Part shown: one piece after another, positions 1 to 64,000 of the stretch
Numbering within the stretch: the first letter of the stretch is position 1
How the letters are laid out: every line of letters begins with the position of its first letter
Origin: Roseimicrobium sp. ORNL1
Lineage (GTDB): Bacteria > Verrucomicrobiota > Verrucomicrobiia > Verrucomicrobiales > Verrucomicrobiaceae
NCBI RefSeq assembly: GCF_011044495.1
Contig: NZ_CP049143.1
Span: forward strand, 6,696,001-6,760,000
Reading direction: 5' to 3'
Length of the DNA stretch: 64,000 nucleotides
Program-made: the position numbers and the translations under genes
Notes under the pieces: model-generated
What the model was told of the DNA's origin: nothing
Databases searched by the model: none
The model's input: only the letters and a program-made list of their open reading frames with translations

Positions 1-1915
1 CACGCGGTGCCACTTCACCGGGGCGCCCCTGATTGCCGCGGATGAAGATGCGCATATCGCCCGGCTTCTCCTTGTCATTCATCACCATGGCGCGTGGAGG
101 TGCGCCCGGGGAGCTCAGCTCGATCTTCTTAATCTCATTGCGGAAGCGGGTCATGGTCTCCGTGTCCTTCCGGGTAAAGAACTGATCCACCTGGTCCACC
201 GGCACGGCCATGGGAGACTGGGGCTCCAGCAACACGCTGCGCACCGCCTGCCAGTCCGCGTTGTCAGGTTCCTTTCCGGAAATGCAGGTCACAAACACGT
301 CAGCGTACAGGCCCAGCACATCGTCCATCGACTTGGGCGCGGGGCGCTTGGCGAGTTCATTGCGGATGACGGCGTTCGTGGGGCTGCCTTCCTTGGTGAG
401 CTTGTCTTTCAGGCCTGCGGACGCCTGCTCAAAACCTTCCTTCGGCAGTGAGGAGAATTCCTTCCACGCCACCATGACGGCATGCGGCTTGGAAGTGGCG
501 GTATGGCGCTTCACAAACTCACGCCAGCGCGAAGCCACACGGTCGCGCAGCTTGAGCTGGCCTGCCTTTCCGCGGAAGGCATCGCCGTTGAGGTCTTCCT
601 TCACCGACTGCTGGGCAAAGGCGAGGTACTCACGCATGCGATCCGCCTTGCGCATGTCCTCGAACACTTCCTTGCGGAAGACATTCATCTTTTCCTCCAC
701 CTTCGAGACCTCACCACGATAAGCGGCATACTCCACCTCACTGGAGGCCTTGCCGATCACCGGCAGATCCTCGGGGATCTCGCTGCTGTTGAAGACACCG
801 TAGAGCGCGTAGTAGTCCTTCGTGGGAATCGGGTCAAACTTGTGATCGTGGCAGCGCGCGCAGGTGACCGTAAGACCCAGCGTACCGCGGGTGAGCACAT
901 CGATCCGGTCATCCGTCTGCAGGTCCTTGTTGGAGATGAAGGTGTCTCCCACCGTCAGGAAGCCAAGCGCCGCGAGATTCTTGGAGCCTGTGTCCGCCCC
1001 TGCGATGCGATCCGCAGCAATCTGGTGCTTCAGGAACTCATCATACGGCATGTCCGCGTTCAATGAGTCCACCACCCAGTCACGGTAGGTGAAAGCGTAG
1101 GGGAAACGATAATCCTTCCCACCGACCTGATAGCCTTCCGTGTCCGAATAGCGCGCCACGTCCAGCCAGTAGCGGCCCCAGCGCTCGCCGTAGTGAGGGG
1201 AGTTCAGCAGATCATCGATGAGCTTCGCCGGCGCATTGGGTGACGGATCATTCACAAACGCCTGCAGTTCTTCAAACGAAGGCGGCAGACCGGTGAGTGT
1301 CACATAAAGGCGACGACCGAGGACGGCGCGATCCGCAGGCGGGGCAAACTCAAGACCGGCTTTCTCCAACTTCGCGGCGACAAAGGCATCGACGGGATTA
1401 GCCGCTTTCAGCTTGGGACTGGCGATGGCAGGCACGGGCGGCTTGGCCACCTTCTGGAAAGCCCAGTGGTCTTCCCACGCCGCATGATGATCGCCTGCAG
1501 CCTCCTTCGGCCAAGGCGCACCCATTTTCACCCACTGTACCAGCGCATCGATCTGATTCGCCGCGAGCTGCGGCTTCTTGGAAGGCATGGGCTCCGCGCC
1601 CGCCGCGTGACGGATCGCCTTGATGAGCACACTGTTCTCCGGGTCGCCGGGAATGATGACCTTCTTGTAATCCGTGCCGCGCATGACGCCGGCGCGGCTG
1701 TTCAGCATGAGGCCGCTCTTGGCCTTGTGCCCCTCGTGGCAGGAGTAGCAATTCTCCGCCAGCACGGGCCGGACATTCTTCTCAAAGAACGTGATCTGCT
1801 CTGCCGTGAAGACCGGCTCGGCCTCGGGCTTCGTTGAGGCTGAATACAATGATGCCGTGCAGGCGGCGGAGACGCCGCCCATCAGCATCAACCGGAGGGT
1901 CAAGGAGAAGGCCAT
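1..1915 (-). CDS. PSCyt1/DUF1549/DUF1553 cytochrome protein (3' end outside window)
   Basis: The minus-strand frame stays open from an ATG at 1915 to the left edge, so the C-terminus is missing. The N-terminus has a signal-like segment, then a PSCyt1-type domain with a CYSCH haem motif (near residue 60) in the usual NVRPVLAENC context. A DUF1549 region follows with LTGLPPS, HWLDVARYADTEG-like residues and a second haem-like site CARCHDHK. The DUF1553 region begins near the edge, where the FIRGNQGRPGEVAPR motif is visible. These large exported proteins are common in Planctomycetes and Verrucomicrobia, next to DUF1501 genes and polysaccharide-degradation genes, but their biochemical role is not established. 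A DUF1501 partner would be expected just outside the window. Confidence 0.9.
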   Translation of the reverse strand, partial: MAFSLTLRLMLMGGVSAACTASLYSASTKPEAEPVFTAEQITFFEKNVRPVLAENCYSCHEGHKAKSGLMLNSRAGVMRGTDYKKVIIPGDPENSVLIKAIRHAAGAEPMPSKKPQLAANQIDALVQWVKMGAPWPKEAAGDHHAAWEDHWAFQKVAKPPVPAIASPKLKAANPVDAFVAAKLEKAGLEFAPPADRAVLGRRLYVTLTGLPPSFEELQAFVNDPSPNAPAKLIDDLLNSPHYGERWGRYWLDVARYSDTEGYQVGGKDYRFPYAFTYRDWVVDSLNADMPYDEFLKHQIAADRIAGADTGSKNLAALGFLTVGDTFISNKDLQTDDRIDVLTRGTLGLTVTCARCHDHKFDPIPTKDYYALYGVFNSSEIPEDLPVIGKASSEVEYAAYRGEVSKVEEKMNVFRKEVFEDMRKADRMREYLAFAQQSVKEDLNGDAFRGKAGQLKLRDRVASRWREFVKRHTATSKPHAVMVAWKEFSSLPKEGFEQASAGLKDKLTKEGSPTNAVIRNELAKRPAPKSMDDVLGLYADVFVTCISGKEPDNADWQAVRSVLLEPQSPMAVPVDQVDQFFTRKDTETMTRFRNEIKKIELSSPGAPPRAMVMNDKEKPGDMRIFIRGNQGRPGEVAPR

Positions 1916-2095
1916 TTTTGAGGTCGTCCGCGGCAGGGTTTTCAATCAACACCACGGAAGCAGTAAACGTGCTGGGATAGGGCGATTTTTCAACGGTGAC
2001 TCACCGAGTTGGGGCCAATTTACCCAGTAATTTGTGCAGGGTGACCAGGCTCGGAAAGCTTGCGTTTTTTCTTCGATAGCGAAATATACGAGATC

Positions 2096-3109
2096 ATGAA
2101 TGCACCTCATCTCAGCATACGAGTGTCGGCCATGACACGACTCGTGGTGTGTTTGCTAGTTAGCGCGGGCATCTGGGTTGGAGAAGCCACCGCCGCAGGC
2201 AATGCGAGCGACGCCAGAGAGCTCACCAAGGCTCTCGAAGGCACCAAATGGTTGTGGCACGGCAAGGAGGACCGCGTCCTGGAACTCCGCAAGGGTGGGA
2301 AATTCGACCTCGATGACTGGGCTCAGCAGGGCATCTCTGCCGAGTGGAAGGTCACAGGACCCAAGGAAGTGACGGTGACTGTCGTGAGCCAGAAGTTCAG
2401 AGACCTCACCGCCACCCTGGTTTTTGATGACGGCCTGAATTCCTTCACCGGTCACGATCTGGACAAGAAACGTGTCATCACTCCCAGCCCGCGCCTCGGT
2501 AAGAATGGTCAGGGCGGCCTGGCGCAGGCCGAGCTGACCAAGCTCCTCGGCGGCACCCAGTGGCACTGGCATGGCAAACCGGACCGGGTGCTGGAACTTC
2601 GCAAGGACGGAACGTTTCAGCTCGACGACTGGGCCCAGCAAGGCATTACCGCCACCTGGCGGGTCACCGGGCAGCGGGAGGTCACTGTGACCGTCACCAG
2701 CCAGAAGTTCAAGAACCTGACTGCCACCTTGATCTTCACCGAGGATTTCAGTGCCTTCACGGGAACGGATCTCGACAAGAATCGCATCATTGCCGTGAGC
2801 CCGCGGGTGGATGCCGGAGCTATCCTCGCACTGAATCTCGGCGGAACCCGGTGGCTCTGGCATGGCAAACAAGACCGCGTCCTGCATTTGCGCAGTGACG
2901 GCAGGTTCGAGTTGGATGATTGGGCACAGCAGGGCATCACGGCCATCTGGCAGGGCACGGGTCCGCGCGAGGTCACCGTGACCGTCACCAGCCAGAAGTT
3001 CCGAGACCTCACGGCAACGCTCATCTTCGATGACGCGCTGACATCCTTTACTGGCACGGACCTCGACAAGAACCGGCAGATCGTGAGAAGCCCGCGTGTC
3101 GGGAATTGA
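2096..3109 (+). CDS. Secreted protein of three tandem ~92-residue repeats
   Basis: The product is 337 residues from the ATG at 2096. A second ATG at 2132 would leave a cleaner signal peptide (MTRLVVCLLVSAGIW..., ending near ATAAG). After the signal it consists almost only of three repeats at about residues 42-133, 146-237 and 244-334. Each holds a GTxWxWHGKxDRVLxLR block, a DLDDWAQQGI-type block, EVTVTVxSQKF, a TATLxF strand and an SFTGxDLDK block. The alternating pattern suggests small beta-sandwich units that could bind a ligand. I do not recognise a named family. The gene is divergent from the cytochrome gene at 1-1915, with a 180-base intergenic region. Confidence 0.75.
   Translation: MNAPHLSIRVSAMTRLVVCLLVSAGIWVGEATAAGNASDARELTKALEGTKWLWHGKEDRVLELRKGGKFDLDDWAQQGISAEWKVTGPKEVTVTVVSQKFRDLTATLVFDDGLNSFTGHDLDKKRVITPSPRLGKNGQGGLAQAELTKLLGGTQWHWHGKPDRVLELRKDGTFQLDDWAQQGITATWRVTGQREVTVTVTSQKFKNLTATLIFTEDFSAFTGTDLDKNRIIAVSPRVDAGAILALNLGGTRWLWHGKQDRVLHLRSDGRFELDDWAQQGITAIWQGTGPREVTVTVTSQKFRDLTATLIFDDALTSFTGTDLDKNRQIVRSPRVGN
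2219..3097 (+). repeat. Three in-frame tandem repeats of about 275 bp
   Basis: The units lie at about 2219-2494, 2531-2806 and 2825-3097. They encode near-identical blocks such as WHGKxDRVL, DDWAQQGI and EVTVTVxSQKF. Conservation is visible at DNA level, for example in the stretches encoding SQKF and DLDK, which indicates internal duplication. Linkers differ in length and sequence. Confidence 0.85.
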
Positions 3110-3297
3110 GACGGCTCTCAACACAACGGTCCGCTGGCATCACCCGGCACCGGGGTGCCGCGGTATTTCCGAGGCATCTTCAAGACACCGGAACCTCCAC
3201 CTGATGAGCGGGTTATCAGACGATAGATCCGATTTTTTCCAGATCGCGTGGACCGGTTTGGATTTCTGACGGATATTGGCGGGTCAGAGTTTCATCC

Positions 3298-3774
3298 ATG
3301 ACATCTGTCATCGAGTACTATTCCGATTCCATCATTACAAAATCACGCGGGTTCCTGGAGTACGCGACCTTGGGCAACTGGGGTCAAGTCTGCACTCTCG
3401 ACCTGACTCGAAGAACACTTGAGGTAAGGACGCGCAGGCTTCTGGATTCCAACACCCGAGTCCACAGCCTCAATGAATTCGATGCCGTGGACTACAGCTA
3501 CGAGTGCTTGCAGTCCGTGACCAGGGAAAGCGTGGAGTACGATTCCGACGAGTTCCGCGTGGGTCTGCGCTTTCGCTCCACGGGCAAGGTGCTTCCACTC
3601 GCGGTCTTCCACGGAAGCACCTCCACCCCGGTGGTGAATGGGTTGTTTGACGCGTTTATAACCTCCATTCTTCCCGCCTCATGGATGGAAGGGACCGGAG
3701 GCACCCAGGACGTCGAATCCCGCGCCCTGGCAAACATGCTGTGCCACAAGCTATCTCTGGAGCTGGCGTTGTAG
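3298..3774 (+). CDS. Hypothetical protein, 158 residues
   Basis: The ATG at 3298 follows a 188-base intergenic region. The product has no signal peptide or membrane segment. It has mixed strand-rich sequence in its first 110 residues (for example the VDYSYECLQSV and GLRFRSTGKVLPLAVF stretches) and a helical C-terminus. I do not recognise the family. A PH-like or cytoplasmic beta-barrel fold is conceivable but unproven. It lies upstream of the DUF4291 gene on the same strand, separated by 123 bases. Confidence 0.55.
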   Translation: MTSVIEYYSDSIITKSRGFLEYATLGNWGQVCTLDLTRRTLEVRTRRLLDSNTRVHSLNEFDAVDYSYECLQSVTRESVEYDSDEFRVGLRFRSTGKVLPLAVFHGSTSTPVVNGLFDAFITSILPASWMEGTGGTQDVESRALANMLCHKLSLELAL

Positions 3775-3897
3775 ATCCCTGCCGGCTCTCAGAAAGGACG
3801 CGTGCTCGTGGGAAAGCCGGAGTGAGCGTTGTCGAAAGACGATCGCCCTGCAGCAGACAGAGTTCAGACACCAATTCTCAGAGAGCATACAGTCAAC

Positions 3898-4494
3898 ATG
3901 CCCGCACCCTACGAGATCCGTGCCACCTATGACCGCGATACGATCGTCGTGTACCAGGCCTATTCCTCAGCCATTGCCGACCCGGCAGTGAAAGCACAGG
4001 CATTCGTGCCCCCATTTTCGATGGGACGAATGACCTGGATAAAGCCCTCCTTCCTCTGGCTCATGCACCGGAGCAACTGGGGAACCAAAAGCGGGCAGGA
4101 GCGGACCCTTGCCGTGACCATCTCACGAGCTGGATGGGAAACCGCTCTAAGCAAAGCGGTGCTCACCGTGTACGAGCCCTCCGTCTTCAAGTCCAAGGCT
4201 GACTGGGATGAGCAATTCCAAAATGCTGAAGTTCACGTGCAGTGGGATCCGGAGCGCAACCTTCGCGGAGCTTCCCTCGATCACTACAGCATCCAGGTCG
4301 GCGTCAGCCGCTTCGTCATTCGGGAGTTCGTCGATAACTGGATTCAAAAAATCGAGGACTTCACTCCCCGTGTCGCAAAGATTCACACACTGCTGCGTAG
4401 CGGAAAGGCAGATGAAGCAAAGCGTCATCTGCCTGTCGAGCGAGTCTACACACCGCCAGCAGCCATCGGGAAACGGCTGTTGATCAATCCGTGA
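3898..4494 (+). CDS. DUF4291 family protein
   Basis: The product is 198 residues from the ATG at 3898. A TTG at 3829 would add 23 unconserved residues. It opens with [18 protein letters not shown], followed by [20 protein letters not shown] and a [13 protein letters not shown] block, the order typical of DUF4291 proteins. These are about 180-200 residues, widespread in bacteria and some fungi, and of unknown function. There is no signal peptide, so it should be cytosolic. It converges on the RND pump gene, with only 40 bases between the stop codons and no clear terminator there. Confidence 0.8.
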
Positions 4495-4534
4495 TCAACA
4501 GCGCCCGGCAGGCCCGAAACTCCAGTTCGCCAAT

Positions 4535-7500
4535 TCACGAAATCTCCCCCGCAATCTCCCTGGTCTCTGCGGGAGTATGCCGCGGCTTCATGAACTTCGC
4601 GATGATCACGTAGAACACCGGCGTGAAGATGAGGCCGAAGAACGTGACGCCGATCATCCCGTAGAACACCGCCGTACCCAGCGCCTGGCGCATTTCCGCG
4701 CCGGCACCTCTCGCCAGCACGAGCGGCAGTACACCAAGAATAAAGGCGAAGCTGGTCATCAAAATGGGGCGCAGACGCAGACGGCAGGCTTCCACCGCAG
4801 CCTTGAAGCGATCCTCCCCCGCCTCCTGACGCTGCCGGGCAAACTCCACGATCAGGATCGCGTTCTTCGCCGCCAGACCAATCAACACCACAAGGCCAAT
4901 CTGTGTGAAGAGATTGTTATCCTGCCCGCGCAGCCAGACCCCGCCGATGGCGCTGAGCAAACACATTGGCACAATCAGAATCACCGCCAGCGGCAGCAGC
5001 CAGCTCTCGTACTGGGCAGACAGCACCAGGAACACGAAGAGCACGCACAGCGGGAAGACGAACATGATCGTATTCCCCGCCAGGATCTGCTGATACGTCA
5101 GGTCCGTCCACTCGATGTCGAAGCCCGACGGCAGATGCTCCTTCGCCAGGCGTTGCACCGTGTCGATCATTTCACCGGAGCTGATCTCCGGGCCGATGTT
5201 CCCGTTGATGTCCGCACTGGTGAACATGTTGTACCTCTGCACACGATCCACGCCGCCAATCTTCGTCACCTTCACCATCGCGCCGAGTGGCACGAGATCT
5301 CCGTCACGGTTTCGTGTTTTCAGTCGGGTGACGTCTTCCGGCTTCACGCGATCCTGCGGCTCCGCCTGAGCAGTAACCTGCCAGGTGCGGCCGAAGAGAT
5401 TGAAGTCATTCACATACATGGACCCCAGGTACACCTGCATGGTCTCATTCAGCTCATTGAGCGGCACCCCCATGTTTTTCGCCGCCTGCCGGTCGATGTC
5501 CACGTAGTACTGCGGCGCATTCGAACGGAAGCCGGTGATGATGGAAAGGAACCCCGGCTCCTTGCTGATGGCATCCACCAGCTTTTGCGTGGCGCCTTGT
5601 AGCGCAGGAAAGCCCGCGTTATCCAAATCCTGCACCTGCACCTTGAAGCCGCCGGCATTTCCCAGGCCACGCAGTGGCGGTGGCGGGAGAATCAACACGC
5701 GAGCTTCCTGGATGCCTGCCGTGCGCTTCTTCAACTCCGCCATGAGGGCACTCACATGCTGGGATGCGTCTTTGCGTTCCTTGAACGGCTTGGGAATGAT
5801 GAACGCCGCACCCACATTCGACTGGTTCGCCTGGAGCACCGACGAGTAGCCCACGATGGCAAAGGTGTGGTCCACACCGGGAATCTCGCGTGCGATCGCA
5901 TCCACACGCTTGGTCACGGCATCCGTGCGATTGAACGATGCACCGTCCGGAAGCTGGATCACCACCAGGAAGTAACCCATGTCCTGCACGGGAATGAAAC
6001 CGGTGGGCACCTTCTTGAACAACCAGCCCGCGGAAAGGATCAACCCGCCATACACTACCAGCATGATAAAAGCCATGCGAGTGAGGCGCGCGACAGTGCT
6101 GCCATAGAAATTAGACAGCTTGTCGAAGACCCGGTTGAAGCCATCGAAGAACGCTCCGATCAGGCGGAACGGCCAGAACTTGCGCACCGGTTTCTCACCC
6201 GCGCCATGCTCCTCCTTGTGCTTCAAGAGAAGTGCGCACAACGCCGGTGAAAGCGTGAGCGAATTCAGCGCGGAGATCACCGTGGACACCGCAATGGTAA
6301 GTGCGAACTGCTGGTAGAACCGGCCCGTGATGCCGCCGAGGAAGGCCGTCGGCACGAACACGGCGCACAGCACCAGCGCCACGGCAATGACCGGCCCGGT
6401 CACCTCCTTCATCGCTCGCAAGGTGGCCTCCCGCGGGTGGAATCCTTTCGCCAGGTACCGCTCCACATTCTCCACCACCACGATAGCGTCATCCACCACG
6501 ATGCCGATGGCCAGCACCAACCCGAAGAGGGAGAGATTGTTCAGCGAGAATCCAAACATCAACATGACCGCCAGCGTGCCGATGAGGGACACAGGCACGG
6601 CCAGCAGGGGAATGAGGCTCGCACGCCAGCTCTGCAGGAACAGGATCACCACCAGCACCACGAGAAGCACCGCTTCTCCCAACGTCGCATAAACGGAGTG
6701 CATCGAATCGCGCACGAACTTCGTCGGGTCGTAGTTGATGCGATAGTCCACGCCCGGAGGGAAGCGTTCCTTGATCTTCGCCATCTCCGCGTACACGGCA
6801 TCGGCCGTGTCCAGGGCGTTGCTGCCGGGAAGCTGGAACACACGGAGGGAGATCGCGTTCTTCCCGTCCATGTAGCTCTTCACGGAGTAGTCCCGCGCGC
6901 CCAGTTCCACGCGCGCGACGTCCTTCACCCGGATCACGTGGCCGTGCTCGCCGGTACGCACCACGATGTTCTCAAACTCCTCGGGGTTGATCAGGCGGCC
7001 GCGCGTGGTCAGCGTGTATTGAAACTCCGTCCCGTTTGGCGTCGGCTGCTGGCCGAGCTGGCCCGCGGCAACCTGTACGTTCTGCTCACGCACCGCTCGC
7101 ACAAAGTCACCGGCTGTAAGGTTGCGACTGGCGAGCTTGTCCGGATCCAGCCAGAGCCGCATGTTGTAATCAAGCCCGCCAAGCGTGGAGGCCTCCGCCA
7201 CGCCGGGGAGACGCGCAATGCGGTTCTGCACCTGCAGCGCCACGTAGTTGGCGAGGTAGAAGGTATCGCGCGATTCATCTGGCGAATAGAACTGCACGGA
7301 CATCGTGAGGTCCGGCGAGCGCTTCTGCGCCGTGACGCCCAAGCGGCGCACGTCCTCGGGCAGTCGCGGCAGAGCTGCATTCACGCGGTTCTGCACCAGC
7401 ACCTGTGCCTGGTCGAGATTTGTGCCCAGCTTGAAGGTGATGGTTATTTGCAGCCTTCCGTCACTCGTGCTGGAGGAGGAGAGGTAGAGCATGTTCTCCA

Positions 7501-7720
7501 CCCCGTTGATCTCCTGCTCCAGTGGAGCAGCAACAGTCTCAGCCAGCGTTTGTGCATTGGCACCGGGATACGTGGCGGACACTACCACGGTGGGAGGCGC
7601 TACCTCCGGATACTGGGAAATCGGCAGCGCGAAGTACGCCAGGACACCCAGCAGGGTGATGACGATGCTCAGTACCGCGGCGAAGATGGGACGGTCGACA
7701 AAGAAGCGGGGGAGATTCAT
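4535..7720 (-). CDS. RND efflux transporter, HAE1/AcrB type
   Basis: The product is 1061 residues, the usual length for the HAE1 family. It starts MNLPRFFVDRPIFAAVLSIV, the typical first transmembrane helix. Porter motifs follow (YPGANAQTLAETVAAPLEQEINGV), with the proton-relay Asp pair D410/D411 in GIVVDDAIVVVENVER, and the fourth-repeat motif GLAAKNAILIVEFA with its Lys. It should sit in the inner membrane and export drugs or other amphiphiles by proton antiport, with the adaptor encoded 15 bases upstream. No outer-membrane factor gene is present in the window, so a TolC partner must be encoded elsewhere. The substrate cannot be told from sequence. Confidence 0.95.
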   Translation of the reverse strand: MNLPRFFVDRPIFAAVLSIVITLLGVLAYFALPISQYPEVAPPTVVVSATYPGANAQTLAETVAAPLEQEINGVENMLYLSSSSTSDGRLQITITFKLGTNLDQAQVLVQNRVNAALPRLPEDVRRLGVTAQKRSPDLTMSVQFYSPDESRDTFYLANYVALQVQNRIARLPGVAEASTLGGLDYNMRLWLDPDKLASRNLTAGDFVRAVREQNVQVAAGQLGQQPTPNGTEFQYTLTTRGRLINPEEFENIVVRTGEHGHVIRVKDVARVELGARDYSVKSYMDGKNAISLRVFQLPGSNALDTADAVYAEMAKIKERFPPGVDYRINYDPTKFVRDSMHSVYATLGEAVLLVVLVVILFLQSWRASLIPLLAVPVSLIGTLAVMLMFGFSLNNLSLFGLVLAIGIVVDDAIVVVENVERYLAKGFHPREATLRAMKEVTGPVIAVALVLCAVFVPTAFLGGITGRFYQQFALTIAVSTVISALNSLTLSPALCALLLKHKEEHGAGEKPVRKFWPFRLIGAFFDGFNRVFDKLSNFYGSTVARLTRMAFIMLVVYGGLILSAGWLFKKVPTGFIPVQDMGYFLVVIQLPDGASFNRTDAVTKRVDAIAREIPGVDHTFAIVGYSSVLQANQSNVGAAFIIPKPFKERKDASQHVSALMAELKKRTAGIQEARVLILPPPPLRGLGNAGGFKVQVQDLDNAGFPALQGATQKLVDAISKEPGFLSIITGFRSNAPQYYVDIDRQAAKNMGVPLNELNETMQVYLGSMYVNDFNLFGRTWQVTAQAEPQDRVKPEDVTRLKTRNRDGDLVPLGAMVKVTKIGGVDRVQRYNMFTSADINGNIGPEISSGEMIDTVQRLAKEHLPSGFDIEWTDLTYQQILAGNTIMFVFPLCVLFVFLVLSAQYESWLLPLAVILIVPMCLLSAIGGVWLRGQDNNLFTQIGLVVLIGLAAKNAILIVEFARQRQEAGEDRFKAAVEACRLRLRPILMTSFAFILGVLPLVLARGAGAEMRQALGTAVFYGMIGVTFFGLIFTPVFYVIIAKFMKPRHTPAETREIAGEIS

Positions 7721-7735
7721 GGTCGGCGCAGTCCT

Positions 7736-8896
7736 TTACTTCGTCTCCTCCGCCGGCCACGGCATGGGTGATTCCTGGGCATTGACCTTGGTGTTGTTGC
7801 GCACCGCCATCAGGCCATTGATCACAATGCGCTCGCCCGGTTTCAACCCGCTGCGCACAATCCGCAATCCATCCTCCAGCGCGCCGGTCTCAATGGTGCG
7901 GAAGTGCGCCACACCCTCCGCGTCCACGACATAAACGAAGGGCTGCCCCTGGTCGCTGCCGATAGCGCTGTCACGCACCAGCAGCGCGTCGATGACACCA
8001 GTCCCCGGCACGCGAATCCGCGCGAAATAGCCAGGCGCCATCAGACGGTCCGCATTGGGAAACTTCGCGCGGCAGCGGATGGTGCCGGTGTTGGGAGAGA
8101 CCTCATTGTCCACAAACTCCACCACACCCTTGTGCGGATATCCCTCTTCAATGTGCAGTTCCATTTCTGCTTCCACCTCTCCGAAGAGCGCACTGTCTCT
8201 CTTTCCCTGCTTGTAGAGTTCGCGGTACTTGAGCGAGGAACGCTCATCCACTTCAAAGAAGCAGTAGATGGGGTCCACACTCACCACCGTCGTGAGCAGG
8301 GTGGAGTTGTTGGAGTCGTCACCAATGATCAGGTTGCCTTCGCGCACACGGGCATCGCTGATGCGGCCCGCGATGGGCGCACGGACTTCCGTGTGGTCGA
8401 GGTCAATTTTCGCCAGCTCCAAGGCGGCTGTGGCAGCGCGCACCTCAGCATCCACGCCGCGGCGTGTGTTCACGCGTTGCTCGAAGTCTTCCGCGGAGAT
8501 GGCCTTCGCAGCCACAAGTCCCTCGGCCCTCTTGGCCTCGCTCGCAGCCAGCTCCAACCGTGTCTTCGCGCGGTCCAGTTCCGCAGCGGCCCGATCCACG
8601 GTGGCCTTGTAGCTGCGCGGATCGATGGTGAAAAGCAAGTCTCCTGCCTTCACATCCGCCCCGTCCTTCACGTGAATCTTGTCCAGATACCCGGAAACTC
8701 GCGCACGGATATGCACCGTCTCCGGCGCAGCCAAACGTCCCACGTAATGATCCCATTCCTTGAGTCGCTTCTGCACCGGGATGGCCACGGTGACATTTGG
8801 GGGCGTCTGTACCGCAGCTTGAGCGACCGGCTTTTCGCACGAGGCGAGCAAGCCTGCCACTCCTGCAAGCGCAAGGAATGTTAGGAATCGAGTCAT
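7736..8896 (-). CDS. RND periplasmic adaptor (membrane fusion protein), lipoprotein
   Basis: The product is 386 residues with a lipoprotein signal ending in LLASC (Cys20). The core has the usual MFP order: a beta-barrel and lipoyl half (VSGYLDKIHVKDGADVKAGDLLFTID), an alpha-helical hairpin, the second lipoyl half (LDHTEVRAPIAGRISDARV), a beta-barrel and a membrane-proximal region ending in GLKPGERIVINGL. It should bridge the RND pump encoded immediately downstream to an outer-membrane channel. The two genes form an operon, adaptor first. No regulator gene lies next to the pair. Confidence 0.95.
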   Translation of the reverse strand: MTRFLTFLALAGVAGLLASCEKPVAQAAVQTPPNVTVAIPVQKRLKEWDHYVGRLAAPETVHIRARVSGYLDKIHVKDGADVKAGDLLFTIDPRSYKATVDRAAAELDRAKTRLELAASEAKRAEGLVAAKAISAEDFEQRVNTRRGVDAEVRAATAALELAKIDLDHTEVRAPIAGRISDARVREGNLIIGDDSNNSTLLTTVVSVDPIYCFFEVDERSSLKYRELYKQGKRDSALFGEVEAEMELHIEEGYPHKGVVEFVDNEVSPNTGTIRCRAKFPNADRLMAPGYFARIRVPGTGVIDALLVRDSAIGSDQGQPFVYVVDAEGVAHFRTIETGALEDGLRIVRSGLKPGERIVINGLMAVRNNTKVNAQESPMPWPAEETK

Positions 8897-9004
8897 CAGG
8901 AAGGGGTTGGGGGGACCAAAACCTACGCACCGAGCGATGGCAAGGTTGCAGCGTCTGGGCTCAATGGACGTGTGGGGCAGGTAAAATGCGACCCCTAGCC
9001 TCTG

Positions 9005-9913
9005 CTAAGAGATCTTGTTAGCTCGGGGATGCGCCCCTTCATAGACCTTTTTCATCCGCTCCGTGGTCACCTGGGTGTAGATCTGCGTGGTGCTCAAGCT
9101 GGCGTGGCCCAGGAGTTCCTGCACGCTGCGAAGGTCCGCGCCATTATCGAGCAAATGAGTGGCAAAACTGTGACGGAACTTGTGCGGCGTCACGTTCACC
9201 GGCACCCCGGCGAGGCGGCAGTATTTTTTCACGATGTCCGTGATAGCCTGCACAGTCATGCGCTTCCCCACCTTGCTGCGGAAAAGGGGGCCGTCATGCA
9301 CACCCGCCTTGCTGCGGTAGCGCTGCACCGCCTTCACCGCAGGCTCGCCCATGGGACACAGGCGTTGTTTCCTCCCCTTCCCCAGTACCTTCACGGTCTC
9401 GGTGTACACATCCATGTCCTCCACGTTCATGCCGGCGAGTTCGCTGATGCGCACGCCGGTGCTGTAGAACATCTCCAAAATGGCCGAATCCCGCTCCGGT
9501 GCCCACGCGGGAGCCTGCTTCTCCTTCGGGGTCACCATCGGCAGGTCGAGCATGGAGGTGACCTGGCTTACCGTCAGCGTGACCGGCAGCTTCTTCTCCT
9601 GCTTGGGGAGCTGCACTTCCAGGAGTGGATTCTTCACCAACCCATCCCGCCGCGTCAGAAACTTGAAGAACGAACGCAGCGCCGCGAAGTGCAGCCGGAT
9701 GGTTGCCCGGCCCAACTCCGCCTTCATCTGCTCAAAGAGGTAACGCCGGAAGTCATCCGCCGTCAGCGCCTCCCATGAGGTGAAGCCGCGATGCCCCGTG
9801 CGGAAGGTATCCAGCGCATGCCGGTAGTTCTCCAGCGTGCGCGGCGACGCATTCCGCTCCACTTCCATGAAGGTGAGGAAGCGGGCCGTGAGGGCGTCGG
9901 GCTCAAGAGACAT
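9005..9913 (-). CDS. Tyrosine recombinase, XerC/XerD type
   Basis: The product is 302 residues from the ATG at 9913. An upstream in-frame ATG at 9988 would add 25 unconserved residues. The N-terminal SAM-like core-binding domain (SPRTLENYRHAL) is followed by the catalytic domain. The full catalytic set is visible: R155 in TGVRISELAG, K179 in LGKGRKQR, H244 and R247 in PHKFRHSFATHLLDNGAD, H270 in LLGHASLSTTQIYT, and the nucleophile Y279. Length and motifs fit XerC/D, which resolve chromosome dimers at dif. No flanking attachment sites or phage genes were seen, so a housekeeping role is more likely than an integrase. I cannot separate XerC from XerD. Confidence 0.88.
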   Translation of the reverse strand: MSLEPDALTARFLTFMEVERNASPRTLENYRHALDTFRTGHRGFTSWEALTADDFRRYLFEQMKAELGRATIRLHFAALRSFFKFLTRRDGLVKNPLLEVQLPKQEKKLPVTLTVSQVTSMLDLPMVTPKEKQAPAWAPERDSAILEMFYSTGVRISELAGMNVEDMDVYTETVKVLGKGRKQRLCPMGEPAVKAVQRYRSKAGVHDGPLFRSKVGKRMTVQAITDIVKKYCRLAGVPVNVTPHKFRHSFATHLLDNGADLRSVQELLGHASLSTTQIYTQVTTERMKKVYEGAHPRANKIS

Positions 9914-10000
9914 GCGTTGGCACTGGCAGCCAACGGAAGGTTTAACGCAAAGCAGCGAAGCAGCAAAGGGATTGCATGCCTTGCGCACAAGAGTGCGACA

Positions 10001-11377
10001 TCAGGACACAATCTCCATCGCCACGCGCCCATGCACATCGGTGAGGCGGAAGTCGCGGCCTGCGTATTTGTAGGTCAGGATCTCGTGATCGAGGCCAAGG
10101 AGGTGGAGGATGGTGGCGTGGACGTCGTGGGTATCCATCTTGCCTTCGACGGCAGTCTTGCCGGTTTCGTCCGTGGCGCCGTGGCGCATGCCACCCTTCA
10201 CGCCACCTCCGGCCATCCACATGGTGAAGCCGGTGGCATTGTGCCCGCGACCATTACCGTCGCCTTTGTCATCGTTGGGCGTGCGGCCGAATTCCCCGCC
10301 CCATAGGATGAGGGTGTCCTTCAGCATGTCGCGCTGCTTCAGGTCGGTGATGAGACCGGCGATGGGCTTGTCGATGGATTCGGCGCGACTGCCGAGGTTC
10401 TTGCGAAGGTTGTTGTGATGGTCCCAGCCGGTGTGCGTGATTTGGATGAAGCGCACGCCCTTCTCCGCGAGTCGTCTTGCCGTGAGGCATTGTGTACCAA
10501 AACGCTCGGAGGCGGCATTATCGAGGCCGTAGAGCGCATTCATCGAATCCGGCTCCTTGGAAAGGTCGAGCACGCTAGGCACCGAGGTCTGCATCTGGCA
10601 GGCCATCTCCATGGACTGGATCACGCCTTCCAACTCGGGATTGGACGGATCATGTTGCGTGAGCAGGCGGCGGTTCAGCTTCTGCATGAAGTCCACCTGC
10701 GTTCGCTGGTTTTCATACGAGAGCAACGGCTCCAGATTCGGCAGGCCACGCTGACCGCCGCTGATGCGCGTGCCTTGATAGGTGGCGGGCAGGAAGGCCG
10801 AGCCATAATTCATCGCGCCGCCCTGATCATGCGGTGGGTCGATAGTGATGAAGCCGGGCAAATCCTGCGCCTCGGTGCCGAGACCATAGACGGTCCACGC
10901 GCCCATGGAGGGGCGGACGAACATTTCATTCCCCGTGTGCAAGGCAACCGTTGCCTGTTGATGCGAAGGCGTGCGCGTCGTGCAGCCATTCAGCAGGCAG
11001 AGATCATCCGCATGCATCGAAAGTTCCGGAAAGGCCTCGGAGATCATGATGCCACTTTTCCCGCGTGGCTCGAACTTGAAGCGTGAACCCAGAATCGCTC
11101 CACTCGGACCACCTTCGCGGTCCGCGATCTCCGGCTTCCAATCGAAGGTATCCAGATGGCTGGGTCCACCCTGCATGTAGAGGAAGATGACCCGCTTCGC
11201 CTTGGGAGCATGATGCGGTTTCTTGGGCGCCAGGGGATTCACATACCCCGACTTCTGCTCCGCCTGAAGCTGCCACCCATTCAGTGCGGAGAATGCCAGC
11301 CAGCCAAACCCGGCGCTGGTGCTCTGCAGGAAGCCACGACGCGTAGTGGCGAGGGAAATGTTCGAGCAGGTGTTCAT
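10001..11377 (-). CDS. DUF1501 protein, Tat-exported
   Basis: The product is 458 residues. The N-terminus carries a twin-arginine signal (TTRRGFLQSTSAGFG) and the body is a DUF1501 domain of the alkaline-phosphatase/sulfatase-like superfamily. Family blocks include FLYMQGGPSHLDTFDWKP, GGEFGRTPN and GRGHNATGFTMWMAGGGVKGG, with LTDVHGRV at the C-terminus. The gene is third in an apparent operon with the PL10 lyase and DUF1549/DUF1553 genes, following the latter by 48 bases. The substrate is unknown. The link to a pectate lyase suggests a role in acidic-glycan breakdown. Confidence 0.92.
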   Translation of the reverse strand: MNTCSNISLATTRRGFLQSTSAGFGWLAFSALNGWQLQAEQKSGYVNPLAPKKPHHAPKAKRVIFLYMQGGPSHLDTFDWKPEIADREGGPSGAILGSRFKFEPRGKSGIMISEAFPELSMHADDLCLLNGCTTRTPSHQQATVALHTGNEMFVRPSMGAWTVYGLGTEAQDLPGFITIDPPHDQGGAMNYGSAFLPATYQGTRISGGQRGLPNLEPLLSYENQRTQVDFMQKLNRRLLTQHDPSNPELEGVIQSMEMACQMQTSVPSVLDLSKEPDSMNALYGLDNAASERFGTQCLTARRLAEKGVRFIQITHTGWDHHNNLRKNLGSRAESIDKPIAGLITDLKQRDMLKDTLILWGGEFGRTPNDDKGDGNGRGHNATGFTMWMAGGGVKGGMRHGATDETGKTAVEGKMDTHDVHATILHLLGLDHEILTYKYAGRDFRLTDVHGRVAMEIVS

Positions 11378-11425
11378 GGAATTGGGATTTCAAATTTGAG
11401 ATCTCAAATTTCAGATCGAATCGAA

Positions 11426-13444
11426 CTAGAGGAGATAGCGGAACTCGGCGCTGCTCATGAGCGCCTGGATGAGGATGGCCCAGCGGGCGGAGCCTAAGGA
11501 GGCATCGAGCGCCTTCATCATGTCACGGGCTGCGGTGACTTCCGCGACGTCCGGCTTGCGCCCTAGAACACGGATGTAGGCGACCTGCACGCGCGCGGCA
11601 TCGTCCTTGTGTTCTTCCTCCAGCAGACGCTCGGCAGCAGCGCGCGCGAGCGAAGCGGAGAGTTCCCCATTCAGGAAGAACAAGGCCTGCGGCGCCACGG
11701 TGGTGACTTCGCGCTGTCCTTTGATCTGGCTCGGATCAGGAAAGTCGAAGGTCTCATGCATAGGCGTGAGCAGGGAGCGCAGCACCGGCAGATACACAGT
11801 ACGGCACGGCTCATCATCCGGCGTCAGACTGCGCAGTCTCGCTTCCTTCCCCTTCCCTCCGTAGCCCGCCACCTGCGTTCCCTCTGGACGCTCAAACTTC
11901 AACTCTCCCGCGACGAAGAACATGGAGTCGCGAATGGCTTCCATTTCCAACCGACGCAGGTTCATGCGCCAGAAATAATCATTCCCGCCATCGAGTTCTT
12001 CCTTCGCCGCATCTCCCTTGCTGCTGAGCCGGTAGGTACGGCTCAGCATGATGCTGCGGATCATCTGCTTCACAGACCAGCTATTCTCCACAAAGCGCAC
12101 GGCGAGATGATCCAGCAGTTCCGGATGCGTGGGCTCTTCACCGGTGCGGCCGAAATCATCCACGCTGCGCACGATGCCGCGACCAAAGAGGTGCTGCCAG
12201 ATACGGTTCACCATCACACGTGAAGTGAGTGGATGATTCGGCGTGGAGATCCACTTCGCGAGCTCCAGCCGGCCACTCGCCTTCTCCGGAATCACCGGCA
12301 GCGGAGGCAGCATGGGAATCTGTAACTCACCACGCTTCGGTGCCTCACCGCGATTGTACGCGTCTCCTTTGATGGCCAAGGGACAGTCCTGCGGCTCACC
12401 CTCCGCCAAGCCCATGGCGCGAGCGGGATCAAAGCGGTAGAACACAGGATAGCGTCCGTTGTTCATCTGCATGTCCATCATGCTGCTGTCGTCGCTACCG
12501 GAACTGGAAGACGATGCGACGCCGCTCTTCCCTGATGTATTAGCGGCTACCTCCGTTCCAGCCGCAGGTACGCGCACCAGGGCATCCACATCGACATAAC
12601 CGTTCGCGCCGAGATCTCCCTTGGGGCGCTGCCCCTGCCAGGTCTCGCTACTATAAAAGATGCCTGCGAGCGCGTAGTAGTCCCGTTGTGTGATGGCATC
12701 TGTCTTGTGATCATGGCATCGCGCACACGCCACCGTGAGACCGAAGAAGGCACGCGTAGTGACATCGATCTGATCATCCACCTGATCCATACGGAAGAGT
12801 TCGCCGCCATCGGATAGATCGAGCGAGGCCATGGTGAGCATGCCGGTGGCGATGGTGTTCTCCGACCTCTCCTGCGGTGTAGCAGCAGGCAGCAGATCGC
12901 CCGCAAGCTGTTCCGCAATGAAACGGTTGTACGGCTTGTCCTTGTTGAAGGCATCGATCACATAATCCCGATAACGTCGCGCGAAGGGGAACGCGGCATT
13001 CATGGTGCGGCCCACGCTGTCCGCATAGCGCACCACATCCAGCCAGTGGCGTCCCCACCGCTCGCCAAAGCGCGGTGACTGCAACAAGCGATCCACCACC
13101 TTTGCAAAAGCCTGATCGTCATTGGCCGGATCACGCAGGAAGTCCTCAAGCTCCTTCTCCGTGGGCGGCAGGCCAGTGAGATCAAAGGTGGCGCGTCGCA
13201 GCAGCACGGCACGCTCCGCATCCAGATTTGGCAAAATCTTTTTTTCCTCCAGCTTCACGAGGATGAAGCGATCGAGATCATCACGGATCCAGTTCTCGCG
13301 CTCGACCTTGGGCGCCACGGGTCGGTAGAGCGGACGAAACGCCCACGACACAGCCTCTTTGTCACGCGCCACGACGGACGATGCCGCCAACAGCGAGCCC
13401 AAGGCCACCCCTCTGGTCACCTTCAATAACAAAGACGCATGCAT
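11426..13444 (-). CDS. DUF1549/DUF1553 protein lacking the N-terminal cytochrome domain
   Basis: The product is 672 residues, shorter than its relatives here (938-1007 residues), because it starts directly with a signal peptide and the WAFRPLYRP segment. It has no N-terminal PSCyt1 CxxCH domain. DUF1549 is clear (FDLTGLPPTEKELEDFL, RWGRHWLDVVRYADSVGR, CARCHDHK). The DUF1553 part follows (RVMVNRIWQHLFGRGIVRSVDDFGRTGEEPTHPELLDHLA). A short Ser/Gly/Asp/Met-rich insert lies near residues 300-330. It sits 5 bases after the PL10 lyase gene, so the two are very probably co-transcribed. The single remaining CxxCH could bind haem. Confidence 0.92.
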   Translation of the reverse strand: MHASLLLKVTRGVALGSLLAASSVVARDKEAVSWAFRPLYRPVAPKVERENWIRDDLDRFILVKLEEKKILPNLDAERAVLLRRATFDLTGLPPTEKELEDFLRDPANDDQAFAKVVDRLLQSPRFGERWGRHWLDVVRYADSVGRTMNAAFPFARRYRDYVIDAFNKDKPYNRFIAEQLAGDLLPAATPQERSENTIATGMLTMASLDLSDGGELFRMDQVDDQIDVTTRAFFGLTVACARCHDHKTDAITQRDYYALAGIFYSSETWQGQRPKGDLGANGYVDVDALVRVPAAGTEVAANTSGKSGVASSSSSGSDDSSMMDMQMNNGRYPVFYRFDPARAMGLAEGEPQDCPLAIKGDAYNRGEAPKRGELQIPMLPPLPVIPEKASGRLELAKWISTPNHPLTSRVMVNRIWQHLFGRGIVRSVDDFGRTGEEPTHPELLDHLAVRFVENSWSVKQMIRSIMLSRTYRLSSKGDAAKEELDGGNDYFWRMNLRRLEMEAIRDSMFFVAGELKFERPEGTQVAGYGGKGKEARLRSLTPDDEPCRTVYLPVLRSLLTPMHETFDFPDPSQIKGQREVTTVAPQALFFLNGELSASLARAAAERLLEEEHKDDAARVQVAYIRVLGRKPDVAEVTAARDMMKALDASLGSARWAILIQALMSSAEFRYLL

Positions 13445-13449
13445 GGAAG

Positions 13450-14997
13450 TCAGCGCGGTTTGGATTTCAGCCAGAGGCAGAGCTGGCGGACATTCTTCAC
13501 AAAAGTCTCACTGTGCAGCACACCACCGGGCGGGCTGGTCTTCTTCCCCTCCGCGTTGCGCATGATGCCGCGGTCATCCTTCGTCTCCGCCCACGCCCCC
13601 TGGCTATTCATGCTCGCCAGAATCTCGCCTGCCTCTGAGTCCGTAGGCGTGGTGAGTGGTGGAAGCTGGTAGAGCCCCTGTGGAACGCCGCCGGATTGCA
13701 GCCGCTGCATCGTACGCTGAATGCCATCCAACTCCGGATCCCACTTCCAGCCGTAGTTCGAGGCGGTGCGGTCATCGTCATACGTGAGCTCATGACCTTT
13801 GCCACCGGGACCACGTTTGAAGTAGAGCGGCTTGTTCGTCTGCAACTCGTAGAACCGCGCGAGCTTGCCCTCCGGTAGTTTCGATTTTCCCAGATAGCTG
13901 ATGGCCGCAGGCAGTGGCTGCAGGTATTTCTTTTCTCCCGTCGCTGCGGTCAGCGTGAGCAAGGACCACATGACCGCCTGCGACTCCCGTCCACTGATGG
14001 CCGGTGGCTCGAACGCGCGGCTCCACACCGGCTGCATGTTCGCATCATATTGTTGCCCCCAGGCTGGCTGGGGATCCGGCATCCGAGCCAGCAGGAGGAA
14101 ATCTCCCGCACGTTTCGCAGCATCGATGTAGCGCGGCTCCTTATAGGTCTGTCCCGCAAGCAGGAGCGTGCGGATCAACGTGGCATGCATATTGTCATTC
14201 GTGACGTAGCACCCGGTGAAGTCCTTCGGCCACGTGCGCGACCACGAGGAGGGATAGGACGCCTGCTTCACAGGATAGCGTGTGGCATCCGCCTGCTTCT
14301 CGGGATACACATCAAAACTCGCCGACCATGCACCGCAGGGATACTGCGCCTTCACCAACGCATCAAGGGCATAGAGCGCAGCTTCGTGGATCTCTTCATC
14401 CTTGAACTCCAGAGCCTGATCCACTCTCACCAGCAGACGCACGGCACTCTGCGTCACGTCATCATCCAGCGTGGAGTAATTGGTGTCCTTGTACTTACGC
14501 TCGCGCCAGATGTGCCAGCCTGCCTCGCCCCTAGGAGCCTTGCTGCGATCCAAAAGTTTCCCTCCCGCATCACGTCTATAGAGCACCTTGGCGCGTGTAC
14601 CTTCAGCGAAGTGTCCGGAGTAGTCCCACCCACCTGAGGCAAGCTGCGTGCGCGAGAGCGCATGCGCGGCATCCGTGGCAGCCTTCAGGCACGCGTCGTC
14701 ACCGGTGGCGAGAAACACTTCGAGAACGGCCTCTCCCACCGCCGGCGTGCCGGGAGGTTGGATCCAGATGGTATCCGGCGCGGGAATGCCCTCCGCCTCA
14801 CGCAGGGTGAAGTCCGCGCTGTAGCGGTACACATACCCGCCGTGCGACGCCGCCTTCTGATGATAGAACGCCACCGCACGCTTCAGCGCCTGGGTCACGT
14901 TGTCGCGCGTTGGCGGCAGTGCTTGAAGGGAACCGACACCACAGGTGTTGGCTGCCAAGAGAAGTAGCAACGCGGATGCGACAGATCGGGTGCGCAT
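13450..14997 (-). CDS. Pectate lyase, polysaccharide lyase family 10-like
   Basis: The product is 515 residues with an N-terminal signal peptide. It resembles the PL10 pectic-acid lyase family: a helical-toroid style body with WIQPPGTPAVGEAVLEVF, QLASGGWDYSG and TLDDDVTQSAVRLL, and near the C-terminus the characteristic LARFYELQTNKPLYF stretch with a downstream Arg-containing NYGWKWDPEL segment. PL10 enzymes cleave polygalacturonate by calcium-dependent beta-elimination. The protein should be periplasmic or secreted. It heads a three-gene minus-strand operon with DUF1549/DUF1553 and DUF1501 genes. Catalytic residues could not be confirmed without alignment, so a divergent terpenoid-cyclase-like toroid protein remains possible. 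Confidence 0.72.
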   Translation of the reverse strand: MRTRSVASALLLLLAANTCGVGSLQALPPTRDNVTQALKRAVAFYHQKAASHGGYVYRYSADFTLREAEGIPAPDTIWIQPPGTPAVGEAVLEVFLATGDDACLKAATDAAHALSRTQLASGGWDYSGHFAEGTRAKVLYRRDAGGKLLDRSKAPRGEAGWHIWRERKYKDTNYSTLDDDVTQSAVRLLVRVDQALEFKDEEIHEAALYALDALVKAQYPCGAWSASFDVYPEKQADATRYPVKQASYPSSWSRTWPKDFTGCYVTNDNMHATLIRTLLLAGQTYKEPRYIDAAKRAGDFLLLARMPDPQPAWGQQYDANMQPVWSRAFEPPAISGRESQAVMWSLLTLTAATGEKKYLQPLPAAISYLGKSKLPEGKLARFYELQTNKPLYFKRGPGGKGHELTYDDDRTASNYGWKWDPELDGIQRTMQRLQSGGVPQGLYQLPPLTTPTDSEAGEILASMNSQGAWAETKDDRGIMRNAEGKKTSPPGGVLHSETFVKNVRQLCLWLKSKPR

Positions 14998-15052
14998 GGT
15001 GGTGCGTTTTCAGACAGTCAGAGAGACTAGCAGCTTACAGAGGGACCGGGCC

Positions 15053-16717
15053 TCAACGCTCCCCGGATGGCTTTTTCGTTTCTCGACCATCTTCATCGGG
15101 GAGGGACGAGAACATCTTGACGTGATTGTCACGTGCCGCATCAACAACCTCAAGCACGGCTTTGGCAGGCACATCAGGGTCGCCCTGCATCAACAGGGTC
15201 ATGCCAGCACCGTGCTGGTGCAAATAGCCACGCAGCTTCCCAATCGGTATCGTCTCGTCCCCAATGGCAACTTTTTCGCCCTTGTCGATCAACCGCATCA
15301 CCAGAATTTTATCATCAGGGATCTTACCGTCACGCGCCTCTGCTTTCTGGGCCTCTCCATCACGAGGTCCGGTCTTTTTTGTTTCACCGTCGCGCGCGCC
15401 GGATTTCTTTCCTTCGCCATCACGGAGACCTGACTTCTTGCCCTCGCCGTCACGTGCACCTGTCTTCTTTTGTTCCCCATCACGAGGCCCGGATTTCTTC
15501 GCTTCTCCATCGCGAGGACCCTCCTTCCCGGCCTCTCCGTCGCGCGGTCCCGTTCTCGCCTGCTCACCATCGCGGGGACCTGTCTTGGCCTGCTCGCCAT
15601 CACCTTTGGCTTTTTCTTCGGCAGGCTTCGCTTTCTCATCGTCCGCGCGGCTGGCAGTCGTGAAAGTGAGGCACGCCAATGCAGGTACAATCAGAAGGGC
15701 CGCATAACGGGCCACGGCAGAGGAGCGGGGCAGGGCGATCATTTGGATGCGAGTTTGGATTTCCTTGGTATGACGGAAGAACGGCACGGCAGGCACAGGC
15801 ACGCTCGCCATGCTATTCTCGAGAGTCTTCAGCAGTGCCTCGCCATAGTGGCTGCGCTGGGTGTGGCTGAGCTTTTCCAGCGCAATGCGGTCGCACTCCA
15901 GCTCGGCGTCCGCCCGCATACGGCGGGCGAGCAACCACACGAGAGGATTGAACCAATGCAGCGCGCAAACGGCGAGCAGGAGACGGCTCCACATCAGATC
16001 GCCCCGCCGCACGTGCGCCAGCTCATGCAAGAACATGCCGCGAATCTCCTCCGTGCTGAATCGCTGGCGCAACCCTTCCGGCACCAGAATCACCGGCCGC
16101 CACCACCCATGCACAGCGACGGTGGGAAGCCCACGCACCACCCAGATGCCACACTTCCGCGTCACGCCCATGCGCTCGGTACACCATTCAAGATCGCGAT
16201 AGAGTTCTGCATCCGTGCGCACGCGGAAACGGGTGACCAAACGGTGCAGCACCCCATGCGAATACAGAATCCACGCACTCACCACCACGACACCCGCCAA
16301 CCACAACCACACGACGATGGTAGCCACGGAAGGCATGCGAAAGGTTTCTGCAACAGCCACGGGGGTGACCTCTGCATCTACACGCTCCACAGCGAGCCGC
16401 TCGTCACCCGCTGACTCGCGTCCTCGCAGGATGTCCGCCACAGCGGGCGCCACCTTCTGCTCATTTCCATCCGCAGTCATCTGCGCGGTCTGCAACGGTG
16501 CCGCCCAGGCTGGCCGCCACGAAACCTCCGGCACCCAGGGCAGCAGCAGACGAATCAACACAATCGCCGCCAGCCAGCCACGCCAGCGCGCGGGAAAATC
16601 CTGCCAGCGCCCCAGCACCAGCACCACTAGAGCGGGCAGCAGGATGATGAGCGAAGTATCCCACGCCCAGGCAGCGACGGCACTGAGTCCCGTCATGAAA
16701 GAGTCCGGCAGGTTCAT
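15053..16717 (-). CDS. BlaR1/MecR1-like M56 peptidase fused to an ExbD-like domain
   Basis: The product is 554 residues. Membrane helices lie near residues 20-37, 45-62 and 130-152, with another near 338-352. The M56 zinc motif HELAH is at 231-235, with a likely third ligand Glu in the following ADAELECDRIA segment. Nine decapeptide repeats of the form DGExxKxGxR (373-462) form a charged linker. Residues 469-540 resemble the periplasmic domain of ExbD/TolR (ILVMRLIDKGEKVAI, LLMQGDPDVPAKAVLEVVDAAR). No penicillin-binding sensor domain is present. The start overlaps the BlaI-like repressor gene by 4 bases. By analogy it should sense an envelope signal and inactivate the repressor by proteolysis, but the ligand is unknown. 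Confidence 0.85.
   Translation of the reverse strand: MNLPDSFMTGLSAVAAWAWDTSLIILLPALVVLVLGRWQDFPARWRGWLAAIVLIRLLLPWVPEVSWRPAWAAPLQTAQMTADGNEQKVAPAVADILRGRESAGDERLAVERVDAEVTPVAVAETFRMPSVATIVVWLWLAGVVVVSAWILYSHGVLHRLVTRFRVRTDAELYRDLEWCTERMGVTRKCGIWVVRGLPTVAVHGWWRPVILVPEGLRQRFSTEEIRGMFLHELAHVRRGDLMWSRLLLAVCALHWFNPLVWLLARRMRADAELECDRIALEKLSHTQRSHYGEALLKTLENSMASVPVPAVPFFRHTKEIQTRIQMIALPRSSAVARYAALLIVPALACLTFTTASRADDEKAKPAEEKAKGDGEQAKTGPRDGEQARTGPRDGEAGKEGPRDGEAKKSGPRDGEQKKTGARDGEGKKSGLRDGEGKKSGARDGETKKTGPRDGEAQKAEARDGKIPDDKILVMRLIDKGEKVAIGDETIPIGKLRGYLHQHGAGMTLLMQGDPDVPAKAVLEVVDAARDNHVKMFSSLPDEDGRETKKPSGER
15332..15601 (-). repeat. Nine 30-bp tandem repeats encoding DGExxKxGxR
   Basis: The nine units are in frame and exactly 10 codons each. 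Variants include DGEQAKTGPR, DGEAKKSGPR, DGEGKKSGLR and DGEAQKAEAR. On the plus strand the array reads as repeated gaggtcc/cgaggcc-like blocks with alternating cttt and cctgc tracts. The array encodes a low-complexity, charged, probably disordered linker between the peptidase and the ExbD-like domain. Copy number is likely to vary between strains. Confidence 0.92.
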
Positions 16718-17127
16718 TTCTTGTCTCCTTTCAACAGGCGCCGCATCTCCTCGAGCTCCTTCGGTGTGACTTCTTCACGTTCCAGGAAGCAGGCCAGCAG
16801 CGGTGCGAGCCGGCCTCCAAATACACGGTCGACAAAGGTCTTGCTCGCCTCATGCACGCACTGGGCCTCATCCACCAGCGGATGATAAATGTACTCGCGC
16901 CCCTCCTGACGGAAACCAAGCGCCTGCTTCTGCACGAGTCGATTGATGAGCGACTGCACCGTGCGCGGTTTCCAATGCTGCCTGCCCTCCAGCGCAGCGA
17001 CGATCTGCTTCGCTGTCGCTTCGCCTGCCCGCCAGAACTCCGTCATCACCACCCATTCCGCATCCGAGATGGAGGGGACGGAGGCGGCAGGTTTCGTGGC
17101 GGCGGACTTGGAGCGCGGGGACGGCAT
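16714..17127 (-). CDS. BlaI/MecI-family transcriptional repressor
   Basis: The product is 137 residues from the ATG at 17127 (MPSPRSK...). Earlier in-frame ATGs at 17166 and 17229 would place the inverted repeats at 17144-17179 inside the coding region, so the later start is preferred. A winged-helix region (ISDAEWVVMTEFWRAGEATAKQIVAAL, then WKPRTVQSLINRLVQKQAL) precedes a helical dimerisation tail (LACFLEREEVTPKELEEMRRLL), as in penicillinase repressors. It is the first gene of a two-gene operon, overlapping the M56 peptidase gene by 4 bases. It should repress its own operon until cleaved through the partner protease. Confidence 0.9.
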   Translation of the reverse strand: MPSPRSKSAATKPAASVPSISDAEWVVMTEFWRAGEATAKQIVAALEGRQHWKPRTVQSLINRLVQKQALGFRQEGREYIYHPLVDEAQCVHEASKTFVDRVFGGRLAPLLACFLEREEVTPKELEEMRRLLKGDKK

Positions 17128-17143
17128 ACAGGAGACGATTTGG

Positions 17144-17179
17144 ATTACGTTCGTAATATTCGCCATTTGATCACAAATG
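17144..17179 (-). promoter_or_regulatory. Two dyads upstream of the BlaI-like gene, candidate operators
   Basis: ATTACGTTCGTAAT at 17144-17157 has perfect 6-base arms around TT. CATTTGATCACAAATG at 17164-17179 has perfect 6-base arms around ATCA. Both lie within 55 bases upstream of the preferred start at 17127. On the minus strand a possible TTGCCC/TCAAAT promoter with a 17-base spacer overlaps the second dyad. BlaI-type repressors bind such AT-rich dyads, so these are the likely autoregulatory sites. The promoter assignment is weak. Confidence 0.5.
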
Positions 17180-17325
17180 TAATCGGTGGGCAAGGAGATT
17201 TTCACAGGGTCGACAAAATATGAATGCAAGGCTACGGAGCACCCTGGTTCCTTTCCATCCGAGAGATGAAAGCTTCCCCGTCTCGGCAGTAACTTACCAC
17301 CAACCTACTGCGAACCACACTGGCC

Positions 17326-17802
17326 ATGTCGCTCTTCCAACGCTTCTGCAAATGCCACTGGCTTGAAAACGCCGCCAAAGATCCCGAGGTTCCCATCACC
17401 TTCGACGGTCAGATGAATGAATTTCATCTGCAGTGCTCGAATGGGCAGGGAACGATGCCTCTCTACCACTGCCCATTCTGTGGGCGCCGTGCTCCCAAGT
17501 CCCTACGCGCTACCTTCTTTGCCAATGTCACGACCGAGGAGTCCGCGAGATTGTTTCTCCTCACTGAGCGCATCTTCACAGAAGCCGAGCTCCTGGCTGC
17601 ATGGGGTGCTCCTGATCATGACTTCCCCATTTCGGGCGGCATCACCACTCCTGGCACAGATACAGACCCTCCGGAAGCATTCGTGGCCGGAAGAAGGGTG
17701 GTCTACACCAAACTGTCTGACACGGCAGATGTGAACGTCCGCATCCTCAAGGATGGAAACCTGCGATTTTCGTTCACCGGGAAAAACATCGGACCTGAGT
17801 GA
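17326..17802 (+). CDS. Hypothetical protein with putative zinc-ribbon Cys pairs
   Basis: The product is 158 residues with no signal peptide. The N-terminal third has a CKCHW motif and a later CPFCGRRAPKSLR knuckle, spaced like a small zinc ribbon. The rest is mixed alpha/beta with a short acidic helix (TTEESARLFLLTERIFTEAELLAAWG). It resembles small uncharacterised DUF6980-like proteins with CPWCG motifs, but this is a tentative match. It stands between the divergent blaI-like operon and the histidine kinase gene and probably has its own promoter. Confidence 0.55.
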   Translation: MSLFQRFCKCHWLENAAKDPEVPITFDGQMNEFHLQCSNGQGTMPLYHCPFCGRRAPKSLRATFFANVTTEESARLFLLTERIFTEAELLAAWGAPDHDFPISGGITTPGTDTDPPEAFVAGRRVVYTKLSDTADVNVRILKDGNLRFSFTGKNIGPE

Positions 17803-17891
17803 TCTCTGACGGATGCACTGCGGGTCGTTATGAGTCACACCCCAATGAAGTGACAAGTGCCACCTCTTCCGTGGCGTATCCATAGCCCTGC

Positions 17892-19868
17892 GTGCTCAGT
17901 ACTTGCCGCTCCATTTCCCTCTCCTTGCTTTTCTGTGCCGCAGCACCTGCCGCACAGGCGGACGTGTGGTCGCTGCTCAATGATCAACTCACCGCCATCG
18001 ATCACCGGCGTGGTCTCACGAGCGTGGATCTGGCGTCGAAGCCGCCCCTGCCACCACCTCAAGCTCATGAGCACGCGGGATTCCACAGCGGCTTTTCCCC
18101 CACGGCAGATGCCGTGCGCTGGGTGCAGGTCGACCTTGGAAAAGAAGTGCCCGTCGACAGCATCGTGGTGATTCCGGCCTACTTTGGCGCCACGACCGAG
18201 GGCACCGGTGCCTACGGCTGGCCGGCACGCTTTCGCATCGATGCCTCCCGCGATGCGGTGTTCGCCGAGTCCGTGACGCTTTTCGATGGCACAAGTGTGG
18301 ATCAGCCCTCGCAGGTAGCGCCGTTTGTCGCGGACGGCAAAGGAGTCACAGCGAGATACGTACGCTTCAGTGCAACGCAGCTCGCTCGCCAGCCGCGCAG
18401 CCAGAACCGGTACATGTTCTGCCTTGGCGAGATGATGATCTTCGCTGCAGGCAGCAACGTCGCACTCCATGCGCCTGTAACTTCCACGCGATCCACCGAC
18501 ACACCGCCAACGTGGTCTGCCGAACACCTCGTGGATGGCTGGACAGCGCTGGGTATTCCTGCGATACCCGAGCCGGCTCACCCGTCCGGCAATGGCTGGC
18601 ACAGTGGCATCTCGCCCGTGGCAGATACAGCGAAGTGGGTGCAGGTGGATCTGGGCGGCAGTATGCCGATTGCGGAGGTGCGCTTGTATCCCGCGCACCC
18701 ACCGGATTTCCCAGACCGGCCCGGGTTTGGCTTTCCACGTCGGTTCCGCCTGGAATGCTCAGATGATGCCACCTTCGCCAGTTCGCAAATGATCGAGGAT
18801 CACACGAACGCAGAGTATCCGAATCCAGCGGACAATGTCGCGACCTTCTGCACGGCTCCACACCAGGCGCGCTATGTACGTCTGACCGCCACCCAGCTCT
18901 GGCAGCGCAACGACGACTTCGTCTTTGCCCTCGCGGAGATGGAAGTGCTTTCCTCTGGAAAGAATATGGCCATCGGAATGCCTGTCACATTCCTCGATGA
19001 AACCAACACCGGCTCATGGAACCGTACCCGCCTGGTGGATGGTGAAGTCGCGCAAGGGCGCCTCGTGGAACCTCTTTCCTGGCACCAGAAACTTGCCGAG
19101 CGTGTGAAGTTGGAGGAGGAACTCGTCAAGCTGGAGGCAGAACGCAGTGCGGCTCTTGCCGTTGCTCATGAGCGCGCCCTGTGGATCGGAGGAACGTTGC
19201 TGACGTTCGCTTTGGCCACAGCTTTGGCGATGATGCAACGCGGAAGGCAGGAGAGGCGGCGTGAGTTGGAGGCTTTGCGCCAGCGCATCGCACGCGACCT
19301 GCACGATGAAGTAGGCAGCCATCTCGGCAGCATTTCTCTCGCCAGTGAGCTGGCATTGCGCCAGCAGGATCTGGGTGAAGAGACGCGCCAGGCTCTCGAT
19401 GAGATGCAGCGCTCCGCGAAACAGGCTGCGGAGTCCATGCGCGGCATCCTGTGGCTCGTGCGTGAAGGCGGCGAACCCTCCCTACTGCGGCTCATGCAGG
19501 CCTTGCGGGAGAGTGCCGCGGCGCAGCTTCATGGCGTCGACTGGGAGTTGCAGGTAAAGGAGCCCGTAGCAGACCGCACCGCGTCGCTGGAATTCCACCG
19601 CCATGTATTCCTGTTCTTCAAGGAGGCCATGCATAACATCGCACGGCACGCACGAGCCACGGAGGTGCGCATGGTGGCAGAGTGGGACGAGCACAACTTC
19701 GACCTGCGCATTGAGGACAATGGCGCCGGCTTCGATGCGCGACGCAAAGGAGACGGAAGCGGACTGGCAAATATGCAGCATCGCGCGGAGGCCTTGCGCG
19801 GGCGCATGGAACTCGCCACCGTGCCCGGCAGAGGCACCACCATCACGCTCAACGCGCAGCTCGCCTGA
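17892..19868 (+). CDS. Sensor histidine kinase with two periplasmic discoidin-like domains
   Basis: The product is 658 residues from a GTG at 17892 giving a clear signal peptide (ISLSLLFCAAAPAAQA). Two F5/8 type C (discoidin)-like domains lie at about 65-187 and 235-355. Each has an HSGxSPxADxxxWVQVDLG segment and a RYVRxxATQL...LxEM ending. A short coiled region and one transmembrane helix (430-449) follow. The cytoplasmic part is a HisKA_3 dimerisation domain with phospho-acceptor H471 in ARDLHDEVGSHL, then a HATPase_c domain (EAMHNIARHA, DNGAGFD, GSGLANMQHRAE). It probably senses a carbohydrate in the periplasm and phosphorylates the response regulator encoded 6 bases downstream. Confidence 0.9.
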   Translation: MLSTCRSISLSLLFCAAAPAAQADVWSLLNDQLTAIDHRRGLTSVDLASKPPLPPPQAHEHAGFHSGFSPTADAVRWVQVDLGKEVPVDSIVVIPAYFGATTEGTGAYGWPARFRIDASRDAVFAESVTLFDGTSVDQPSQVAPFVADGKGVTARYVRFSATQLARQPRSQNRYMFCLGEMMIFAAGSNVALHAPVTSTRSTDTPPTWSAEHLVDGWTALGIPAIPEPAHPSGNGWHSGISPVADTAKWVQVDLGGSMPIAEVRLYPAHPPDFPDRPGFGFPRRFRLECSDDATFASSQMIEDHTNAEYPNPADNVATFCTAPHQARYVRLTATQLWQRNDDFVFALAEMEVLSSGKNMAIGMPVTFLDETNTGSWNRTRLVDGEVAQGRLVEPLSWHQKLAERVKLEEELVKLEAERSAALAVAHERALWIGGTLLTFALATALAMMQRGRQERRRELEALRQRIARDLHDEVGSHLGSISLASELALRQQDLGEETRQALDEMQRSAKQAAESMRGILWLVREGGEPSLLRLMQALRESAAAQLHGVDWELQVKEPVADRTASLEFHRHVFLFFKEAMHNIARHARATEVRMVAEWDEHNFDLRIEDNGAGFDARRKGDGSGLANMQHRAEALRGRMELATVPGRGTTITLNAQLA

Positions 19869-19874
19869 ACCTCC

Positions 19875-20528
19875 ATGGACTCCAAGGAAAAGAAACACAT
19901 CTGGGTCGTGGAGGATCATGCGCCCTTCCGCCGCACCCTCGGCAAGGTGCTGAATGCCGAAAGGGACATGCACTGCTCCCGTGAGTATGATTCGTGTGAA
20001 CTCGCACTGCAGGCACTGAACAAGGAGAAAGCAGATGAGCCGGATGCAATACTGCTGGATGTGGGCCTGCCGGGCATGAGTGGACTGGAGGGCATCCGCC
20101 ATTTCCGCGAACGCTGCCCGAAGGCGCAGATAATCATCCTCACCGTCTTCGAGGACGATGAAAAAATCTTCCAGGCGATCTGCGCCGGAGCGTCGGGCTA
20201 CCTTCTGAAGACCGCGGGGGCGGACGCGATTGTTCAGGCCATTCATGATGCCCTCAATGGTGGTTCACCCATGAACCCGCGCATCGCACGCCGCGTGCTG
20301 GAGATGTTCTCCCGGCTGGCCCCGAAGAAATCAGACTACGGCCTGAGCGAGCGTGAAAAGGAGATCCTTCAGCACATGGTGAAGGGGCTGATCAAAAAAG
20401 AAATCGCCGACCGCCTCCAGCTCAGCGTGCACACGGTAGACACCTACCTCCGGCGCATCTACGAAAAGCTGGAGGTGAACACCCGCACCGGCGCCGTGGC
20501 CAAGGCTCTGAAGGAAGGGCTGGTATAG
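19875..20528 (+). CDS. NarL/FixJ-family response regulator
   Basis: The product is 217 residues. The receiver domain has acidic residues E13/D14, the phospho-acceptor D62 in AILLDVGLPGMSG, T90 and K112. A LuxR-type helix-turn-helix follows (LSEREKEILQHMVKGLIKKEIADRLQLSVHTVDTYLRRIYEKL). It lies 6 bases after the HisKA_3 kinase gene, so the two form a cognate pair. The downstream cytochrome/DUF1501 genes, which share the kinase's sensory domain type, are plausible targets. Confidence 0.95.
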   Translation: MDSKEKKHIWVVEDHAPFRRTLGKVLNAERDMHCSREYDSCELALQALNKEKADEPDAILLDVGLPGMSGLEGIRHFRERCPKAQIIILTVFEDDEKIFQAICAGASGYLLKTAGADAIVQAIHDALNGGSPMNPRIARRVLEMFSRLAPKKSDYGLSEREKEILQHMVKGLIKKEIADRLQLSVHTVDTYLRRIYEKLEVNTRTGAVAKALKEGLV

Positions 20529-20600
20529 GCGGGCAGCGCTGTGTGTGTCACGCGTACGCGTGGCATGAAAGAACACCCAAAGGACCGTTAATGAACGGTG

Positions 20601-23600
20601 ATGCTCCGCGCCGTGATGCCCAGTGTGTTTTTGATGCTGCCTGCCACCCTGCTGGCGGCGCCGGTGGATTTTACCCGGGATGTGCGACCCATCTTTGAAA
20701 AGCACTGCCATGAGTGCCATGGGACCGAAAAGCAGAAGAATGGCTTCCGACTGGACGTGAAGCAGGAAGCTTTCACCAGCGGCGATGCTCATGCCCCCAA
20801 TCTCCTGCCCGGGAAGAGTGCAGAGAGTCCCTTGTTTCTTTTCATCAGCGGCCTGGATGACAAGGTCCAGATGCCACCCAAGGCAAAGGGCACCCGGCTC
20901 ACTGCCGCAGAGGTGGCCACCATCAGGCAGTGGATCGATGAAGGCGCTGTATGGCCGGACGGAATCGACACGGCTCAGGTAGAGGACCGCATGGATTGGT
21001 GGGCCTTCAAGCCGTTGGTGAAACTGGCAGTGCCACTCCCACGTGATGGAGATTCTCCCGACTCAACTCAGAATGCGATTGACGTCATCGTGGAGGCCAA
21101 ACTTCGCGAGCATCGCGCAGCACCGGCCCAAGAGGCTGATGCGCGCACGTTGATTCGCCGTTTGAGTTATGACCTCATCGGCCTGCCACCCTCGCCTGAA
21201 GAGGTCGAGGCATTTGCCCGTGAGCAATCTTCGGGGGATGCCGACCAGCGTGAAAAGAACTATGCAGCGCTCGTGGATCGCCTTCTCGCGTCACCTCGAT
21301 ATGGGGAGCGCTGGGCACGTCATTGGCTCGATCTCGTGCACTACGGCGAGACCCATGGGTACGACAAGGACAAGCCACGCCTCAATGCCTGGCCGTACCG
21401 GGACTATGTGATCCGCGCCTTCAACGAGGATAAGCCCTACGAGCGTTTCGTGGAGGAGCAGATCGCTGGAGATGTGCTGCACCCCGGCACTGCGGACAGC
21501 ATTGTGGCACTGGGCTTCATCGCAGCGGGACCGTGGGATCTCATCGGTCATGCTGAGGTGCCCGAATCAAAAATCGATGGCAGGATCGCCCGCCACCTGG
21601 ATCGGGATGACATGGTGCAGAATACCATGGGCGCTTTCACTTCGCTCACGGTGGGCTGCGCACAGTGCCACAATCACAAGTTCGACCCCATCTCCCAGGG
21701 GGACTACTATTCCCTTCAAGCCGTCTTCGCCGCCCTCGATCGCGCTGACAGGAAGTACTTCGCCGATCCCGATCTGACGAAGCGCTATGCGACCCTGGAA
21801 GCCAGGCAGCGGGATCTGACTTCGAAGCAAAAAGTGGTCGACGAGAAACTAACGTCACTCGGTGGCCAGACGCTTGCAAAGCTCAATGAGAACATCGAGG
21901 CCGCAAAGAAACGAGGCAAAGGCAACCTGCGTGCAGAGTTCGGTTACCACAGCGCCATTGCACCCACCCAGGACAGCGTGAAGTGGGTGCAGGTGGACCT
22001 CGGCCGCAGTGTTGTGCTGGACAAAGTGGTCCTGCGTCCTTGCTATGACGACTTCAACGGCGTCGGCGCCGGGTTTGGCTTCCCGCTTCGCTATCGTGTG
22101 GAAGCCTCTGATGACGAGACGTTCCAGAAGGACGTCATTCACCTCGTCGCACATGAAACGCAGGATGTGCCCAGCCCCGGAACCTCTCCCATTGTCATCC
22201 AGACGAACGGAGCCACCGCACGGTTCATTCGCGTCACCGCCACACGTCTCGCGCCGCGCAAGAATGACTACATTTTTGCGCTGGCAGAGGTGCAGGCGAT
22301 CGATACCGCCAATCACAATGCGGCCGAGGGCGCCACCGTCACCGCGTTGGATTCCATCGAGGCACCTCCGCGCTGGAGGAAGGTCAACCTGGTGGATGCC
22401 ATCTCCCCCGTGGAGGACGAAGGCGGGAACCTCGCCGCGTTGCAAGCCGAACGGGAACGATTCCTCGCCACTCTCGGAGATGCAGCATTGCATCGCGAGT
22501 TGAGTCAAATGAAGCAGGAACTCGCGGAAGTCAGCAAGGCACTAGCTGCTTTTCCCAAGCCTGATGTGGTGTACGCGGGTACGATACACCACGGGACTGG
22601 AGCATTTGCAGGCACAGGCGCCCAGAACGGGAAACCCCGCCCCATTTATCTCCTGAAGCGCGGTGATGTAAAGACTCCCGCCCAAGAGGCGAGTCCCGGA
22701 GCCATCTCTGCCATTTCGCTCAAATTCCACCTGCCCGCACGCTTCACTCTTTCTGACCTCGCCGATGAAGGTTCACGTCGTGCTGCGCTGGCAAGGTGGA
22801 TCACCGCTCGCGAAAATCCACTCACGTGGCGCAGCATCGTGAACCGCGTGTGGCAGCATCATTTCGGGCGGGCGCTGGTGGATACACCGAATGACTTCGG
22901 ACGCATGGGAGCAAAGCCCACGAATCCCGCTTTGCTGGACTGGCTCGCGGTCACCTTCCGCGATGACATGCACGGCTCATTGAAACAGCTCCACAAGCTC
23001 ATCGTCATGAGCCGCACCTACCGGCAGTCCTCCCATGTTCCACACGCAGGCGACATCGCCGCACGCGATGGAGACAATCTGCTGCTCTGGCGGCAGAACC
23101 GCCGCAAGCTCGATGCCGAGTGTGTGCGTGACTCAGTGCTCGCCGTTGCCGGCAAACTGGATCTCACCATGGGCGGGCCCAGCTTCCAGGACTTCGTGAT
23201 CGAGAAGCCTCAGCACTCGCCGCACTACGAATACAACCTCCACGACCCGAACGATCCCAAGTCGCACCGCCGCAGCATCTACCGCTTCATTGTGCGCTCG
23301 CAGCAGCAACCATTCATGACTACGCTCGACTGTGCGGATCCCTCCATGCGAGTGGACAAGCGGAATGAATCCATCAGTCCGCTTCAGGCGCTCGCGCTCA
23401 AGAACAACGGTCTCACGGTGACCATGGCTGACCATTTCGCGAACCGCGTGCAGCGCGAGACCAGCGGAAAGGAAGCACAAGTGCAGCGCGCCGTGGCCCT
23501 GTCCTTATGCCGTCCTGCAACCACTGAGGAGATTCCAACCCTCACCGCCTACGCAGAGGAGCATGGCATGGCGAACCTTTGCCGACTTCTGATGAATCTG

Positions 23601-23624
23601 AATGAGTTCAACTTCGTGGACTGA
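20601..23624 (+). CDS. PSCyt1/DUF1549/DUF1553 protein with an internal discoidin-like domain
   Basis: The product is 1007 residues from the ATG at 20601; a GTG directly before it is also possible. It has a signal peptide ending near LLAAP, a PSCyt1 domain with the haem motif CHECH in RPIFEKHCHECHG, and DUF1549 (YDLIGLPPSPEEVEAF, RWARHWLDLVHYGETHG, CAQCHNHK). An inserted F5/8 type C-like domain lies at about 446-565 (VKWVQVDLGRSVVLDKVVLRP). DUF1553 follows (VNRVWQHHFGRALVDTPNDFGRMGAKPTNPALLDWLA). The insert matches the two sensory domains of the kinase encoded just upstream. The gene ends directly against the DUF1501 partner. Confidence 0.92.
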   Translation: MLRAVMPSVFLMLPATLLAAPVDFTRDVRPIFEKHCHECHGTEKQKNGFRLDVKQEAFTSGDAHAPNLLPGKSAESPLFLFISGLDDKVQMPPKAKGTRLTAAEVATIRQWIDEGAVWPDGIDTAQVEDRMDWWAFKPLVKLAVPLPRDGDSPDSTQNAIDVIVEAKLREHRAAPAQEADARTLIRRLSYDLIGLPPSPEEVEAFAREQSSGDADQREKNYAALVDRLLASPRYGERWARHWLDLVHYGETHGYDKDKPRLNAWPYRDYVIRAFNEDKPYERFVEEQIAGDVLHPGTADSIVALGFIAAGPWDLIGHAEVPESKIDGRIARHLDRDDMVQNTMGAFTSLTVGCAQCHNHKFDPISQGDYYSLQAVFAALDRADRKYFADPDLTKRYATLEARQRDLTSKQKVVDEKLTSLGGQTLAKLNENIEAAKKRGKGNLRAEFGYHSAIAPTQDSVKWVQVDLGRSVVLDKVVLRPCYDDFNGVGAGFGFPLRYRVEASDDETFQKDVIHLVAHETQDVPSPGTSPIVIQTNGATARFIRVTATRLAPRKNDYIFALAEVQAIDTANHNAAEGATVTALDSIEAPPRWRKVNLVDAISPVEDEGGNLAALQAERERFLATLGDAALHRELSQMKQELAEVSKALAAFPKPDVVYAGTIHHGTGAFAGTGAQNGKPRPIYLLKRGDVKTPAQEASPGAISAISLKFHLPARFTLSDLADEGSRRAALARWITARENPLTWRSIVNRVWQHHFGRALVDTPNDFGRMGAKPTNPALLDWLAVTFRDDMHGSLKQLHKLIVMSRTYRQSSHVPHAGDIAARDGDNLLLWRQNRRKLDAECVRDSVLAVAGKLDLTMGGPSFQDFVIEKPQHSPHYEYNLHDPNDPKSHRRSIYRFIVRSQQQPFMTTLDCADPSMRVDKRNESISPLQALALKNNGLTVTMADHFANRVQRETSGKEAQVQRAVALSLCRPATTEEIPTLTAYAEEHGMANLCRLLMNLNEFNFVD

Positions 23625-25106
23625 ATGATGACTCAACTACCATCCCCCACCCCACACGCGATGACACGCCGCGAGCTGCTCTCGACCAGCGGGCAGGGAT
23701 TCGGCATCATCGCGCTCGCTTCGTTACTAGGCAGCGAAGGCCTTCTCGCCTCAAGCCCATCATCAGCCTGCACCCGCCCTCCCAAAGCCCGCCGCGTCAT
23801 CCAGCTCTTCATGGCGGGCGCGGCGAGCCACATTGACCTTTTCGACTACAAACCGGTGCTGGTGAAGCGGCACGGCGAAGCATCCGACTTCGGCGAGCAA
23901 GTGGAAGCATTTCAAAATGGCCTTGGTCCATGGAAAAAGCCCGTGTGGGACTTCCGCCCATACGGACGCTGTAGCAAGATGATCAGCGATGTGGTGGCTC
24001 CGCTGGGTGATTGCGTGGATGACATAGCTTTTGTGCACAATCTGGTCGGCAAGACCAGTGTCCATTCCCAAGGCACACTGCTGCAAGCGACCGGGTTCAA
24101 TCTGCCCGGCTTTCCCGGCATGGGTTCATGGGTGAGCTACGGACTTGGATCGCTCAGCGAAAATCTGCCTGCGTTCGTCGTCTTGCCAGATCATCGCGGG
24201 TTCGCTTCCAATGGTCCAAAGAATTGGGACTCGGCCTTTCTTCCCTCCCAGCACGCGGGCACGGTTATCTACCCTGGTGCTGAGACACCCATTTCCGATC
24301 TGTTCCCCCACAAAGCAGGGCGCTACATCACTCCGCGCGCGGAGACAGATGGGCTCTCCCTGCTCGGTCAGATGAATCGACAACACGCGTCATCCCGCGA
24401 GGATGATGCGCGACTCGAGTCTCGCATTCGCAGCTATGAACTCGCGGCGAAGATGCAGCTCGCAGCGCCTGAGGCACTCGACATCTCACGCGAGCCCGCC
24501 TACATTCGCGAGATGTATGGCATCCGGGATGGCGGCAGTGCATGGCCCTCGGATATCAACCCAGCGGAAGAGGCAGACATCATGGGCCGCAAATGTCTCG
24601 CTGCACGGCGCCTGCTGGAGCGCGGCGTGCGCTTTGTGCAGATCTGGAGCGGCAACGACAACGGCTTCCCACGACGCAACTGGGACTCACACGAAGACAT
24701 CGAGCGCGACCACGGGCCGCTCGCCTGGGGCATGGCCAAGGCGGTGGGCGCACTCATTCGCGATCTGAAGCAACGTGGTTTGCTGGAGGACACCCTCATT
24801 CTCTGGACCACCGAATTCGGCCGCATGCCCAGCACTCAGGGCGGCAGAGGGCGCGATCACAATCCCTATGTCTTCACCAACTGGCTCTGCGGCGGTGGCA
24901 TCAAGGGAGGCATCACGTATGGCGAGAGCGATCAGTGGGGCTACAAGCCACTCGATCGTGACAACCCCACGCTGGTATATGACATCCATGCCACCATGCT
25001 GCATCTGCTGGGGATCGATCATGAAAAGCTCACGGTGCGGCACAATGGCATCGATCGTCGCCTGACCGATGTTCACGGGCATGTGATTCGTGAATTAGTT
25101 TCCTGA
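23625..25106 (+). CDS. DUF1501 protein, Tat-exported
   Basis: The product is 493 residues. The ATG at 23625 directly abuts the stop codon of the preceding gene; a later ATG at 23661 would start right at the Tat motif (MTRRELLSTSGQGFG). DUF1501 blocks are present: IQLFMAGAASHIDLFDYKP, LWTTEFGRMPSTQGGRGRDHNPYVFTNWL and a C-terminal RRLTDVHGHVIREL. It should be a periplasmic protein of the alkaline-phosphatase-like superfamily, paired with the 1007-residue cytochrome protein. The reaction is unknown. Confidence 0.93.
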   Translation: MMTQLPSPTPHAMTRRELLSTSGQGFGIIALASLLGSEGLLASSPSSACTRPPKARRVIQLFMAGAASHIDLFDYKPVLVKRHGEASDFGEQVEAFQNGLGPWKKPVWDFRPYGRCSKMISDVVAPLGDCVDDIAFVHNLVGKTSVHSQGTLLQATGFNLPGFPGMGSWVSYGLGSLSENLPAFVVLPDHRGFASNGPKNWDSAFLPSQHAGTVIYPGAETPISDLFPHKAGRYITPRAETDGLSLLGQMNRQHASSREDDARLESRIRSYELAAKMQLAAPEALDISREPAYIREMYGIRDGGSAWPSDINPAEEADIMGRKCLAARRLLERGVRFVQIWSGNDNGFPRRNWDSHEDIERDHGPLAWGMAKAVGALIRDLKQRGLLEDTLILWTTEFGRMPSTQGGRGRDHNPYVFTNWLCGGGIKGGITYGESDQWGYKPLDRDNPTLVYDIHATMLHLLGIDHEKLTVRHNGIDRRLTDVHGHVIRELVS

Positions 25107-25154
25107 CCGGACATCTTCTCCAAAGAGACACTCCCGCGTCGGCGTAGTCGCCTC

Positions 25155-26264
25155 ATGAAGCGCCGCCACCTCATCTTGTCGTGCCTCAGTATTTCCGCAG
25201 GATCCTTCGCCCAGGAAGCAGCAACACCATCTGCTGAACGCGAACCCTCGGACATCCAACGCGTCGTAGCCGCCAAAAATGTCTGTGCCTGGCCCAATCT
25301 CACGTTGATGAAGGACGGCAGCATCGTGGCTGTGCTGCACAACCAACCCGCTCACGGGCTGATGGAAGGTGATGTGGAATGCTGGGCCAGCAAAGATGGC
25401 ACGGAGTGGGAGAAGCGTAGCGTCATCACCCAGCACGAACCGGAGACGATCCGCATGAACCACGCCGCGGGTCTCGCAAGGAATGGCGACCTCATCGTGC
25501 TGTGCTCCGGCTGGACCAATGTGAAGCAACCCGAGCGCCCCAAGCAGGAGCCCTTCCGCGATGCGGTACTCAGCAATTGGATCATGCGCTCAAGCGATGG
25601 TGGGAGGACCTGGACAAAGAACACGACCTTCCCCGGAACCGATGCCGGCTGGTCGCATTACATTCCGTTTGGCGACATCTGGGTGGGTGAAGATGGCGCC
25701 CTGCACACCTCATGCTACCGGGGTAAGCTGACGAGCCCCGAAAGGAGTTTCAAGATCGGCAACTACGAGTCCTGGCACTTCCGCGGTGACGACGACGGTC
25801 ACACCTGGAAGGCCATATCCATCATCGGGCCAAAGCACAACGAGACGGATATCTTCCCGCTCGGCGGCAAACGCTGGATGGCTGCCGCGCGCGTCGATGC
25901 CATGGAACTCTTCACCTCGGACGACAACGGTGCCACGTGGATCGGTCCGCAACGCGTGACGGAAAAGAATGAAATCAACGGCCACCTCATGCGGCTGAAG
26001 GACGACCGTCTCCTGCTGACCTACGGCGTCCGCGTTCAGGGACGGCGTGGAGTGAAGGCGAAGCTCAGCAGCGATGACGGCAAGACCTGGAGCGAGCCTG
26101 TTCGGGTGATGCGCAGTGACGAAGGCGACTGCGGCTATCCGTCCAGCGTGCAGCGTGTGGACGGGAAGATCGTCACCGCTTACTACTCACGCAAAGCGCC
26201 AGAACACGACGGCTATCACATGGGCGTGGCGATATGGGCGCCGCCTGCCGGAGAAAGAAAATAA
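25155..26264 (+). CDS. Sialidase/BNR-repeat family exo-glycosidase-like protein
   Basis: The product is 369 residues with a signal peptide ending near SFAQEA. At least three Asp-box motifs of the sialidase beta-propeller are visible: SSDGGRTW (about residue 141), TSDDNGATW (about 254) and SSDDGKTW (about 308). Such proteins hydrolyse terminal sialic acids or act as related exo-glycosidases. The Arg triad of true sialidases could not be confirmed, so the substrate is open. It follows the DUF1501 gene by 48 bases and may be co-transcribed with it, which points to a glycan-degradation set. Confidence 0.82.
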   Translation: MKRRHLILSCLSISAGSFAQEAATPSAEREPSDIQRVVAAKNVCAWPNLTLMKDGSIVAVLHNQPAHGLMEGDVECWASKDGTEWEKRSVITQHEPETIRMNHAAGLARNGDLIVLCSGWTNVKQPERPKQEPFRDAVLSNWIMRSSDGGRTWTKNTTFPGTDAGWSHYIPFGDIWVGEDGALHTSCYRGKLTSPERSFKIGNYESWHFRGDDDGHTWKAISIIGPKHNETDIFPLGGKRWMAAARVDAMELFTSDDNGATWIGPQRVTEKNEINGHLMRLKDDRLLLTYGVRVQGRRGVKAKLSSDDGKTWSEPVRVMRSDEGDCGYPSSVQRVDGKIVTAYYSRKAPEHDGYHMGVAIWAPPAGERK

Positions 26265-26288
26265 GTGCCGTGAAAGACCGGGGCCAGC

Positions 26289-26306
26289 AAAACGGTATAC
26301 CGTTTT
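26289..26306. promoter_or_regulatory. Perfect 18-bp palindrome, candidate GntR operator
   Basis: AAAACGGTATACCGTTTT is a perfect palindrome 27 bases upstream of the GntR gene start. The GGTATACC core resembles operators of FCD-type GntR regulators, which are usually short GT..AC dyads. It probably controls autoregulation, or the following cytochrome/DUF1501 genes. Confidence 0.65.
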
Positions 26307-26333
26307 ACACATCTGCTCTTCTCCACCCCGGCC

Positions 26334-27005
26334 ATGTTCGACGAAGCCTCTCCATCACCCCGCACGCTCACGGAAGAAACCGCGCAGCGCTTGCGCCAGG
26401 ACATCATCCAAGGGGTGACTCCTCCCGGCACCCGGCTCGCGGAGGCGGCCGTGGCGAAGCAACTCGGAGTGAGCAGGGTGCCAGTGCGTGAGGCCCTCGT
26501 CACGCTGGAGCGCGAGGGACTTGTCTCGTTCAGCGCCACGGGCCGCGCGTTCGTTAAGGATCTCACGCCGCAGGACTTTGAGGAGCTCTTTCTGCTGCGC
26601 CTCGCGCTCGAGCCTCTCTCCGCACGCCTCGCTGCACCACAGCTCCGGGTGGATGCGAATCTGCTGGAACTAAACATTCGGGAGACCGCGCGGGCCAAAT
26701 CTCTGAAGGACGTCACCTCCCTGGACCTCGACTTTCACCAGATCATTCTCGAGGCTTCCAACCAACCCCGCCTTGTGCGCCTCTGGACGTCGCTGCGTCC
26801 CGAGCTGGAGCTGTGGCTTTCGCGCCTGCATCGCAATCACCAGATGCAGACCCATGCGACGCGCCAGATGACGGTGGAAGCCCACCAAGGGATGCTGGCT
26901 TGCTTTCGTGAAGAGACATCCGCCTCAGCGGAAAAGATAACGCGGCAGCACATCGTCGGCTGGCGCGAATGGCTGCCGTCACCTGGAGACGCATCTTCGG
27001 CATGA
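26334..27005 (+). CDS. GntR-family regulator, FCD (FadR) subfamily
   Basis: The product is 223 residues. The winged helix-turn-helix at about residues 13-70 reads LRQDIIQGVTPPGTRLAEAAVAKQLGVSRVPVREALVTLEREGLV, typical of GntR. The C-terminal all-helical FCD domain has candidate metal or ligand residues in DLDFHQIILEAS, EAHQGMLACF and the QHIVGW segment. The effector is usually an organic acid or sugar acid. The perfect palindrome just upstream is its likely binding site. The next gene starts one base after its stop codon, so it is probably co-transcribed with the cytochrome/DUF1501 pair it may control. Confidence 0.93.
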   Translation: MFDEASPSPRTLTEETAQRLRQDIIQGVTPPGTRLAEAAVAKQLGVSRVPVREALVTLEREGLVSFSATGRAFVKDLTPQDFEELFLLRLALEPLSARLAAPQLRVDANLLELNIRETARAKSLKDVTSLDLDFHQIILEASNQPRLVRLWTSLRPELELWLSRLHRNHQMQTHATRQMTVEAHQGMLACFREETSASAEKITRQHIVGWREWLPSPGDASSA

Positions 27006-27006
27006 A

Positions 27007-29823
27007 ATGAAGAACGCGAATGTCATGCGTCTGAAATTCCATCGCTGGATTCTCTGCAGTGCAGGCCTGAGCCTGAGCCTTGGGCTGGCGTCGCTACATG
27101 CCGCAGCGGAAGGTGCTGAGGAAGGCACCGCCTTTTTCGAAAAGGAGGTGCGCCCACTACTGGAGCGTCGCTGCTTTGAATGCCACTCGCACGCAGGAGG
27201 AAAAGCAAAAGGCGGACTGGTGCTGGACTCCAAGACAGGGTGGCAGACCGGCGGTGAGACAGGGCCTGCCCTGGTGCCAGGCAACCTGGAAAAGAGCACC
27301 CTCATTCGTGCGGTGCGTCACGTGGACGATGCGCTGAAGATGCCTCCGCGTGAGAAGCTCCGCGCGGAGGAGATCGCCGTACTGGAAAAATGGGTGTCCA
27401 TGGGCGCACCGGATCCGCGGCAGAGCGGTGTAGCCGTCGCGCACGCCAAGAAGGGAATCGATGTGGATGCCGGGCGTAAACACTGGTCCTACCAGCCTGT
27501 AAAAGCACCGCCCGTTCCGAACACGCGAAATGAAAATGCATCCACCATCAGCAATGACATCGATGCCTTCGTCACGTCGCGATTGGAGAAGGAAGGCCTG
27601 CATGCTTCTCCTCGTGCCGATGCCCACGTCTTGATCCGCCGGCTGCATTTCGATCTGCTCGGCATTCCGCCCACCTTCGCCGAGGTTGAGGCTTTCGCTA
27701 ACGACCAGAGTCCCGATGCCTATGCGAAGCTGGTGGATCAATTGCTCCGCAGACCGGAATACGGCCAGCGCTGGGGACGGCACTGGCTGGATGTGGCGCG
27801 CTATGCGGATACCATCGAGCAATCGGTGGACGGCGAGCGGCGCATTCCCTTTGCGCACACCTATCGTGACTATGTGGTGGATGCCCTCAATGCGGATACG
27901 CCCTTCGATAGGATGATTCTGGAGCAACTCGCTGCGGACCGTATTCCAGATGGCGATCTCCGCGCGTTGGGCTTCCTCACCGTAGGGCGGCAGTTCCGCT
28001 CCAATGCGGATGGCCCCATGCTGGTGATTGATGACCGCATTGACGTGGTGGGCCGTGGCTTCATGGGCATGACCCTCGCCTGTGCACGGTGCCACGATCA
28101 CAAGTTCGATCCTGTCCCAACAGCGGACTATTACTCTCTCTCGGGTATTCTCGGGAGTGTGGAGGAGCCGATTGATCTGCCGGAGGTTGGGCACAGCACA
28201 ACTGATGAAGCGGCGCTCAAGCCTTATCTAGAACAGCGGGCGAAGCTGCTCTCGGACTGGGAAGCGCATGTGGACAAGTGCCTCGCCAGTTCCAACGCCC
28301 ACTTCCGTACCATGGCCACGGAGTACCTGCGCTACCTCGTGCGGTGCTCGTCCAACCACCGCACCACGGAAGGTTACATACCTTTGGATACACCATCCGG
28401 GCTGCTCTTCTACCAGGCGCCCCCACGCTGGGAGGCGCTGCTTGAGAAGAGCAAAGCTACAGACGAGCCGTTCTTCAAGCTGTGGCATCAGTGCATGGCA
28501 CTGCCTCGAGATGGCTTCGCAGAGAAAGCACGGGCCGTACTGACCGACATGCGTACCTCCCCAGATGCGCACCATCCATGGGTCGTATCCGCTTTCGCCG
28601 GCGAGGCTCCCAAGGACATGCTGGCCGTGGCGGATTCCTACGGCAGGCTCATTCAAGAAGCCTTGAAGTCCGACACGCCAGAAGGGAAAGGCATTGTCGC
28701 ACTCATCTATGGCCCAGATTCACCGGTGCCTCCCGCAGGGCGCGAAGAAATCATCGAGGACATTCCCAGATTCCTCACGGAGAAGCGGCTGGTACATCGC
28801 AGCGAGGGTGAGGCAGGCACCAAGATTCTCACCAGTCTCAGCGCCCTTGAGGCCACGGCACCCGTGGAGCGCGCCATGGCAGTGCGAGTGTCGGCAAGGC
28901 CCATGGATCCACGCATCCTCATCCGTGGGGATATGAAACGTCCCGGCACACTCGTACCGCGCCGCTTTCTCAGCGTCCTCTCAGACGTGGACGCTCGCAC
29001 CTATGAAGATGACGGCAGGCTCCAGCTCGCCCAGTCGATTGCCAGCAGACGAAATCCCCTCACCGCGCGAGTGATCGTCAATCGCGTATGGCAGCATCAC
29101 TTTGGCACCGGTTTGGTGGCCACCACGGATGACTTCGGCGTCATGGGGGAGAAACCAGTGCATCCAGAGCTGCTGGATCACCTGGCTTCGTGGTTCATGG
29201 ATCACCGCTGGTCACTCAAGGCCCTGCATCGGTACATGCTCACCTCCGCCACGTGGCAGCAGAGTAGCGCCTGGCGCGCTGACGACGGAGCGAAGGATCC
29301 TGGCAACCGCCTCCTCTGGCGCATGGCTCCGCGGCGGCTGGAATTTGAGCCTTTGCGTGACTCCCTCCTACAGGCAGCCGGACAGCTCGATATCCGCGAA
29401 GGAGGACGCGGCCAGCCCCTCACCAATAGCAACCTACGCCGCGCTTTGTACGGATACACAGACCGCTTCCGTATCCCGGCACTGATGCGGAACTTCGATG
29501 TCGCGAATCCGGACACCTCGATCTCGCGACGCAGTGAAACGCTCGTGCCACTGCAGGCCCTGTATCTGATGAACAATCCCTTCGTGCGAGAGCAGGCAAA
29601 AGCCCTCGTGCAGCGCAAGGAGGTCTCCGCAGCGAGCACTACTGTGGATCAGGTACAGCGTGTGTTTCAGCTCGCCCTTTCCAGAAATCCAGATGCCGTG
29701 GAGCTCGATGCCTCCATGACCTTTCTCGATGGCGCACAGTGGGAGGATCCTTCCGGTCGTCGCAAGTGGGAGAGCTTCGCGCAGGGACTGCTCCTTTCGA
29801 ATGAGTTCGTGTTTGTGGATTAA
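27007..29823 (+). CDS. PSCyt1/DUF1549/DUF1553 cytochrome protein
   Basis: The product is 938 residues with a signal peptide (SLSLGLASLHAAAEG). The PSCyt1 domain has the haem motif CFECH in RPLLERRCFECHSH. DUF1549 includes FDLLGIPPTFAEVEAFA, RWGRHWLDVARYADTIEQS and CARCHDHKFDPV, and DUF1553 includes VNRVWQHHFGTGLVATTDDFGVMGEKPVHPELLDHLA. A variable region at about 420-640 has no recognised motif. It begins one base after the GntR gene and is followed by its DUF1501 partner after 24 bases. Function is unknown beyond the association with glycan catabolism. Confidence 0.93.
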   Translation: MKNANVMRLKFHRWILCSAGLSLSLGLASLHAAAEGAEEGTAFFEKEVRPLLERRCFECHSHAGGKAKGGLVLDSKTGWQTGGETGPALVPGNLEKSTLIRAVRHVDDALKMPPREKLRAEEIAVLEKWVSMGAPDPRQSGVAVAHAKKGIDVDAGRKHWSYQPVKAPPVPNTRNENASTISNDIDAFVTSRLEKEGLHASPRADAHVLIRRLHFDLLGIPPTFAEVEAFANDQSPDAYAKLVDQLLRRPEYGQRWGRHWLDVARYADTIEQSVDGERRIPFAHTYRDYVVDALNADTPFDRMILEQLAADRIPDGDLRALGFLTVGRQFRSNADGPMLVIDDRIDVVGRGFMGMTLACARCHDHKFDPVPTADYYSLSGILGSVEEPIDLPEVGHSTTDEAALKPYLEQRAKLLSDWEAHVDKCLASSNAHFRTMATEYLRYLVRCSSNHRTTEGYIPLDTPSGLLFYQAPPRWEALLEKSKATDEPFFKLWHQCMALPRDGFAEKARAVLTDMRTSPDAHHPWVVSAFAGEAPKDMLAVADSYGRLIQEALKSDTPEGKGIVALIYGPDSPVPPAGREEIIEDIPRFLTEKRLVHRSEGEAGTKILTSLSALEATAPVERAMAVRVSARPMDPRILIRGDMKRPGTLVPRRFLSVLSDVDARTYEDDGRLQLAQSIASRRNPLTARVIVNRVWQHHFGTGLVATTDDFGVMGEKPVHPELLDHLASWFMDHRWSLKALHRYMLTSATWQQSSAWRADDGAKDPGNRLLWRMAPRRLEFEPLRDSLLQAAGQLDIREGGRGQPLTNSNLRRALYGYTDRFRIPALMRNFDVANPDTSISRRSETLVPLQALYLMNNPFVREQAKALVQRKEVSAASTTVDQVQRVFQLALSRNPDAVELDASMTFLDGAQWEDPSGRRKWESFAQGLLLSNEFVFVD

Positions 29824-29847
29824 GCCAGAGCCCAACCTTCACCCAAG

Positions 29848-31275
29848 ATGAGCGCCCCCTTCTCACCCAGCATGATGAGCCGCCGCGAAGTGTTGCAGCG
29901 TTGTGGCGCAGGCTTTGGCATGCTTGGCCTCGCTTCCCTCCTGCACCAGCAGCAGGCACAGGCCGGGAGTTCCGAGGCTCATCCCCTCGCCGCGAAGCGC
30001 CCTCACTTCCCCGCCCGGGCAAAGTATGTCATCCAAATCCTTGCAAACGGCGGTCCGGGCCAGATGGACACCTTCGATCCGAAGCCGGAGCTTACGAAAT
30101 ACCATGGGCAACGTCTGCCGGTGCACTTCGCCACGGAGCGCCCCACCGGTGCCGCGCTGGCATCGCCCTTCAAGTTTCAGCGCTACGGGCAATCTGGCAT
30201 GGAAGTGAGCGAGCTCTTCGCTCCACTCGCGGAACGGCACGCGGATGATCTCTGCGTGATTCGCTCCATGCACACGGATGTGCCCATCCATGAGAGCTCG
30301 CTACGCCTCATGAACTGCGGCGCGAGCATCATGGCGCGGCCGAGCATCGGCGCCTGGGTCACCTATGGTCTCGGCACGGAGAACCAGAACCTGCCCGGCT
30401 TTGTCGTGCTCGTGCCCAAAGGCATGCCCGTCGCTGGTGCGGACAACTGGCAGTCATCCTTCCTCCCGGGCTCCTATCAGGGCACCTACATCGAGACGCA
30501 GGATCGCAAGCCCCAGGACTTGATCGAGAATCTGCGCAATCCTGTGCTCTCGCCGGACGAGCAGCACGATCAGCTCGCCTTTGTGGAGCGCATCAACCGG
30601 CGTCATCTCGCCATGAGGTCGGAGCCGGTGCTGGAAGCGCGCATTCACAGCTTCGAGACCGCCTTCCGCATGCAAACGTCCGCCACCGATGCCTTCGACA
30701 TCGAGCGCGAACCCGCCCACGTGCGGCAGATGTATGGTGATACACCACAGGCAAAGCAGATGCTCATTGCTCGTCGTCTCATCGAGCGAGGTGTGCGCTT
30801 TGTGCAGGTGTGGCACGGCACGCTGCAACCCTGGGACAGCCACAACAACATTGAGTCCGAACATCGCAGGCTGGCGGCGGAAAGCTGCCAGGGCATCACG
30901 GCGCTGCTCACCGACCTGAAGCAGCGCGGTTTGTTTGAGGAGACACTCATCATCTGGGGTGGCGAGTTTGGCCGCACACCCACGGTGGAACTCACCCAGG
31001 ACGCCGCCGTGAAACCCACGGCGGGACGTGACCACAATAATCACGGCTTCACCATGTGGCTTGCCGGTGGTGGTGCGAAAGGCGGCACGGTGTACGGAGC
31101 CACCGATGACTTCGGCTTCAAGGCAGTGAAGGACCGGGTGCATGTGCATGACCTCCAGGCCACGGTGCTGCACCTGTTGGGTATCGATCACACCAGATTG
31201 GTATATCGCCACTCCGGCCGCGATTTCCGGCTCACAGATGTGCACGGCGAGGTGGTGAAGGCTCTGCTGGCGTAG
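29848..31275 (+). CDS. DUF1501 protein, Tat-type signal
   Basis: The product is 475 residues. The N-terminus has a twin-arginine motif (SRREVLQRCGAGFGMLGLASLL). Family blocks include IQILANGGPGQMDTFDPKPELTKYHG, IIWGGEFGRTPT, GRDHNNHGFTMWLAGGGAKGG and a C-terminal FRLTDVHGEVVKALLA. It pairs with the 938-residue cytochrome protein. An IS1182-like element begins 6 bases after its stop codon, so any transcription into downstream genes is now interrupted. Confidence 0.93.
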   Translation: MSAPFSPSMMSRREVLQRCGAGFGMLGLASLLHQQQAQAGSSEAHPLAAKRPHFPARAKYVIQILANGGPGQMDTFDPKPELTKYHGQRLPVHFATERPTGAALASPFKFQRYGQSGMEVSELFAPLAERHADDLCVIRSMHTDVPIHESSLRLMNCGASIMARPSIGAWVTYGLGTENQNLPGFVVLVPKGMPVAGADNWQSSFLPGSYQGTYIETQDRKPQDLIENLRNPVLSPDEQHDQLAFVERINRRHLAMRSEPVLEARIHSFETAFRMQTSATDAFDIEREPAHVRQMYGDTPQAKQMLIARRLIERGVRFVQVWHGTLQPWDSHNNIESEHRRLAAESCQGITALLTDLKQRGLFEETLIIWGGEFGRTPTVELTQDAAVKPTAGRDHNNHGFTMWLAGGGAKGGTVYGATDDFGFKAVKDRVHVHDLQATVLHLLGIDHTRLVYRHSGRDFRLTDVHGEVVKALLA

Positions 31276-31281
31276 CTCTCC

Positions 31282-31314
31282 AAAGTAGCTTCGGCTTCAG
31301 AGGCTGTGTGGAAA
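31282..31314 (+). repeat. Left terminal inverted repeat of the IS
   Basis: It begins AAAGTAGCTTCGGC and ends GGCTGTGTGGAAA. It matches the right end in inverse orientation at 31 of 33 positions. Confidence 0.9.
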
Positions 31315-31363
31315 GTGTCTTCGAGAGGATTGACCGCGGGATTTGGTGTTGGCAAAGAGAGGG

Positions 31364-32830
31364 ATGAGTTACGTGCAAGGAGTTCCGCGTGAGGAGGTGC
31401 AGTTGCTGCCGCCCAGTGTGGAGGAGTATGTGGATGAACAGGCACCGGTGCGCTTCATTGAAGTCTTTGTGAATGGGCTGGACATGGTGGCGCTGAAGTT
31501 CACCCACGCGGTGCCCAGTGCTACAGGCAGGCCCAGCTATGACCCCAAGGATCTGCTCAAGCTGTACCTGTATGGCTACCTGCATCGCATCCGCTCCAGC
31601 CGGCGCCTGGAGGCCGAGGCAGGACGCAATCTGGAGCTCCTGTGGTTGCTGCGCCTGCTCAAGCCTGACTTCAAGACCATTGCGGACTTCCGCCGGGATA
31701 ACCGCAGCGTATTCAAAGGGGTGCTGCGCCAGTTCAACCTGCTGTGCCGTCAGCTGGGCCTCTTTGGAGCAGAGTTGGTGGCCATCGACGGCAGCAAGTT
31801 CAAGGCGCTCAACAACAGCCAGCGTCATGGTGGGGTGGAGCAGTTGCGCAAGCTCATCGCTCATGTGGACGCGCGCATTGAGGAGTACCTGCGTGCGCTC
31901 GACAGCCAGGATGAGCAGGTCGAAGGCGCTGCGCCCCGCAGGGAGCCGGCGGGCGTCAAGCTCACTGACAAGCTGGCCGAACTCTCCAAGCACCGGGAGC
32001 AATATGCTTGCCTGTTGGCTCAACTGGAGCAGGAAGGCGGTGCCAGGGACAAGATCGCCTTCACCGATGTTGAAGCACGCAAGGTCAAGGATGTGCAGCG
32101 CTCCGGCTACATGATGGGCTACAACGTGCAGGCTGCGGTGGACACGCGGCACGACCTCATCGTGGCAGAGGACGTGGTGGCGCAGGCCAATGACCGCAGT
32201 CAACTGGCCCCCATGGCGCTTGCCGCCCAGGAGGCGTTGCAGGCCCGCACCCTGGAAGTAGTGGCTGACAAGGGATACCATCAGGCTGCGCACCTGCAGC
32301 AGTGTGAGCAGGCCGGAGTCGTGACTTATGTACCCGCGCAAGGAACCAACAGCGGGCAGAGCACCAAGGACGGACGCGAGGTCTTTGCCAAAGAGCAGTT
32401 CGGTTATGAGGCAGGAGCCGATGTGTACCACTGTCCCGGTGCCCAGGTGCTGCGCTTACGAGGACGCAGCAGCCATGAGGGCAGAACGACGCTGCTCTAC
32501 AGCAACGAGAGCGCCTGCCGCAAGTGTGCTCTGCGCGGCCAGTGCACTGCGGGACGCTATCGTACCATCAACCGTTCTCCTCATGAGGAGGCGGTGGAGC
32601 GCGCGGCCCGTCGTCTGGCAGAGAGACCCCACATGATGCACCTGCGCCGGCGCAGCGTGGAACATGTCTTTGGCACCTTGCGCATGTGGGGCCACGACAG
32701 CTTCCTGACAAGGGGGCTGCACAGTGTGCGTGCCGAGTTCAGCTTGAGCGCGCTGGCCTACAACCTGCGCCGGGTGCTCAACCTGCTGCCCCTGCAACAA
32801 CTCATCCACGCCGCGCGCAAGAGCGCCTGA
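31364..32830 (+). CDS. IS1182-family DDE transposase
   Basis: The product is 488 residues from the ATG at 31364, which has an AGAGAGGG purine run directly before it. An in-frame TTG at 31343 would add 7 residues. N-terminal blocks YDPKDLLKLYLYGYLHRIRSSRRLE and LLWLLRLLKPDFKTIADFRRDN are typical of IS1182. Likely catalytic acids are the Asp in ELVAIDGSKFKA, the Asp in VVADKGYH and a Glu in the C-terminal RRSVEHVFGTLRMWGHDSF segment. A cysteine-containing insert (CRKCALRGQCT) precedes the C-terminal block. The reading frame is intact. Confidence 0.93.
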   Translation: MSYVQGVPREEVQLLPPSVEEYVDEQAPVRFIEVFVNGLDMVALKFTHAVPSATGRPSYDPKDLLKLYLYGYLHRIRSSRRLEAEAGRNLELLWLLRLLKPDFKTIADFRRDNRSVFKGVLRQFNLLCRQLGLFGAELVAIDGSKFKALNNSQRHGGVEQLRKLIAHVDARIEEYLRALDSQDEQVEGAAPRREPAGVKLTDKLAELSKHREQYACLLAQLEQEGGARDKIAFTDVEARKVKDVQRSGYMMGYNVQAAVDTRHDLIVAEDVVAQANDRSQLAPMALAAQEALQARTLEVVADKGYHQAAHLQQCEQAGVVTYVPAQGTNSGQSTKDGREVFAKEQFGYEAGADVYHCPGAQVLRLRGRSSHEGRTTLLYSNESACRKCALRGQCTAGRYRTINRSPHEEAVERAARRLAERPHMMHLRRRSVEHVFGTLRMWGHDSFLTRGLHSVRAEFSLSALAYNLRRVLNLLPLQQLIHAARKSA

Positions 32831-32874
32831 CCCACGCGCTCTTGCGCGCCATCAGCCCGCCCTGAAAAAAACTG

Positions 32875-32907
32875 TTTTCACACAGCCTCTGAAGCCGAAA
32901 CTACTTT
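32875..32907 (-). repeat. Right terminal inverted repeat of the IS
   Basis: It reads inward on the minus strand as AAAGTAGTTTCGGC and ends GGCTGTGTGAAAA. It mirrors the left end with two mismatches. Confidence 0.9.
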
Positions 32908-32955
32908 TCGTTGTGACTCACGTCACATCGCTGCAGTTGCGCACATCCACTCAGC

Positions 32956-33366
32956 ATGGAACTCGTGCTGCCGCTATCACACCGCAACTGGACCCGCCGG
33001 TCCGTGCTCGGGATGTGTGTGGCTGGCCTTGGCCTTCCCGCGTGTGCTGCCATGAAGGACTCCACTGCCGCCTACGGTGCGAAGGTGACCTACGCCAAGG
33101 GAACGGCGATCCACTTTCCAGATTTTGACCTGACCTATCTCGGATCTCGCAAGGAGCCGTCCAAGGTATATCCCCGTGGATTCACTTATGAGGACTTCCG
33201 TGTGTCGAAAGGCTCCCGCTCGACCACGGTGTCATGGACCGGAGGCACAGGTCTTGTCGTGCCATGCGCCTTTAAATTCGACGGCCAGAAGTATCAGCTC
33301 ATGCTGGCCTTCGGTGGCCCGGGGGTAAAGCTGAAGAACAACGAACTCATCGTGGCCAAAGTCTAG
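32956..33366 (+). CDS. Small Tat-signal exported protein, paralogue of the next gene
   Basis: The product is 136 residues. The N-terminus has a twin-arginine motif (NWTRRSVLGMCVAGLGL) and a possible lipobox Cys in LPACAA, although Pro at -2 is unusual. The mature part of about 105 residues is beta-rich, with AYGAKVTYAKGTAIHFPDFDLTYLG and YPRGFTYEDFRVSKG stretches. It aligns along its whole length with the product of the next gene (33412-33816). The family is not recognised. It lies just downstream of the IS, whose insertion may have changed its promoter. Confidence 0.7.
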   Translation: MELVLPLSHRNWTRRSVLGMCVAGLGLPACAAMKDSTAAYGAKVTYAKGTAIHFPDFDLTYLGSRKEPSKVYPRGFTYEDFRVSKGSRSTTVSWTGGTGLVVPCAFKFDGQKYQLMLAFGGPGVKLKNNELIVAKV

Positions 33367-33411
33367 GCCCACTCCCTCAGGCGATCGAACGGATGCCAGA
33401 GGGAAATCTGT

Positions 33412-33816
33412 ATGAAACTCATCTCTCTCCACTCTGGCTGCACACGCCGCTCCTTTCTGGCCGTGAGCATGATGATGTTTGCCATGCCCGCCTGTGCCGC
33501 CGGCAAGGGCGGAAGAGCCTCCTACGGCGCCAAGGCGAAATTTCACAAAGGCGCAGTCCTGTCCTATCCGGATTTCGAAGTGAAGTACACCGGCACACGC
33601 AAGGTGTCATCACCCGCGTACTCCCGTGGATTTCTCTACCATGATTTCGAAGTCTCTCGTGGAGGGACGATTAGGGTCGTGAACTGGAGTGCGGGCACAG
33701 GTGACATTGGGCCCGCAGTATTCCAATTCGATGGCAAGGAGTACTGGCTGGAACTCAGTCGCTCCGACAAGCTGGGAAAACTGGCAGAGGATGAAGTGGT
33801 GATCTGGAAGAAGTAG
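33412..33816 (+). CDS. Small Tat-signal exported protein, tandem paralogue
   Basis: The product is 134 residues. It has a Tat-like signal (CTRRSFLAVSMMMFAMPACAA) and a mature region closely related to the preceding gene: SYGAKAKFHKGAVLSYPDFEVKYTGTRK, YSRGFLYHDFEVSRGG and GPAVFQFDGKEYWLEL. The two genes are 45 bases apart and probably arose by tandem duplication followed by divergence. No catalytic motif is evident. A periplasmic binding or structural role is possible but unsupported. Confidence 0.7.
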   Translation: MKLISLHSGCTRRSFLAVSMMMFAMPACAAGKGGRASYGAKAKFHKGAVLSYPDFEVKYTGTRKVSSPAYSRGFLYHDFEVSRGGTIRVVNWSAGTGDIGPAVFQFDGKEYWLELSRSDKLGKLAEDEVVIWKK

Positions 33817-33830
33817 CCGCCACGACAACC

Positions 33831-34589
33831 TCACCGCACACCGAAGAGTCGTGCCATCAGACCGCGTCTCGGAGGCTTGGCGTAGGCGAAGATGCGTTCT
33901 TCACCGTGGCGTTTGAGCTCCGTATCGGCGCCGTAGCGCCCGAACGAGAAGCCCATTCCAATCGGCACGTCTCGAAGATCAACGATCTCAAAATGCTCAG
34001 GCAGCGTGGCGGCAAATTCTCGAATCGCCGGGTCGATGGAAGCTGCCGCCTCGGTATGGCTCAAAGCACCCGGGTTCTTTCGATAAACGTCGAACAAATC
34101 GTCATCAAACACACTACGAACCAGCGAGGAGTGGGGTGGAGTGTACAACCGGAACAGTTCCTCGAAGAAGGCAGAGAGGCTGGGGCTTTGATACAGGATC
34201 GTGGGCGGGTCATGACTCGCGTAGTACACTGGAACAGTGTCCGTGGCGGAAGGTGTGATTTCCATCACCCAGTAATTCCCGGCCCCATCGTGAGCAAAGG
34301 GCAGACCGTGGGTGAAGAACTCCGGAAAGAAGCCTACTTCTATCTTGTCGACACCAAGCTCGCTGATGATGGTATATGCCCTCGATTTCTTCGCCAGCTT
34401 GAACTCGATACCGGAGGTGAACTCGAGAAAGTCCCGGAGTTCCTGTGGCAGGGGAACGCCCAATTTCCTCTCAATGTAGTTTATTTCCTTGGGCTCCATC
34501 GGAGGAGCTATCTCGATGCCAAGTGGGTGTCCTCGCTCATCGCGAAGCCCCTTCTGCACGGCCGCTTTGATTTGTGCCACAACGTCCAT
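33831..34589 (-). CDS. SMI1/KNR4 (SUKH) family protein
   Basis: The product is 252 residues from the ATG at 34589. An upstream ATG at 34700 would start inside the terminator hairpin and adds unconserved sequence. The SUKH core is visible: IEIAPPMEPKEINYIERKLGVPLPQELRDFLEFTSGIEF, followed by an acidic beta-rich part with FAHDGAGNYWVMEI and VPVYYASHDPPTILYQSPSLSAFFEELF. SUKH proteins often act as immunity proteins against contact-dependent toxins, but many are orphan. No toxin gene is adjacent, so the role is open. Confidence 0.82.
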   Translation of the reverse strand: MDVVAQIKAAVQKGLRDERGHPLGIEIAPPMEPKEINYIERKLGVPLPQELRDFLEFTSGIEFKLAKKSRAYTIISELGVDKIEVGFFPEFFTHGLPFAHDGAGNYWVMEITPSATDTVPVYYASHDPPTILYQSPSLSAFFEELFRLYTPPHSSLVRSVFDDDLFDVYRKNPGALSHTEAAASIDPAIREFAATLPEHFEIVDLRDVPIGMGFSFGRYGADTELKRHGEERIFAYAKPPRRGLMARLFGVR

Positions 34590-34662
34590 GGGCGCATGCT
34601 GCCCATAGTTTGGCTGAATGTCATGTAAATCGTTTCCCAGCCTTCCCGCCCGGCATGAAGCG

Positions 34663-34698
34663 AAATAAAATGGGAGCGACCCACCACGGATCGCCCCC
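34663..34698 (-). terminator. Rho-independent terminator after the DUF1080 gene
   Basis: On the minus strand an 11-bp stem (GGGGGCGATCC pairing with GGGTCGCTCCC, two G-U pairs) with a 5-base loop is followed by ATTTTATTT. It lies 32 bases after the DUF1080 stop codon. Confidence 0.75.
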
Positions 34699-34730
34699 AT
34701 GAACTCGTCGCCGAGAATGTCCTTCTCGCC

Positions 34731-35369
34731 TTACTGCTTCTTGATCTTGATGTTCCGGAACCACACGTCGTGTCCGTGGTCCTGGAAGCCGATGTGACCG
34801 GTGCGGGGCTGATCCTTCAGCGCGGTCTTGTACTTGTTTGGCGTGCCATCCGGATTCTTTTCCGCGGTGGTCCAGTCATCGAGGCTGAGGTCCTGCACCT
34901 TCTGGCCATTGATGTGGCACACCAGTTTCGGCCCCTTCACCTCAAGGCGGAGGGTGTTCCATTCTCCGACCTTCTTCACAGCATTCACCGCTGGCTCCTT
35001 CGCATCGTAGAGAGCACCGCAGTCGTGCTTGTCAGGCGTCTTGCCAAAGGAGTCCATGATCTGGATCTCAAAGCCTCCCTGCACCGGGTTTTTTGGATCC
35101 GTGCGGAAGAAGAGACCGCTGTTGCAATCGGGGCTCACCTTGAACTCCATCTCCAGGATGAAGTCGCCGTACTTCTCCTTCGTCCACAGGTAGCTCGATT
35201 GGGGGAAGCGGGCCAGCTCGCCTTTCTTCACCGTCCAGACCGCCGGATTGGCGGGCTCGACGAACCAGCCATCGAGGTTCTTACCGTTGAAGAGATCGAC
35301 GAAACCGTCCTCCGCGAACGCGGCGGAGGAGCACAGCAGGAGAGCACACAGAGTAGCCTTGAATTTCAT
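34731..35369 (-). CDS. DUF1080 (3-keto-disaccharide hydrolase) domain protein
   Basis: The product is 212 residues from the ATG at 35369, which gives a clean signal peptide (MKFKATLCALLLCSSAAFA); an ATG at 35393 is possible. The mature part is a concanavalin-like fold with the DUF1080 hallmarks FVDLFNGKNLDGWFV, YGDFILEMEFKV, NSGLFFRTDP, GFEIQIMDS, WNTLRLEVKGPKLVCHINGQKV and GHIGFQDHGHDVWFRNIKIK. Members are exported enzymes acting on 3-keto-sugars or related glycosides and are abundant in Verrucomicrobia. It has its own terminator downstream. Confidence 0.93.
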   Translation of the reverse strand: MKFKATLCALLLCSSAAFAEDGFVDLFNGKNLDGWFVEPANPAVWTVKKGELARFPQSSYLWTKEKYGDFILEMEFKVSPDCNSGLFFRTDPKNPVQGGFEIQIMDSFGKTPDKHDCGALYDAKEPAVNAVKKVGEWNTLRLEVKGPKLVCHINGQKVQDLSLDDWTTAEKNPDGTPNKYKTALKDQPRTGHIGFQDHGHDVWFRNIKIKKQ

Positions 35370-35424
35370 GGGAGAGACAAAACGCTCTCCCACGGAACAT
35401 CATGCGTACCGGGCCAAGAATTTC

Positions 35425-36213
35425 TTAAACCGCACTTCGCACAATGCCACCATCCACACGCAAAGCCGCGCCATTGACGGCCGAAGCCTTCGGGCTGGAA
35501 ATGAAGGTGACAAAATCGGCAATCTCCTCCGGCGAGATGAGCCGCTGAATGAGGGAGGTGGGACGGTTCTCTGACACAAATTTCCTCTCCGCCTGCTCAT
35601 AGGGAAGGCCGGGGAACACATCCTGCACAAATTTGATGACGCCCTCGGTCTTGGTGGAGCCGGGCATGACCGTGTTCACCGTGACCTTGGATCCCTTGGT
35701 GAGTTCCGCGAGACTCCGTGAGATGGAGAGTTGCATGGTCTTCGTCGCGCTGTAGTGCGCCATTTCCGGAGCCGGGTTCACGGCGGACTCACTGGAAATG
35801 AAGATGACCCTGCCGTGGTTGGAGTTGAGCATCTCCTTCAGGTAATGCCGCGCCAGGCGCACGCCGCTCATGATATTCACCTCGAAGAGCCGCAGCCACG
35901 CTTCGTCCGTTTCCTCGAAAAATCCCACCGCCTCATAGATGCCCAGATTGTTCACCAGGATGTCCACCTTGGGAACCTGTCGGATGGTCTCGGCACAACC
36001 CTCGGCCGTTGCATTGTCCGCCGCCAGTCCCTTCAGCTTCGCATCAGGCACCGTGCCCTTGATTTCAGCGATGGCGGAATCCACGGAAGATTGCGAGCGT
36101 CCGTTCACAATCACCGTCGCGCCCTCGCGCGCCAGGGATCGGGCAATTTCCAGGCCAATGCCTCCTGAAGAGGCGGTGACGAGTGCGGTGGAGGAATGGA
36201 GTTCGAGGTTCAT
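35425..36213 (-). CDS. Short-chain dehydrogenase/reductase
   Basis: The product is 262 residues, a classical SDR length. The cofactor motif is TASSGGIG at residues 13-20, NNLG is at about 88-91, and the catalytic triad is S141, Y154 and K158 (HYSATK). The C-terminus has [11 protein letters not shown]. An Asn rather than Asp follows beta-strand 2 (VIVNGRS), and the Arg there suggests NADP(H). Substrate unknown. It lies 55 bases upstream of the DUF1080 gene on the same strand, but no operon link is proven. Confidence 0.93.
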
Positions 36214-36328
36214 GGTTCGAGATCGGGTTGTTCCCGTGGTTACGCATGAGCGCGGCAGGGAGACGGCTCCTATTCTCCGCCGCCCTTTTCAAATGGTCAG
36301 GAATGAACTGAGCTTCAGCGCAATGTCT

Positions 36329-36931
36329 CTATGCAGCGCATCTCTCCGACAGAAGTTCGAGCAACTCTTGCAAGGAATCCACCCGGTCCGCATCTGCTCC
36401 TGACGTAGGAAGGCCATAGTCGATGCGGATGTCATCCAAAAACCTCGCGAAGGTGCCAGGCGGAATGTGCAAATCCCTGCTGACAGACAGCGGCTGCCCC
36501 TCTGCATCTTCATACGCCCCAAACTCCGAGACAAAAGCATGAACGGCCGCGCTGAGCGCCGAAGCAGTTCTACCACTACCCAGTTGCAGTGCGTTGGTAC
36601 GTGCAGAAGGCACGTACCAATCCCGCAGGCCACGAAACGCGAAGAAAGCCATGACTGTGCCCACGGGCATTGCCAGGAAAAAAGGAGCCCATGCCAGCAT
36701 GGCCAGCTTCGGAGCTCCTCCCCACGATGTGTATAGCAGCACCCCGCTCAGCAAGTAAAAGACACCCACGGATACCGCGATCAGAGCACCCGTCGGGTTA
36801 GGCGTACGCCAGATGCCCACGGCCGTGCAGACCATGCCAATGCCCAGCAAGGGAGCAGCATAAAAGGAAGTGCCATGCCGGTCGCGACTTGCTGACCCAT
36901 GAGCTTTGGAAGTGGGAATGCTGCTTTCCAT
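36329..36931 (-). CDS. Membrane protein with three predicted helices, unknown function
   Basis: The product is 200 residues from the ATG at 36931. Earlier starts run into the end of the oxidoreductase gene. Hydrophobic segments at about residues 20-38, 47-66 and 74-95 (FYAAPLLGIGMVCTAVGIW, LIAVSVGVFYLLSGVLLY, LAWAPFFLAMPVGTVMAFF) suggest a three-helix membrane region. A soluble C-terminal half follows (ALSAAVHAFVSEFGAYEDAEGQPLSVSRDL). No family recognised. Confidence 0.62.
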   Translation of the reverse strand: MESSIPTSKAHGSASRDRHGTSFYAAPLLGIGMVCTAVGIWRTPNPTGALIAVSVGVFYLLSGVLLYTSWGGAPKLAMLAWAPFFLAMPVGTVMAFFAFRGLRDWYVPSARTNALQLGSGRTASALSAAVHAFVSEFGAYEDAEGQPLSVSRDLHIPPGTFARFLDDIRIDYGLPTSGADADRVDSLQELLELLSERCAA

Positions 36932-37036
36932 AGAGGTGTGCGCAGCGGCATCCCTAGCACGAACCCGCACGCCCGGAAACAAGAGACACATCATGTGCCA
37001 GCAGACCCAAGCGATCTGCCAGCACACCATCTTCCG

Positions 37037-38440
37037 CTATATCCCGTACCCCTGCCGGTACACCTTGTGTACCACCGCCTCGGCTTCCGGGCAGTTCGTG
37101 GCTTTGAGATTCGCGGCATCCCACTCGATGCGCTTGCCGAAACGCACGGCGAGCAGGCCCACCAGCAGCGCTTCCGTGAAGGGCGCGGAGTAGTGAAATC
37201 CGGAGTGTGCGTTCTCAGGTTTGCCGGCTTTGCATGCCTCGATCCATTCGCGACGATGGCCCGCGGTGCAGCGCGCGATGGTCTTCGCGGGCATCACAAA
37301 ATCCTTCATGCGTGCTTCCGGCACCAGGCGCGGCGTACCAGACCAGCCGCCAGCGAGGATCACGCCCTTGTCACCCACAAAGTAGATGCCGTTGTCACCC
37401 AAGTTGCGCTCGGCTTCCATGCCCGGAGGCTTGGGCGGGAGCTTGCCACCGTCATACCACACCATCTTCACTGGGGGCTGTTCTCCGCGTGCAGGGAAGT
37501 GGTAGGTGATGATGCTCCATTCGGGATAGGACTCGTTGTTGTTCGGCGCATGCTCGCTCTCCACCCAATCCGGCTGGCCAAGATCCAGTGCGTAGAAGGC
37601 GGGGTCCGCATTGTGCACGGCCATGTCACCCAAGGCACCGCAGCCGAACTCCCACCAGCCACGCCACTTGCGCGGACAATACTCGGAGTGGTAGGAGTGA
37701 TTCGCCGCCACGGGGCCGAGCCACAGATCCCAGTCGAGATCTGCCGGTACGGGAGGAGTATCCGTGGGGAATTTCTTGCCCTGCGAATCCCAAAACTTCC
37801 CGGGGCGATCCGACCACACGTGCACTTCGGTGACCTTGCCGATCACACCCGCCTGGATCCATTCACGCGTAAGTCGCAAGCCCTCACCGGCATGTCCCTG
37901 GTTGCCCATCTGGGTCACGAGTCCGGTTTCTTTCGCCACCTTCGCCATCTGCCGTGCTTCACCAATGGAGTGCGCCAGAGGTTTCTCCACATACACATGG
38001 TGTCCCGCACGCAGGGCCAGGATGCTCGCGGGAGCGTGCACATGATCCGGCGTAGCCACCACCACGGCATCGATATCCTTCCTCTCCTCAATGAGCTTGC
38101 GGTAATCGCGATACAGTTTCGCGTCCGGATGCTTCTTGATGGTGCCTCCGCCCTGCTTAAGGTCCACGTCGCAAAGGGCCACGATATTCACCAGGCCGGT
38201 GCTCACCATGTCCGCGATGTCGCCACCGCCCTGGCCACCCACACCGATGCAGCCCAGATTCAGCTTCTCACTTGGCGGTGTGAATCCCGGACCGCCGAGC
38301 ACATGGCGCGGCACGATTTGAAAACCAAACGCCGCAGCCGCCGTGGCCGTGGTGGTGGAGAGGAAACGGCGACGGCTGGTGACGGAAGCAGAAGCAGAAG
38401 CCGGCTCAGTGTGGTCAGACGAGGACGAGGACGTGGACAT
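37037..38440 (-). CDS. Gfo/Idh/MocA-family oxidoreductase, Tat-exported
   Basis: The product is 467 residues from the ATG at 38440 (MSTSSSSSDH...). A Tat signal is visible at TSRRRFLSTTTATAAAAFGF. The Rossmann motif GCIGVGGQGGGD, ALCDVDLKQGGG and the family motif EKP in HVYVEKPLAHS are clear. A C-terminal Gfo/Idh/MocA domain follows, with the WRGWWEFGCGALGDMAVH block common to Verrucomicrobia/Planctomycetes members. Such proteins are NAD(P)-linked sugar dehydrogenases or glycoside-cleaving enzymes, here secreted. It may work with the DUF1080 enzyme, although they are not in one operon. Confidence 0.92.
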   Translation of the reverse strand: MSTSSSSSDHTEPASASASVTSRRRFLSTTTATAAAAFGFQIVPRHVLGGPGFTPPSEKLNLGCIGVGGQGGGDIADMVSTGLVNIVALCDVDLKQGGGTIKKHPDAKLYRDYRKLIEERKDIDAVVVATPDHVHAPASILALRAGHHVYVEKPLAHSIGEARQMAKVAKETGLVTQMGNQGHAGEGLRLTREWIQAGVIGKVTEVHVWSDRPGKFWDSQGKKFPTDTPPVPADLDWDLWLGPVAANHSYHSEYCPRKWRGWWEFGCGALGDMAVHNADPAFYALDLGQPDWVESEHAPNNNESYPEWSIITYHFPARGEQPPVKMVWYDGGKLPPKPPGMEAERNLGDNGIYFVGDKGVILAGGWSGTPRLVPEARMKDFVMPAKTIARCTAGHRREWIEACKAGKPENAHSGFHYSAPFTEALLVGLLAVRFGKRIEWDAANLKATNCPEAEAVVHKVYRQGYGI

Positions 38441-38578
38441 GGCGCAACAATACGCATGCTGCGTCAGCCCTCTTTCCCCCGCGGTTGCGCGCACAGGTTC
38501 ACTCCTAGTCGAACTTTGTCTTGAATGCGACGGCTCACTTCGCTAGTGGCAGCAGGCAACACGACCGCGAGCGATACC

Positions 38579-40930
38579 ATGCCCATCCCCCACCTACTCC
38601 ATCAGATGTGGCGTGACGAATCGCTGCCAGAGCGCTGGGCAACTCTGCGCAACACCTGGATTCACCATCATCCCCAGTGGGAACTCCGCTTGTGGACGGA
38701 CGAATCCTTGCGGGTGTTTGTCGCAACTCACTACCCGTCTTTCCTGGAACAGTATGATGGCTATGCCACACCCATCATGCGCGCGGATGCGGCCCGGTAT
38801 CTGGTACTCCAGCATTTCGGGGGGGTGTATGCGGACCTCGATATGGAGTGCCTGCAGCCCCTCGAGCCGCTGATCGGAGGGAAGGAATTGCTGCTGCCTC
38901 TGGAGCCGGATCTTCATCTCCAATCGGCGCCGGCCACGGCTGCTGGCATGCGACGCATCGTCGGCAACGCATGGATGGCATCTGCGCCTGGGCATCCGTT
39001 CTGGGAACGTGTGATCACAGAGTTGCGCGCAAGACGCCACATGCCGGGCGCGCTCGAATCGACGGGCCCCTTCATGCTCTCCGCCGTCGTGGACGCCTGC
39101 GCCGCCCAACCTTGGGGGCCGGAACTGCTCCCTGCCGAGACAGTGTACGCCGTGACAAATGTGGACAACGAATGGCTGGCAGCTCGCAAGCCCGGATCGG
39201 CGCATGGGTTCGACCGGGACGTGTACTCCATCCACTATTGGGACGGCACCTGGTGGAGGCAGAAGGCGGGACAAACCTCGCTACATCTCTTGCGTGTGGG
39301 AGAGCCGGTGGTAGCCGGCCATCTCAACGAACCGCGGGCCGCGAAAAGTGCTGCACGCGTAGGCTTCACGCCACTCGTGTCCTGTCTCATGGTCACGGGC
39401 CGGCGGCGGCATCTGTCGCGTCTCGCGGTGAGAATGTTCCAACTTCAGACCTATGAGCATCGTGAGCTCGTGGTCATTGACGACTCCGGACAAGCTCCGC
39501 CAGCGGACTGGGGGATCGATGAGGATACACGCGTTCGCTGGATAACGGTGCCCTCTGAAGGCAAGCCACTCGGCGCCTTGCGGAATCTTGCTCTCGCCGA
39601 AGCGCGGGGAGATTTTCTCTGCCAGTGGGATGACGATGATCTCTCCGCTCCCATGCGGCTGGAGCGTCAGGTGCTCACTCTCTTTTCCACGGGTGCGGAC
39701 GCGTGTGGACTGGGCCGGCTTCAACTCTGGTGGCCCACGCGCGACTGGACAGCCATTTCCTCAAGCCGCGTCTGGGAATGTGCACTCATGTGGCGCAAGG
39801 GCACGATCCCCGCGTATCCGGAACTGCGCAAGGGTGAAGACACTCCTCCGGTGGAAGCGCTGGCTGCCCGAGGAAGGATTGCGCTGCTGGATACTCCTGC
39901 GTTGTATACCTACATCTGCCACGGGGAGAACACCTTTGCCGAGGAGCACTGGCTCTCCCTTTGGAAGGTGGCCACGGCACGGCGCACCAACAGGGCGGCT
40001 CGTCTTCATCTCCAGCTTATGCAAGGCACGATGCCCATGCATGAGTATCTTGTCGCGTTGGGTCAGCCTGGATTGGAAAAAGCCTATAGTACTTTGCCTG
40101 CCGTCGTGCCGCAGAGTCACACCTCTGTCCAGAACGTAGAGGCCGGGGACCCTGTCTCTGAAACGCTGCCAGCCATCCTTATCGCAACGCCCATCAAGAA
40201 CGCGGTGCCGTTTTTGGAAAGGTATTTTCAAAAACTGACAGTCACCGACTATCCAGCAGAGAAACTGTCTCTCGCGCTCGTTGCCAGCGACTGCACGGAT
40301 GCCACCGTGCCGCTCACGGAGAAGTTGCTCGCGGAGCATGCCTCCCGCTTCCGTCGCACCGCACTCCTGCAGCGGGATTACGGCTTTCATTCCACGGGAG
40401 AAAGGTGGTCGCGCGAGTTGCAGCGGCAGAGACGTTCGATCCTGGCGCATGCCCGCAACGCCCTGATTGAAGAAGCACTCGAAGATGAAACGTGGGTGCT
40501 GTGGATCGATGTCGATGTGCTCACGTGGCCCTCAGATGTGATCCATCGCCTGCTCGCCGCTGGACGGGATCTGGTGACTCCACACTGCGTGCATGAGACA
40601 AATCACGGCCCTTCCTTTGACCTGAATACCTTTGTCTTTCGCGATGCAGCGCAAAGAGATGGTCAGAAGCATCTGCACGACGGCATCTACCAGCCGCCTG
40701 TGGGGGTCACCCGGAAATATCTCGATGCGTTCCGCTCCCAAGATGGCGTGGAGCTTGATGGCGTGGGCGGCACCATGCTCCTGGTGAAGGCGGCGTTGTT
40801 CAGAGATGGCCTTCGCTTTCCGGCGCGACCGTACCGTGGCTTTTTGGAAACAGAAGGACTCGCACAGATGGCGAGGGATTTTGGCGTGATTCCCTGGGGC
40901 CTGCCTCAAGTGGAAATCATCCATCCCTAA
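38579..40930 (+). CDS. Three-module glycosyltransferase, GT32-GT2-Anp1/GT62-like
   Basis: The product is 783 residues from the ATG at 38579; an ATG at 38525 would add 18 residues. Module 1 (about 2-245) resembles GT32 (IPHLLHQMW, RYLVLQHFGGVYADLDMEC, with DxD at 86/88). Module 2 (about 265-450) is GT2-like (VSCLMVTGRRRHLSRLAVRMFQLQTY, VVIDDSG, QWDDDDLSAP). Module 3 (about 531-780) resembles Anp1/GT62 (ILIATPIKNAVPFLERYFQKL, HARNALIEEAL, LWIDVDV at about 642-648, DGIYQPPVG). It is presumably cytosolic and builds a surface glycan from nucleotide sugars. GT62 is best known from fungal mannan polymerase. Confidence 0.85.
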   Translation: MPIPHLLHQMWRDESLPERWATLRNTWIHHHPQWELRLWTDESLRVFVATHYPSFLEQYDGYATPIMRADAARYLVLQHFGGVYADLDMECLQPLEPLIGGKELLLPLEPDLHLQSAPATAAGMRRIVGNAWMASAPGHPFWERVITELRARRHMPGALESTGPFMLSAVVDACAAQPWGPELLPAETVYAVTNVDNEWLAARKPGSAHGFDRDVYSIHYWDGTWWRQKAGQTSLHLLRVGEPVVAGHLNEPRAAKSAARVGFTPLVSCLMVTGRRRHLSRLAVRMFQLQTYEHRELVVIDDSGQAPPADWGIDEDTRVRWITVPSEGKPLGALRNLALAEARGDFLCQWDDDDLSAPMRLERQVLTLFSTGADACGLGRLQLWWPTRDWTAISSSRVWECALMWRKGTIPAYPELRKGEDTPPVEALAARGRIALLDTPALYTYICHGENTFAEEHWLSLWKVATARRTNRAARLHLQLMQGTMPMHEYLVALGQPGLEKAYSTLPAVVPQSHTSVQNVEAGDPVSETLPAILIATPIKNAVPFLERYFQKLTVTDYPAEKLSLALVASDCTDATVPLTEKLLAEHASRFRRTALLQRDYGFHSTGERWSRELQRQRRSILAHARNALIEEALEDETWVLWIDVDVLTWPSDVIHRLLAAGRDLVTPHCVHETNHGPSFDLNTFVFRDAAQRDGQKHLHDGIYQPPVGVTRKYLDAFRSQDGVELDGVGGTMLLVKAALFRDGLRFPARPYRGFLETEGLAQMARDFGVIPWGLPQVEIIHP

Positions 40931-40941
40931 AAGAGAAATCC

Positions 40942-42219
40942 ATGGCCACACTGACCATCGCATCCATGGGTACGCTGGGGGATCACTTCCCCTTTTTCGC
41001 GCTCGGCATGGCGCTCGTGCAGCAAGGTCATACCGTGCGCTACGCCGGACCATCCTACCTGCGGGAGCGCGTGGAGGAGTGTGGCATGCAGTTTTTCCCA
41101 GCACGACCCGAGATCAGTCCCGATCTGGTTCGCAGCAAGCCCGAATCCTACAACCACTGGCGACGTGATCGGGGCGGGCCCGAATCCTCAGCCGACTCCT
41201 GGGAAGGCACCCGCCTCTTCGAAAGGATGGAGTTCACAGACTGCATGCACGATGTGGCTGTGGCCACACGGGGCGCCGACCTTCTCGTTTGCTCCCGCCT
41301 GCTTCCCGTGGGACGCATGGTCAGCGATCTCACCGGCACTCCGTGGATCACCGCTTGCGTGGTGCCGTGGTTTTTCCCCACCGCCGGCACGGCCGCCGCA
41401 GCCGGCATCGATGCGAGACGCGCCAAGGAAAAGATTGCCCCGGTGACTCGCGAGTTCCGCGACCGGATTCATCAATTGCGGCGCGAACTCGGCCTCAGCG
41501 CCATCGATGCCGCCGACGAGGATCAACTCTTCGAATCCAACCGTGTGCTTCTGGCCACCAGTCCTCACTTTGGCGAGCCCACGGCACGACCGGGCCAGTC
41601 GCTGGTGCAGACAGGCTTCTGGCTACACCATCCTCCGGGCTGGGCGAATAACACACCGAGCGCCGACCTTCTCCGCCTGTGGGAACGCGGCGACGATCCC
41701 CTGGTGCTCGCCTTCAGCAGCCAGCCAATGGAGAATCCCCAGCAGATGCTCGACGCGCACCTGGAAGCCGCGCGCCTGCTGGACCGGCCGATCCTCGTGC
41801 AATCAGGCTGGGCAAAACTCGACAGCCCACTTCTCCAGGAAATGTATCGAGAAGGAAAAGCTTTCCCCATTTCCGAAGGACCCCAAGAGGAAATTTTTTT
41901 CCATGCCTCCGCCGTGATCACTCATGGCGGCATCGGCACGGTAGCGCGCGCGCTGACCTGTGGCGCACCCCTGCTCGTCGAACCCTATGGCAACGACCAG
42001 TTTTACAACGCCCGACAGGTGCTCGGCATGGGTGTGGGCGCTGCCATGAATCCACACCACCTCGAAGCAGCCACGCTGGCAACTGTGCTGGAATCCAAGG
42101 TAACAACACCCCACTGCCGGGAACGTGCCCGGCAGACAGGTGCGGAACTTGCTGCACAACAAGGCGTGCGCTCAGCCTGCGAAACGATCGAAGGCTGGTT
42201 GAAATCGCCCGCCGCGTGA
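40942..42219 (+). CDS. Glycosyltransferase family 1 (UGT/MGT-like)
   Basis: The product is 425 residues with an AAAAGAGA purine-rich stretch before the ATG. The N-terminal acceptor domain begins LTIASMGTLGDHFPFFALGMALVQQGHTVRY. The donor half has the sugar-nucleotide site ISEGPQEEIFFHASAVITHGGIGTVARALTCGAPLLVEPYGNDQFYNA, typical of GT1 enzymes that transfer UDP- or dTDP-sugars to sterols, lipids or small molecules. It follows the three-module enzyme by 11 bases, so the two are co-transcribed. The acceptor is unknown. Confidence 0.92.
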   Translation: MATLTIASMGTLGDHFPFFALGMALVQQGHTVRYAGPSYLRERVEECGMQFFPARPEISPDLVRSKPESYNHWRRDRGGPESSADSWEGTRLFERMEFTDCMHDVAVATRGADLLVCSRLLPVGRMVSDLTGTPWITACVVPWFFPTAGTAAAAGIDARRAKEKIAPVTREFRDRIHQLRRELGLSAIDAADEDQLFESNRVLLATSPHFGEPTARPGQSLVQTGFWLHHPPGWANNTPSADLLRLWERGDDPLVLAFSSQPMENPQQMLDAHLEAARLLDRPILVQSGWAKLDSPLLQEMYREGKAFPISEGPQEEIFFHASAVITHGGIGTVARALTCGAPLLVEPYGNDQFYNARQVLGMGVGAAMNPHHLEAATLATVLESKVTTPHCRERARQTGAELAAQQGVRSACETIEGWLKSPAA

Positions 42220-42226
42220 GCGGTCC

Positions 42227-42364
42227 TTAGGGCTGGTTGAGGGGCGGGGGAACGGTGTTCACCACATCCACTTCGAGGATGGTGTCCAGCTCTTCCAACG
42301 TCAGGTCGATGACTTTGGGTGCCTTTTCAGGCGCGAGAAAATCGTAAGGGCTTTCGAATTCCAT
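42227..42364 (-). CDS. Possible 45-residue acidic small protein
   Basis: The ATG at 42364 opens a 45-residue frame with sequence MEFESPYDFLAPEKAPKVID, then LTLEELDTILEVDVVNTV, ending PPPLNQP. It begins 87 bases after the methyltransferase-GT10 gene ends on the same strand and could be its last cistron. The acidic amphipathic LTLEELDTILE segment followed by a short hydrophobic/proline tail resembles leader-type peptides, but nothing proves translation. No convincing ribosome-binding site was seen. Confidence 0.4.
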   Translation of the reverse strand: MEFESPYDFLAPEKAPKVIDLTLEELDTILEVDVVNTVPPPLNQP

Positions 42365-42451
42365 AAGTGTATGGGTGATACCACCCCGAGGACACTCGGG
42401 AATGGCACCCGAGTCAACGCAAATCTCATGCCCAAAAATGCGGCGAATCCC

Positions 42452-44107
42452 TCACTTTCCGCGGGTTTCTTGCACGACTCGCTCGATCTTCGCCAGCAAA
42501 GAAAACGCATTCCAGCGATTGGTGCACAATTCGCCAAAACTTTTTGCGGGGGCATGCTTCCACTGGAAGAACTGCGCATACCGCTCCGAATTGCGAGCAG
42601 CTTCCCGCATCTGACGCACAAGGTCGGGCAGATCCCGGAGCGAACCCACTTGCAGATACGATCCCGGTCCGGGGGCGTAACGTGCCACTCCCAATCCTCC
42701 GAAATACACGGGAACACACCCCGCCGCGAAGCAGTCATACCACTGCTCCGTGACATAATCCGTCTGCTGACAGTCCTCAAAGGCCAGACAGAAGTGGTAC
42801 CTGCTCAGAACCTCCAGCCTCGCTTCACGACCTTCGCGAAGCGGCTCGGGCCGATTGAAATGCCAGGCGCCGAAATGATGCACCGGCATCAGGGATTCCA
42901 GCCGCTCCAACACACGCTCACGTCCGCAGCGTGAGTTGGGATTGGAGACGAAAGCACAGACTGCATTTCCCGCATCCTTCGCGGGAACCGGCTTCAAAAC
43001 CTCCGTCAGCGTGCCGGGCGCGGCAAAGTTCAGGCGCACATCCGCCCACGCATGGTAGGAAATCAGCAAATCAAGAGAGCTGACCGCGCCGGGGTCTGCT
43101 TGTGCGGGATGCCTCGCGTCTCCCTCCATGGTCACACCGACCCACAACTGATGCGGCGCCTTGGGCAATTGTGCCCAGGCAGGCGCGTCTGGAAGATGAA
43201 ACACCACCACGTCCGCCTGCGTGACGCGCGCCGGATCGCGTGTTGCCCTGGCAGACCAGAGGCTGCCTGCCAGCTCCTGCGCCGGAGGCCACACCGGGTG
43301 ACGGTGATTTGAGAAGAAGAGCACTTCGGGGATTTCAGGAAGCGTTTGCACCTTCTCCGGAAGCGAGGCTCTCCGTTCATCTCCGAGGAAATGCTGCATC
43401 TCCTCCTGCACAGTCCTCGGTGATGCCGGCAGGGCATCCTCTGCTTGCGCTTGCACCTGCACTTGTGGTGGCCAGTGGGCATACGCCAGCCACGTGTTCT
43501 CCACATGCCGGATGGTACCGCGGAATTCGTGGTCATTGAGATCGAGCAGGGCCGTGAGCGCCTCTCTGCCCGGGGCATCTACCGCTTTACAATCATGCCA
43601 GATGATGAGTCCTCCGGGCTTCAAAATCTTCAGCGCATTCAGCGTGTCAGCCAGCACCGTCAACTGCTCATGACAACCATCGACAAACACAATATCGAAC
43701 CGGCGCCTCGCGGCCATGCCGTCCCAGTCAAACGTGCGCGAGTTCCCGAAGTGCTGCGTGTATGAGATGCCCCTCTCACGAGCGAAGCGTCCGATGTGCT
43801 TCTCCTGCACAATCTCACTGGCCATCTGGCGCGGCAGCTTCGTGAGATCCGAGGGGAGCACATTCAACGAGTGAATCTCAAGCTCGGGAGCAATGGCATG
43901 GAAGTGGCAGACACCCGCACCCCAGTGCGTGCCGATTTCAAACAATGCCGGTCTCTCCCCTGCTGGCAGAACCGTCTGCTCGAGATGACGTCGGATGAGG
44001 CCGCACAGGCATTCCATTTCCCTCTCCGATCCGAAGCCTGCCTCGATCTGCTCTCTGAAGGGCTTGTCGTAGGGAACACGGAGCGGACTGGAGAGTTCCT
44101 GGATCAT
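42452..44107 (-). CDS. SAM methyltransferase-GT10 glycosyltransferase fusion
   Basis: The product is 551 residues. The N-terminal part (about 45-215) is a class I SAM-dependent methyltransferase of the Methyltransf_24 type (LFEIGTHWGAGVCHFHA, FDIVFVDGCHEQLTVLADTLNALKILKPGGLIIWHDCK). The C-terminal part (about 255-551) resembles GT10 alpha-fucosyltransferases (AVCAFVSNPNSRCGRERVLERL, FCLAFEDCQQTDYVTEQWYDCFAAGCVPVYFGG, then YAQFFQWKHAP). This would let one protein methylate and fucosylate, or otherwise glycosylate, a glycan. It lies opposite the GT1 and three-module genes. A fusion of these two domains is uncommon. Confidence 0.88.
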   Translation of the reverse strand: MIQELSSPLRVPYDKPFREQIEAGFGSEREMECLCGLIRRHLEQTVLPAGERPALFEIGTHWGAGVCHFHAIAPELEIHSLNVLPSDLTKLPRQMASEIVQEKHIGRFARERGISYTQHFGNSRTFDWDGMAARRRFDIVFVDGCHEQLTVLADTLNALKILKPGGLIIWHDCKAVDAPGREALTALLDLNDHEFRGTIRHVENTWLAYAHWPPQVQVQAQAEDALPASPRTVQEEMQHFLGDERRASLPEKVQTLPEIPEVLFFSNHRHPVWPPAQELAGSLWSARATRDPARVTQADVVVFHLPDAPAWAQLPKAPHQLWVGVTMEGDARHPAQADPGAVSSLDLLISYHAWADVRLNFAAPGTLTEVLKPVPAKDAGNAVCAFVSNPNSRCGRERVLERLESLMPVHHFGAWHFNRPEPLREGREARLEVLSRYHFCLAFEDCQQTDYVTEQWYDCFAAGCVPVYFGGLGVARYAPGPGSYLQVGSLRDLPDLVRQMREAARNSERYAQFFQWKHAPAKSFGELCTNRWNAFSLLAKIERVVQETRGK

Positions 44108-44152
44108 GGGACATGGGGGGCTTGCTGGCTCTGCGGCATCGCCTTCAGGTTC

Positions 44153-44449
44153 TCACGGCGCCAAAGCGGCATCCATTCGACGACGCAGGCGATGGCGCCA
44201 GATGAGAGACGGCAGCAGCGCGAGCAGTCCCAAGGGGAGCGGCCAGAGCCGGACAACGATTACAATGAGCGCCTCTCCCACCACCTGGCTGAGTCCCGAG
44301 GGATCCTGCAGTTCTTCTCCGCTCATCCCATCAAAGTCTCGGAACATGCCCAGCAACCCGATGGTCACCTCAAACACCGCCGCAACGCAAAACAGCACGC
44401 CGATGACAATGCCGGCGCGGCAAAGGCGAAGCTGGGAAGCCAGGGTCAT
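44153..44449 (-). CDS. Small two-helix membrane protein
   Basis: The product is 98 residues from the ATG at 44449. Earlier in-frame starts overlap the next gene upstream. Two hydrophobic stretches (AGIVIGVLFCVAAVFEVTIGLL and VRLWPLPLGLLALLPSLIW) flank an acidic loop with DFDGMSGEELQD. The C-terminus is basic (RHRLRRRMDAAL), so it should face the cytoplasm. It lies 45 bases upstream of the methyltransferase-GT10 gene on the same strand. Function unknown. Confidence 0.6.
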   Translation of the reverse strand: MTLASQLRLCRAGIVIGVLFCVAAVFEVTIGLLGMFRDFDGMSGEELQDPSGLSQVVGEALIVIVVRLWPLPLGLLALLPSLIWRHRLRRRMDAALAP

Positions 44450-44514
44450 ACGTGCGGTGGACGGCGGCACTCCCTTCCGCTCATTCTTCACAGCACGCAA
44501 GCGGCCGCAGTTAA

Positions 44515-45738
44515 CTACTTGGGGGTAGTCGATTTGCTGGAACTCGAACTCGTATCGGTGCGAAGCGCTGGCCACGTCTTGGGGTCCGCATAGAGCTTGG
44601 GCAGATCCTTCAGTGAGGGATCAGCTTCCTTGTCGAAGAGGGCCAGCAGCGAAGGGTCCGTGGCCGCCATGCCCGCGATGCCCTTGGGATGGTGGATGCG
44701 AATGATGGTACCACGATAGTGTGTTCTGTTCCTGGGGCGCTCTTTCTTCTTTTCCAGCTTCTCAAAGTCCGCCGTGCGATTGTTGTAGTCGCCTTCTTTC
44801 AATGCGGAGAGGAATTCGACATCCGTCACCTGCCCGCTGCGCAGCTGCAGTTTCATCTTCTGCTCACCCATCAGGTAATCGATCCGGTACTTGTCGGTCG
44901 TGCCGATGATAGCGACCTCGATCTCCACCTCTGTGGGGTGGTGGGAGAGATTGGTGACTTCAGCGCCGATCTTCCACTTGTCGCCGCTGCGGTTGGAGGG
45001 CGAGGCGAGCATGCGGCAGGTGACACGCAGATCCGGCAGTTCCTGGACTTCAGGTCCGGCCTTCGCCATCTCGTCCTTCCAGAGTTGCATTTCTTCCTCC
45101 TTGGTCTGCCCCACGCTGTTGCGCGGACCTCCATCCTCGATTTTTGCCAGGGCCTTGTTCCCGTCGATCTCGCGCTCGATGTTCTTGAGCGTACCCTGAT
45201 ACGCCTGCTCCCGGGCCGACAGGGGCGCGGAGTCATCCCGTTTCTTGGAGGTGGAGACCAGACGTACATTGGCCACGTCCCTGGAAAAGGCGGGGGCCAC
45301 GGAGGGCGGGACAATGTATTCAAAGATCAGCTGCTGCCCTGCATCGAGACCGATGGTGATTTTTCCGGTGTATTTCTGGTTCTCGTCAAAGGCGCCCAGC
45401 ATAGTCGCCTTCCGCCACATGTCCGCCAGGGCGCCAGCCGCCGCCGTGCGGTGCACCGGCCCCATCTCCGTGCGGAACATGTCATAAGCCGTCTTGATCA
45501 GGGACTCCGCGCCCGGGCCGCCGGTGGCCTGGGATTTCTCCATGTGCTCGAGAATTTTTCCAATTTGCGCAGATACTCGGGCCAAGCCGCCGGGATCCGC
45601 TTTGGGGGTCAGCCCCAAGGGCTTCAAATCCGCTGCCAGCGCCTTGGCAGCAGGGTAATTCTTGGCATTCAGAAGCGTGGGCAAGCCCAATGCTGCGATG
45701 CAAAAGGTGACTGCGACGGTGCGACGGACGTAGTTCAT
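44515..45738 (-). CDS. Secreted hypothetical protein
   Basis: The product is 407 residues with a signal peptide (VRRTVAVTFCIAALGLPTLLNAKN). The mature part starts with a helical region and then a beta-rich segment: TGKITIGLDAGQQLIFEYIVPPS and WKIGAEVTNLSHHPTEVEIEVAIIGTTDKYRIDYL. It ends in a Ser/Thr-rich tail (TDTSSSSSKSTTPK). No family recognised. It is divergent from clpX, with a 150-base intergenic region that should hold both promoters. Confidence 0.65.
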   Translation of the reverse strand: MNYVRRTVAVTFCIAALGLPTLLNAKNYPAAKALAADLKPLGLTPKADPGGLARVSAQIGKILEHMEKSQATGGPGAESLIKTAYDMFRTEMGPVHRTAAAGALADMWRKATMLGAFDENQKYTGKITIGLDAGQQLIFEYIVPPSVAPAFSRDVANVRLVSTSKKRDDSAPLSAREQAYQGTLKNIEREIDGNKALAKIEDGGPRNSVGQTKEEEMQLWKDEMAKAGPEVQELPDLRVTCRMLASPSNRSGDKWKIGAEVTNLSHHPTEVEIEVAIIGTTDKYRIDYLMGEQKMKLQLRSGQVTDVEFLSALKEGDYNNRTADFEKLEKKKERPRNRTHYRGTIIRIHHPKGIAGMAATDPSLLALFDKEADPSLKDLPKLYADPKTWPALRTDTSSSSSKSTTPK

Positions 45739-45888
45739 AAGCGGTGGCAGGGGTGAATTCTGCCACGTTTGGAACGGGTTTTACCATCACTTTCATTCTT
45801 TCGAACGTTCATCCCCTCCTCACCACAAAACGCTTGCGCCTGATACGCGCTCCATGCGACAGTTCCGCAACCCCTATCTCCCGTCAGT

Positions 45889-47169
<1,281 letters not shown>

Positions 47170-47176
47170 TCAGAAG

Positions 47177-47327
47177 GTAGAAGGCTTCTCCAGAAGCCTT
47201 TCACCTCTGCGCTGCCACTCGCCTCTATATCTCTCAAAAAGTGAAGGGGGACGGATTCGTCCCCCTTCACTTTTTTGTATCGAGGTAGACCAGCCTCAAA
47301 TGAAAGGCCTCTGGAGAGACCTTCTAC
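47177..47327. repeat. Inverted pair of ~28-bp repeats flanking a hairpin
   Basis: The segment at 47177-47204 (GTAGAAGGCTTCTCCAGAAG...) recurs in inverse orientation at 47300-47327 with about four mismatches. Each copy can also fold on itself around a CTCCAGA core. The pair flanks the long hairpin at 47236-47276 between the convergent clpX and lactonase genes. The layout resembles a REP/MITE-type palindromic element. No other copy was noticed in the window. Confidence 0.6.
47236..47276. terminator. Bidirectional terminator between clpX and the lactonase gene
   Basis: The hairpin has an 18-bp perfect stem (AAAAAGTGAAGGGGGACG with its complement) and a 4-base GATT loop. A-rich and T-rich ends on each side suit termination in both directions between the convergent genes. 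Confidence 0.93.
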
Positions 47328-47336
47328 TTTGGGATC

Positions 47337-48497
47337 TCACTTCTGCAGAAAGCGCACGCACACTGGAGCGCCCACATCGAAGGTCTGGCCCGTGGGCTTC
47401 AGCTTGCCCGTCTCGGGGTTGATGCTGAACACGGCGATGGTGCTGGAGTTCTGGCCTGCACTGATGAGCCACTTGCCAGTGGGGTCGATGCCGAAGTTGC
47501 GCGGGATGTTCACGCCGGCCGGGGCATTCTCCACGTAGGTGAGCTTTCCGGTCGCGGGATCCACCTTGAAGATGGCAATCGTGTCATGCCCGCGGTTGGA
47601 CACGTAGACAAACTTCCCGCTGGGATGCACGGCCGTCTCCGCCGTGGAAAATTTGGGATCCACCGCCACTCCCGCAGGCAGCGTGGAGAGCGTTTCCAGC
47701 GCGGTGAGGGCACCCTTGTCCGCGTCATAGCTGAAGGCGGTGACCGTGCAGGTCATCTCGTTGCAGACATAGGCGAACTTGCCGCTGGGATGAAACGCGA
47801 AATGCCGGGGTCCGCCGGCAGGCGGCACTTCGGCGAAGGCGGGATCATTCGGCGTCAACGTGCCGGCGGCCGTGTCCAGCTTGTAGATGAAAACCTTGTC
47901 GCACCCCAGGTCCGAGGCGAAGGCGAACTTGCCCGCCTTGTCCACATTGATGCTGTGGGCATGCGGCTCCTTCTGGCGCTTCGGATTCGCGTTGGAAGCA
48001 CCCGTGTGCTGGATGAAGGAGCCCTTCTCGCCCAGCGAGCCGTCCGCCTTCACGGGGTAGGAGATCACGCTGCCGCCTCCGTAGTTGGCCGCCATCACGG
48101 CCTTGCCAGTGGGATCCACACTCACGTGGCAGGGGCCGCCGCCCACAGTGGGTTGCTGGTTGAGCTGCGTGAGTTTTCCTGTCGCGGCATCGACCGAGAA
48201 CGCACTGATTGCTCCACCGGAGGCGCCGTCCAATTCAGACACGGAATACACAAACTTCTTGTCCGGTGAGATGGCCAGGAAACTCGGGCTCTTCACTTCC
48301 GCCGCCACCCCAAGTGGCTGCAGTTTGCCCGTCTGGGAATCGAGGCCAAACACATAGATGCCCTTGCTCTCCACGCGGGCATTCTTGTTGTTGGTATAGG
48401 TGCCGATGTAGACGAACTGGTCGCTGGCGGCTTTGGCTGGGGAGGCGGAAGCCATCACGCCCGCGGCAAGGATGCTGGAGAGGAGTCGGTATTTCAT
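47337..48497 (-). CDS. Lactonase (6-phosphogluconolactonase, YbhE-type), exported
   Basis: The product is 386 residues from the ATG at 48497 (MKYRLLSSILAAGVMASASPAKA signal). The beta-propeller body repeats FSVDAATGKL, FHPSGKFAYV and VDPATGKLTYV-type blades, typical of PF10282 lactonases. The family hydrolyses 6-phosphogluconolactone, but exported members in this phylum probably act on other sugar lactones. It converges on clpX. Confidence 0.85.
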   Translation of the reverse strand: MKYRLLSSILAAGVMASASPAKAASDQFVYIGTYTNNKNARVESKGIYVFGLDSQTGKLQPLGVAAEVKSPSFLAISPDKKFVYSVSELDGASGGAISAFSVDAATGKLTQLNQQPTVGGGPCHVSVDPTGKAVMAANYGGGSVISYPVKADGSLGEKGSFIQHTGASNANPKRQKEPHAHSINVDKAGKFAFASDLGCDKVFIYKLDTAAGTLTPNDPAFAEVPPAGGPRHFAFHPSGKFAYVCNEMTCTVTAFSYDADKGALTALETLSTLPAGVAVDPKFSTAETAVHPSGKFVYVSNRGHDTIAIFKVDPATGKLTYVENAPAGVNIPRNFGIDPTGKWLISAGQNSSTIAVFSINPETGKLKPTGQTFDVGAPVCVRFLQK

Positions 48498-48641
48498 GAG
48501 AAGGAAGGGGAAAGGAAATCCCGCCCCGATTCTTTCGACTCTCGTTCGTGTGCGCAAGTCCGGGCTACCACGCGAAACGTTTCTGTCTCACTCCCGACTT
48601 TCGCGTTGACGCCTGAGTTTGTCCTTACACCATACTACTCC

Positions 48642-50246
48642 ATGCTGAAGAAATTGCTTAGCGTGGTGATTGCGGCCCTGAGTGTGGCCGCGTTTGGAGC
48701 AGCCGCCCCTGCTCAGGATACGATGAAATTTCAGGTGGAAGGCGGTAACCCCGGAGGTGGCGGCGCCTACAAAGGCGAAGTGGAACTGACCAAGCTAAGC
48801 TCTGCCACGGCGAAGGCCCGCTGGACTACCGGCACCGGCTCCAACAAGCAGGTGGTGGACGGCATCGCCATCAAAACGAAGGATGGAATCGGCGCTGCCT
48901 ACGGTGGCAAGGCGCTCTACGCCCTGGCTCTCTATACCATCAATGGAAAGCCCATCGATGCCGTCTGGACCACCGCCGCAGCACCAAAGGAAAGCGCCAG
49001 CTATGCGCTGAAGGGCTCCGACTTCGACGGTGCCCTGAGTTTCGCCGATGGAACTCCAGGCACCGTGACCTTCACTCCTGTGGGTGAGAATGTGTACAAG
49101 GTGGTGTGGCAGCTCTCCACGGGGCGCTATGAAGGGGTGGGCGTGCGTAAGGGCGATTTGCTCGCGGCGGCGAGTGGCGAGCCGGGTGGCGCCTTCGGCG
49201 TGGCCACCTACGCTCCCAAGGGGGAACTCATCGAGGGTGTGTGGGCCATGAACGGCTCCAAGGCCGCAGGCACGGAAGTCTGGAGTCTGGCTGGGGGATC
49301 CTCGACCGCTGGGGCTCCCACAGGTGATGGCTCGAAGGTGACCTTTGGAGGCGAGACCTACACCTTGAAAGACAAAAAGAGCGCCCCCGGCCAGCCGACC
49401 GCGGAACTTCGCGAGTACCTGCGCGAGGGCGAGGGGTTTGAGGACTACCGCAAGATGATCGGCCTGCGCACCCATGTGACCCCGGTCGACGCCGCGACCA
49501 TGGCGAAGGCCGTCCTGGCCCAAGTTCAGAAGGAACATCCAAACAGTTATGTGAAGGAAATCGTCATGGAGCCAGATGCGGCCACCATCTTCTTCATCCT
49601 CGTGGTAGGCAACGATGCTGAGCTGAATCTCTGGCGCTACCAGAAGGCGGAAGGCGGCCTCGCCAGCGCCCAGTTTGTATTGCGCAACAAGGCTCCTTAT
49701 GAGACGCAAAAGAAGTTCAAGGCCGAGCAGGACAAGAACTATGATCAGTGGCTGGAGGAAATCGTCGCACTGGCGGGCCAGTCACATGCGCTGGTGACGG
49801 CGAGCGCCCACGCCGCTGTGGCCTCACCCCCACCCTCCGCTCCTCCCGCCAAATCGTCTTCCGAAGAAATCTCCCCGGATCTCGTGAAGGCCATCAAGGC
49901 GGACATGGACAAGTGTGGCAAGGTCGGCATGGAATTCATGGGCCACCTGAAGGCGGGCGCTCCTGACAAGGCCGTGGCACTCATGCACGACAATGCCTTC
50001 TCCGGCACCTCGCGTGATGCCTTCGCCGCCCAGCTGGCCAAATCCAATGGCGTCTTTGGCGAGCTGAAGGGGTTCAAGCCCGACAGGAAGGCATCCACCT
50101 TCGAAATGAAGGATGGCCTGGTGAACTTCTACCTCCACTGCGACTCCGAGTACGCGAATGCCAATGTCCACGAAGTGCTGCGCTTCGTGAAGAACAAGGC
50201 CGGCGACATTGAGTTCGTGGGCTACAACCGCACCGCGAAGCAGTGA
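48642..50246 (+). CDS. Secreted multi-domain hypothetical protein
   Basis: The product is 534 residues from the ATG at 48642, with a signal peptide (MLKKLLSVVIAALSVAAFGAAAPAQ). The upstream TTG at 48606 is less likely. The N-terminal 200 residues carry two related beta-rich segments with GxYKGEVELTKL and YxxVWxLSTGRYEGVGV. The C-terminal 115 residues resemble a DUF3887/DUF4019-like domain (LVKAIKADMDKCGKVGMEFMGHLKAGAPDKAVALMHDN), joined by a Pro/Ser/Ala-rich linker. Function is unknown. A strong terminator follows, before tgt. Confidence 0.62.
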   Translation: MLKKLLSVVIAALSVAAFGAAAPAQDTMKFQVEGGNPGGGGAYKGEVELTKLSSATAKARWTTGTGSNKQVVDGIAIKTKDGIGAAYGGKALYALALYTINGKPIDAVWTTAAAPKESASYALKGSDFDGALSFADGTPGTVTFTPVGENVYKVVWQLSTGRYEGVGVRKGDLLAAASGEPGGAFGVATYAPKGELIEGVWAMNGSKAAGTEVWSLAGGSSTAGAPTGDGSKVTFGGETYTLKDKKSAPGQPTAELREYLREGEGFEDYRKMIGLRTHVTPVDAATMAKAVLAQVQKEHPNSYVKEIVMEPDAATIFFILVVGNDAELNLWRYQKAEGGLASAQFVLRNKAPYETQKKFKAEQDKNYDQWLEEIVALAGQSHALVTASAHAAVASPPPSAPPAKSSSEEISPDLVKAIKADMDKCGKVGMEFMGHLKAGAPDKAVALMHDNAFSGTSRDAFAAQLAKSNGVFGELKGFKPDRKASTFEMKDGLVNFYLHCDSEYANANVHEVLRFVKNKAGDIEFVGYNRTAKQ

Positions 50247-50283
50247 ACCTAGTCCGCTCCTGATTGGACGGATACACCCTTTG

Positions 50284-50316
50284 TGCCGGGCAGATCACCT
50301 CTGACCCGGCATTTTT
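50284..50316 (+). terminator. Rho-independent terminator upstream of tgt
   Basis: TGCCGGG-CAGA pairs with TCTG-a-CCCGGCA around a TCACC loop, followed by TTTTT. It ends the transcript of the preceding secreted-protein gene. Confidence 0.85.
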
Positions 50317-50394
50317 GTCACTCAGGCCCATCGGTCGCGGCACCGCCAGTTTCGCCACGGGAGGCCTTATGGCGTCTTTCTCGTTTGCACCTGA

Positions 50395-51908
<1,514 letters not shown>

Positions 51909-51979
51909 TCCCGCTCTGTGCGCGTTTGGTGCATCCCCACCAGCCACGCCTCATCCCTTTTCCCCTCCTCATTGCCAGT

Positions 51980-54361
51980 ATGAAGTCATTGACGTTTACC
52001 TTCCTCGGGGGCGCCGCCCTGATTTTTCTCCTCATGTACTACATGGGTACCACGGAGCATCGGAAGAAGAAGCTTCTCGGTACCATCCTCACCGTCGCCG
52101 TGAGCCTGTTCTGCATCTGGGCGGTCGATGGTTTGAATCCGTTCTTCGGCAAGCCACTCAATCTCAAGATGGGGATGGACCTCATCGGGGGCAGCGAGTT
52201 CATCGTGGAACTCAAGCCCGGCGTGACTGAGAAGGGCGAGGAGAAGAAGGTGAGCCCTGACTCCGTGCAGCAGGCCATCGCCACCCTGCAGAAGCGTCTT
52301 GACCCGAACGGCTCACTCGGCCTCACGATGACGCCGCAGGGTGACAAGCAGATCCTCATCCAGATGCCGGGGGTGGAGCCTTCGGAAATCGCGGACGTCC
52401 GCCAGAAGATCCAGCAGACGGCCCACCTTGAGTTCCGCCTCGTGCATCCCCAGAGCGAGCAGATCCTCATGCAGCAGAAGATGGCCGGTGGTGGCATCGA
52501 GCCTGGATTCGTCTCCATGCCGGCACGCCAGCGCGCTGGCAAGCCCGGTGCTTCCGAGGCCTACCTCGTGAAGAGCCGCCCACAAATGGACGGCACCCAC
52601 GTGAGCGAGGCCTGGGTCGCCTATCCCCCCACGGGCATTGAGATTCTGATGAACTTCGACAGCGCCGGAGCCGAGCTCTTTGGCGAACTCACCGCGGCCA
52701 ACGTGGGCCAGCGCTTTGCCATCATCGTGGACGGCGAAGTGCTCTCCGCTCCGGTCATTCAAACGGCCATCACGGGTGGCCACTGCGTGATCACTGGCGA
52801 CTTTGAGGAAAGTGAAGCCCGCAACCTTGCCACCGCCCTCCAGAATCCGCTCAAGAACCCCATGCAGATCCTGGCGGAAACCACCGTCTCCGCCCAGTTC
52901 GGCCAGCAGACCATCCAGCAGGCCGTGTACACCGGCATCGCGGGTCTCATCATGACCGCAGCCTTCCTGCTCATCTACTACCGCCTCGCGGGTCTCATCG
53001 CCCTGGTCGGTCTGGTGGTGAACATGCTCATGGTCTTCGGTGCCATGTCCCTCTTCAACTTCACGATGACCATGCCGGGCATCGCGGGTATCGTGCTCAC
53101 GGTGGGTATGGCGGTGGACGCCAACGTGCTCATCTACGAGCGATTGCGTGAAGAAATGAAGGCGGGTAAGCCACTGGCAGCCGCGCTGGACGCCTCCTTC
53201 GAAAAAGCCTTCTCGGCCATCTTCGATGCGAACTTCACCACGCTGATTTCCGCCATCATTCTGTTCGCCCTCGGCAGCGGCCTCGTCAAGGGCTTCGCCA
53301 TCACCCTCACGGTCGGTATCATCGGCACCCTGCTCGGCGCGTTGGTCATCACCCGTGTGGTGTTCAACTGGTTCACCGACTCCGGCATCATCAAGCAGAT
53401 CAAGGTGACCCAGATCATCCCCGAAGGAAAATTCGACATGCTGAGCAAGGCGCGGCCCTTCATCATCGGTTCCTTCTCCCTGGCAGCCATTTCCGCCTCT
53501 TCCTTCATCTGGAAGGGTGAGGACGCCATCGGCATCGACTTCCGCGGTGGCGCCATCACCCGCTTCCAGGTCGCGCCGAATGCCAACATTGACGCCCACA
53601 GTGTGGAGAAGGCTCTCATGGACGCGGGAATCAATGGTACCTACGTCCAGCAGAACAACACCGGCACCGGATCGCAAATCAGCGTGCGCAGCGACATGGA
53701 TGACGGCAAGAAGGTGCAAGACCTGCTGGAAGGGAAATTCCCCGACAAGCTCACTGGCGGTTCGATCGACCGCGTCGGTGCCTCCATTGGGAAGGACCTG
53801 GCCATCAGGAGTTCCATCGCCTTCGGCGTCGCCATGCTGGCCATCTTCCTCTACCTGGTCTTCTTCTATGAAATGTCCTTCGCCGTGGGTGCCATCATCG
53901 CGCTCTTCCACGACTGCGTAATTACCATCGGCCTGGCCGTCCTGCTGGGGCAGCAGCTTTCGGTGATTCACATCGGCGCCCTGCTCACGGTCGCTGGCTA
54001 CTCCATCAACGACACCATCGTGGTGTTCGACCGTATCCGCGAAATCATCAGGTCTCGCACGGGCGACATTCGCGACATCATGAACGAAGCCATCTCCATG
54101 ACCCTGAGCCGTACGCTCCTTACCGGCGTCACGACCCTCGGCCCCATGGCAGCCCTGTACTTCTTCGGTGGTCAGGCGATGAAGGACCTCTCCCTGCCCA
54201 TCATCATCGGTGTGCTTGTGGGTACCTACTCCTCCATCTACATCGCCGCGCCCATCGTGCTCTGGTACGCAAAGAAGACCGGCACCAGCCTCCGCCGCCA
54301 GGTGCTCGACACCGAAACCGCTCGCGAGACCGCTAACAAGCCCCCGGTGGCCGCTTCCTAA
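51980..54361 (+). CDS. secDF: Fused SecDF protein-export subunit
   Basis: The product is 793 residues from the ATG at 51980; an earlier start at 51926 would add 18 residues lacking conservation. SecD motifs are clear: LNLKMGMDLIGGSEFIVEL, the P1 region and NPLKNPMQILAETTVSAQFGQQTIQQAVYTGI. SecF motifs follow after about residue 510: GIDFRGGAITRFQV and the membrane bundle with SINDTIVVFDRIRE. Two sets of about six helices fit a fused SecD-SecF, seen in several phyla. It uses the proton-motive force to pull exported proteins. A strong terminator follows. Confidence 0.95.
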   Translation: MKSLTFTFLGGAALIFLLMYYMGTTEHRKKKLLGTILTVAVSLFCIWAVDGLNPFFGKPLNLKMGMDLIGGSEFIVELKPGVTEKGEEKKVSPDSVQQAIATLQKRLDPNGSLGLTMTPQGDKQILIQMPGVEPSEIADVRQKIQQTAHLEFRLVHPQSEQILMQQKMAGGGIEPGFVSMPARQRAGKPGASEAYLVKSRPQMDGTHVSEAWVAYPPTGIEILMNFDSAGAELFGELTAANVGQRFAIIVDGEVLSAPVIQTAITGGHCVITGDFEESEARNLATALQNPLKNPMQILAETTVSAQFGQQTIQQAVYTGIAGLIMTAAFLLIYYRLAGLIALVGLVVNMLMVFGAMSLFNFTMTMPGIAGIVLTVGMAVDANVLIYERLREEMKAGKPLAAALDASFEKAFSAIFDANFTTLISAIILFALGSGLVKGFAITLTVGIIGTLLGALVITRVVFNWFTDSGIIKQIKVTQIIPEGKFDMLSKARPFIIGSFSLAAISASSFIWKGEDAIGIDFRGGAITRFQVAPNANIDAHSVEKALMDAGINGTYVQQNNTGTGSQISVRSDMDDGKKVQDLLEGKFPDKLTGGSIDRVGASIGKDLAIRSSIAFGVAMLAIFLYLVFFYEMSFAVGAIIALFHDCVITIGLAVLLGQQLSVIHIGALLTVAGYSINDTIVVFDRIREIIRSRTGDIRDIMNEAISMTLSRTLLTGVTTLGPMAALYFFGGQAMKDLSLPIIIGVLVGTYSSIYIAAPIVLWYAKKTGTSLRRQVLDTETARETANKPPVAAS

Positions 54362-54394
54362 GCAGCCTTCCCGGGCACCGGATTCCAACCCCTT

Positions 54395-54432
54395 ATCGGC
54401 CATGTTCCCCCCGGGACATGGCCGATTTTGTT
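54395..54432 (+). terminator. Rho-independent terminator after secDF
   Basis: The 11-bp stem ATCGGCCATGT pairs with ACATGGCCGAT around a GC-rich 10-base loop and is followed by TTTGTTTTT. It closes the tgt-yajC-secDF operon. Confidence 0.9.
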
Positions 54433-54511
54433 TTTCCGGACGGCGGAAGGAGATTCTGGCGTGACTTTGGGCGGGCGGCCCGGTAGCCTCTGGAATTGGC
54501 GCAGTCCATCC

Positions 54512-56692
54512 ATGGCCTCGGAGACGGTTGCAATCCCACCACCAGCAGCAGCGGCGCATGCCCCGGATGCATACGCAGTGAAGGAACGTGTGTCGATTGG
54601 CACGGCTGGGGTGGTCTACCGGGCAGTCCACCGGGAGTCAGGACGCGAAGTGCTCTTCAAGGTCCTGATGGAGCAGGCCTCGCACCCGCTGAATACGGCG
54701 CAGGTGCTCGCCATTGCCCCGGCCCTGATGCGGCTGAAGCATGCCCGCATCGCGGAGCTGCTGGACGCCTATGAAGATCCTGAGGGCACCGTGCTCGTGT
54801 ACCCCCTCATTCCGGGCATGGCGGGCAGTGAGTTTCCTTTGAGGGAACGCCCGCTCACGCCCGCCGAAGCGCGCCAGGTGGCCCGCCAGCTCTGCGAGGC
54901 GCTGCTGGTGGGCGAGCGGGCCGCATTCCCCCACGGGGATGTGAAGCCCAGCAACATCGTCATCCAGCTGGGTAAGGAGGATGGCGGTATATCCGTGCAA
55001 CTGCAGGACTGGGGCCTCTCCTCCTGCCGCACCGTGCAGCCCCCGGAGACCCTGCAGTTCATGGCCCCCGAGAGGCACCACGGCCATCCCACTTCCGTAC
55101 AGGGTGATCTCTTCTCACTGGGAGCGTCCCTGTGGTTTCTCATCACCGGTCGCCTCCCGGTGGAATCAGGCACACGCGAAGAACTGCTGGTGGAATGGGG
55201 CGCTTTTGACCCCGCCACACTGGTGGGCCTGCAGCCGGAGGTGGACAACCATTTTCGCCAGTGGCTCGCCTGGCTGCTCCGCTGGCAACCCCGCGACCGC
55301 CCGCCCACCGTGGCGAAGGCCCTCGAGGTGCTGCAACAGGTGATCTCCTTCGTGGATGCCACCGAGGCCAGAGCGTCTTCGGGTAGCGGTGCGCCAACAC
55401 CAGCTCCAGCTCCCGCTGCACCCGCGACTCCGCCGTCTACTCCGCTTCCTGCCAAGCCCCTCGCCACGCGCCCCTCCGCAGGCGGGAGCGCATCATCCAC
55501 GGCGCGGACGGAGCGTCTGAAACCCGCTCCCGGAGACTCAGGGCCGCCGACTTCCACTTCGCCTCCACGCCCCACACCCCCTGCGGCTCCGGCGGCCCAA
55601 TCGAAACCTTCCGCTTCGGCTCCCGCCCGGGAGCGCGAACGCGGCTCGCTGGCCAGCAAACTGATGGGCGGAGTGCTCATCTGCTGCGTACTGGCAGCGG
55701 TGGGCGTGCTCTTCGTCTGGTGGGCAGAGGAGGAGTGGGGACCTGACTGGCGCACGGAAATCGTGGCCGCCGCAAAAGCCCGGCTGCGTACCACGAGCGA
55801 AGCCCAACCCACGGTCGCAACTTCCACCGCGGCATCGAAAAGTGATGCTCAACCGGCCGACAAAGCGAAGGCATCTACCGCCGCAAAAGCTCCTTCCAAG
55901 GGCACCGGCTCTACAGCCAGCCTGGCTGCCAATGCTGCAGGACAGAAGCCCCCGGCAAAACCGCTTGCTGCCAAGTCTGCTCCAAAATCAGCCAAGCCAT
56001 CCAATCCTCCAGCGGCCAACTACAAACCCATCGCCGCTGTGGAACCCTTCGCGTATGCGGAAGGCATGACACTGGAAGGTGCTGCCGGAGGCACGGGCTG
56101 GAAGACACCGTGGAAGGCGAGCCAGGTGACCAAAGGAAAGTCGCCTGATGGAAAATATCAGGGTGTAATACTGGCCGCGACCCAGCCCGCTTCAATGAGT
56201 CGTGAACTGGATCCCGGCGGCACCTTCAGCAATGGCAGCGTTGCCGTTGCCCTCGACCTCTGGCATCCCGGCGCCGGAGGTTCCCCGCTGGAACTCGATC
56301 TTCTCGGCACGGCGGACACGGCGTCCAGTTCTCCCATCATCATCACTCCGGAGGGCAACCGGCTGAAGATTTCCATCAAGGGCGTCACGGAGGGTATCCC
56401 TGTGAATGCAGGCGCGCCGCTCAAGCTGGCACTGAAGTGGTCCTTCAAGAAAAACAAGGACGGCTCAGCGGAGGTGACGGTGGATGTCTATGTGAATCCA
56501 AAGCCGGGTGCATCGAACCCGACCGCCCTCTGCCCGCCGCTCAAAACAGTCCTCGCCAGCTACAAGCTGCCAACGTCCCTCACATTCACCGCGCGGACCA
56601 CGGAAGCCGGTTCAACTCCGGTGATTCTGCAGAAGATGTGGCTGGCCAAGTCCGCGAAAGACGCCATAGAAGCGGGCAAAGCGGCAAAGTGA
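54512..56692 (+). CDS. Transmembrane Ser/Thr protein kinase, atypical
   Basis: The product is 726 residues from the ATG at 54512. The N-terminal kinase domain spans about 22-290: a Gly-rich loop near 30-36 (IGTAGVV), K50 in EVLFKVL, catalytic loop HGDVKPSN (H141, D143, N148) and DWG in place of DFG (D166). Ala67 occupies the usual alpha-C Glu position, so salt-bridge formation may differ. A Pro/Ala-rich linker, one transmembrane helix (LMGGVLICCVLAAVGVLFVWW) and another Ala/Lys-rich linker lead to a jelly-roll-like C-terminal domain with LDLWHPGAGGSPLELDLLG. It follows the sec operon terminator and the 134-base-downstream STAS-like gene may belong to the same pathway. Confidence 0.85.
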   Translation: MASETVAIPPPAAAAHAPDAYAVKERVSIGTAGVVYRAVHRESGREVLFKVLMEQASHPLNTAQVLAIAPALMRLKHARIAELLDAYEDPEGTVLVYPLIPGMAGSEFPLRERPLTPAEARQVARQLCEALLVGERAAFPHGDVKPSNIVIQLGKEDGGISVQLQDWGLSSCRTVQPPETLQFMAPERHHGHPTSVQGDLFSLGASLWFLITGRLPVESGTREELLVEWGAFDPATLVGLQPEVDNHFRQWLAWLLRWQPRDRPPTVAKALEVLQQVISFVDATEARASSGSGAPTPAPAPAAPATPPSTPLPAKPLATRPSAGGSASSTARTERLKPAPGDSGPPTSTSPPRPTPPAAPAAQSKPSASAPARERERGSLASKLMGGVLICCVLAAVGVLFVWWAEEEWGPDWRTEIVAAAKARLRTTSEAQPTVATSTAASKSDAQPADKAKASTAAKAPSKGTGSTASLAANAAGQKPPAKPLAAKSAPKSAKPSNPPAANYKPIAAVEPFAYAEGMTLEGAAGGTGWKTPWKASQVTKGKSPDGKYQGVILAATQPASMSRELDPGGTFSNGSVAVALDLWHPGAGGSPLELDLLGTADTASSSPIIITPEGNRLKISIKGVTEGIPVNAGAPLKLALKWSFKKNKDGSAEVTVDVYVNPKPGASNPTALCPPLKTVLASYKLPTSLTFTARTTEAGSTPVILQKMWLAKSAKDAIEAGKAAK

Positions 56693-56735
56693 ACTTGCGC
56701 AAGATGTCTCCGGGCTCTGATACGATTCCATCTCG

Positions 56736-57152
56736 ATGAGCACACTGGCACCCTCGCGCACCTTCAACGGGATTCACTGCACGCTCACTATCCGACGCCC
56801 CGTCGCAGGTGTCGTGCATGCCGTCTTCAAAGGCCCGGATGTGGGTGAGTTTGGCGATGCTCCTTTTCAAGAACTCGCCCTCGATGTGGGACACCTGGCG
56901 CCTGTAGAGATTTTCATCGATGCGCGCGAGGTCCCCGCCGCTTCCCTGGAAGTCAGCGCCGACTGGGCGCACTGGATGTCTGCGCATCGCGATCGCATCC
57001 AGCGGTTGAACATCCTCTGCGGTTCCAAGTTCATCGAGCTGACCGCCGGCTTCGTGCAGAAGTTTACACAATTTGGCGCCCGCATGCGCATCTACACGGA
57101 TGCCTCCTCCTTCGAGGAGGCGCTGCGGGTTGCTGTCGGAAACGTCACGTAA
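56736..57152 (+). CDS. STAS-like small protein
   Basis: The product is 138 residues with no signal peptide. Its pattern resembles STAS/SpoIIAA-type folds: a beta-strand start, PVEIFIDAREVPAASLEVSADWAHWM, then RIQRLNILCGSKFIELTAGFVQKFTQFGARMRIYTDASSFEEAL. STAS proteins often act as anti-anti-sigma or phosphorylation-linked regulatory partners. It sits 43 bases downstream of the kinase gene, so a kinase/STAS pair is possible. The family assignment is tentative. Confidence 0.55.
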   Translation: MSTLAPSRTFNGIHCTLTIRRPVAGVVHAVFKGPDVGEFGDAPFQELALDVGHLAPVEIFIDAREVPAASLEVSADWAHWMSAHRDRIQRLNILCGSKFIELTAGFVQKFTQFGARMRIYTDASSFEEALRVAVGNVT

Positions 57153-57188
57153 TGCAACGTTCAAAACGGCGACCTGTCTTGTGCTTCA

Positions 57189-57950
57189 CTAGCCACTAGT
57201 CCGCTCACAGCAGGAGCGTATGTCTCCCGCGATAAAAGCCTCCACAAAGGCGGCAACGCCAGGAACCGTGCGGACACCTGCAGGGGGAGGGCCTGTTGTC
57301 TCATGCCCAATGAGCACGGCTGCCAACCCGCATTGCAGAGCGCCCTTGATATCAGATTCAATACTGTCTCCGACCATCACAGCCTCCTGGGGAGTTCGAC
57401 CTAGCAATTGCAAGCATCTGAGGAACGGCGCAGAATGAGGCTTGCGAAACCCAACATCTCCACAACACACGATTGGTGGCACCATGGACAACTCGCGAAG
57501 ATGGTGGGAGAATTCAGTTTGCCAATGTATCGCGGACACACCCCAAGGCAGGTTGGAAATGATGCCAACTGCATAACCTTGATTGAGCAGACATTGAACG
57601 GATGGCCAGACTTCTTGTGGTACCGAGGCACTCCCGAAAATGGACCGGCATAGCTCCTCCTCCATCCCGATAAGCTCCTCACGCCCAATGAAAGGAAACC
57701 ACGAACGCATCCTCGTCGCAAAGGGCGTGACCTGGCAATCACTCCTTTCAGTGTTGATGGCTATGAGCACATCACGCCACTCTTCCAGGGAAACGGGCGT
57801 ATAGTCGAAGCGGTGCAACTGGTGGCGCAGAAATCCATCCAGGAACTCCAACTGCGTAGAAGTCGTCCCCAGGGGATAATCCACCAGGGTGTTTCCCCAA
57901 TCGAAGAGCACGGTAGTTATGTCGTCACCATGGACAGGAATTCGCCCCAT
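57189..57950 (-). CDS. HAD-superfamily hydrolase
   Basis: The product is 253 residues from the ATG at 57950, overlapping the preceding gene end by 34 bases; a GTG at 57911 is an alternative. Motif I is FDWGNTL, so the usual second Asp of DxD is Gly. Motif II is likely SNLPWG, motif III the Lys in FRKPHSAPF, and motif IV is MVGDSIESDI. A helical cap follows motif I. It is last in a cluster with a PaaK-like and a PurC-like gene and would fit removal of a phosphate from a small metabolite, but this is inference. The loss of the second Asp may alter catalysis. Confidence 0.82.
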   Translation of the reverse strand: MGRIPVHGDDITTVLFDWGNTLVDYPLGTTSTQLEFLDGFLRHQLHRFDYTPVSLEEWRDVLIAINTERSDCQVTPFATRMRSWFPFIGREELIGMEEELCRSIFGSASVPQEVWPSVQCLLNQGYAVGIISNLPWGVSAIHWQTEFSHHLRELSMVPPIVCCGDVGFRKPHSAPFLRCLQLLGRTPQEAVMVGDSIESDIKGALQCGLAAVLIGHETTGPPPAGVRTVPGVAAFVEAFIAGDIRSCCERTSG

Positions 57951-58681
57951 AACGTCAATATGATTTCAGGATCCTTGCCCTTGCGCCACAGATCTTTATC
58001 CATGTCAGTATCGAGCTTTTTAACCCTCATACAATCAGGTGACACCTCACTGAAAAGCGTCTTGCCGTCAGACGTGAGCATAAAGCATATATCCAGCAGG
58101 TGCAGGCCGCGAGGTTGCAGAAAGGCGACAAGCGCTTGAAAGGCCTCTAAGGCTGTCGACTGAGCCTTTTCGACATCTATGAATTGATTGGCAAGCCAGA
58201 GGGGCATGCACTCATCGCGGTGCGGCAGCGCATTTCGCCAGTCGAACCTCACATATGGGTCATGCGGAGCGGAGAAACAGATGTGGCCACCGAAGCGGGT
58301 CGGATGGTCAGTGATTCCGTGATAGATATGCTTTGGAGTCCCAACGTGGCAGGCTTTGACGATGACCTCGATCGGAGTGGCCTGAACATACTCTGTCAAA
58401 TAGCTGTTGGGTCCTACCGCGAGGATGGAAGTGCTGATTCCTGCATCTTCAAGAAGGCGCCACAGCCGCTCACTGATGCGGAGACGAAGGGAGTCCGTTC
58501 CCTCAACGACCCCGCTCCGATTTGCTGTAATGGAATAAAGTGTTGGCTTCAGTCTCACTATCGCCAGCTTTGGTGTCACGGCCCGCAGGATTTTTGACTC
58601 CCCTTCGGCCAGCAATGGCAACTCATTGAAGCGGGCATCGGCGTCTGCGAGCAGTTGTTGGTAGTCAGTGTTTGGAGGCAT
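57917..58681 (-). CDS. Divergent PurC/SAICAR synthetase-like ligase
   Basis: The product is 254 residues from the ATG at 58681. PurC family traces are clear along its length: LLAEGESKIL (nucleotide loop near 24-32), TPIEVIVKACHVGTPKHIYHGI (102-123), LLDICFMLTSDGKTLFSEVSPDCMRV (195-220) and DMDKDLWRKG (226-235). PurC joins a carboxylate to an amine through an acyl phosphate using ATP. Here two conserved PurC positions, Lys in FKLEFG and Asp in DEFSPD, are changed (to Cys and Ser), so it is probably not the purine enzyme. It follows the PaaK-like gene by 38 bases and lies in AT-richer DNA. Confidence 0.82.
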   Translation of the reverse strand: MPPNTDYQQLLADADARFNELPLLAEGESKILRAVTPKLAIVRLKPTLYSITANRSGVVEGTDSLRLRISERLWRLLEDAGISTSILAVGPNSYLTEYVQATPIEVIVKACHVGTPKHIYHGITDHPTRFGGHICFSAPHDPYVRFDWRNALPHRDECMPLWLANQFIDVEKAQSTALEAFQALVAFLQPRGLHLLDICFMLTSDGKTLFSEVSPDCMRVKKLDTDMDKDLWRKGKDPEIILTLWGEFLSMVTT

Positions 58682-58719
58682 TGCGAGAGCTGCGGTGAAT
58701 GGAAGGAGCGGGGAGCGGA

Positions 58720-60189
58720 TCAAATCTTGATCATGGGTGGGCCCTTGATGCTGCCAGGTCCACCAAGGCATACCGTGACACTGGCAGTGCCAGCCTCCAC
58801 CCTTCTTTTGAGGGCGCTGCCCGGTGCGGACAGCAATCGGCTTTCGATGGTTTGGCACAAGTTCGCAGCACGCTCGGGAAACGCCGCCGGATTCCAGCGA
58901 AGCTGGACAGAAACACGAATGTTGATGATGTCCTGAGACGGACTCTCCGAAGAGAGCGCAAATATCGGAGTCGACCCCACCAGCCTGTCCTGCACCACCG
59001 AGATATTAGGAAAGTAATCCACGCAATCCGTGTCGGGCAGGGATCCTAGAATATCACACAGATGAGCCGATGAAACAAGGCAGTTTGGAGTCTCTGCCAA
59101 AACATCTACCAAACAGTTTTTCAGTTTTCCGAGAAATGCAAAGTTTGGCAATCCGTATTCGTCTTTGGTCTGGTGCACCAAATCGCCAGTCGCATACCGG
59201 ATTAGAGGCTGCAGTTGTGTGAATGGATGGAGATTTGTGATCACAAGTTCTCCAGTTCCGTTGCCTTCGATGGGTCTTCCTGTAGTAGGATGAATCACCT
59301 CGGCGACAAGATGGGGATCGAATTGGAATAGCCCGGAAATCCCATTCCGGTTCGCTCCGCCGGAGGCCTCGGTCATGGACCAGCGATCGATCACACGACA
59401 ATTCCACTGCACCTCCAGCCACTCGCGCCAATGGGTCGCCAGGTATCCACCGGTGATGGTCACCGTCTCCAAGTTCAACCCGGCAGGCGAAATCCCCGTT
59501 TCCAGAAGATAGGCCGTGAAGAAAACAATATGATGGGCAAGACCCGAGAGCAGGGAAATCTGCCCAGCACAGCCGGGCAAGCTGTAGCGTCTGGTCAGGA
59601 TCCGTGCAGCGTCCTGAATAAGGGTATCATCCGTCACGCCACTGGAGAGGGGGAACCCAAGCGAAGGCAGCGGAACGAGAGTGCCGTGGTAGAGATTTGG
59701 AAATGACAGTGACAGCGGACGCAATGAGAAGCCCCTGCGAATTGGCGCAAACAGGCGGGAATAATACCGCTGTAAGAACATGACTTCTTCTTCCGACCGG
59801 TGCATCAAGACAGGTTGTCCTGTGCTCCCGGAGGTATGTGAGACCATTCGGAGTTTCACATCCGTCGCGAGCATCTCGCAGTTGTGGACTTGCAAATCCT
59901 CGCGCCGAAGCACAGGCAGACTGGAGAGTATCTCGTGGCAAGTGGCTCCAGCACTCCTGCTCTCAGAAGTTTCGTAGTGACTCCTTCTATCGGAATAGTA
60001 GTGGGAATGGGCAACCGCATGACGAAGGGTGCGCCCCAGTAATACCTTATGCAGGGTGGCGTGGAGGGCGGACTGGAGGGGGCCACGTCGCATGGCTAGC
60101 GCCATCAGATCAGCAGCACCTTCCGGCTCAAAACACCTTTGCTCATCAAAGAGAGTCTCGAGTTGGCGGGAGAATTCAGCGGGACTCAT
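58720..60189 (-). CDS. PaaK-like adenylate-forming enzyme
   Basis: The product is 489 residues. The P-loop motif TSGSTGQPV is at 119-127, with WSMTEASGG near 270 and RYATGDLV near 345. These are hallmarks of phenylacetate-CoA ligase/CapK-type adenylating enzymes, which activate a carboxylic acid as acyl-AMP for transfer to CoA, an amine or a carrier. It starts 114 bases after the short peptide gene and 38 bases before the PurC-like gene, all on the minus strand. The acid substrate is unknown. Base composition here is lower in GC than in the flanking genes. Confidence 0.85.
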   Translation of the reverse strand: MSPAEFSRQLETLFDEQRCFEPEGAADLMALAMRRGPLQSALHATLHKVLLGRTLRHAVAHSHYYSDRRSHYETSESRSAGATCHEILSSLPVLRREDLQVHNCEMLATDVKLRMVSHTSGSTGQPVLMHRSEEEVMFLQRYYSRLFAPIRRGFSLRPLSLSFPNLYHGTLVPLPSLGFPLSSGVTDDTLIQDAARILTRRYSLPGCAGQISLLSGLAHHIVFFTAYLLETGISPAGLNLETVTITGGYLATHWREWLEVQWNCRVIDRWSMTEASGGANRNGISGLFQFDPHLVAEVIHPTTGRPIEGNGTGELVITNLHPFTQLQPLIRYATGDLVHQTKDEYGLPNFAFLGKLKNCLVDVLAETPNCLVSSAHLCDILGSLPDTDCVDYFPNISVVQDRLVGSTPIFALSSESPSQDIINIRVSVQLRWNPAAFPERAANLCQTIESRLLSAPGSALKRRVEAGTASVTVCLGGPGSIKGPPMIKI

Positions 60190-60303
60190 AAACTACTGAA
60201 GTTCCGTGAACTCACCCATGCATGCTCCCTTCGCATGCCCGTGCAAAAAGATAACAGGATCCCACAGCGTAGCGTACAGCCTGCTGTTTGGCCAACCTTG
60301 GGC

Positions 60304-60462
60304 TCACTCCTGCGTCGCGTTCTCAGCGCTTGCGGCTTCGGCCGCCATTTCTGCGGCAACTTCTGCAACAATTGCTGCCGCGGCTTCCTTCCGACGATCA
60401 CCATCATTCTCCGTAGAAGCGTCCGCTATGGCTTTATTGACAAATTCAATAATTTTCTCCAT
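60304..60462 (-). CDS. 52-residue acidic helical peptide, possible carrier or precursor
   Basis: The ATG at 60462 encodes a 52-residue peptide beginning MEKIIEFVNKAIADAS, with a KEAAAAIVAEVAAEMAAEAAS helix and C-terminal ENATQE. The composition is strongly Ala/Glu and it has no Cys. It lies directly upstream of the PaaK-like, PurC-like and HAD genes. A perfect TTGACA -35 motif lies upstream. A small acidic protein ending in Glu next to carboxylate-activating ligases recalls amino-group carrier proteins such as LysW, though this one lacks the zinc ribbon. It could equally be a peptide precursor or a chance frame. No ribosome-binding site is obvious. Confidence 0.5.
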   Translation of the reverse strand: MEKIIEFVNKAIADASTENDGDRRKEAAAAIVAEVAAEMAAEAASAENATQE

Positions 60463-60470
60463 AGCAAACG

Positions 60471-60498
60471 AGACTACACATCTTGTCAGTCCTGTCAA
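60471..60498 (-). promoter_or_regulatory. Candidate promoter for the PurC-like cluster
   Basis: On the minus strand TTGACA (60493-60498) and TAGTCT (60471-60476) are separated by 16 bases. Transcription would begin about 2 bases before the ATG at 60462, implying a nearly leaderless message. The -10 match is weak. Confidence 0.35.
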
Positions 60499-60639
60499 TA
60501 CATCGAAATACTGTTGTTGCTAAGAGGAGGAATCGTTGCCGTGCTGGGTGGGGACGCGGATGTTGGCAGAGAATCTGAACTGGCCCGCCATCTTCTGTCG
60601 CGCATGATGCAGCGCCCTCCAAAGCAGGAGGCCAAACTC

Positions 60640-61584
60640 TCATGAAAAGAACACCTTCTCCGCCGTCTTGCGCAGCATCCACGCCTTGTCTTCCGGCGAG
60701 AGGAAGTCCAGACGCTCGCGGATGAGGGCGATGGAGTCCTTGTAGTTGTGCCCCTCCCCCACCTGGAAGGGACAGTCGCTGGCCCACATGAGTCGCTTGG
60801 CGCCATACGTATCCCGCAAACGCTGGATCATGGGGCCGAGATCCGTGTAGGGAGCCTTCTTCGCGCCCAGCGCATAGAAGGCGGAGGTCTTCACAAAGGT
60901 GTGCTCCGCGTCCGCCAGACGGCAGAGGTTATCCAAATCCTTCTGATCAACCGCACCCTTCATGCCAATGCGGGCGAAGTGGTCGATGACAACGCGCGTC
61001 TTCGGATACTGCGCGCACATCTTCTGCACTGCAGGAAGCGCATCCGGATTGGCGAGAAGACACATCGAGAGACCGGCATCTGCGGCACAGGACCACATGG
61101 CCTTCATGCCCGGGGAGCTTTGCCAGGCTTCGGCCTTTTCCTTGTCGGTGTAGATGCGGAATCCGCGCACGCCCTGCTTCGCCAGTTGCTTCATCGTATC
61201 CGCCACATCCGGTTCGGATTCATCCACAATGGCCACTCCACCAAACACACCGGGATGCGCCTTCATGGCATCGAGCATGTACTGGTTGTCGAACTGGTAG
61301 AAACTCATCTGGATCAGCACGATGCGGCTCACGCCATTCGGCTTGGTGTGCGCGAAGAGTTCCTCCGGCGTGAAGCTTGCCGGGTCCATGCCCTTCTTCG
61401 TGGCGCCTTCACCCAGTGGATACCGATCCGTGTCCGGCGTCCACACATGCACATGGGCATCAATGCAGTCCTTCGAGACATCATTATCATCAGCCGCTTG
61501 TGCAAAGGCAGGAGCGGAGAGGGCAGCGAGTGCAGCAGAACGAAGAAACGTGCGGCGGGAGGTGGATGCGGGCTTGGTGCTCAT
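60640..61584 (-). CDS. Amidohydrolase family 2 (TIM-barrel) enzyme, Tat-exported
   Basis: The product is 314 residues from the ATG at 61584; an ATG at 61629 is also possible. It has a Tat signal (TSRRTFLRSAALAALSAPAFA) and then the metal-binding HxH in DCIDAHVHVW. Later family residues include VVIDHFARIG and WASDCPF (metal-ligand Asp). Amidohydro_2 members hydrolyse lactones or amides or decarboxylate aromatic acids. It follows the M20 peptidase gene by 41 bases, and with the MFS transporter forms a likely operon for uptake and cleavage of an unknown small molecule. Confidence 0.9.
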   Translation of the reverse strand: MSTKPASTSRRTFLRSAALAALSAPAFAQAADDNDVSKDCIDAHVHVWTPDTDRYPLGEGATKKGMDPASFTPEELFAHTKPNGVSRIVLIQMSFYQFDNQYMLDAMKAHPGVFGGVAIVDESEPDVADTMKQLAKQGVRGFRIYTDKEKAEAWQSSPGMKAMWSCAADAGLSMCLLANPDALPAVQKMCAQYPKTRVVIDHFARIGMKGAVDQKDLDNLCRLADAEHTFVKTSAFYALGAKKAPYTDLGPMIQRLRDTYGAKRLMWASDCPFQVGEGHNYKDSIALIRERLDFLSPEDKAWMLRKTAEKVFFS

Positions 61585-61625
61585 GGTGGGAGAAGGCAAA
61601 GGCGATGCTGATGCTATCTGGTCAC

Positions 61626-62771
61626 TCACTGAAAACGAAGAATGAAATTCCGGTAGAACTCAAAGGCCTGCTGCACTTGATCGAGTTCCACATATTCCAC
61701 CGCCGCGTGGGCGCGATCGATGCTGCCGGGACCGAACACGAGGCTGGGAACACCCTGGCGCGAGAGCTTGCTCGCATCACAGCCAAAGGGCACGCCGCAG
61801 AGCTCTGCATTGAGGCCCATGTCACGCAGCACCGCGCTCGCACATTGCGCAGCATCCGAGTCTGCCGAAGTCTCGAGCGCCTCATCCGTTAGCAGCGGTG
61901 GATCTTCGATGCCGGCATCCATGGTGGGATGCTCTGACTTCAATTGATCCAAAATCCGCTGGTAGTGCGCCAGCACATCAACTGTGCGCTCACCGGGAAG
62001 CAGCCGCCTATCGATCTCAATCGCACAGGCGTCCGGAACGAAGTTGATCTGCACGCCGCCCTGAATCACGCCGACATTACACGTCGCCGGGCCGAGCAGC
62101 GGATGATCATTCACCGCGAGTCGCAGATGATCCTGCTCCAGTGCCAGAACGATACGCGCCATGTGATTGATGGCATTCACCCCAAGATGCGGCTTCGAAC
62201 TGTGCGCGGACTTCCCTCGCACGAGGATGCGAAAACGCAGCACGCCCTTCGTGGCAATCACCGCGCGCAACCCCGTGGGCTCCGCCACCAGCGCTGCATG
62301 CCCCGTGAGTCCCTCGCAAAGCTTCACCACCCCGCGATAGGAGAACTCCTCGTCCACCGCCGCAGCGAGCCACACTTCGCACGGCGGCTGGATGCCCTCC
62401 TCATGCAATGTGGCCAGTGCATGCATCATCCCGGCGAGGCCTGCTTTGGTATCACACGAACCGCGTCCATACATCTTCCCATCCTCAATGCGCGGCTCAA
62501 ACGGTGGAATCGTCATGCCCTTCACGGAGACGGTGTCCGTGTGTGCTTCGAGAATGATGCGACGGTTCGGATTTTTGCCGGGCAGTCTCGCGATGACATT
62601 CGGCCGATTCGGAAACACCTCCTGCTCCCACACTTCGATACCGCGTTGCTCAAAGTATTCCCGCACCCACGTGGCAATCTCGCGCTCTCCCGGACCACCT
62701 TCATACGAAGGATTGATGCTGTTGATGCGCACCAGCGAGGCAAGAGTATCGATGAGAGAAGATGACGCCAT
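61626..62771 (-). CDS. M20 metallopeptidase, ArgE/DapE/CPG2 type
   Basis: The product is 381 residues. Metal and catalytic motifs are in order: EAHTDTV, GRGSCDTKAG, the Glu pair in VDEEFSYRGV, VAEPTG, and the C-terminal His in SIDRAHAAVEYVE. A dimerisation domain lies at about 180-300 (RGKSAHSSKPHLGVNAINHMA). Such enzymes hydrolyse N-acyl amino acids or small amides. It starts 9 bases after the transporter gene ends, so import and hydrolysis are probably coupled. Confidence 0.94.
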   Translation of the reverse strand: MASSSLIDTLASLVRINSINPSYEGGPGEREIATWVREYFEQRGIEVWEQEVFPNRPNVIARLPGKNPNRRIILEAHTDTVSVKGMTIPPFEPRIEDGKMYGRGSCDTKAGLAGMMHALATLHEEGIQPPCEVWLAAAVDEEFSYRGVVKLCEGLTGHAALVAEPTGLRAVIATKGVLRFRILVRGKSAHSSKPHLGVNAINHMARIVLALEQDHLRLAVNDHPLLGPATCNVGVIQGGVQINFVPDACAIEIDRRLLPGERTVDVLAHYQRILDQLKSEHPTMDAGIEDPPLLTDEALETSADSDAAQCASAVLRDMGLNAELCGVPFGCDASKLSRQGVPSLVFGPGSIDRAHAAVEYVELDQVQQAFEFYRNFILRFQ

Positions 62772-62780
62772 GGCTGCTAC

Positions 62781-64000
62781 TTAGGACTTGCTCCATTGGA
62801 TGGGCTGCACGCGGGGGACAAACAAAAGGTAGGTTGCCACACCCGCGAGGAGCACGATGGAAGAAACGATGAAGGCGTTTGTGTAGGAGTGCGTCGTTTT
62901 GACGATCCATCCTGTCACCAGAGGCGAGACCACACCTCCAAGATTCCCAACGAAGTTCTGCACACCCGTCCACTGGCCCGATGCAGTGGGGCCAGCGAGG
63001 GTCTGGGTGACGGCCCACACATTGGAGGTGTACAGGCCAAGCGAGGCACACGCAGCGATGAGCAGCACGATGCACATCACCGAACCGGTGGCCAGGGTAA
63101 TGGACCACATGAACGCCGCGCAAAGCAGCAGTCCACCAAAGAGGAAGCTCCGGCGCACCTTGGTGGGTGTGGCTCCTGCGGAGATCCAGCGGTCCGAAAT
63201 CCACCCTCCTGTCAGTGAAGTGGCCGCCATCGCCCAGAAGGGGAGCGAGCCATACACGGCCATCTCTTCCGTGGTGAATCCGCGTCCCTCGCGCAGGTAG
63301 GAAGGCAGCCAGAAAACCACAAAGTACCACGCATAACCCAGGCAGAAGAATCCGAGTGAGGTGCCCCACAGTTCAGGGCGCTTGAGAATCTCCTTCATCG
63401 GTGTGGCGTCCGGGCGGGTGCCATGCTTTTGCTGCGCAGTGTGCTTTTCCGACGGCACCGCGAGGAGCCACGGGATGAGCCAGAAGAGGCTCGCTACCCC
63501 GACGATGATGAACAAGGCCCGCCACCCGTAGCGGGCAAGAACCAGACCACCCACCAGCGTGCTGAGGGCCGGACCCACCTTTGTGCCCGCGTCGATGAGG
63601 GCATTCGCCAGACCACGCTGCTGCTCGTTGAAATTATCGACGATGACCCGCGACGTCGCCGGGAAGGCCACACTCTCGCCCGCACCCAGCAGCACTCGGA
63701 GAATCAGGAGGGAGACAAGCCCATTGGCCAGACCCATGCCCACGGTGGCCAGGGACCAGATGAGAAACCCGAACGCGTACACCCACTTCACGCTGTACCG
63801 ATCCACCAGCCATCCAGCCGCCAGGTGGCAGATGGCGTAGCTCGCGGAGAATGCCGAGAACAGCCAGCTCATCTGCACGTCATCCAGGCCAAATTCCTCC
63901 CCCACATTTGGCTTCGCCACAGAGAGGCTGCCCCGGTCGATGTAGTTGATCGTTACCGCGAAAACGAGCAACACAAGGATCACGGTGGGCTTGGTAGAAC
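62781..64000 (-). CDS. MFS transporter, anion:cation symporter-like (5' end outside window)
   Basis: The frame stays open to the right edge with STKPTVILVLLVFAVTINYIDRGSLSVA, so the true start is probably a few codons outside. About 12 hydrophobic segments are visible. The NYIDRGSLSVA motif, GWLVDRYSVKWVYAFGFLIWSLATV and GESVAFPATSRVIVDNFNEQQRGLANALIDAGTKVGPAL are typical of the ACS family, which moves hexuronates, glucarate or phthalate-type organic anions. It is first in an operon with the M20 peptidase and amidohydrolase. Confidence 0.92.
   Translation of the reverse strand, partial: STKPTVILVLLVFAVTINYIDRGSLSVAKPNVGEEFGLDDVQMSWLFSAFSASYAICHLAAGWLVDRYSVKWVYAFGFLIWSLATVGMGLANGLVSLLILRVLLGAGESVAFPATSRVIVDNFNEQQRGLANALIDAGTKVGPALSTLVGGLVLARYGWRALFIIVGVASLFWLIPWLLAVPSEKHTAQQKHGTRPDATPMKEILKRPELWGTSLGFFCLGYAWYFVVFWLPSYLREGRGFTTEEMAVYGSLPFWAMAATSLTGGWISDRWISAGATPTKVRRSFLFGGLLLCAAFMWSITLATGSVMCIVLLIAACASLGLYTSNVWAVTQTLAGPTASGQWTGVQNFVGNLGGVVSPLVTGWIVKTTHSYTNAFIVSSIVLLAGVATYLLFVPRVQPIQWSKS

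Follow-up and report, generated by a model that had tools for sequence, protein, structure and literature searches.

A short Ala/Glu-rich peptide and a putative PaaK-type adenylate-forming ligase are encoded next to each other in a four-gene island of Roseimicrobium sp. ORNL1. From sequence comparison we propose, at a probability of about 0.5, that the peptide is the carrier or precursor on which the ligase acts in a nucleotide-type pathway. The island lies in the window, the 64,000-nucleotide stretch of contig NZ_CP049143.1 that was analysed.

A compact island and its origin

The initial annotation had recognised four genes at 57189-60462, and all four were confirmed. They share the minus strand and encode a 52-aa Ala/Glu-rich peptide, the proposed carrier or precursor (60304-60462), a 489-aa PaaK-type ligase (58720-60189), a 254-aa PurC-like protein of the SAICAR-synthetase family with altered catalytic-site residues (57917-58681) and a 253-aa protein of the HAD superfamily (57189-57950). 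The peptide and PaaK-like genes are 114 bp apart, the PaaK-like and PurC-like genes 38 bp, and the PurC-like and HAD genes overlap by 34 bp. A promoter and terminator scan of 56700-60900 returned no more than was found in shuffled sequence, and none of the four genes encodes an exporter or immunity protein.

The AT-richer block described earlier is real. Whole-gene GC was 52.6-55.1% for the island and 59.3-64.5% for six neighbouring genes, and GC3 was 0.46-0.60 versus 0.68-0.83. Hand counts of 42% and 67% matched the computed values for 59041-59160 (41.7%) and 62281-62340 (66.7%), both of which are hand-picked extremes. Across the 64 1-kb bins of the window, the three lowest in GC covered 57001-60000 (0.532, 0.548 and 0.558), by a small margin over the next-lowest bin (0.560). 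In the one other genome of the genus (G061), the sequences flanking the island (57140-60638) are 37 bp apart with no island between them, which means either a gain in this genome or a loss in G061. Among 68 genomes of the family, only the genome of origin matched the PurC-like protein, and among 387 genomes of the phylum it alone had a member of the PaaK-like clade. The empty site and the sporadic occurrence support the suggested horizontal origin, and we regard the island as a compact biosynthetic module that was probably acquired from another bacterium.

The adjacent M20, amidohydrolase and MFS genes were rejected as members of the module because G061, which lacks the island, keeps the flank on which they stand. 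An anti-phage defence island was also rejected, the four proteins having no PADLOC model match at E 0.01, as was viral carriage, since scans of viral contigs with the PurC-like protein and the ligase alignment gave no relative.

A putative PaaK-type ligase

The ligase has the motifs HTSGSTG and YATGDL and a penultimate lysine, Lys488. Its predicted model (pLDDT 81.5) was nearest to PaaK1 (2y27_A; Z 28.3, rmsd 4.8, 393 aligned) and also matched ClxA (9s45_C; Z 26.2) and NatL2 (6tm4_AAA; Z 25.6), with identities of 16-21% in the best 18 rows; GH3 amido synthetases matched more weakly than members of the PaaK family. The predicted fold and the ATP/adenylate-type motifs place the protein in the PaaK family, as a putative adenylate-forming ligase. 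Family names do not reveal its substrate: it scored 16.4 bits against Pfam AMP-binding (cut-off 29.9) and far under the cut-off in all NCBIfam matches (best 88.7 of 300), including the phenylacetate-CoA ligase equivalog TIGR02155 (30.9 bits, cut-off 646.3). Sequence searches of the PDB served for family naming only. The window sequence formed a long branch in the ligase tree, in which the deepest splits did not separate.

Available excerpts of the literature describe NatL2 and ClxA as enzymes that form esters or amides (PMC7204872, PMC12519233). The island ligase would share with them its fold, its ATP/adenylate-type motifs and a small-molecule pathway setting, but at this low identity it is set apart by its tie to a Glu/Ala-rich peptide gene. 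The excerpts of the literature matches listed report no peptide-gene link for the NatL2/ClxA-type PaaK family, and none of the open-access matches listed describes such a peptide alongside a PaaK-type ligase.

The peptide accompanies the ligase

The peptide contains 16 Ala, 9 Glu and no Cys. Database scans found the close ligase clade to be rare, and a homologous peptide gene adjoined the PaaK-like gene in each of the 13 close-clade loci examined (L010, L011, L015-L023 and L053, which represent four named phyla, and the window itself). In all 13, as in RiPP or microcin C-type systems, the gene of a peptide stands next to that of a putative modifying enzyme. A fixed composition rule, applied to 215 kb of 11 clade loci, returned 11 peptide ORFs, every one 0-796 bp from the ligase gene; the L023 peptide was missed by the rule and found by pattern. 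Applied to 351 kb of other loci as background, it returned two ORFs, one unrelated and one that was the window's peptide again (L036). Duplicates (L001, L003, L039, L040, L042, L045-L050, L053 and L054) were set aside for this count, and L025-L035, from the 21 loci of one search, were used only for the background. Plasmid matches comprised 32 records, of which H2, H5, H12 and H13 were opened; of the ten that stood at about 40% (H2-H11), H2 and H5 were checked for the peptide.

The window peptide resembles 11 others from 10 loci beyond shared composition: over the full length, at most 2 of 1,000 shuffles reached the observed score, and for the N-terminal part alone the similarity was not significant for 4 of the 11. 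Small ORFs are common, HAD and PaaK are both very large superfamilies, and the island could in principle consist of ordinary degradative or cofactor genes that are neighbours by chance, beside a short ORF that is untranslated or unrelated. Yet one peptide family accompanies the ligase at all 13 loci and the four genes occur together in another phylum; given the pairing, the composition-rule count and the similarity beyond composition, we consider a chance assembly highly improbable.

Peptide length and Glu/Ala repeat number vary widely, the other 11 peptides being 59-94 aa as trimmed. Two glutamates, E34 and E38, are invariant in the alignment of all 12, which the repetitive Glu/Ala sequence makes uncertain. 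The tail of the window peptide, ENATQE, is unlike those of the other 11. GVRRPY/GIRRPY tails are common to two 7-deazapurine clusters (L011 and L016), and the tails of L010 and L017 differ even though 9 of 12 tested L010 neighbour genes are common to both loci (one partly).

A short, acidic, Cys-free peptide might also serve as an activator or docking subunit of a ligase that joins two small molecules, as its close fold relatives NatL2 and ClxA are described to do in those excerpts, without being a substrate itself. Such variation in length and repeat number would be odd for a subunit, and S8 peptidases accompany some of the peptides; we therefore think a non-substrate partner unlikely.

PurC-like and HAD proteins

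The PurC-like protein falls within SAICAR_synt (PF01259; 38.8 bits, cut-off 20) and resembles PurC in keeping SPD..R and DKD..R-type motifs. It differs at C199 and M201, which replace the Lys and Glu of the Lys-x-Glu in canonical DFK(I/L)EFG, and at S211, which replaces the first Asp of DE(I/V)SPD. All three canonical residues are absent from three of three aligned members of the subfamily (Lys to Cys, Glu to Met or Phe, Asp to Ser or Gly), and these are residues that PurC uses in catalysis. The alignment bears out the Cys and Ser substitutions of the initial annotation and adds the change from Glu to Met. The predicted fold model, built with two sequences in its alignment, had a pLDDT of 39.5, so alignments were the sole basis for reading the active site. 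Searches with the protein gave no match in genome contigs and one weak match in plasmids.

The same genome carries a second SAICAR_synt gene (G000:C1:1825508-1826011, 59 bits), whose 447-aa product contains WDIKWEF and VDTIDTDSFR and seems, by its sequence, to keep the Lys, Glu and Asp. Against the purC equivalog TIGR00081 (cut-off 189.9 bits) the PurC-like protein scored 18.1 bits; this second protein is also under the cut-off, at 67.1 bits. With another SAICAR-synthetase gene present, an equivalog score of 18.1 bits and all three residues replaced, we rejected a housekeeping PurC identity. The initial annotation had considered purine synthesis unlikely, and the chromosomal purC on which that view depended is indeed found elsewhere. 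Its description of two carboxylate-activating enzymes is weakened, because the PurC-like protein has lost residues with which PurC carries out such activation. The protein offers a natural test case of the PurC fold after loss of its canonical catalytic residues.

The HAD protein matched PF00702 at 48.3 bits (cut-off 26.4). Its motif I reads D-W-G-N-T, in the window as in L015, and is not DxD; phosphatases of the HAD type carry a second Asp where this motif has Gly. The domain assignment stands, and the label 'phosphatase-type' is weaker in view of this motif.

Neighbourhoods and a proposed pathway

In L015 (Acidobacteriaceae) homologues of all four genes lie on one contig: the peptide, the ligase (41%), the PurC-like protein (55%) and the HAD protein (40% over 205 aa). 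The genes therefore do travel together, as had been expected of them, and comparison gives its best support, among the earlier guesses, to a putative pathway that builds on the peptide. Several close-clade loci carry nucleotide-type enzymes, among them HisG, PRPP synthetase, PurH, TruD and a 7-deazapurine set. Such enzymes are annotated beside L010 and L011, HisG, NUDIX and GATase beside L015, PRPP synthetase and a phosphoribosyltransferase beside L018, and a partial TruD beside L020; for the Nocardiopsis loci, two neighbour genes were annotated, both in L023, and neither encodes a nucleotide-building enzyme. No PRPP-using enzyme was recognised in the window's own island. An S8 peptidase is encoded in five loci (L010, L011, L016, L017 and L019). 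The island has neither this nor another protease, and a search of its genome with the Rhizobium S8 enzyme, run without a positive control, gave no match.

In the pathway that we propose, a ribosomally made peptide with an N-terminal part and a Glu/Ala part would serve the PaaK-type enzyme as substrate or carrier. The enzyme would use ATP to activate a carboxylate and join it as an amide or ester, without coenzyme A. In the simplest version the carboxylate would be on the peptide, at its C terminus or on a conserved Glu side chain, and its partner would be a small molecule of nucleotide type. This partner may be made or changed by the PurC-like and HAD proteins, whose place in relatives would be held by HisG, PRPP synthetase, phosphoribosyltransferases, TruD, PurH/TrpF or 7-deazapurine enzymes, and in some relatives the S8 peptidase may release the product from the peptide.

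A special case of this reading, possible though not favoured, is that the peptide acts solely as scaffold or carrier, like LysW or the PEARL scaffold peptides, with intermediates built on it and a small product cut off. Peptide tails would then be free to vary, and invariant E34 and E38 with variable tails, together with the S8 peptidases, fit such a role. The uncertain alignment of the Glu/Ala repeats tempers this, and the annotated neighbour genes included no recognised homologue of LysX/ArgX or PEARL. PEARL/3-thiaglutamate pathways, as described in excerpts of the source, use a ribosomal peptide to assist in building a small molecule (PMC12945691), as the island likewise would. No LanB-like PEARL was recognised at the island, and activation there would use AMP, where PEARL uses phosphate with aminoacyl-tRNA.

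In a second special case, which we judge unlikely, the peptide or its tail would stay in a Trojan-horse peptide-nucleotide product, attached to a nucleotide analogue as in microcin C, and a PaaK-type enzyme would take over from the ThiF/MccB-type one. Excerpts on microcin C (MccA/MccB) present a ribosomal peptide, an ATP-dependent ligase and a nucleotide theme (PMC12250964); the island also pairs a ribosomal peptide with a predicted ATP-dependent ligase, and its relatives supply the theme. The shared tails of L011 and L016 and the S8 peptidases suit such a product. The divergent tails of L010 and L017 weaken the tail as part of it, as do the distinct tail of the window peptide and an island with no exporter or immunity gene. 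The island ligase has a PaaK fold, unrelated to ThiF/E1-like MccB, and none of the three remaining genes is ThiF-like; moreover, peptides of the ligase clade are longer, acidic and repetitive, and several relatives' neighbourhoods carry nucleotide-type biosynthetic genes, which further distinguishes them from microcin C.

Returning to the carrier or precursor reading, we tentatively extend it, at somewhat less than even odds, to a new class of ribosomal-peptide-assisted biosynthesis. The conserved peptide/PaaK-type ligase pair would be a plug-in platform for lineage-specific nucleotide-building sets (7-deazapurines, HisG, PRPP synthetase with radical SAM, TruD-type or PurC-like) that yield peptide-borne nucleotide analogues. 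If true, this would add a new ligase type to the uses of ribosomal peptides in small-molecule synthesis, and scattered cryptic clusters, some in named isolates such as Rhizobium leguminosarum and Peteryoungia ipomoeae, would be open to direct testing. Among more distant relatives of the ligase, L013, L051 and L052 had no such peptide, and L012 and L024 were set among sugar or polysaccharide genes.

A short peptide gene accompanies the PaaK-like ligase

Four intact minus-strand genes within 57189–60462 form the island and encode a Glu/Ala-rich peptide of 52 aa, a PaaK-like ligase (489 aa), a PurC-like protein (254 aa) and a HAD protein (253 aa); the first three are 114 and 38 bp apart, and the last two overlap by 34 bp. 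Plasmid tblastn returned relatives of the ligase at ~40% in Aminobacter, Mesorhizobium and R. leguminosarum, and a genome scan with alignment identified 21 PaaK-like loci, nine of them at 37–42% identity (Acidobacteriaceae, Peteryoungia, Prosthecomicrobium, the cyanobacterium Petrachloros, R. leguminosarum, Roseibium and three Nocardiopsis). Together with the window, an Aminobacter locus (L010), an R. leguminosarum locus (L011) and one more from the Nocardiopsis order (L053), these nine give a sample of 13 close-clade loci that covers four named phyla besides the window. A homologous Glu/Ala-rich peptide gene lies beside the ligase at 13/13 close-clade loci examined. The 13 loci represent about seven separate lineages, since L011 is nearly identical to L019 and the Nocardiopsis-type loci are mutually close. 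Among distant ligase relatives, L012 and L024 have doubtful peptides only, and a different ORF of 68 aa lies upstream at L013.

A fixed composition rule returned 11 peptide ORFs in 11 clade loci (215 kb), each 0–796 bp from the ligase; the rule missed the peptide of the Nocardiopsis locus L023, which was found by pattern, and counted two ORFs in the Petrachloros locus L018. Ten of the 11 ORFs are upstream on the ligase strand or just overlap the ligase start, and that of the Acidobacteriaceae locus L015 is on the opposite strand. Applied to the other loci (351 kb), the rule yielded two ORFs, one unrelated and one the window's own peptide, in L036. In Petrachloros, the peptide gene occurs in two tandem copies upstream of the ligase (L018:9359–9950).

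When peptides were compared with that of the window, full-length shuffling gave ≤2/1,000 shuffles in each of 11 comparisons (10 loci). The N-terminal 34 residues alone reached this level for 7/11 peptides and were not significant for the remaining four (L010, L016, L017 and L020). Only E34 and E38 are invariant in an alignment of 12 peptides, in which the repeats align loosely, and Cys is absent from all 12. No NCBIfam family matched the three scanned peptides (P0001, P0005 and P0006), and the one Pfam match of P0001, to PNPase, was under cut-off (E 0.047).

Ligase fold and neighbouring genes

The predicted model of the ligase (pLDDT 81.5, pTM 0.83) aligned with PaaK1 (2y27_A; Z 28.3, rmsd 4.8, 393 aligned), ClxA (9s45_C; Z 26.2, rmsd 4.0, 355 aligned) and NatL2 (6tm4_AAA; Z 25.6, rmsd 4.8, 372 aligned), and more weakly with GH3 amido synthetases (Z up to 17.3). 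Its profile scores fell under the Pfam AMP-binding cut-off and under all NCBIfam cut-offs. Nine aligned clade ligases share H-x-S-G-x-T-G, E274, G277-G278-A279, R-Y-x-x-G-D-L and a penultimate lysine (K488), which we infer to be the A10 lysine, tentatively because residues 484–489 are poorly modelled.

Neighbour annotations at five loci place nucleotide-type enzymes near the pair in several lineages, an observation of presence, not of enrichment over random neighbourhoods. In Aminobacter (L010), the neighbours are beta-RFAP-synthase-like (subfamily score 192.3 bits, cut-off 113.5), NUDIX-type, S8 peptidase, PurC, PurH, GMC oxidoreductase and TrpF proteins; homologues of 9/12 neighbours tested occur in Prosthecomicrobium (L017), the xanthine-dehydrogenase one partial, and none was found there for HAD, NUDIX or PurH. 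R. leguminosarum L011 has S8 peptidase, FolE, PurA, PurB, QueE, IMPDH, nitrile hydratase alpha, QueC, HAD and phosphoribosyltransferase genes, and all ten have homologues in L016 and L019, with the phosphoribosyltransferase weak in L016. The Acidobacteriaceae locus L015 encodes histidine phosphatase, GATase, GMC oxidoreductase, aldo/keto reductase, NUDIX, HAD, PurC-like and HisG proteins, plus two proteins without a Pfam or NCBIfam match (L015:9472–10299 and 10944–11759); 4/4 Nocardiopsis-type loci also have these two proteins along with the histidine phosphatase. By eye, the product of L015:9472–10299 is CYTH-like. Phosphoribosyltransferase, radical SAM/SPASM, HD and PRPP synthetase genes lie at L018. 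At L020, a methyltransferase is accompanied by a TruD match that covers part of the model only (121.3 bits, under the NCBIfam cut-off of 172.2). The C-nucleoside pathway of pseudouridimycin probably begins with a TruD-type enzyme. Two neighbour genes are annotated at the Nocardiopsis loci (L023 only), neither nucleotide-type, and the distant relatives L012 and L024 have heptose, glycosyl or carbamoyl genes.

In the best-supported reading, the island is a CoA-independent ligation module that acts in a nucleotide-type pathway with the help of the peptide. The gene pair, how widely yet rarely it occurs, the predicted fold of the ligase and the altered residues are established; we infer a covalent role for the peptide, a ligation partner and a release step. 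The peptide might remain in the final product or serve as a carrier only, and both alternatives are special cases of the ligation module; alternatively, it might be a non-covalent partner. Among the matches listed, we found no open-access description of a peptide and PaaK-type ligase pair. Closest in logic are microcin C (PMC12250964) and PEARL scaffold peptides (PMC12945691).

Altered residues in the PurC-like and HAD proteins

In the window's PurC-like protein, the Lys, Glu and Asp of four aligned canonical PurC rows are replaced by Cys, Met and Ser, bearing out the Cys and Ser substitutions named in the initial annotation. The PurC-like proteins of L015 and of G149, a genome of the same phylum, have Cys, Phe and Gly at these positions, so the loss is a trait of the three subfamily members aligned; SPD..R and DKD..R are retained. 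By contrast, the Aminobacter PurC has Lys, Glu and Asp all present. The initial annotation had staked its reading on a purC elsewhere in the chromosome, and a second SAICAR_synt gene was indeed found (L002:952–2295). Its product, an unusually long, divergent protein of 447 aa that reads WDIKWEF and VDTIDTDSFR, is likely the housekeeping PurC, although this is unproved as its purC score is itself under cut-off (67.1 versus 189.9 bits).

The HAD gene proposed earlier is present, but plain phosphatase activity, as ascribed to it, is doubtful, since in the HAD proteins of the window and of L015 Gly replaces the second Asp of motif I.

In G149 (L014:8804–12654), the PurC-like gene overlaps one that is kinase-like by eye and matches AAA_28 weakly. 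Beside the PurC-like gene lies an ankyrin-repeat ORF, TIR-like by eye in its second half; transposase-like ORFs are nearby, and neither a PaaK-like gene nor a Glu/Ala peptide was noticed at L014.

Distribution and origin of the island

The PurC-like protein was found in 1/68 genomes of the family (its own) and, at E 0.001, in 7/387 genomes of the phylum draw, own genome included; one of the six other matches is strong (43%, G149) and the rest are at 28–30%. At E 1e-40, and with the centre genome included in every count, the PaaK-like profile matched 1/387 genomes of the window's phylum, 2/280 of the class of L015, 1/297 of the order of L017, 1/278 of the phylum of L018 and 4/282 of the order of L021. 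In the L015-class search, the match in G547 and a second match in G448 lack the peptide and are distant paralogues. Such paralogues lie at L052:3623–6498 and L051:8469–10738; judged by eye, nucleotidyltransferase-like and 2H-phosphoesterase-like ORFs adjoin one and a radical SAM-like ORF the other.

The genome that holds the window consists of a single contig (7.96 Mb). The three 1-kb bins of 57001–60000 are the GC minimum of the window by a small margin (64 bins compared), and GC3 is 0.46–0.60 in the island genes versus 0.68–0.83 in six neighbour genes; two hand GC counts made previously were correct on recount, yet fall on extreme spots. In G061, the sole other genome of the genus available for flank comparison, flanks matching 56736–57139 and 60639–63994 are separated by 37 bp, which delimits the island to ~57140–60638. 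None of its four genes was seen to be a mobile-element gene, and its two junctions show no clear target duplication. Horizontal gain, as first suggested from composition, fits a gene group that is rare and scattered and a site that is empty in this near relative; alternatively, the island may have been lost in G061 alone. Two convergent genes border the island. The flank kept in G061 carries a catabolic-looking operon (60640–63983) with genes for a lactonase-like amidohydrolase, an M20 peptidase and an MFS-like protein.
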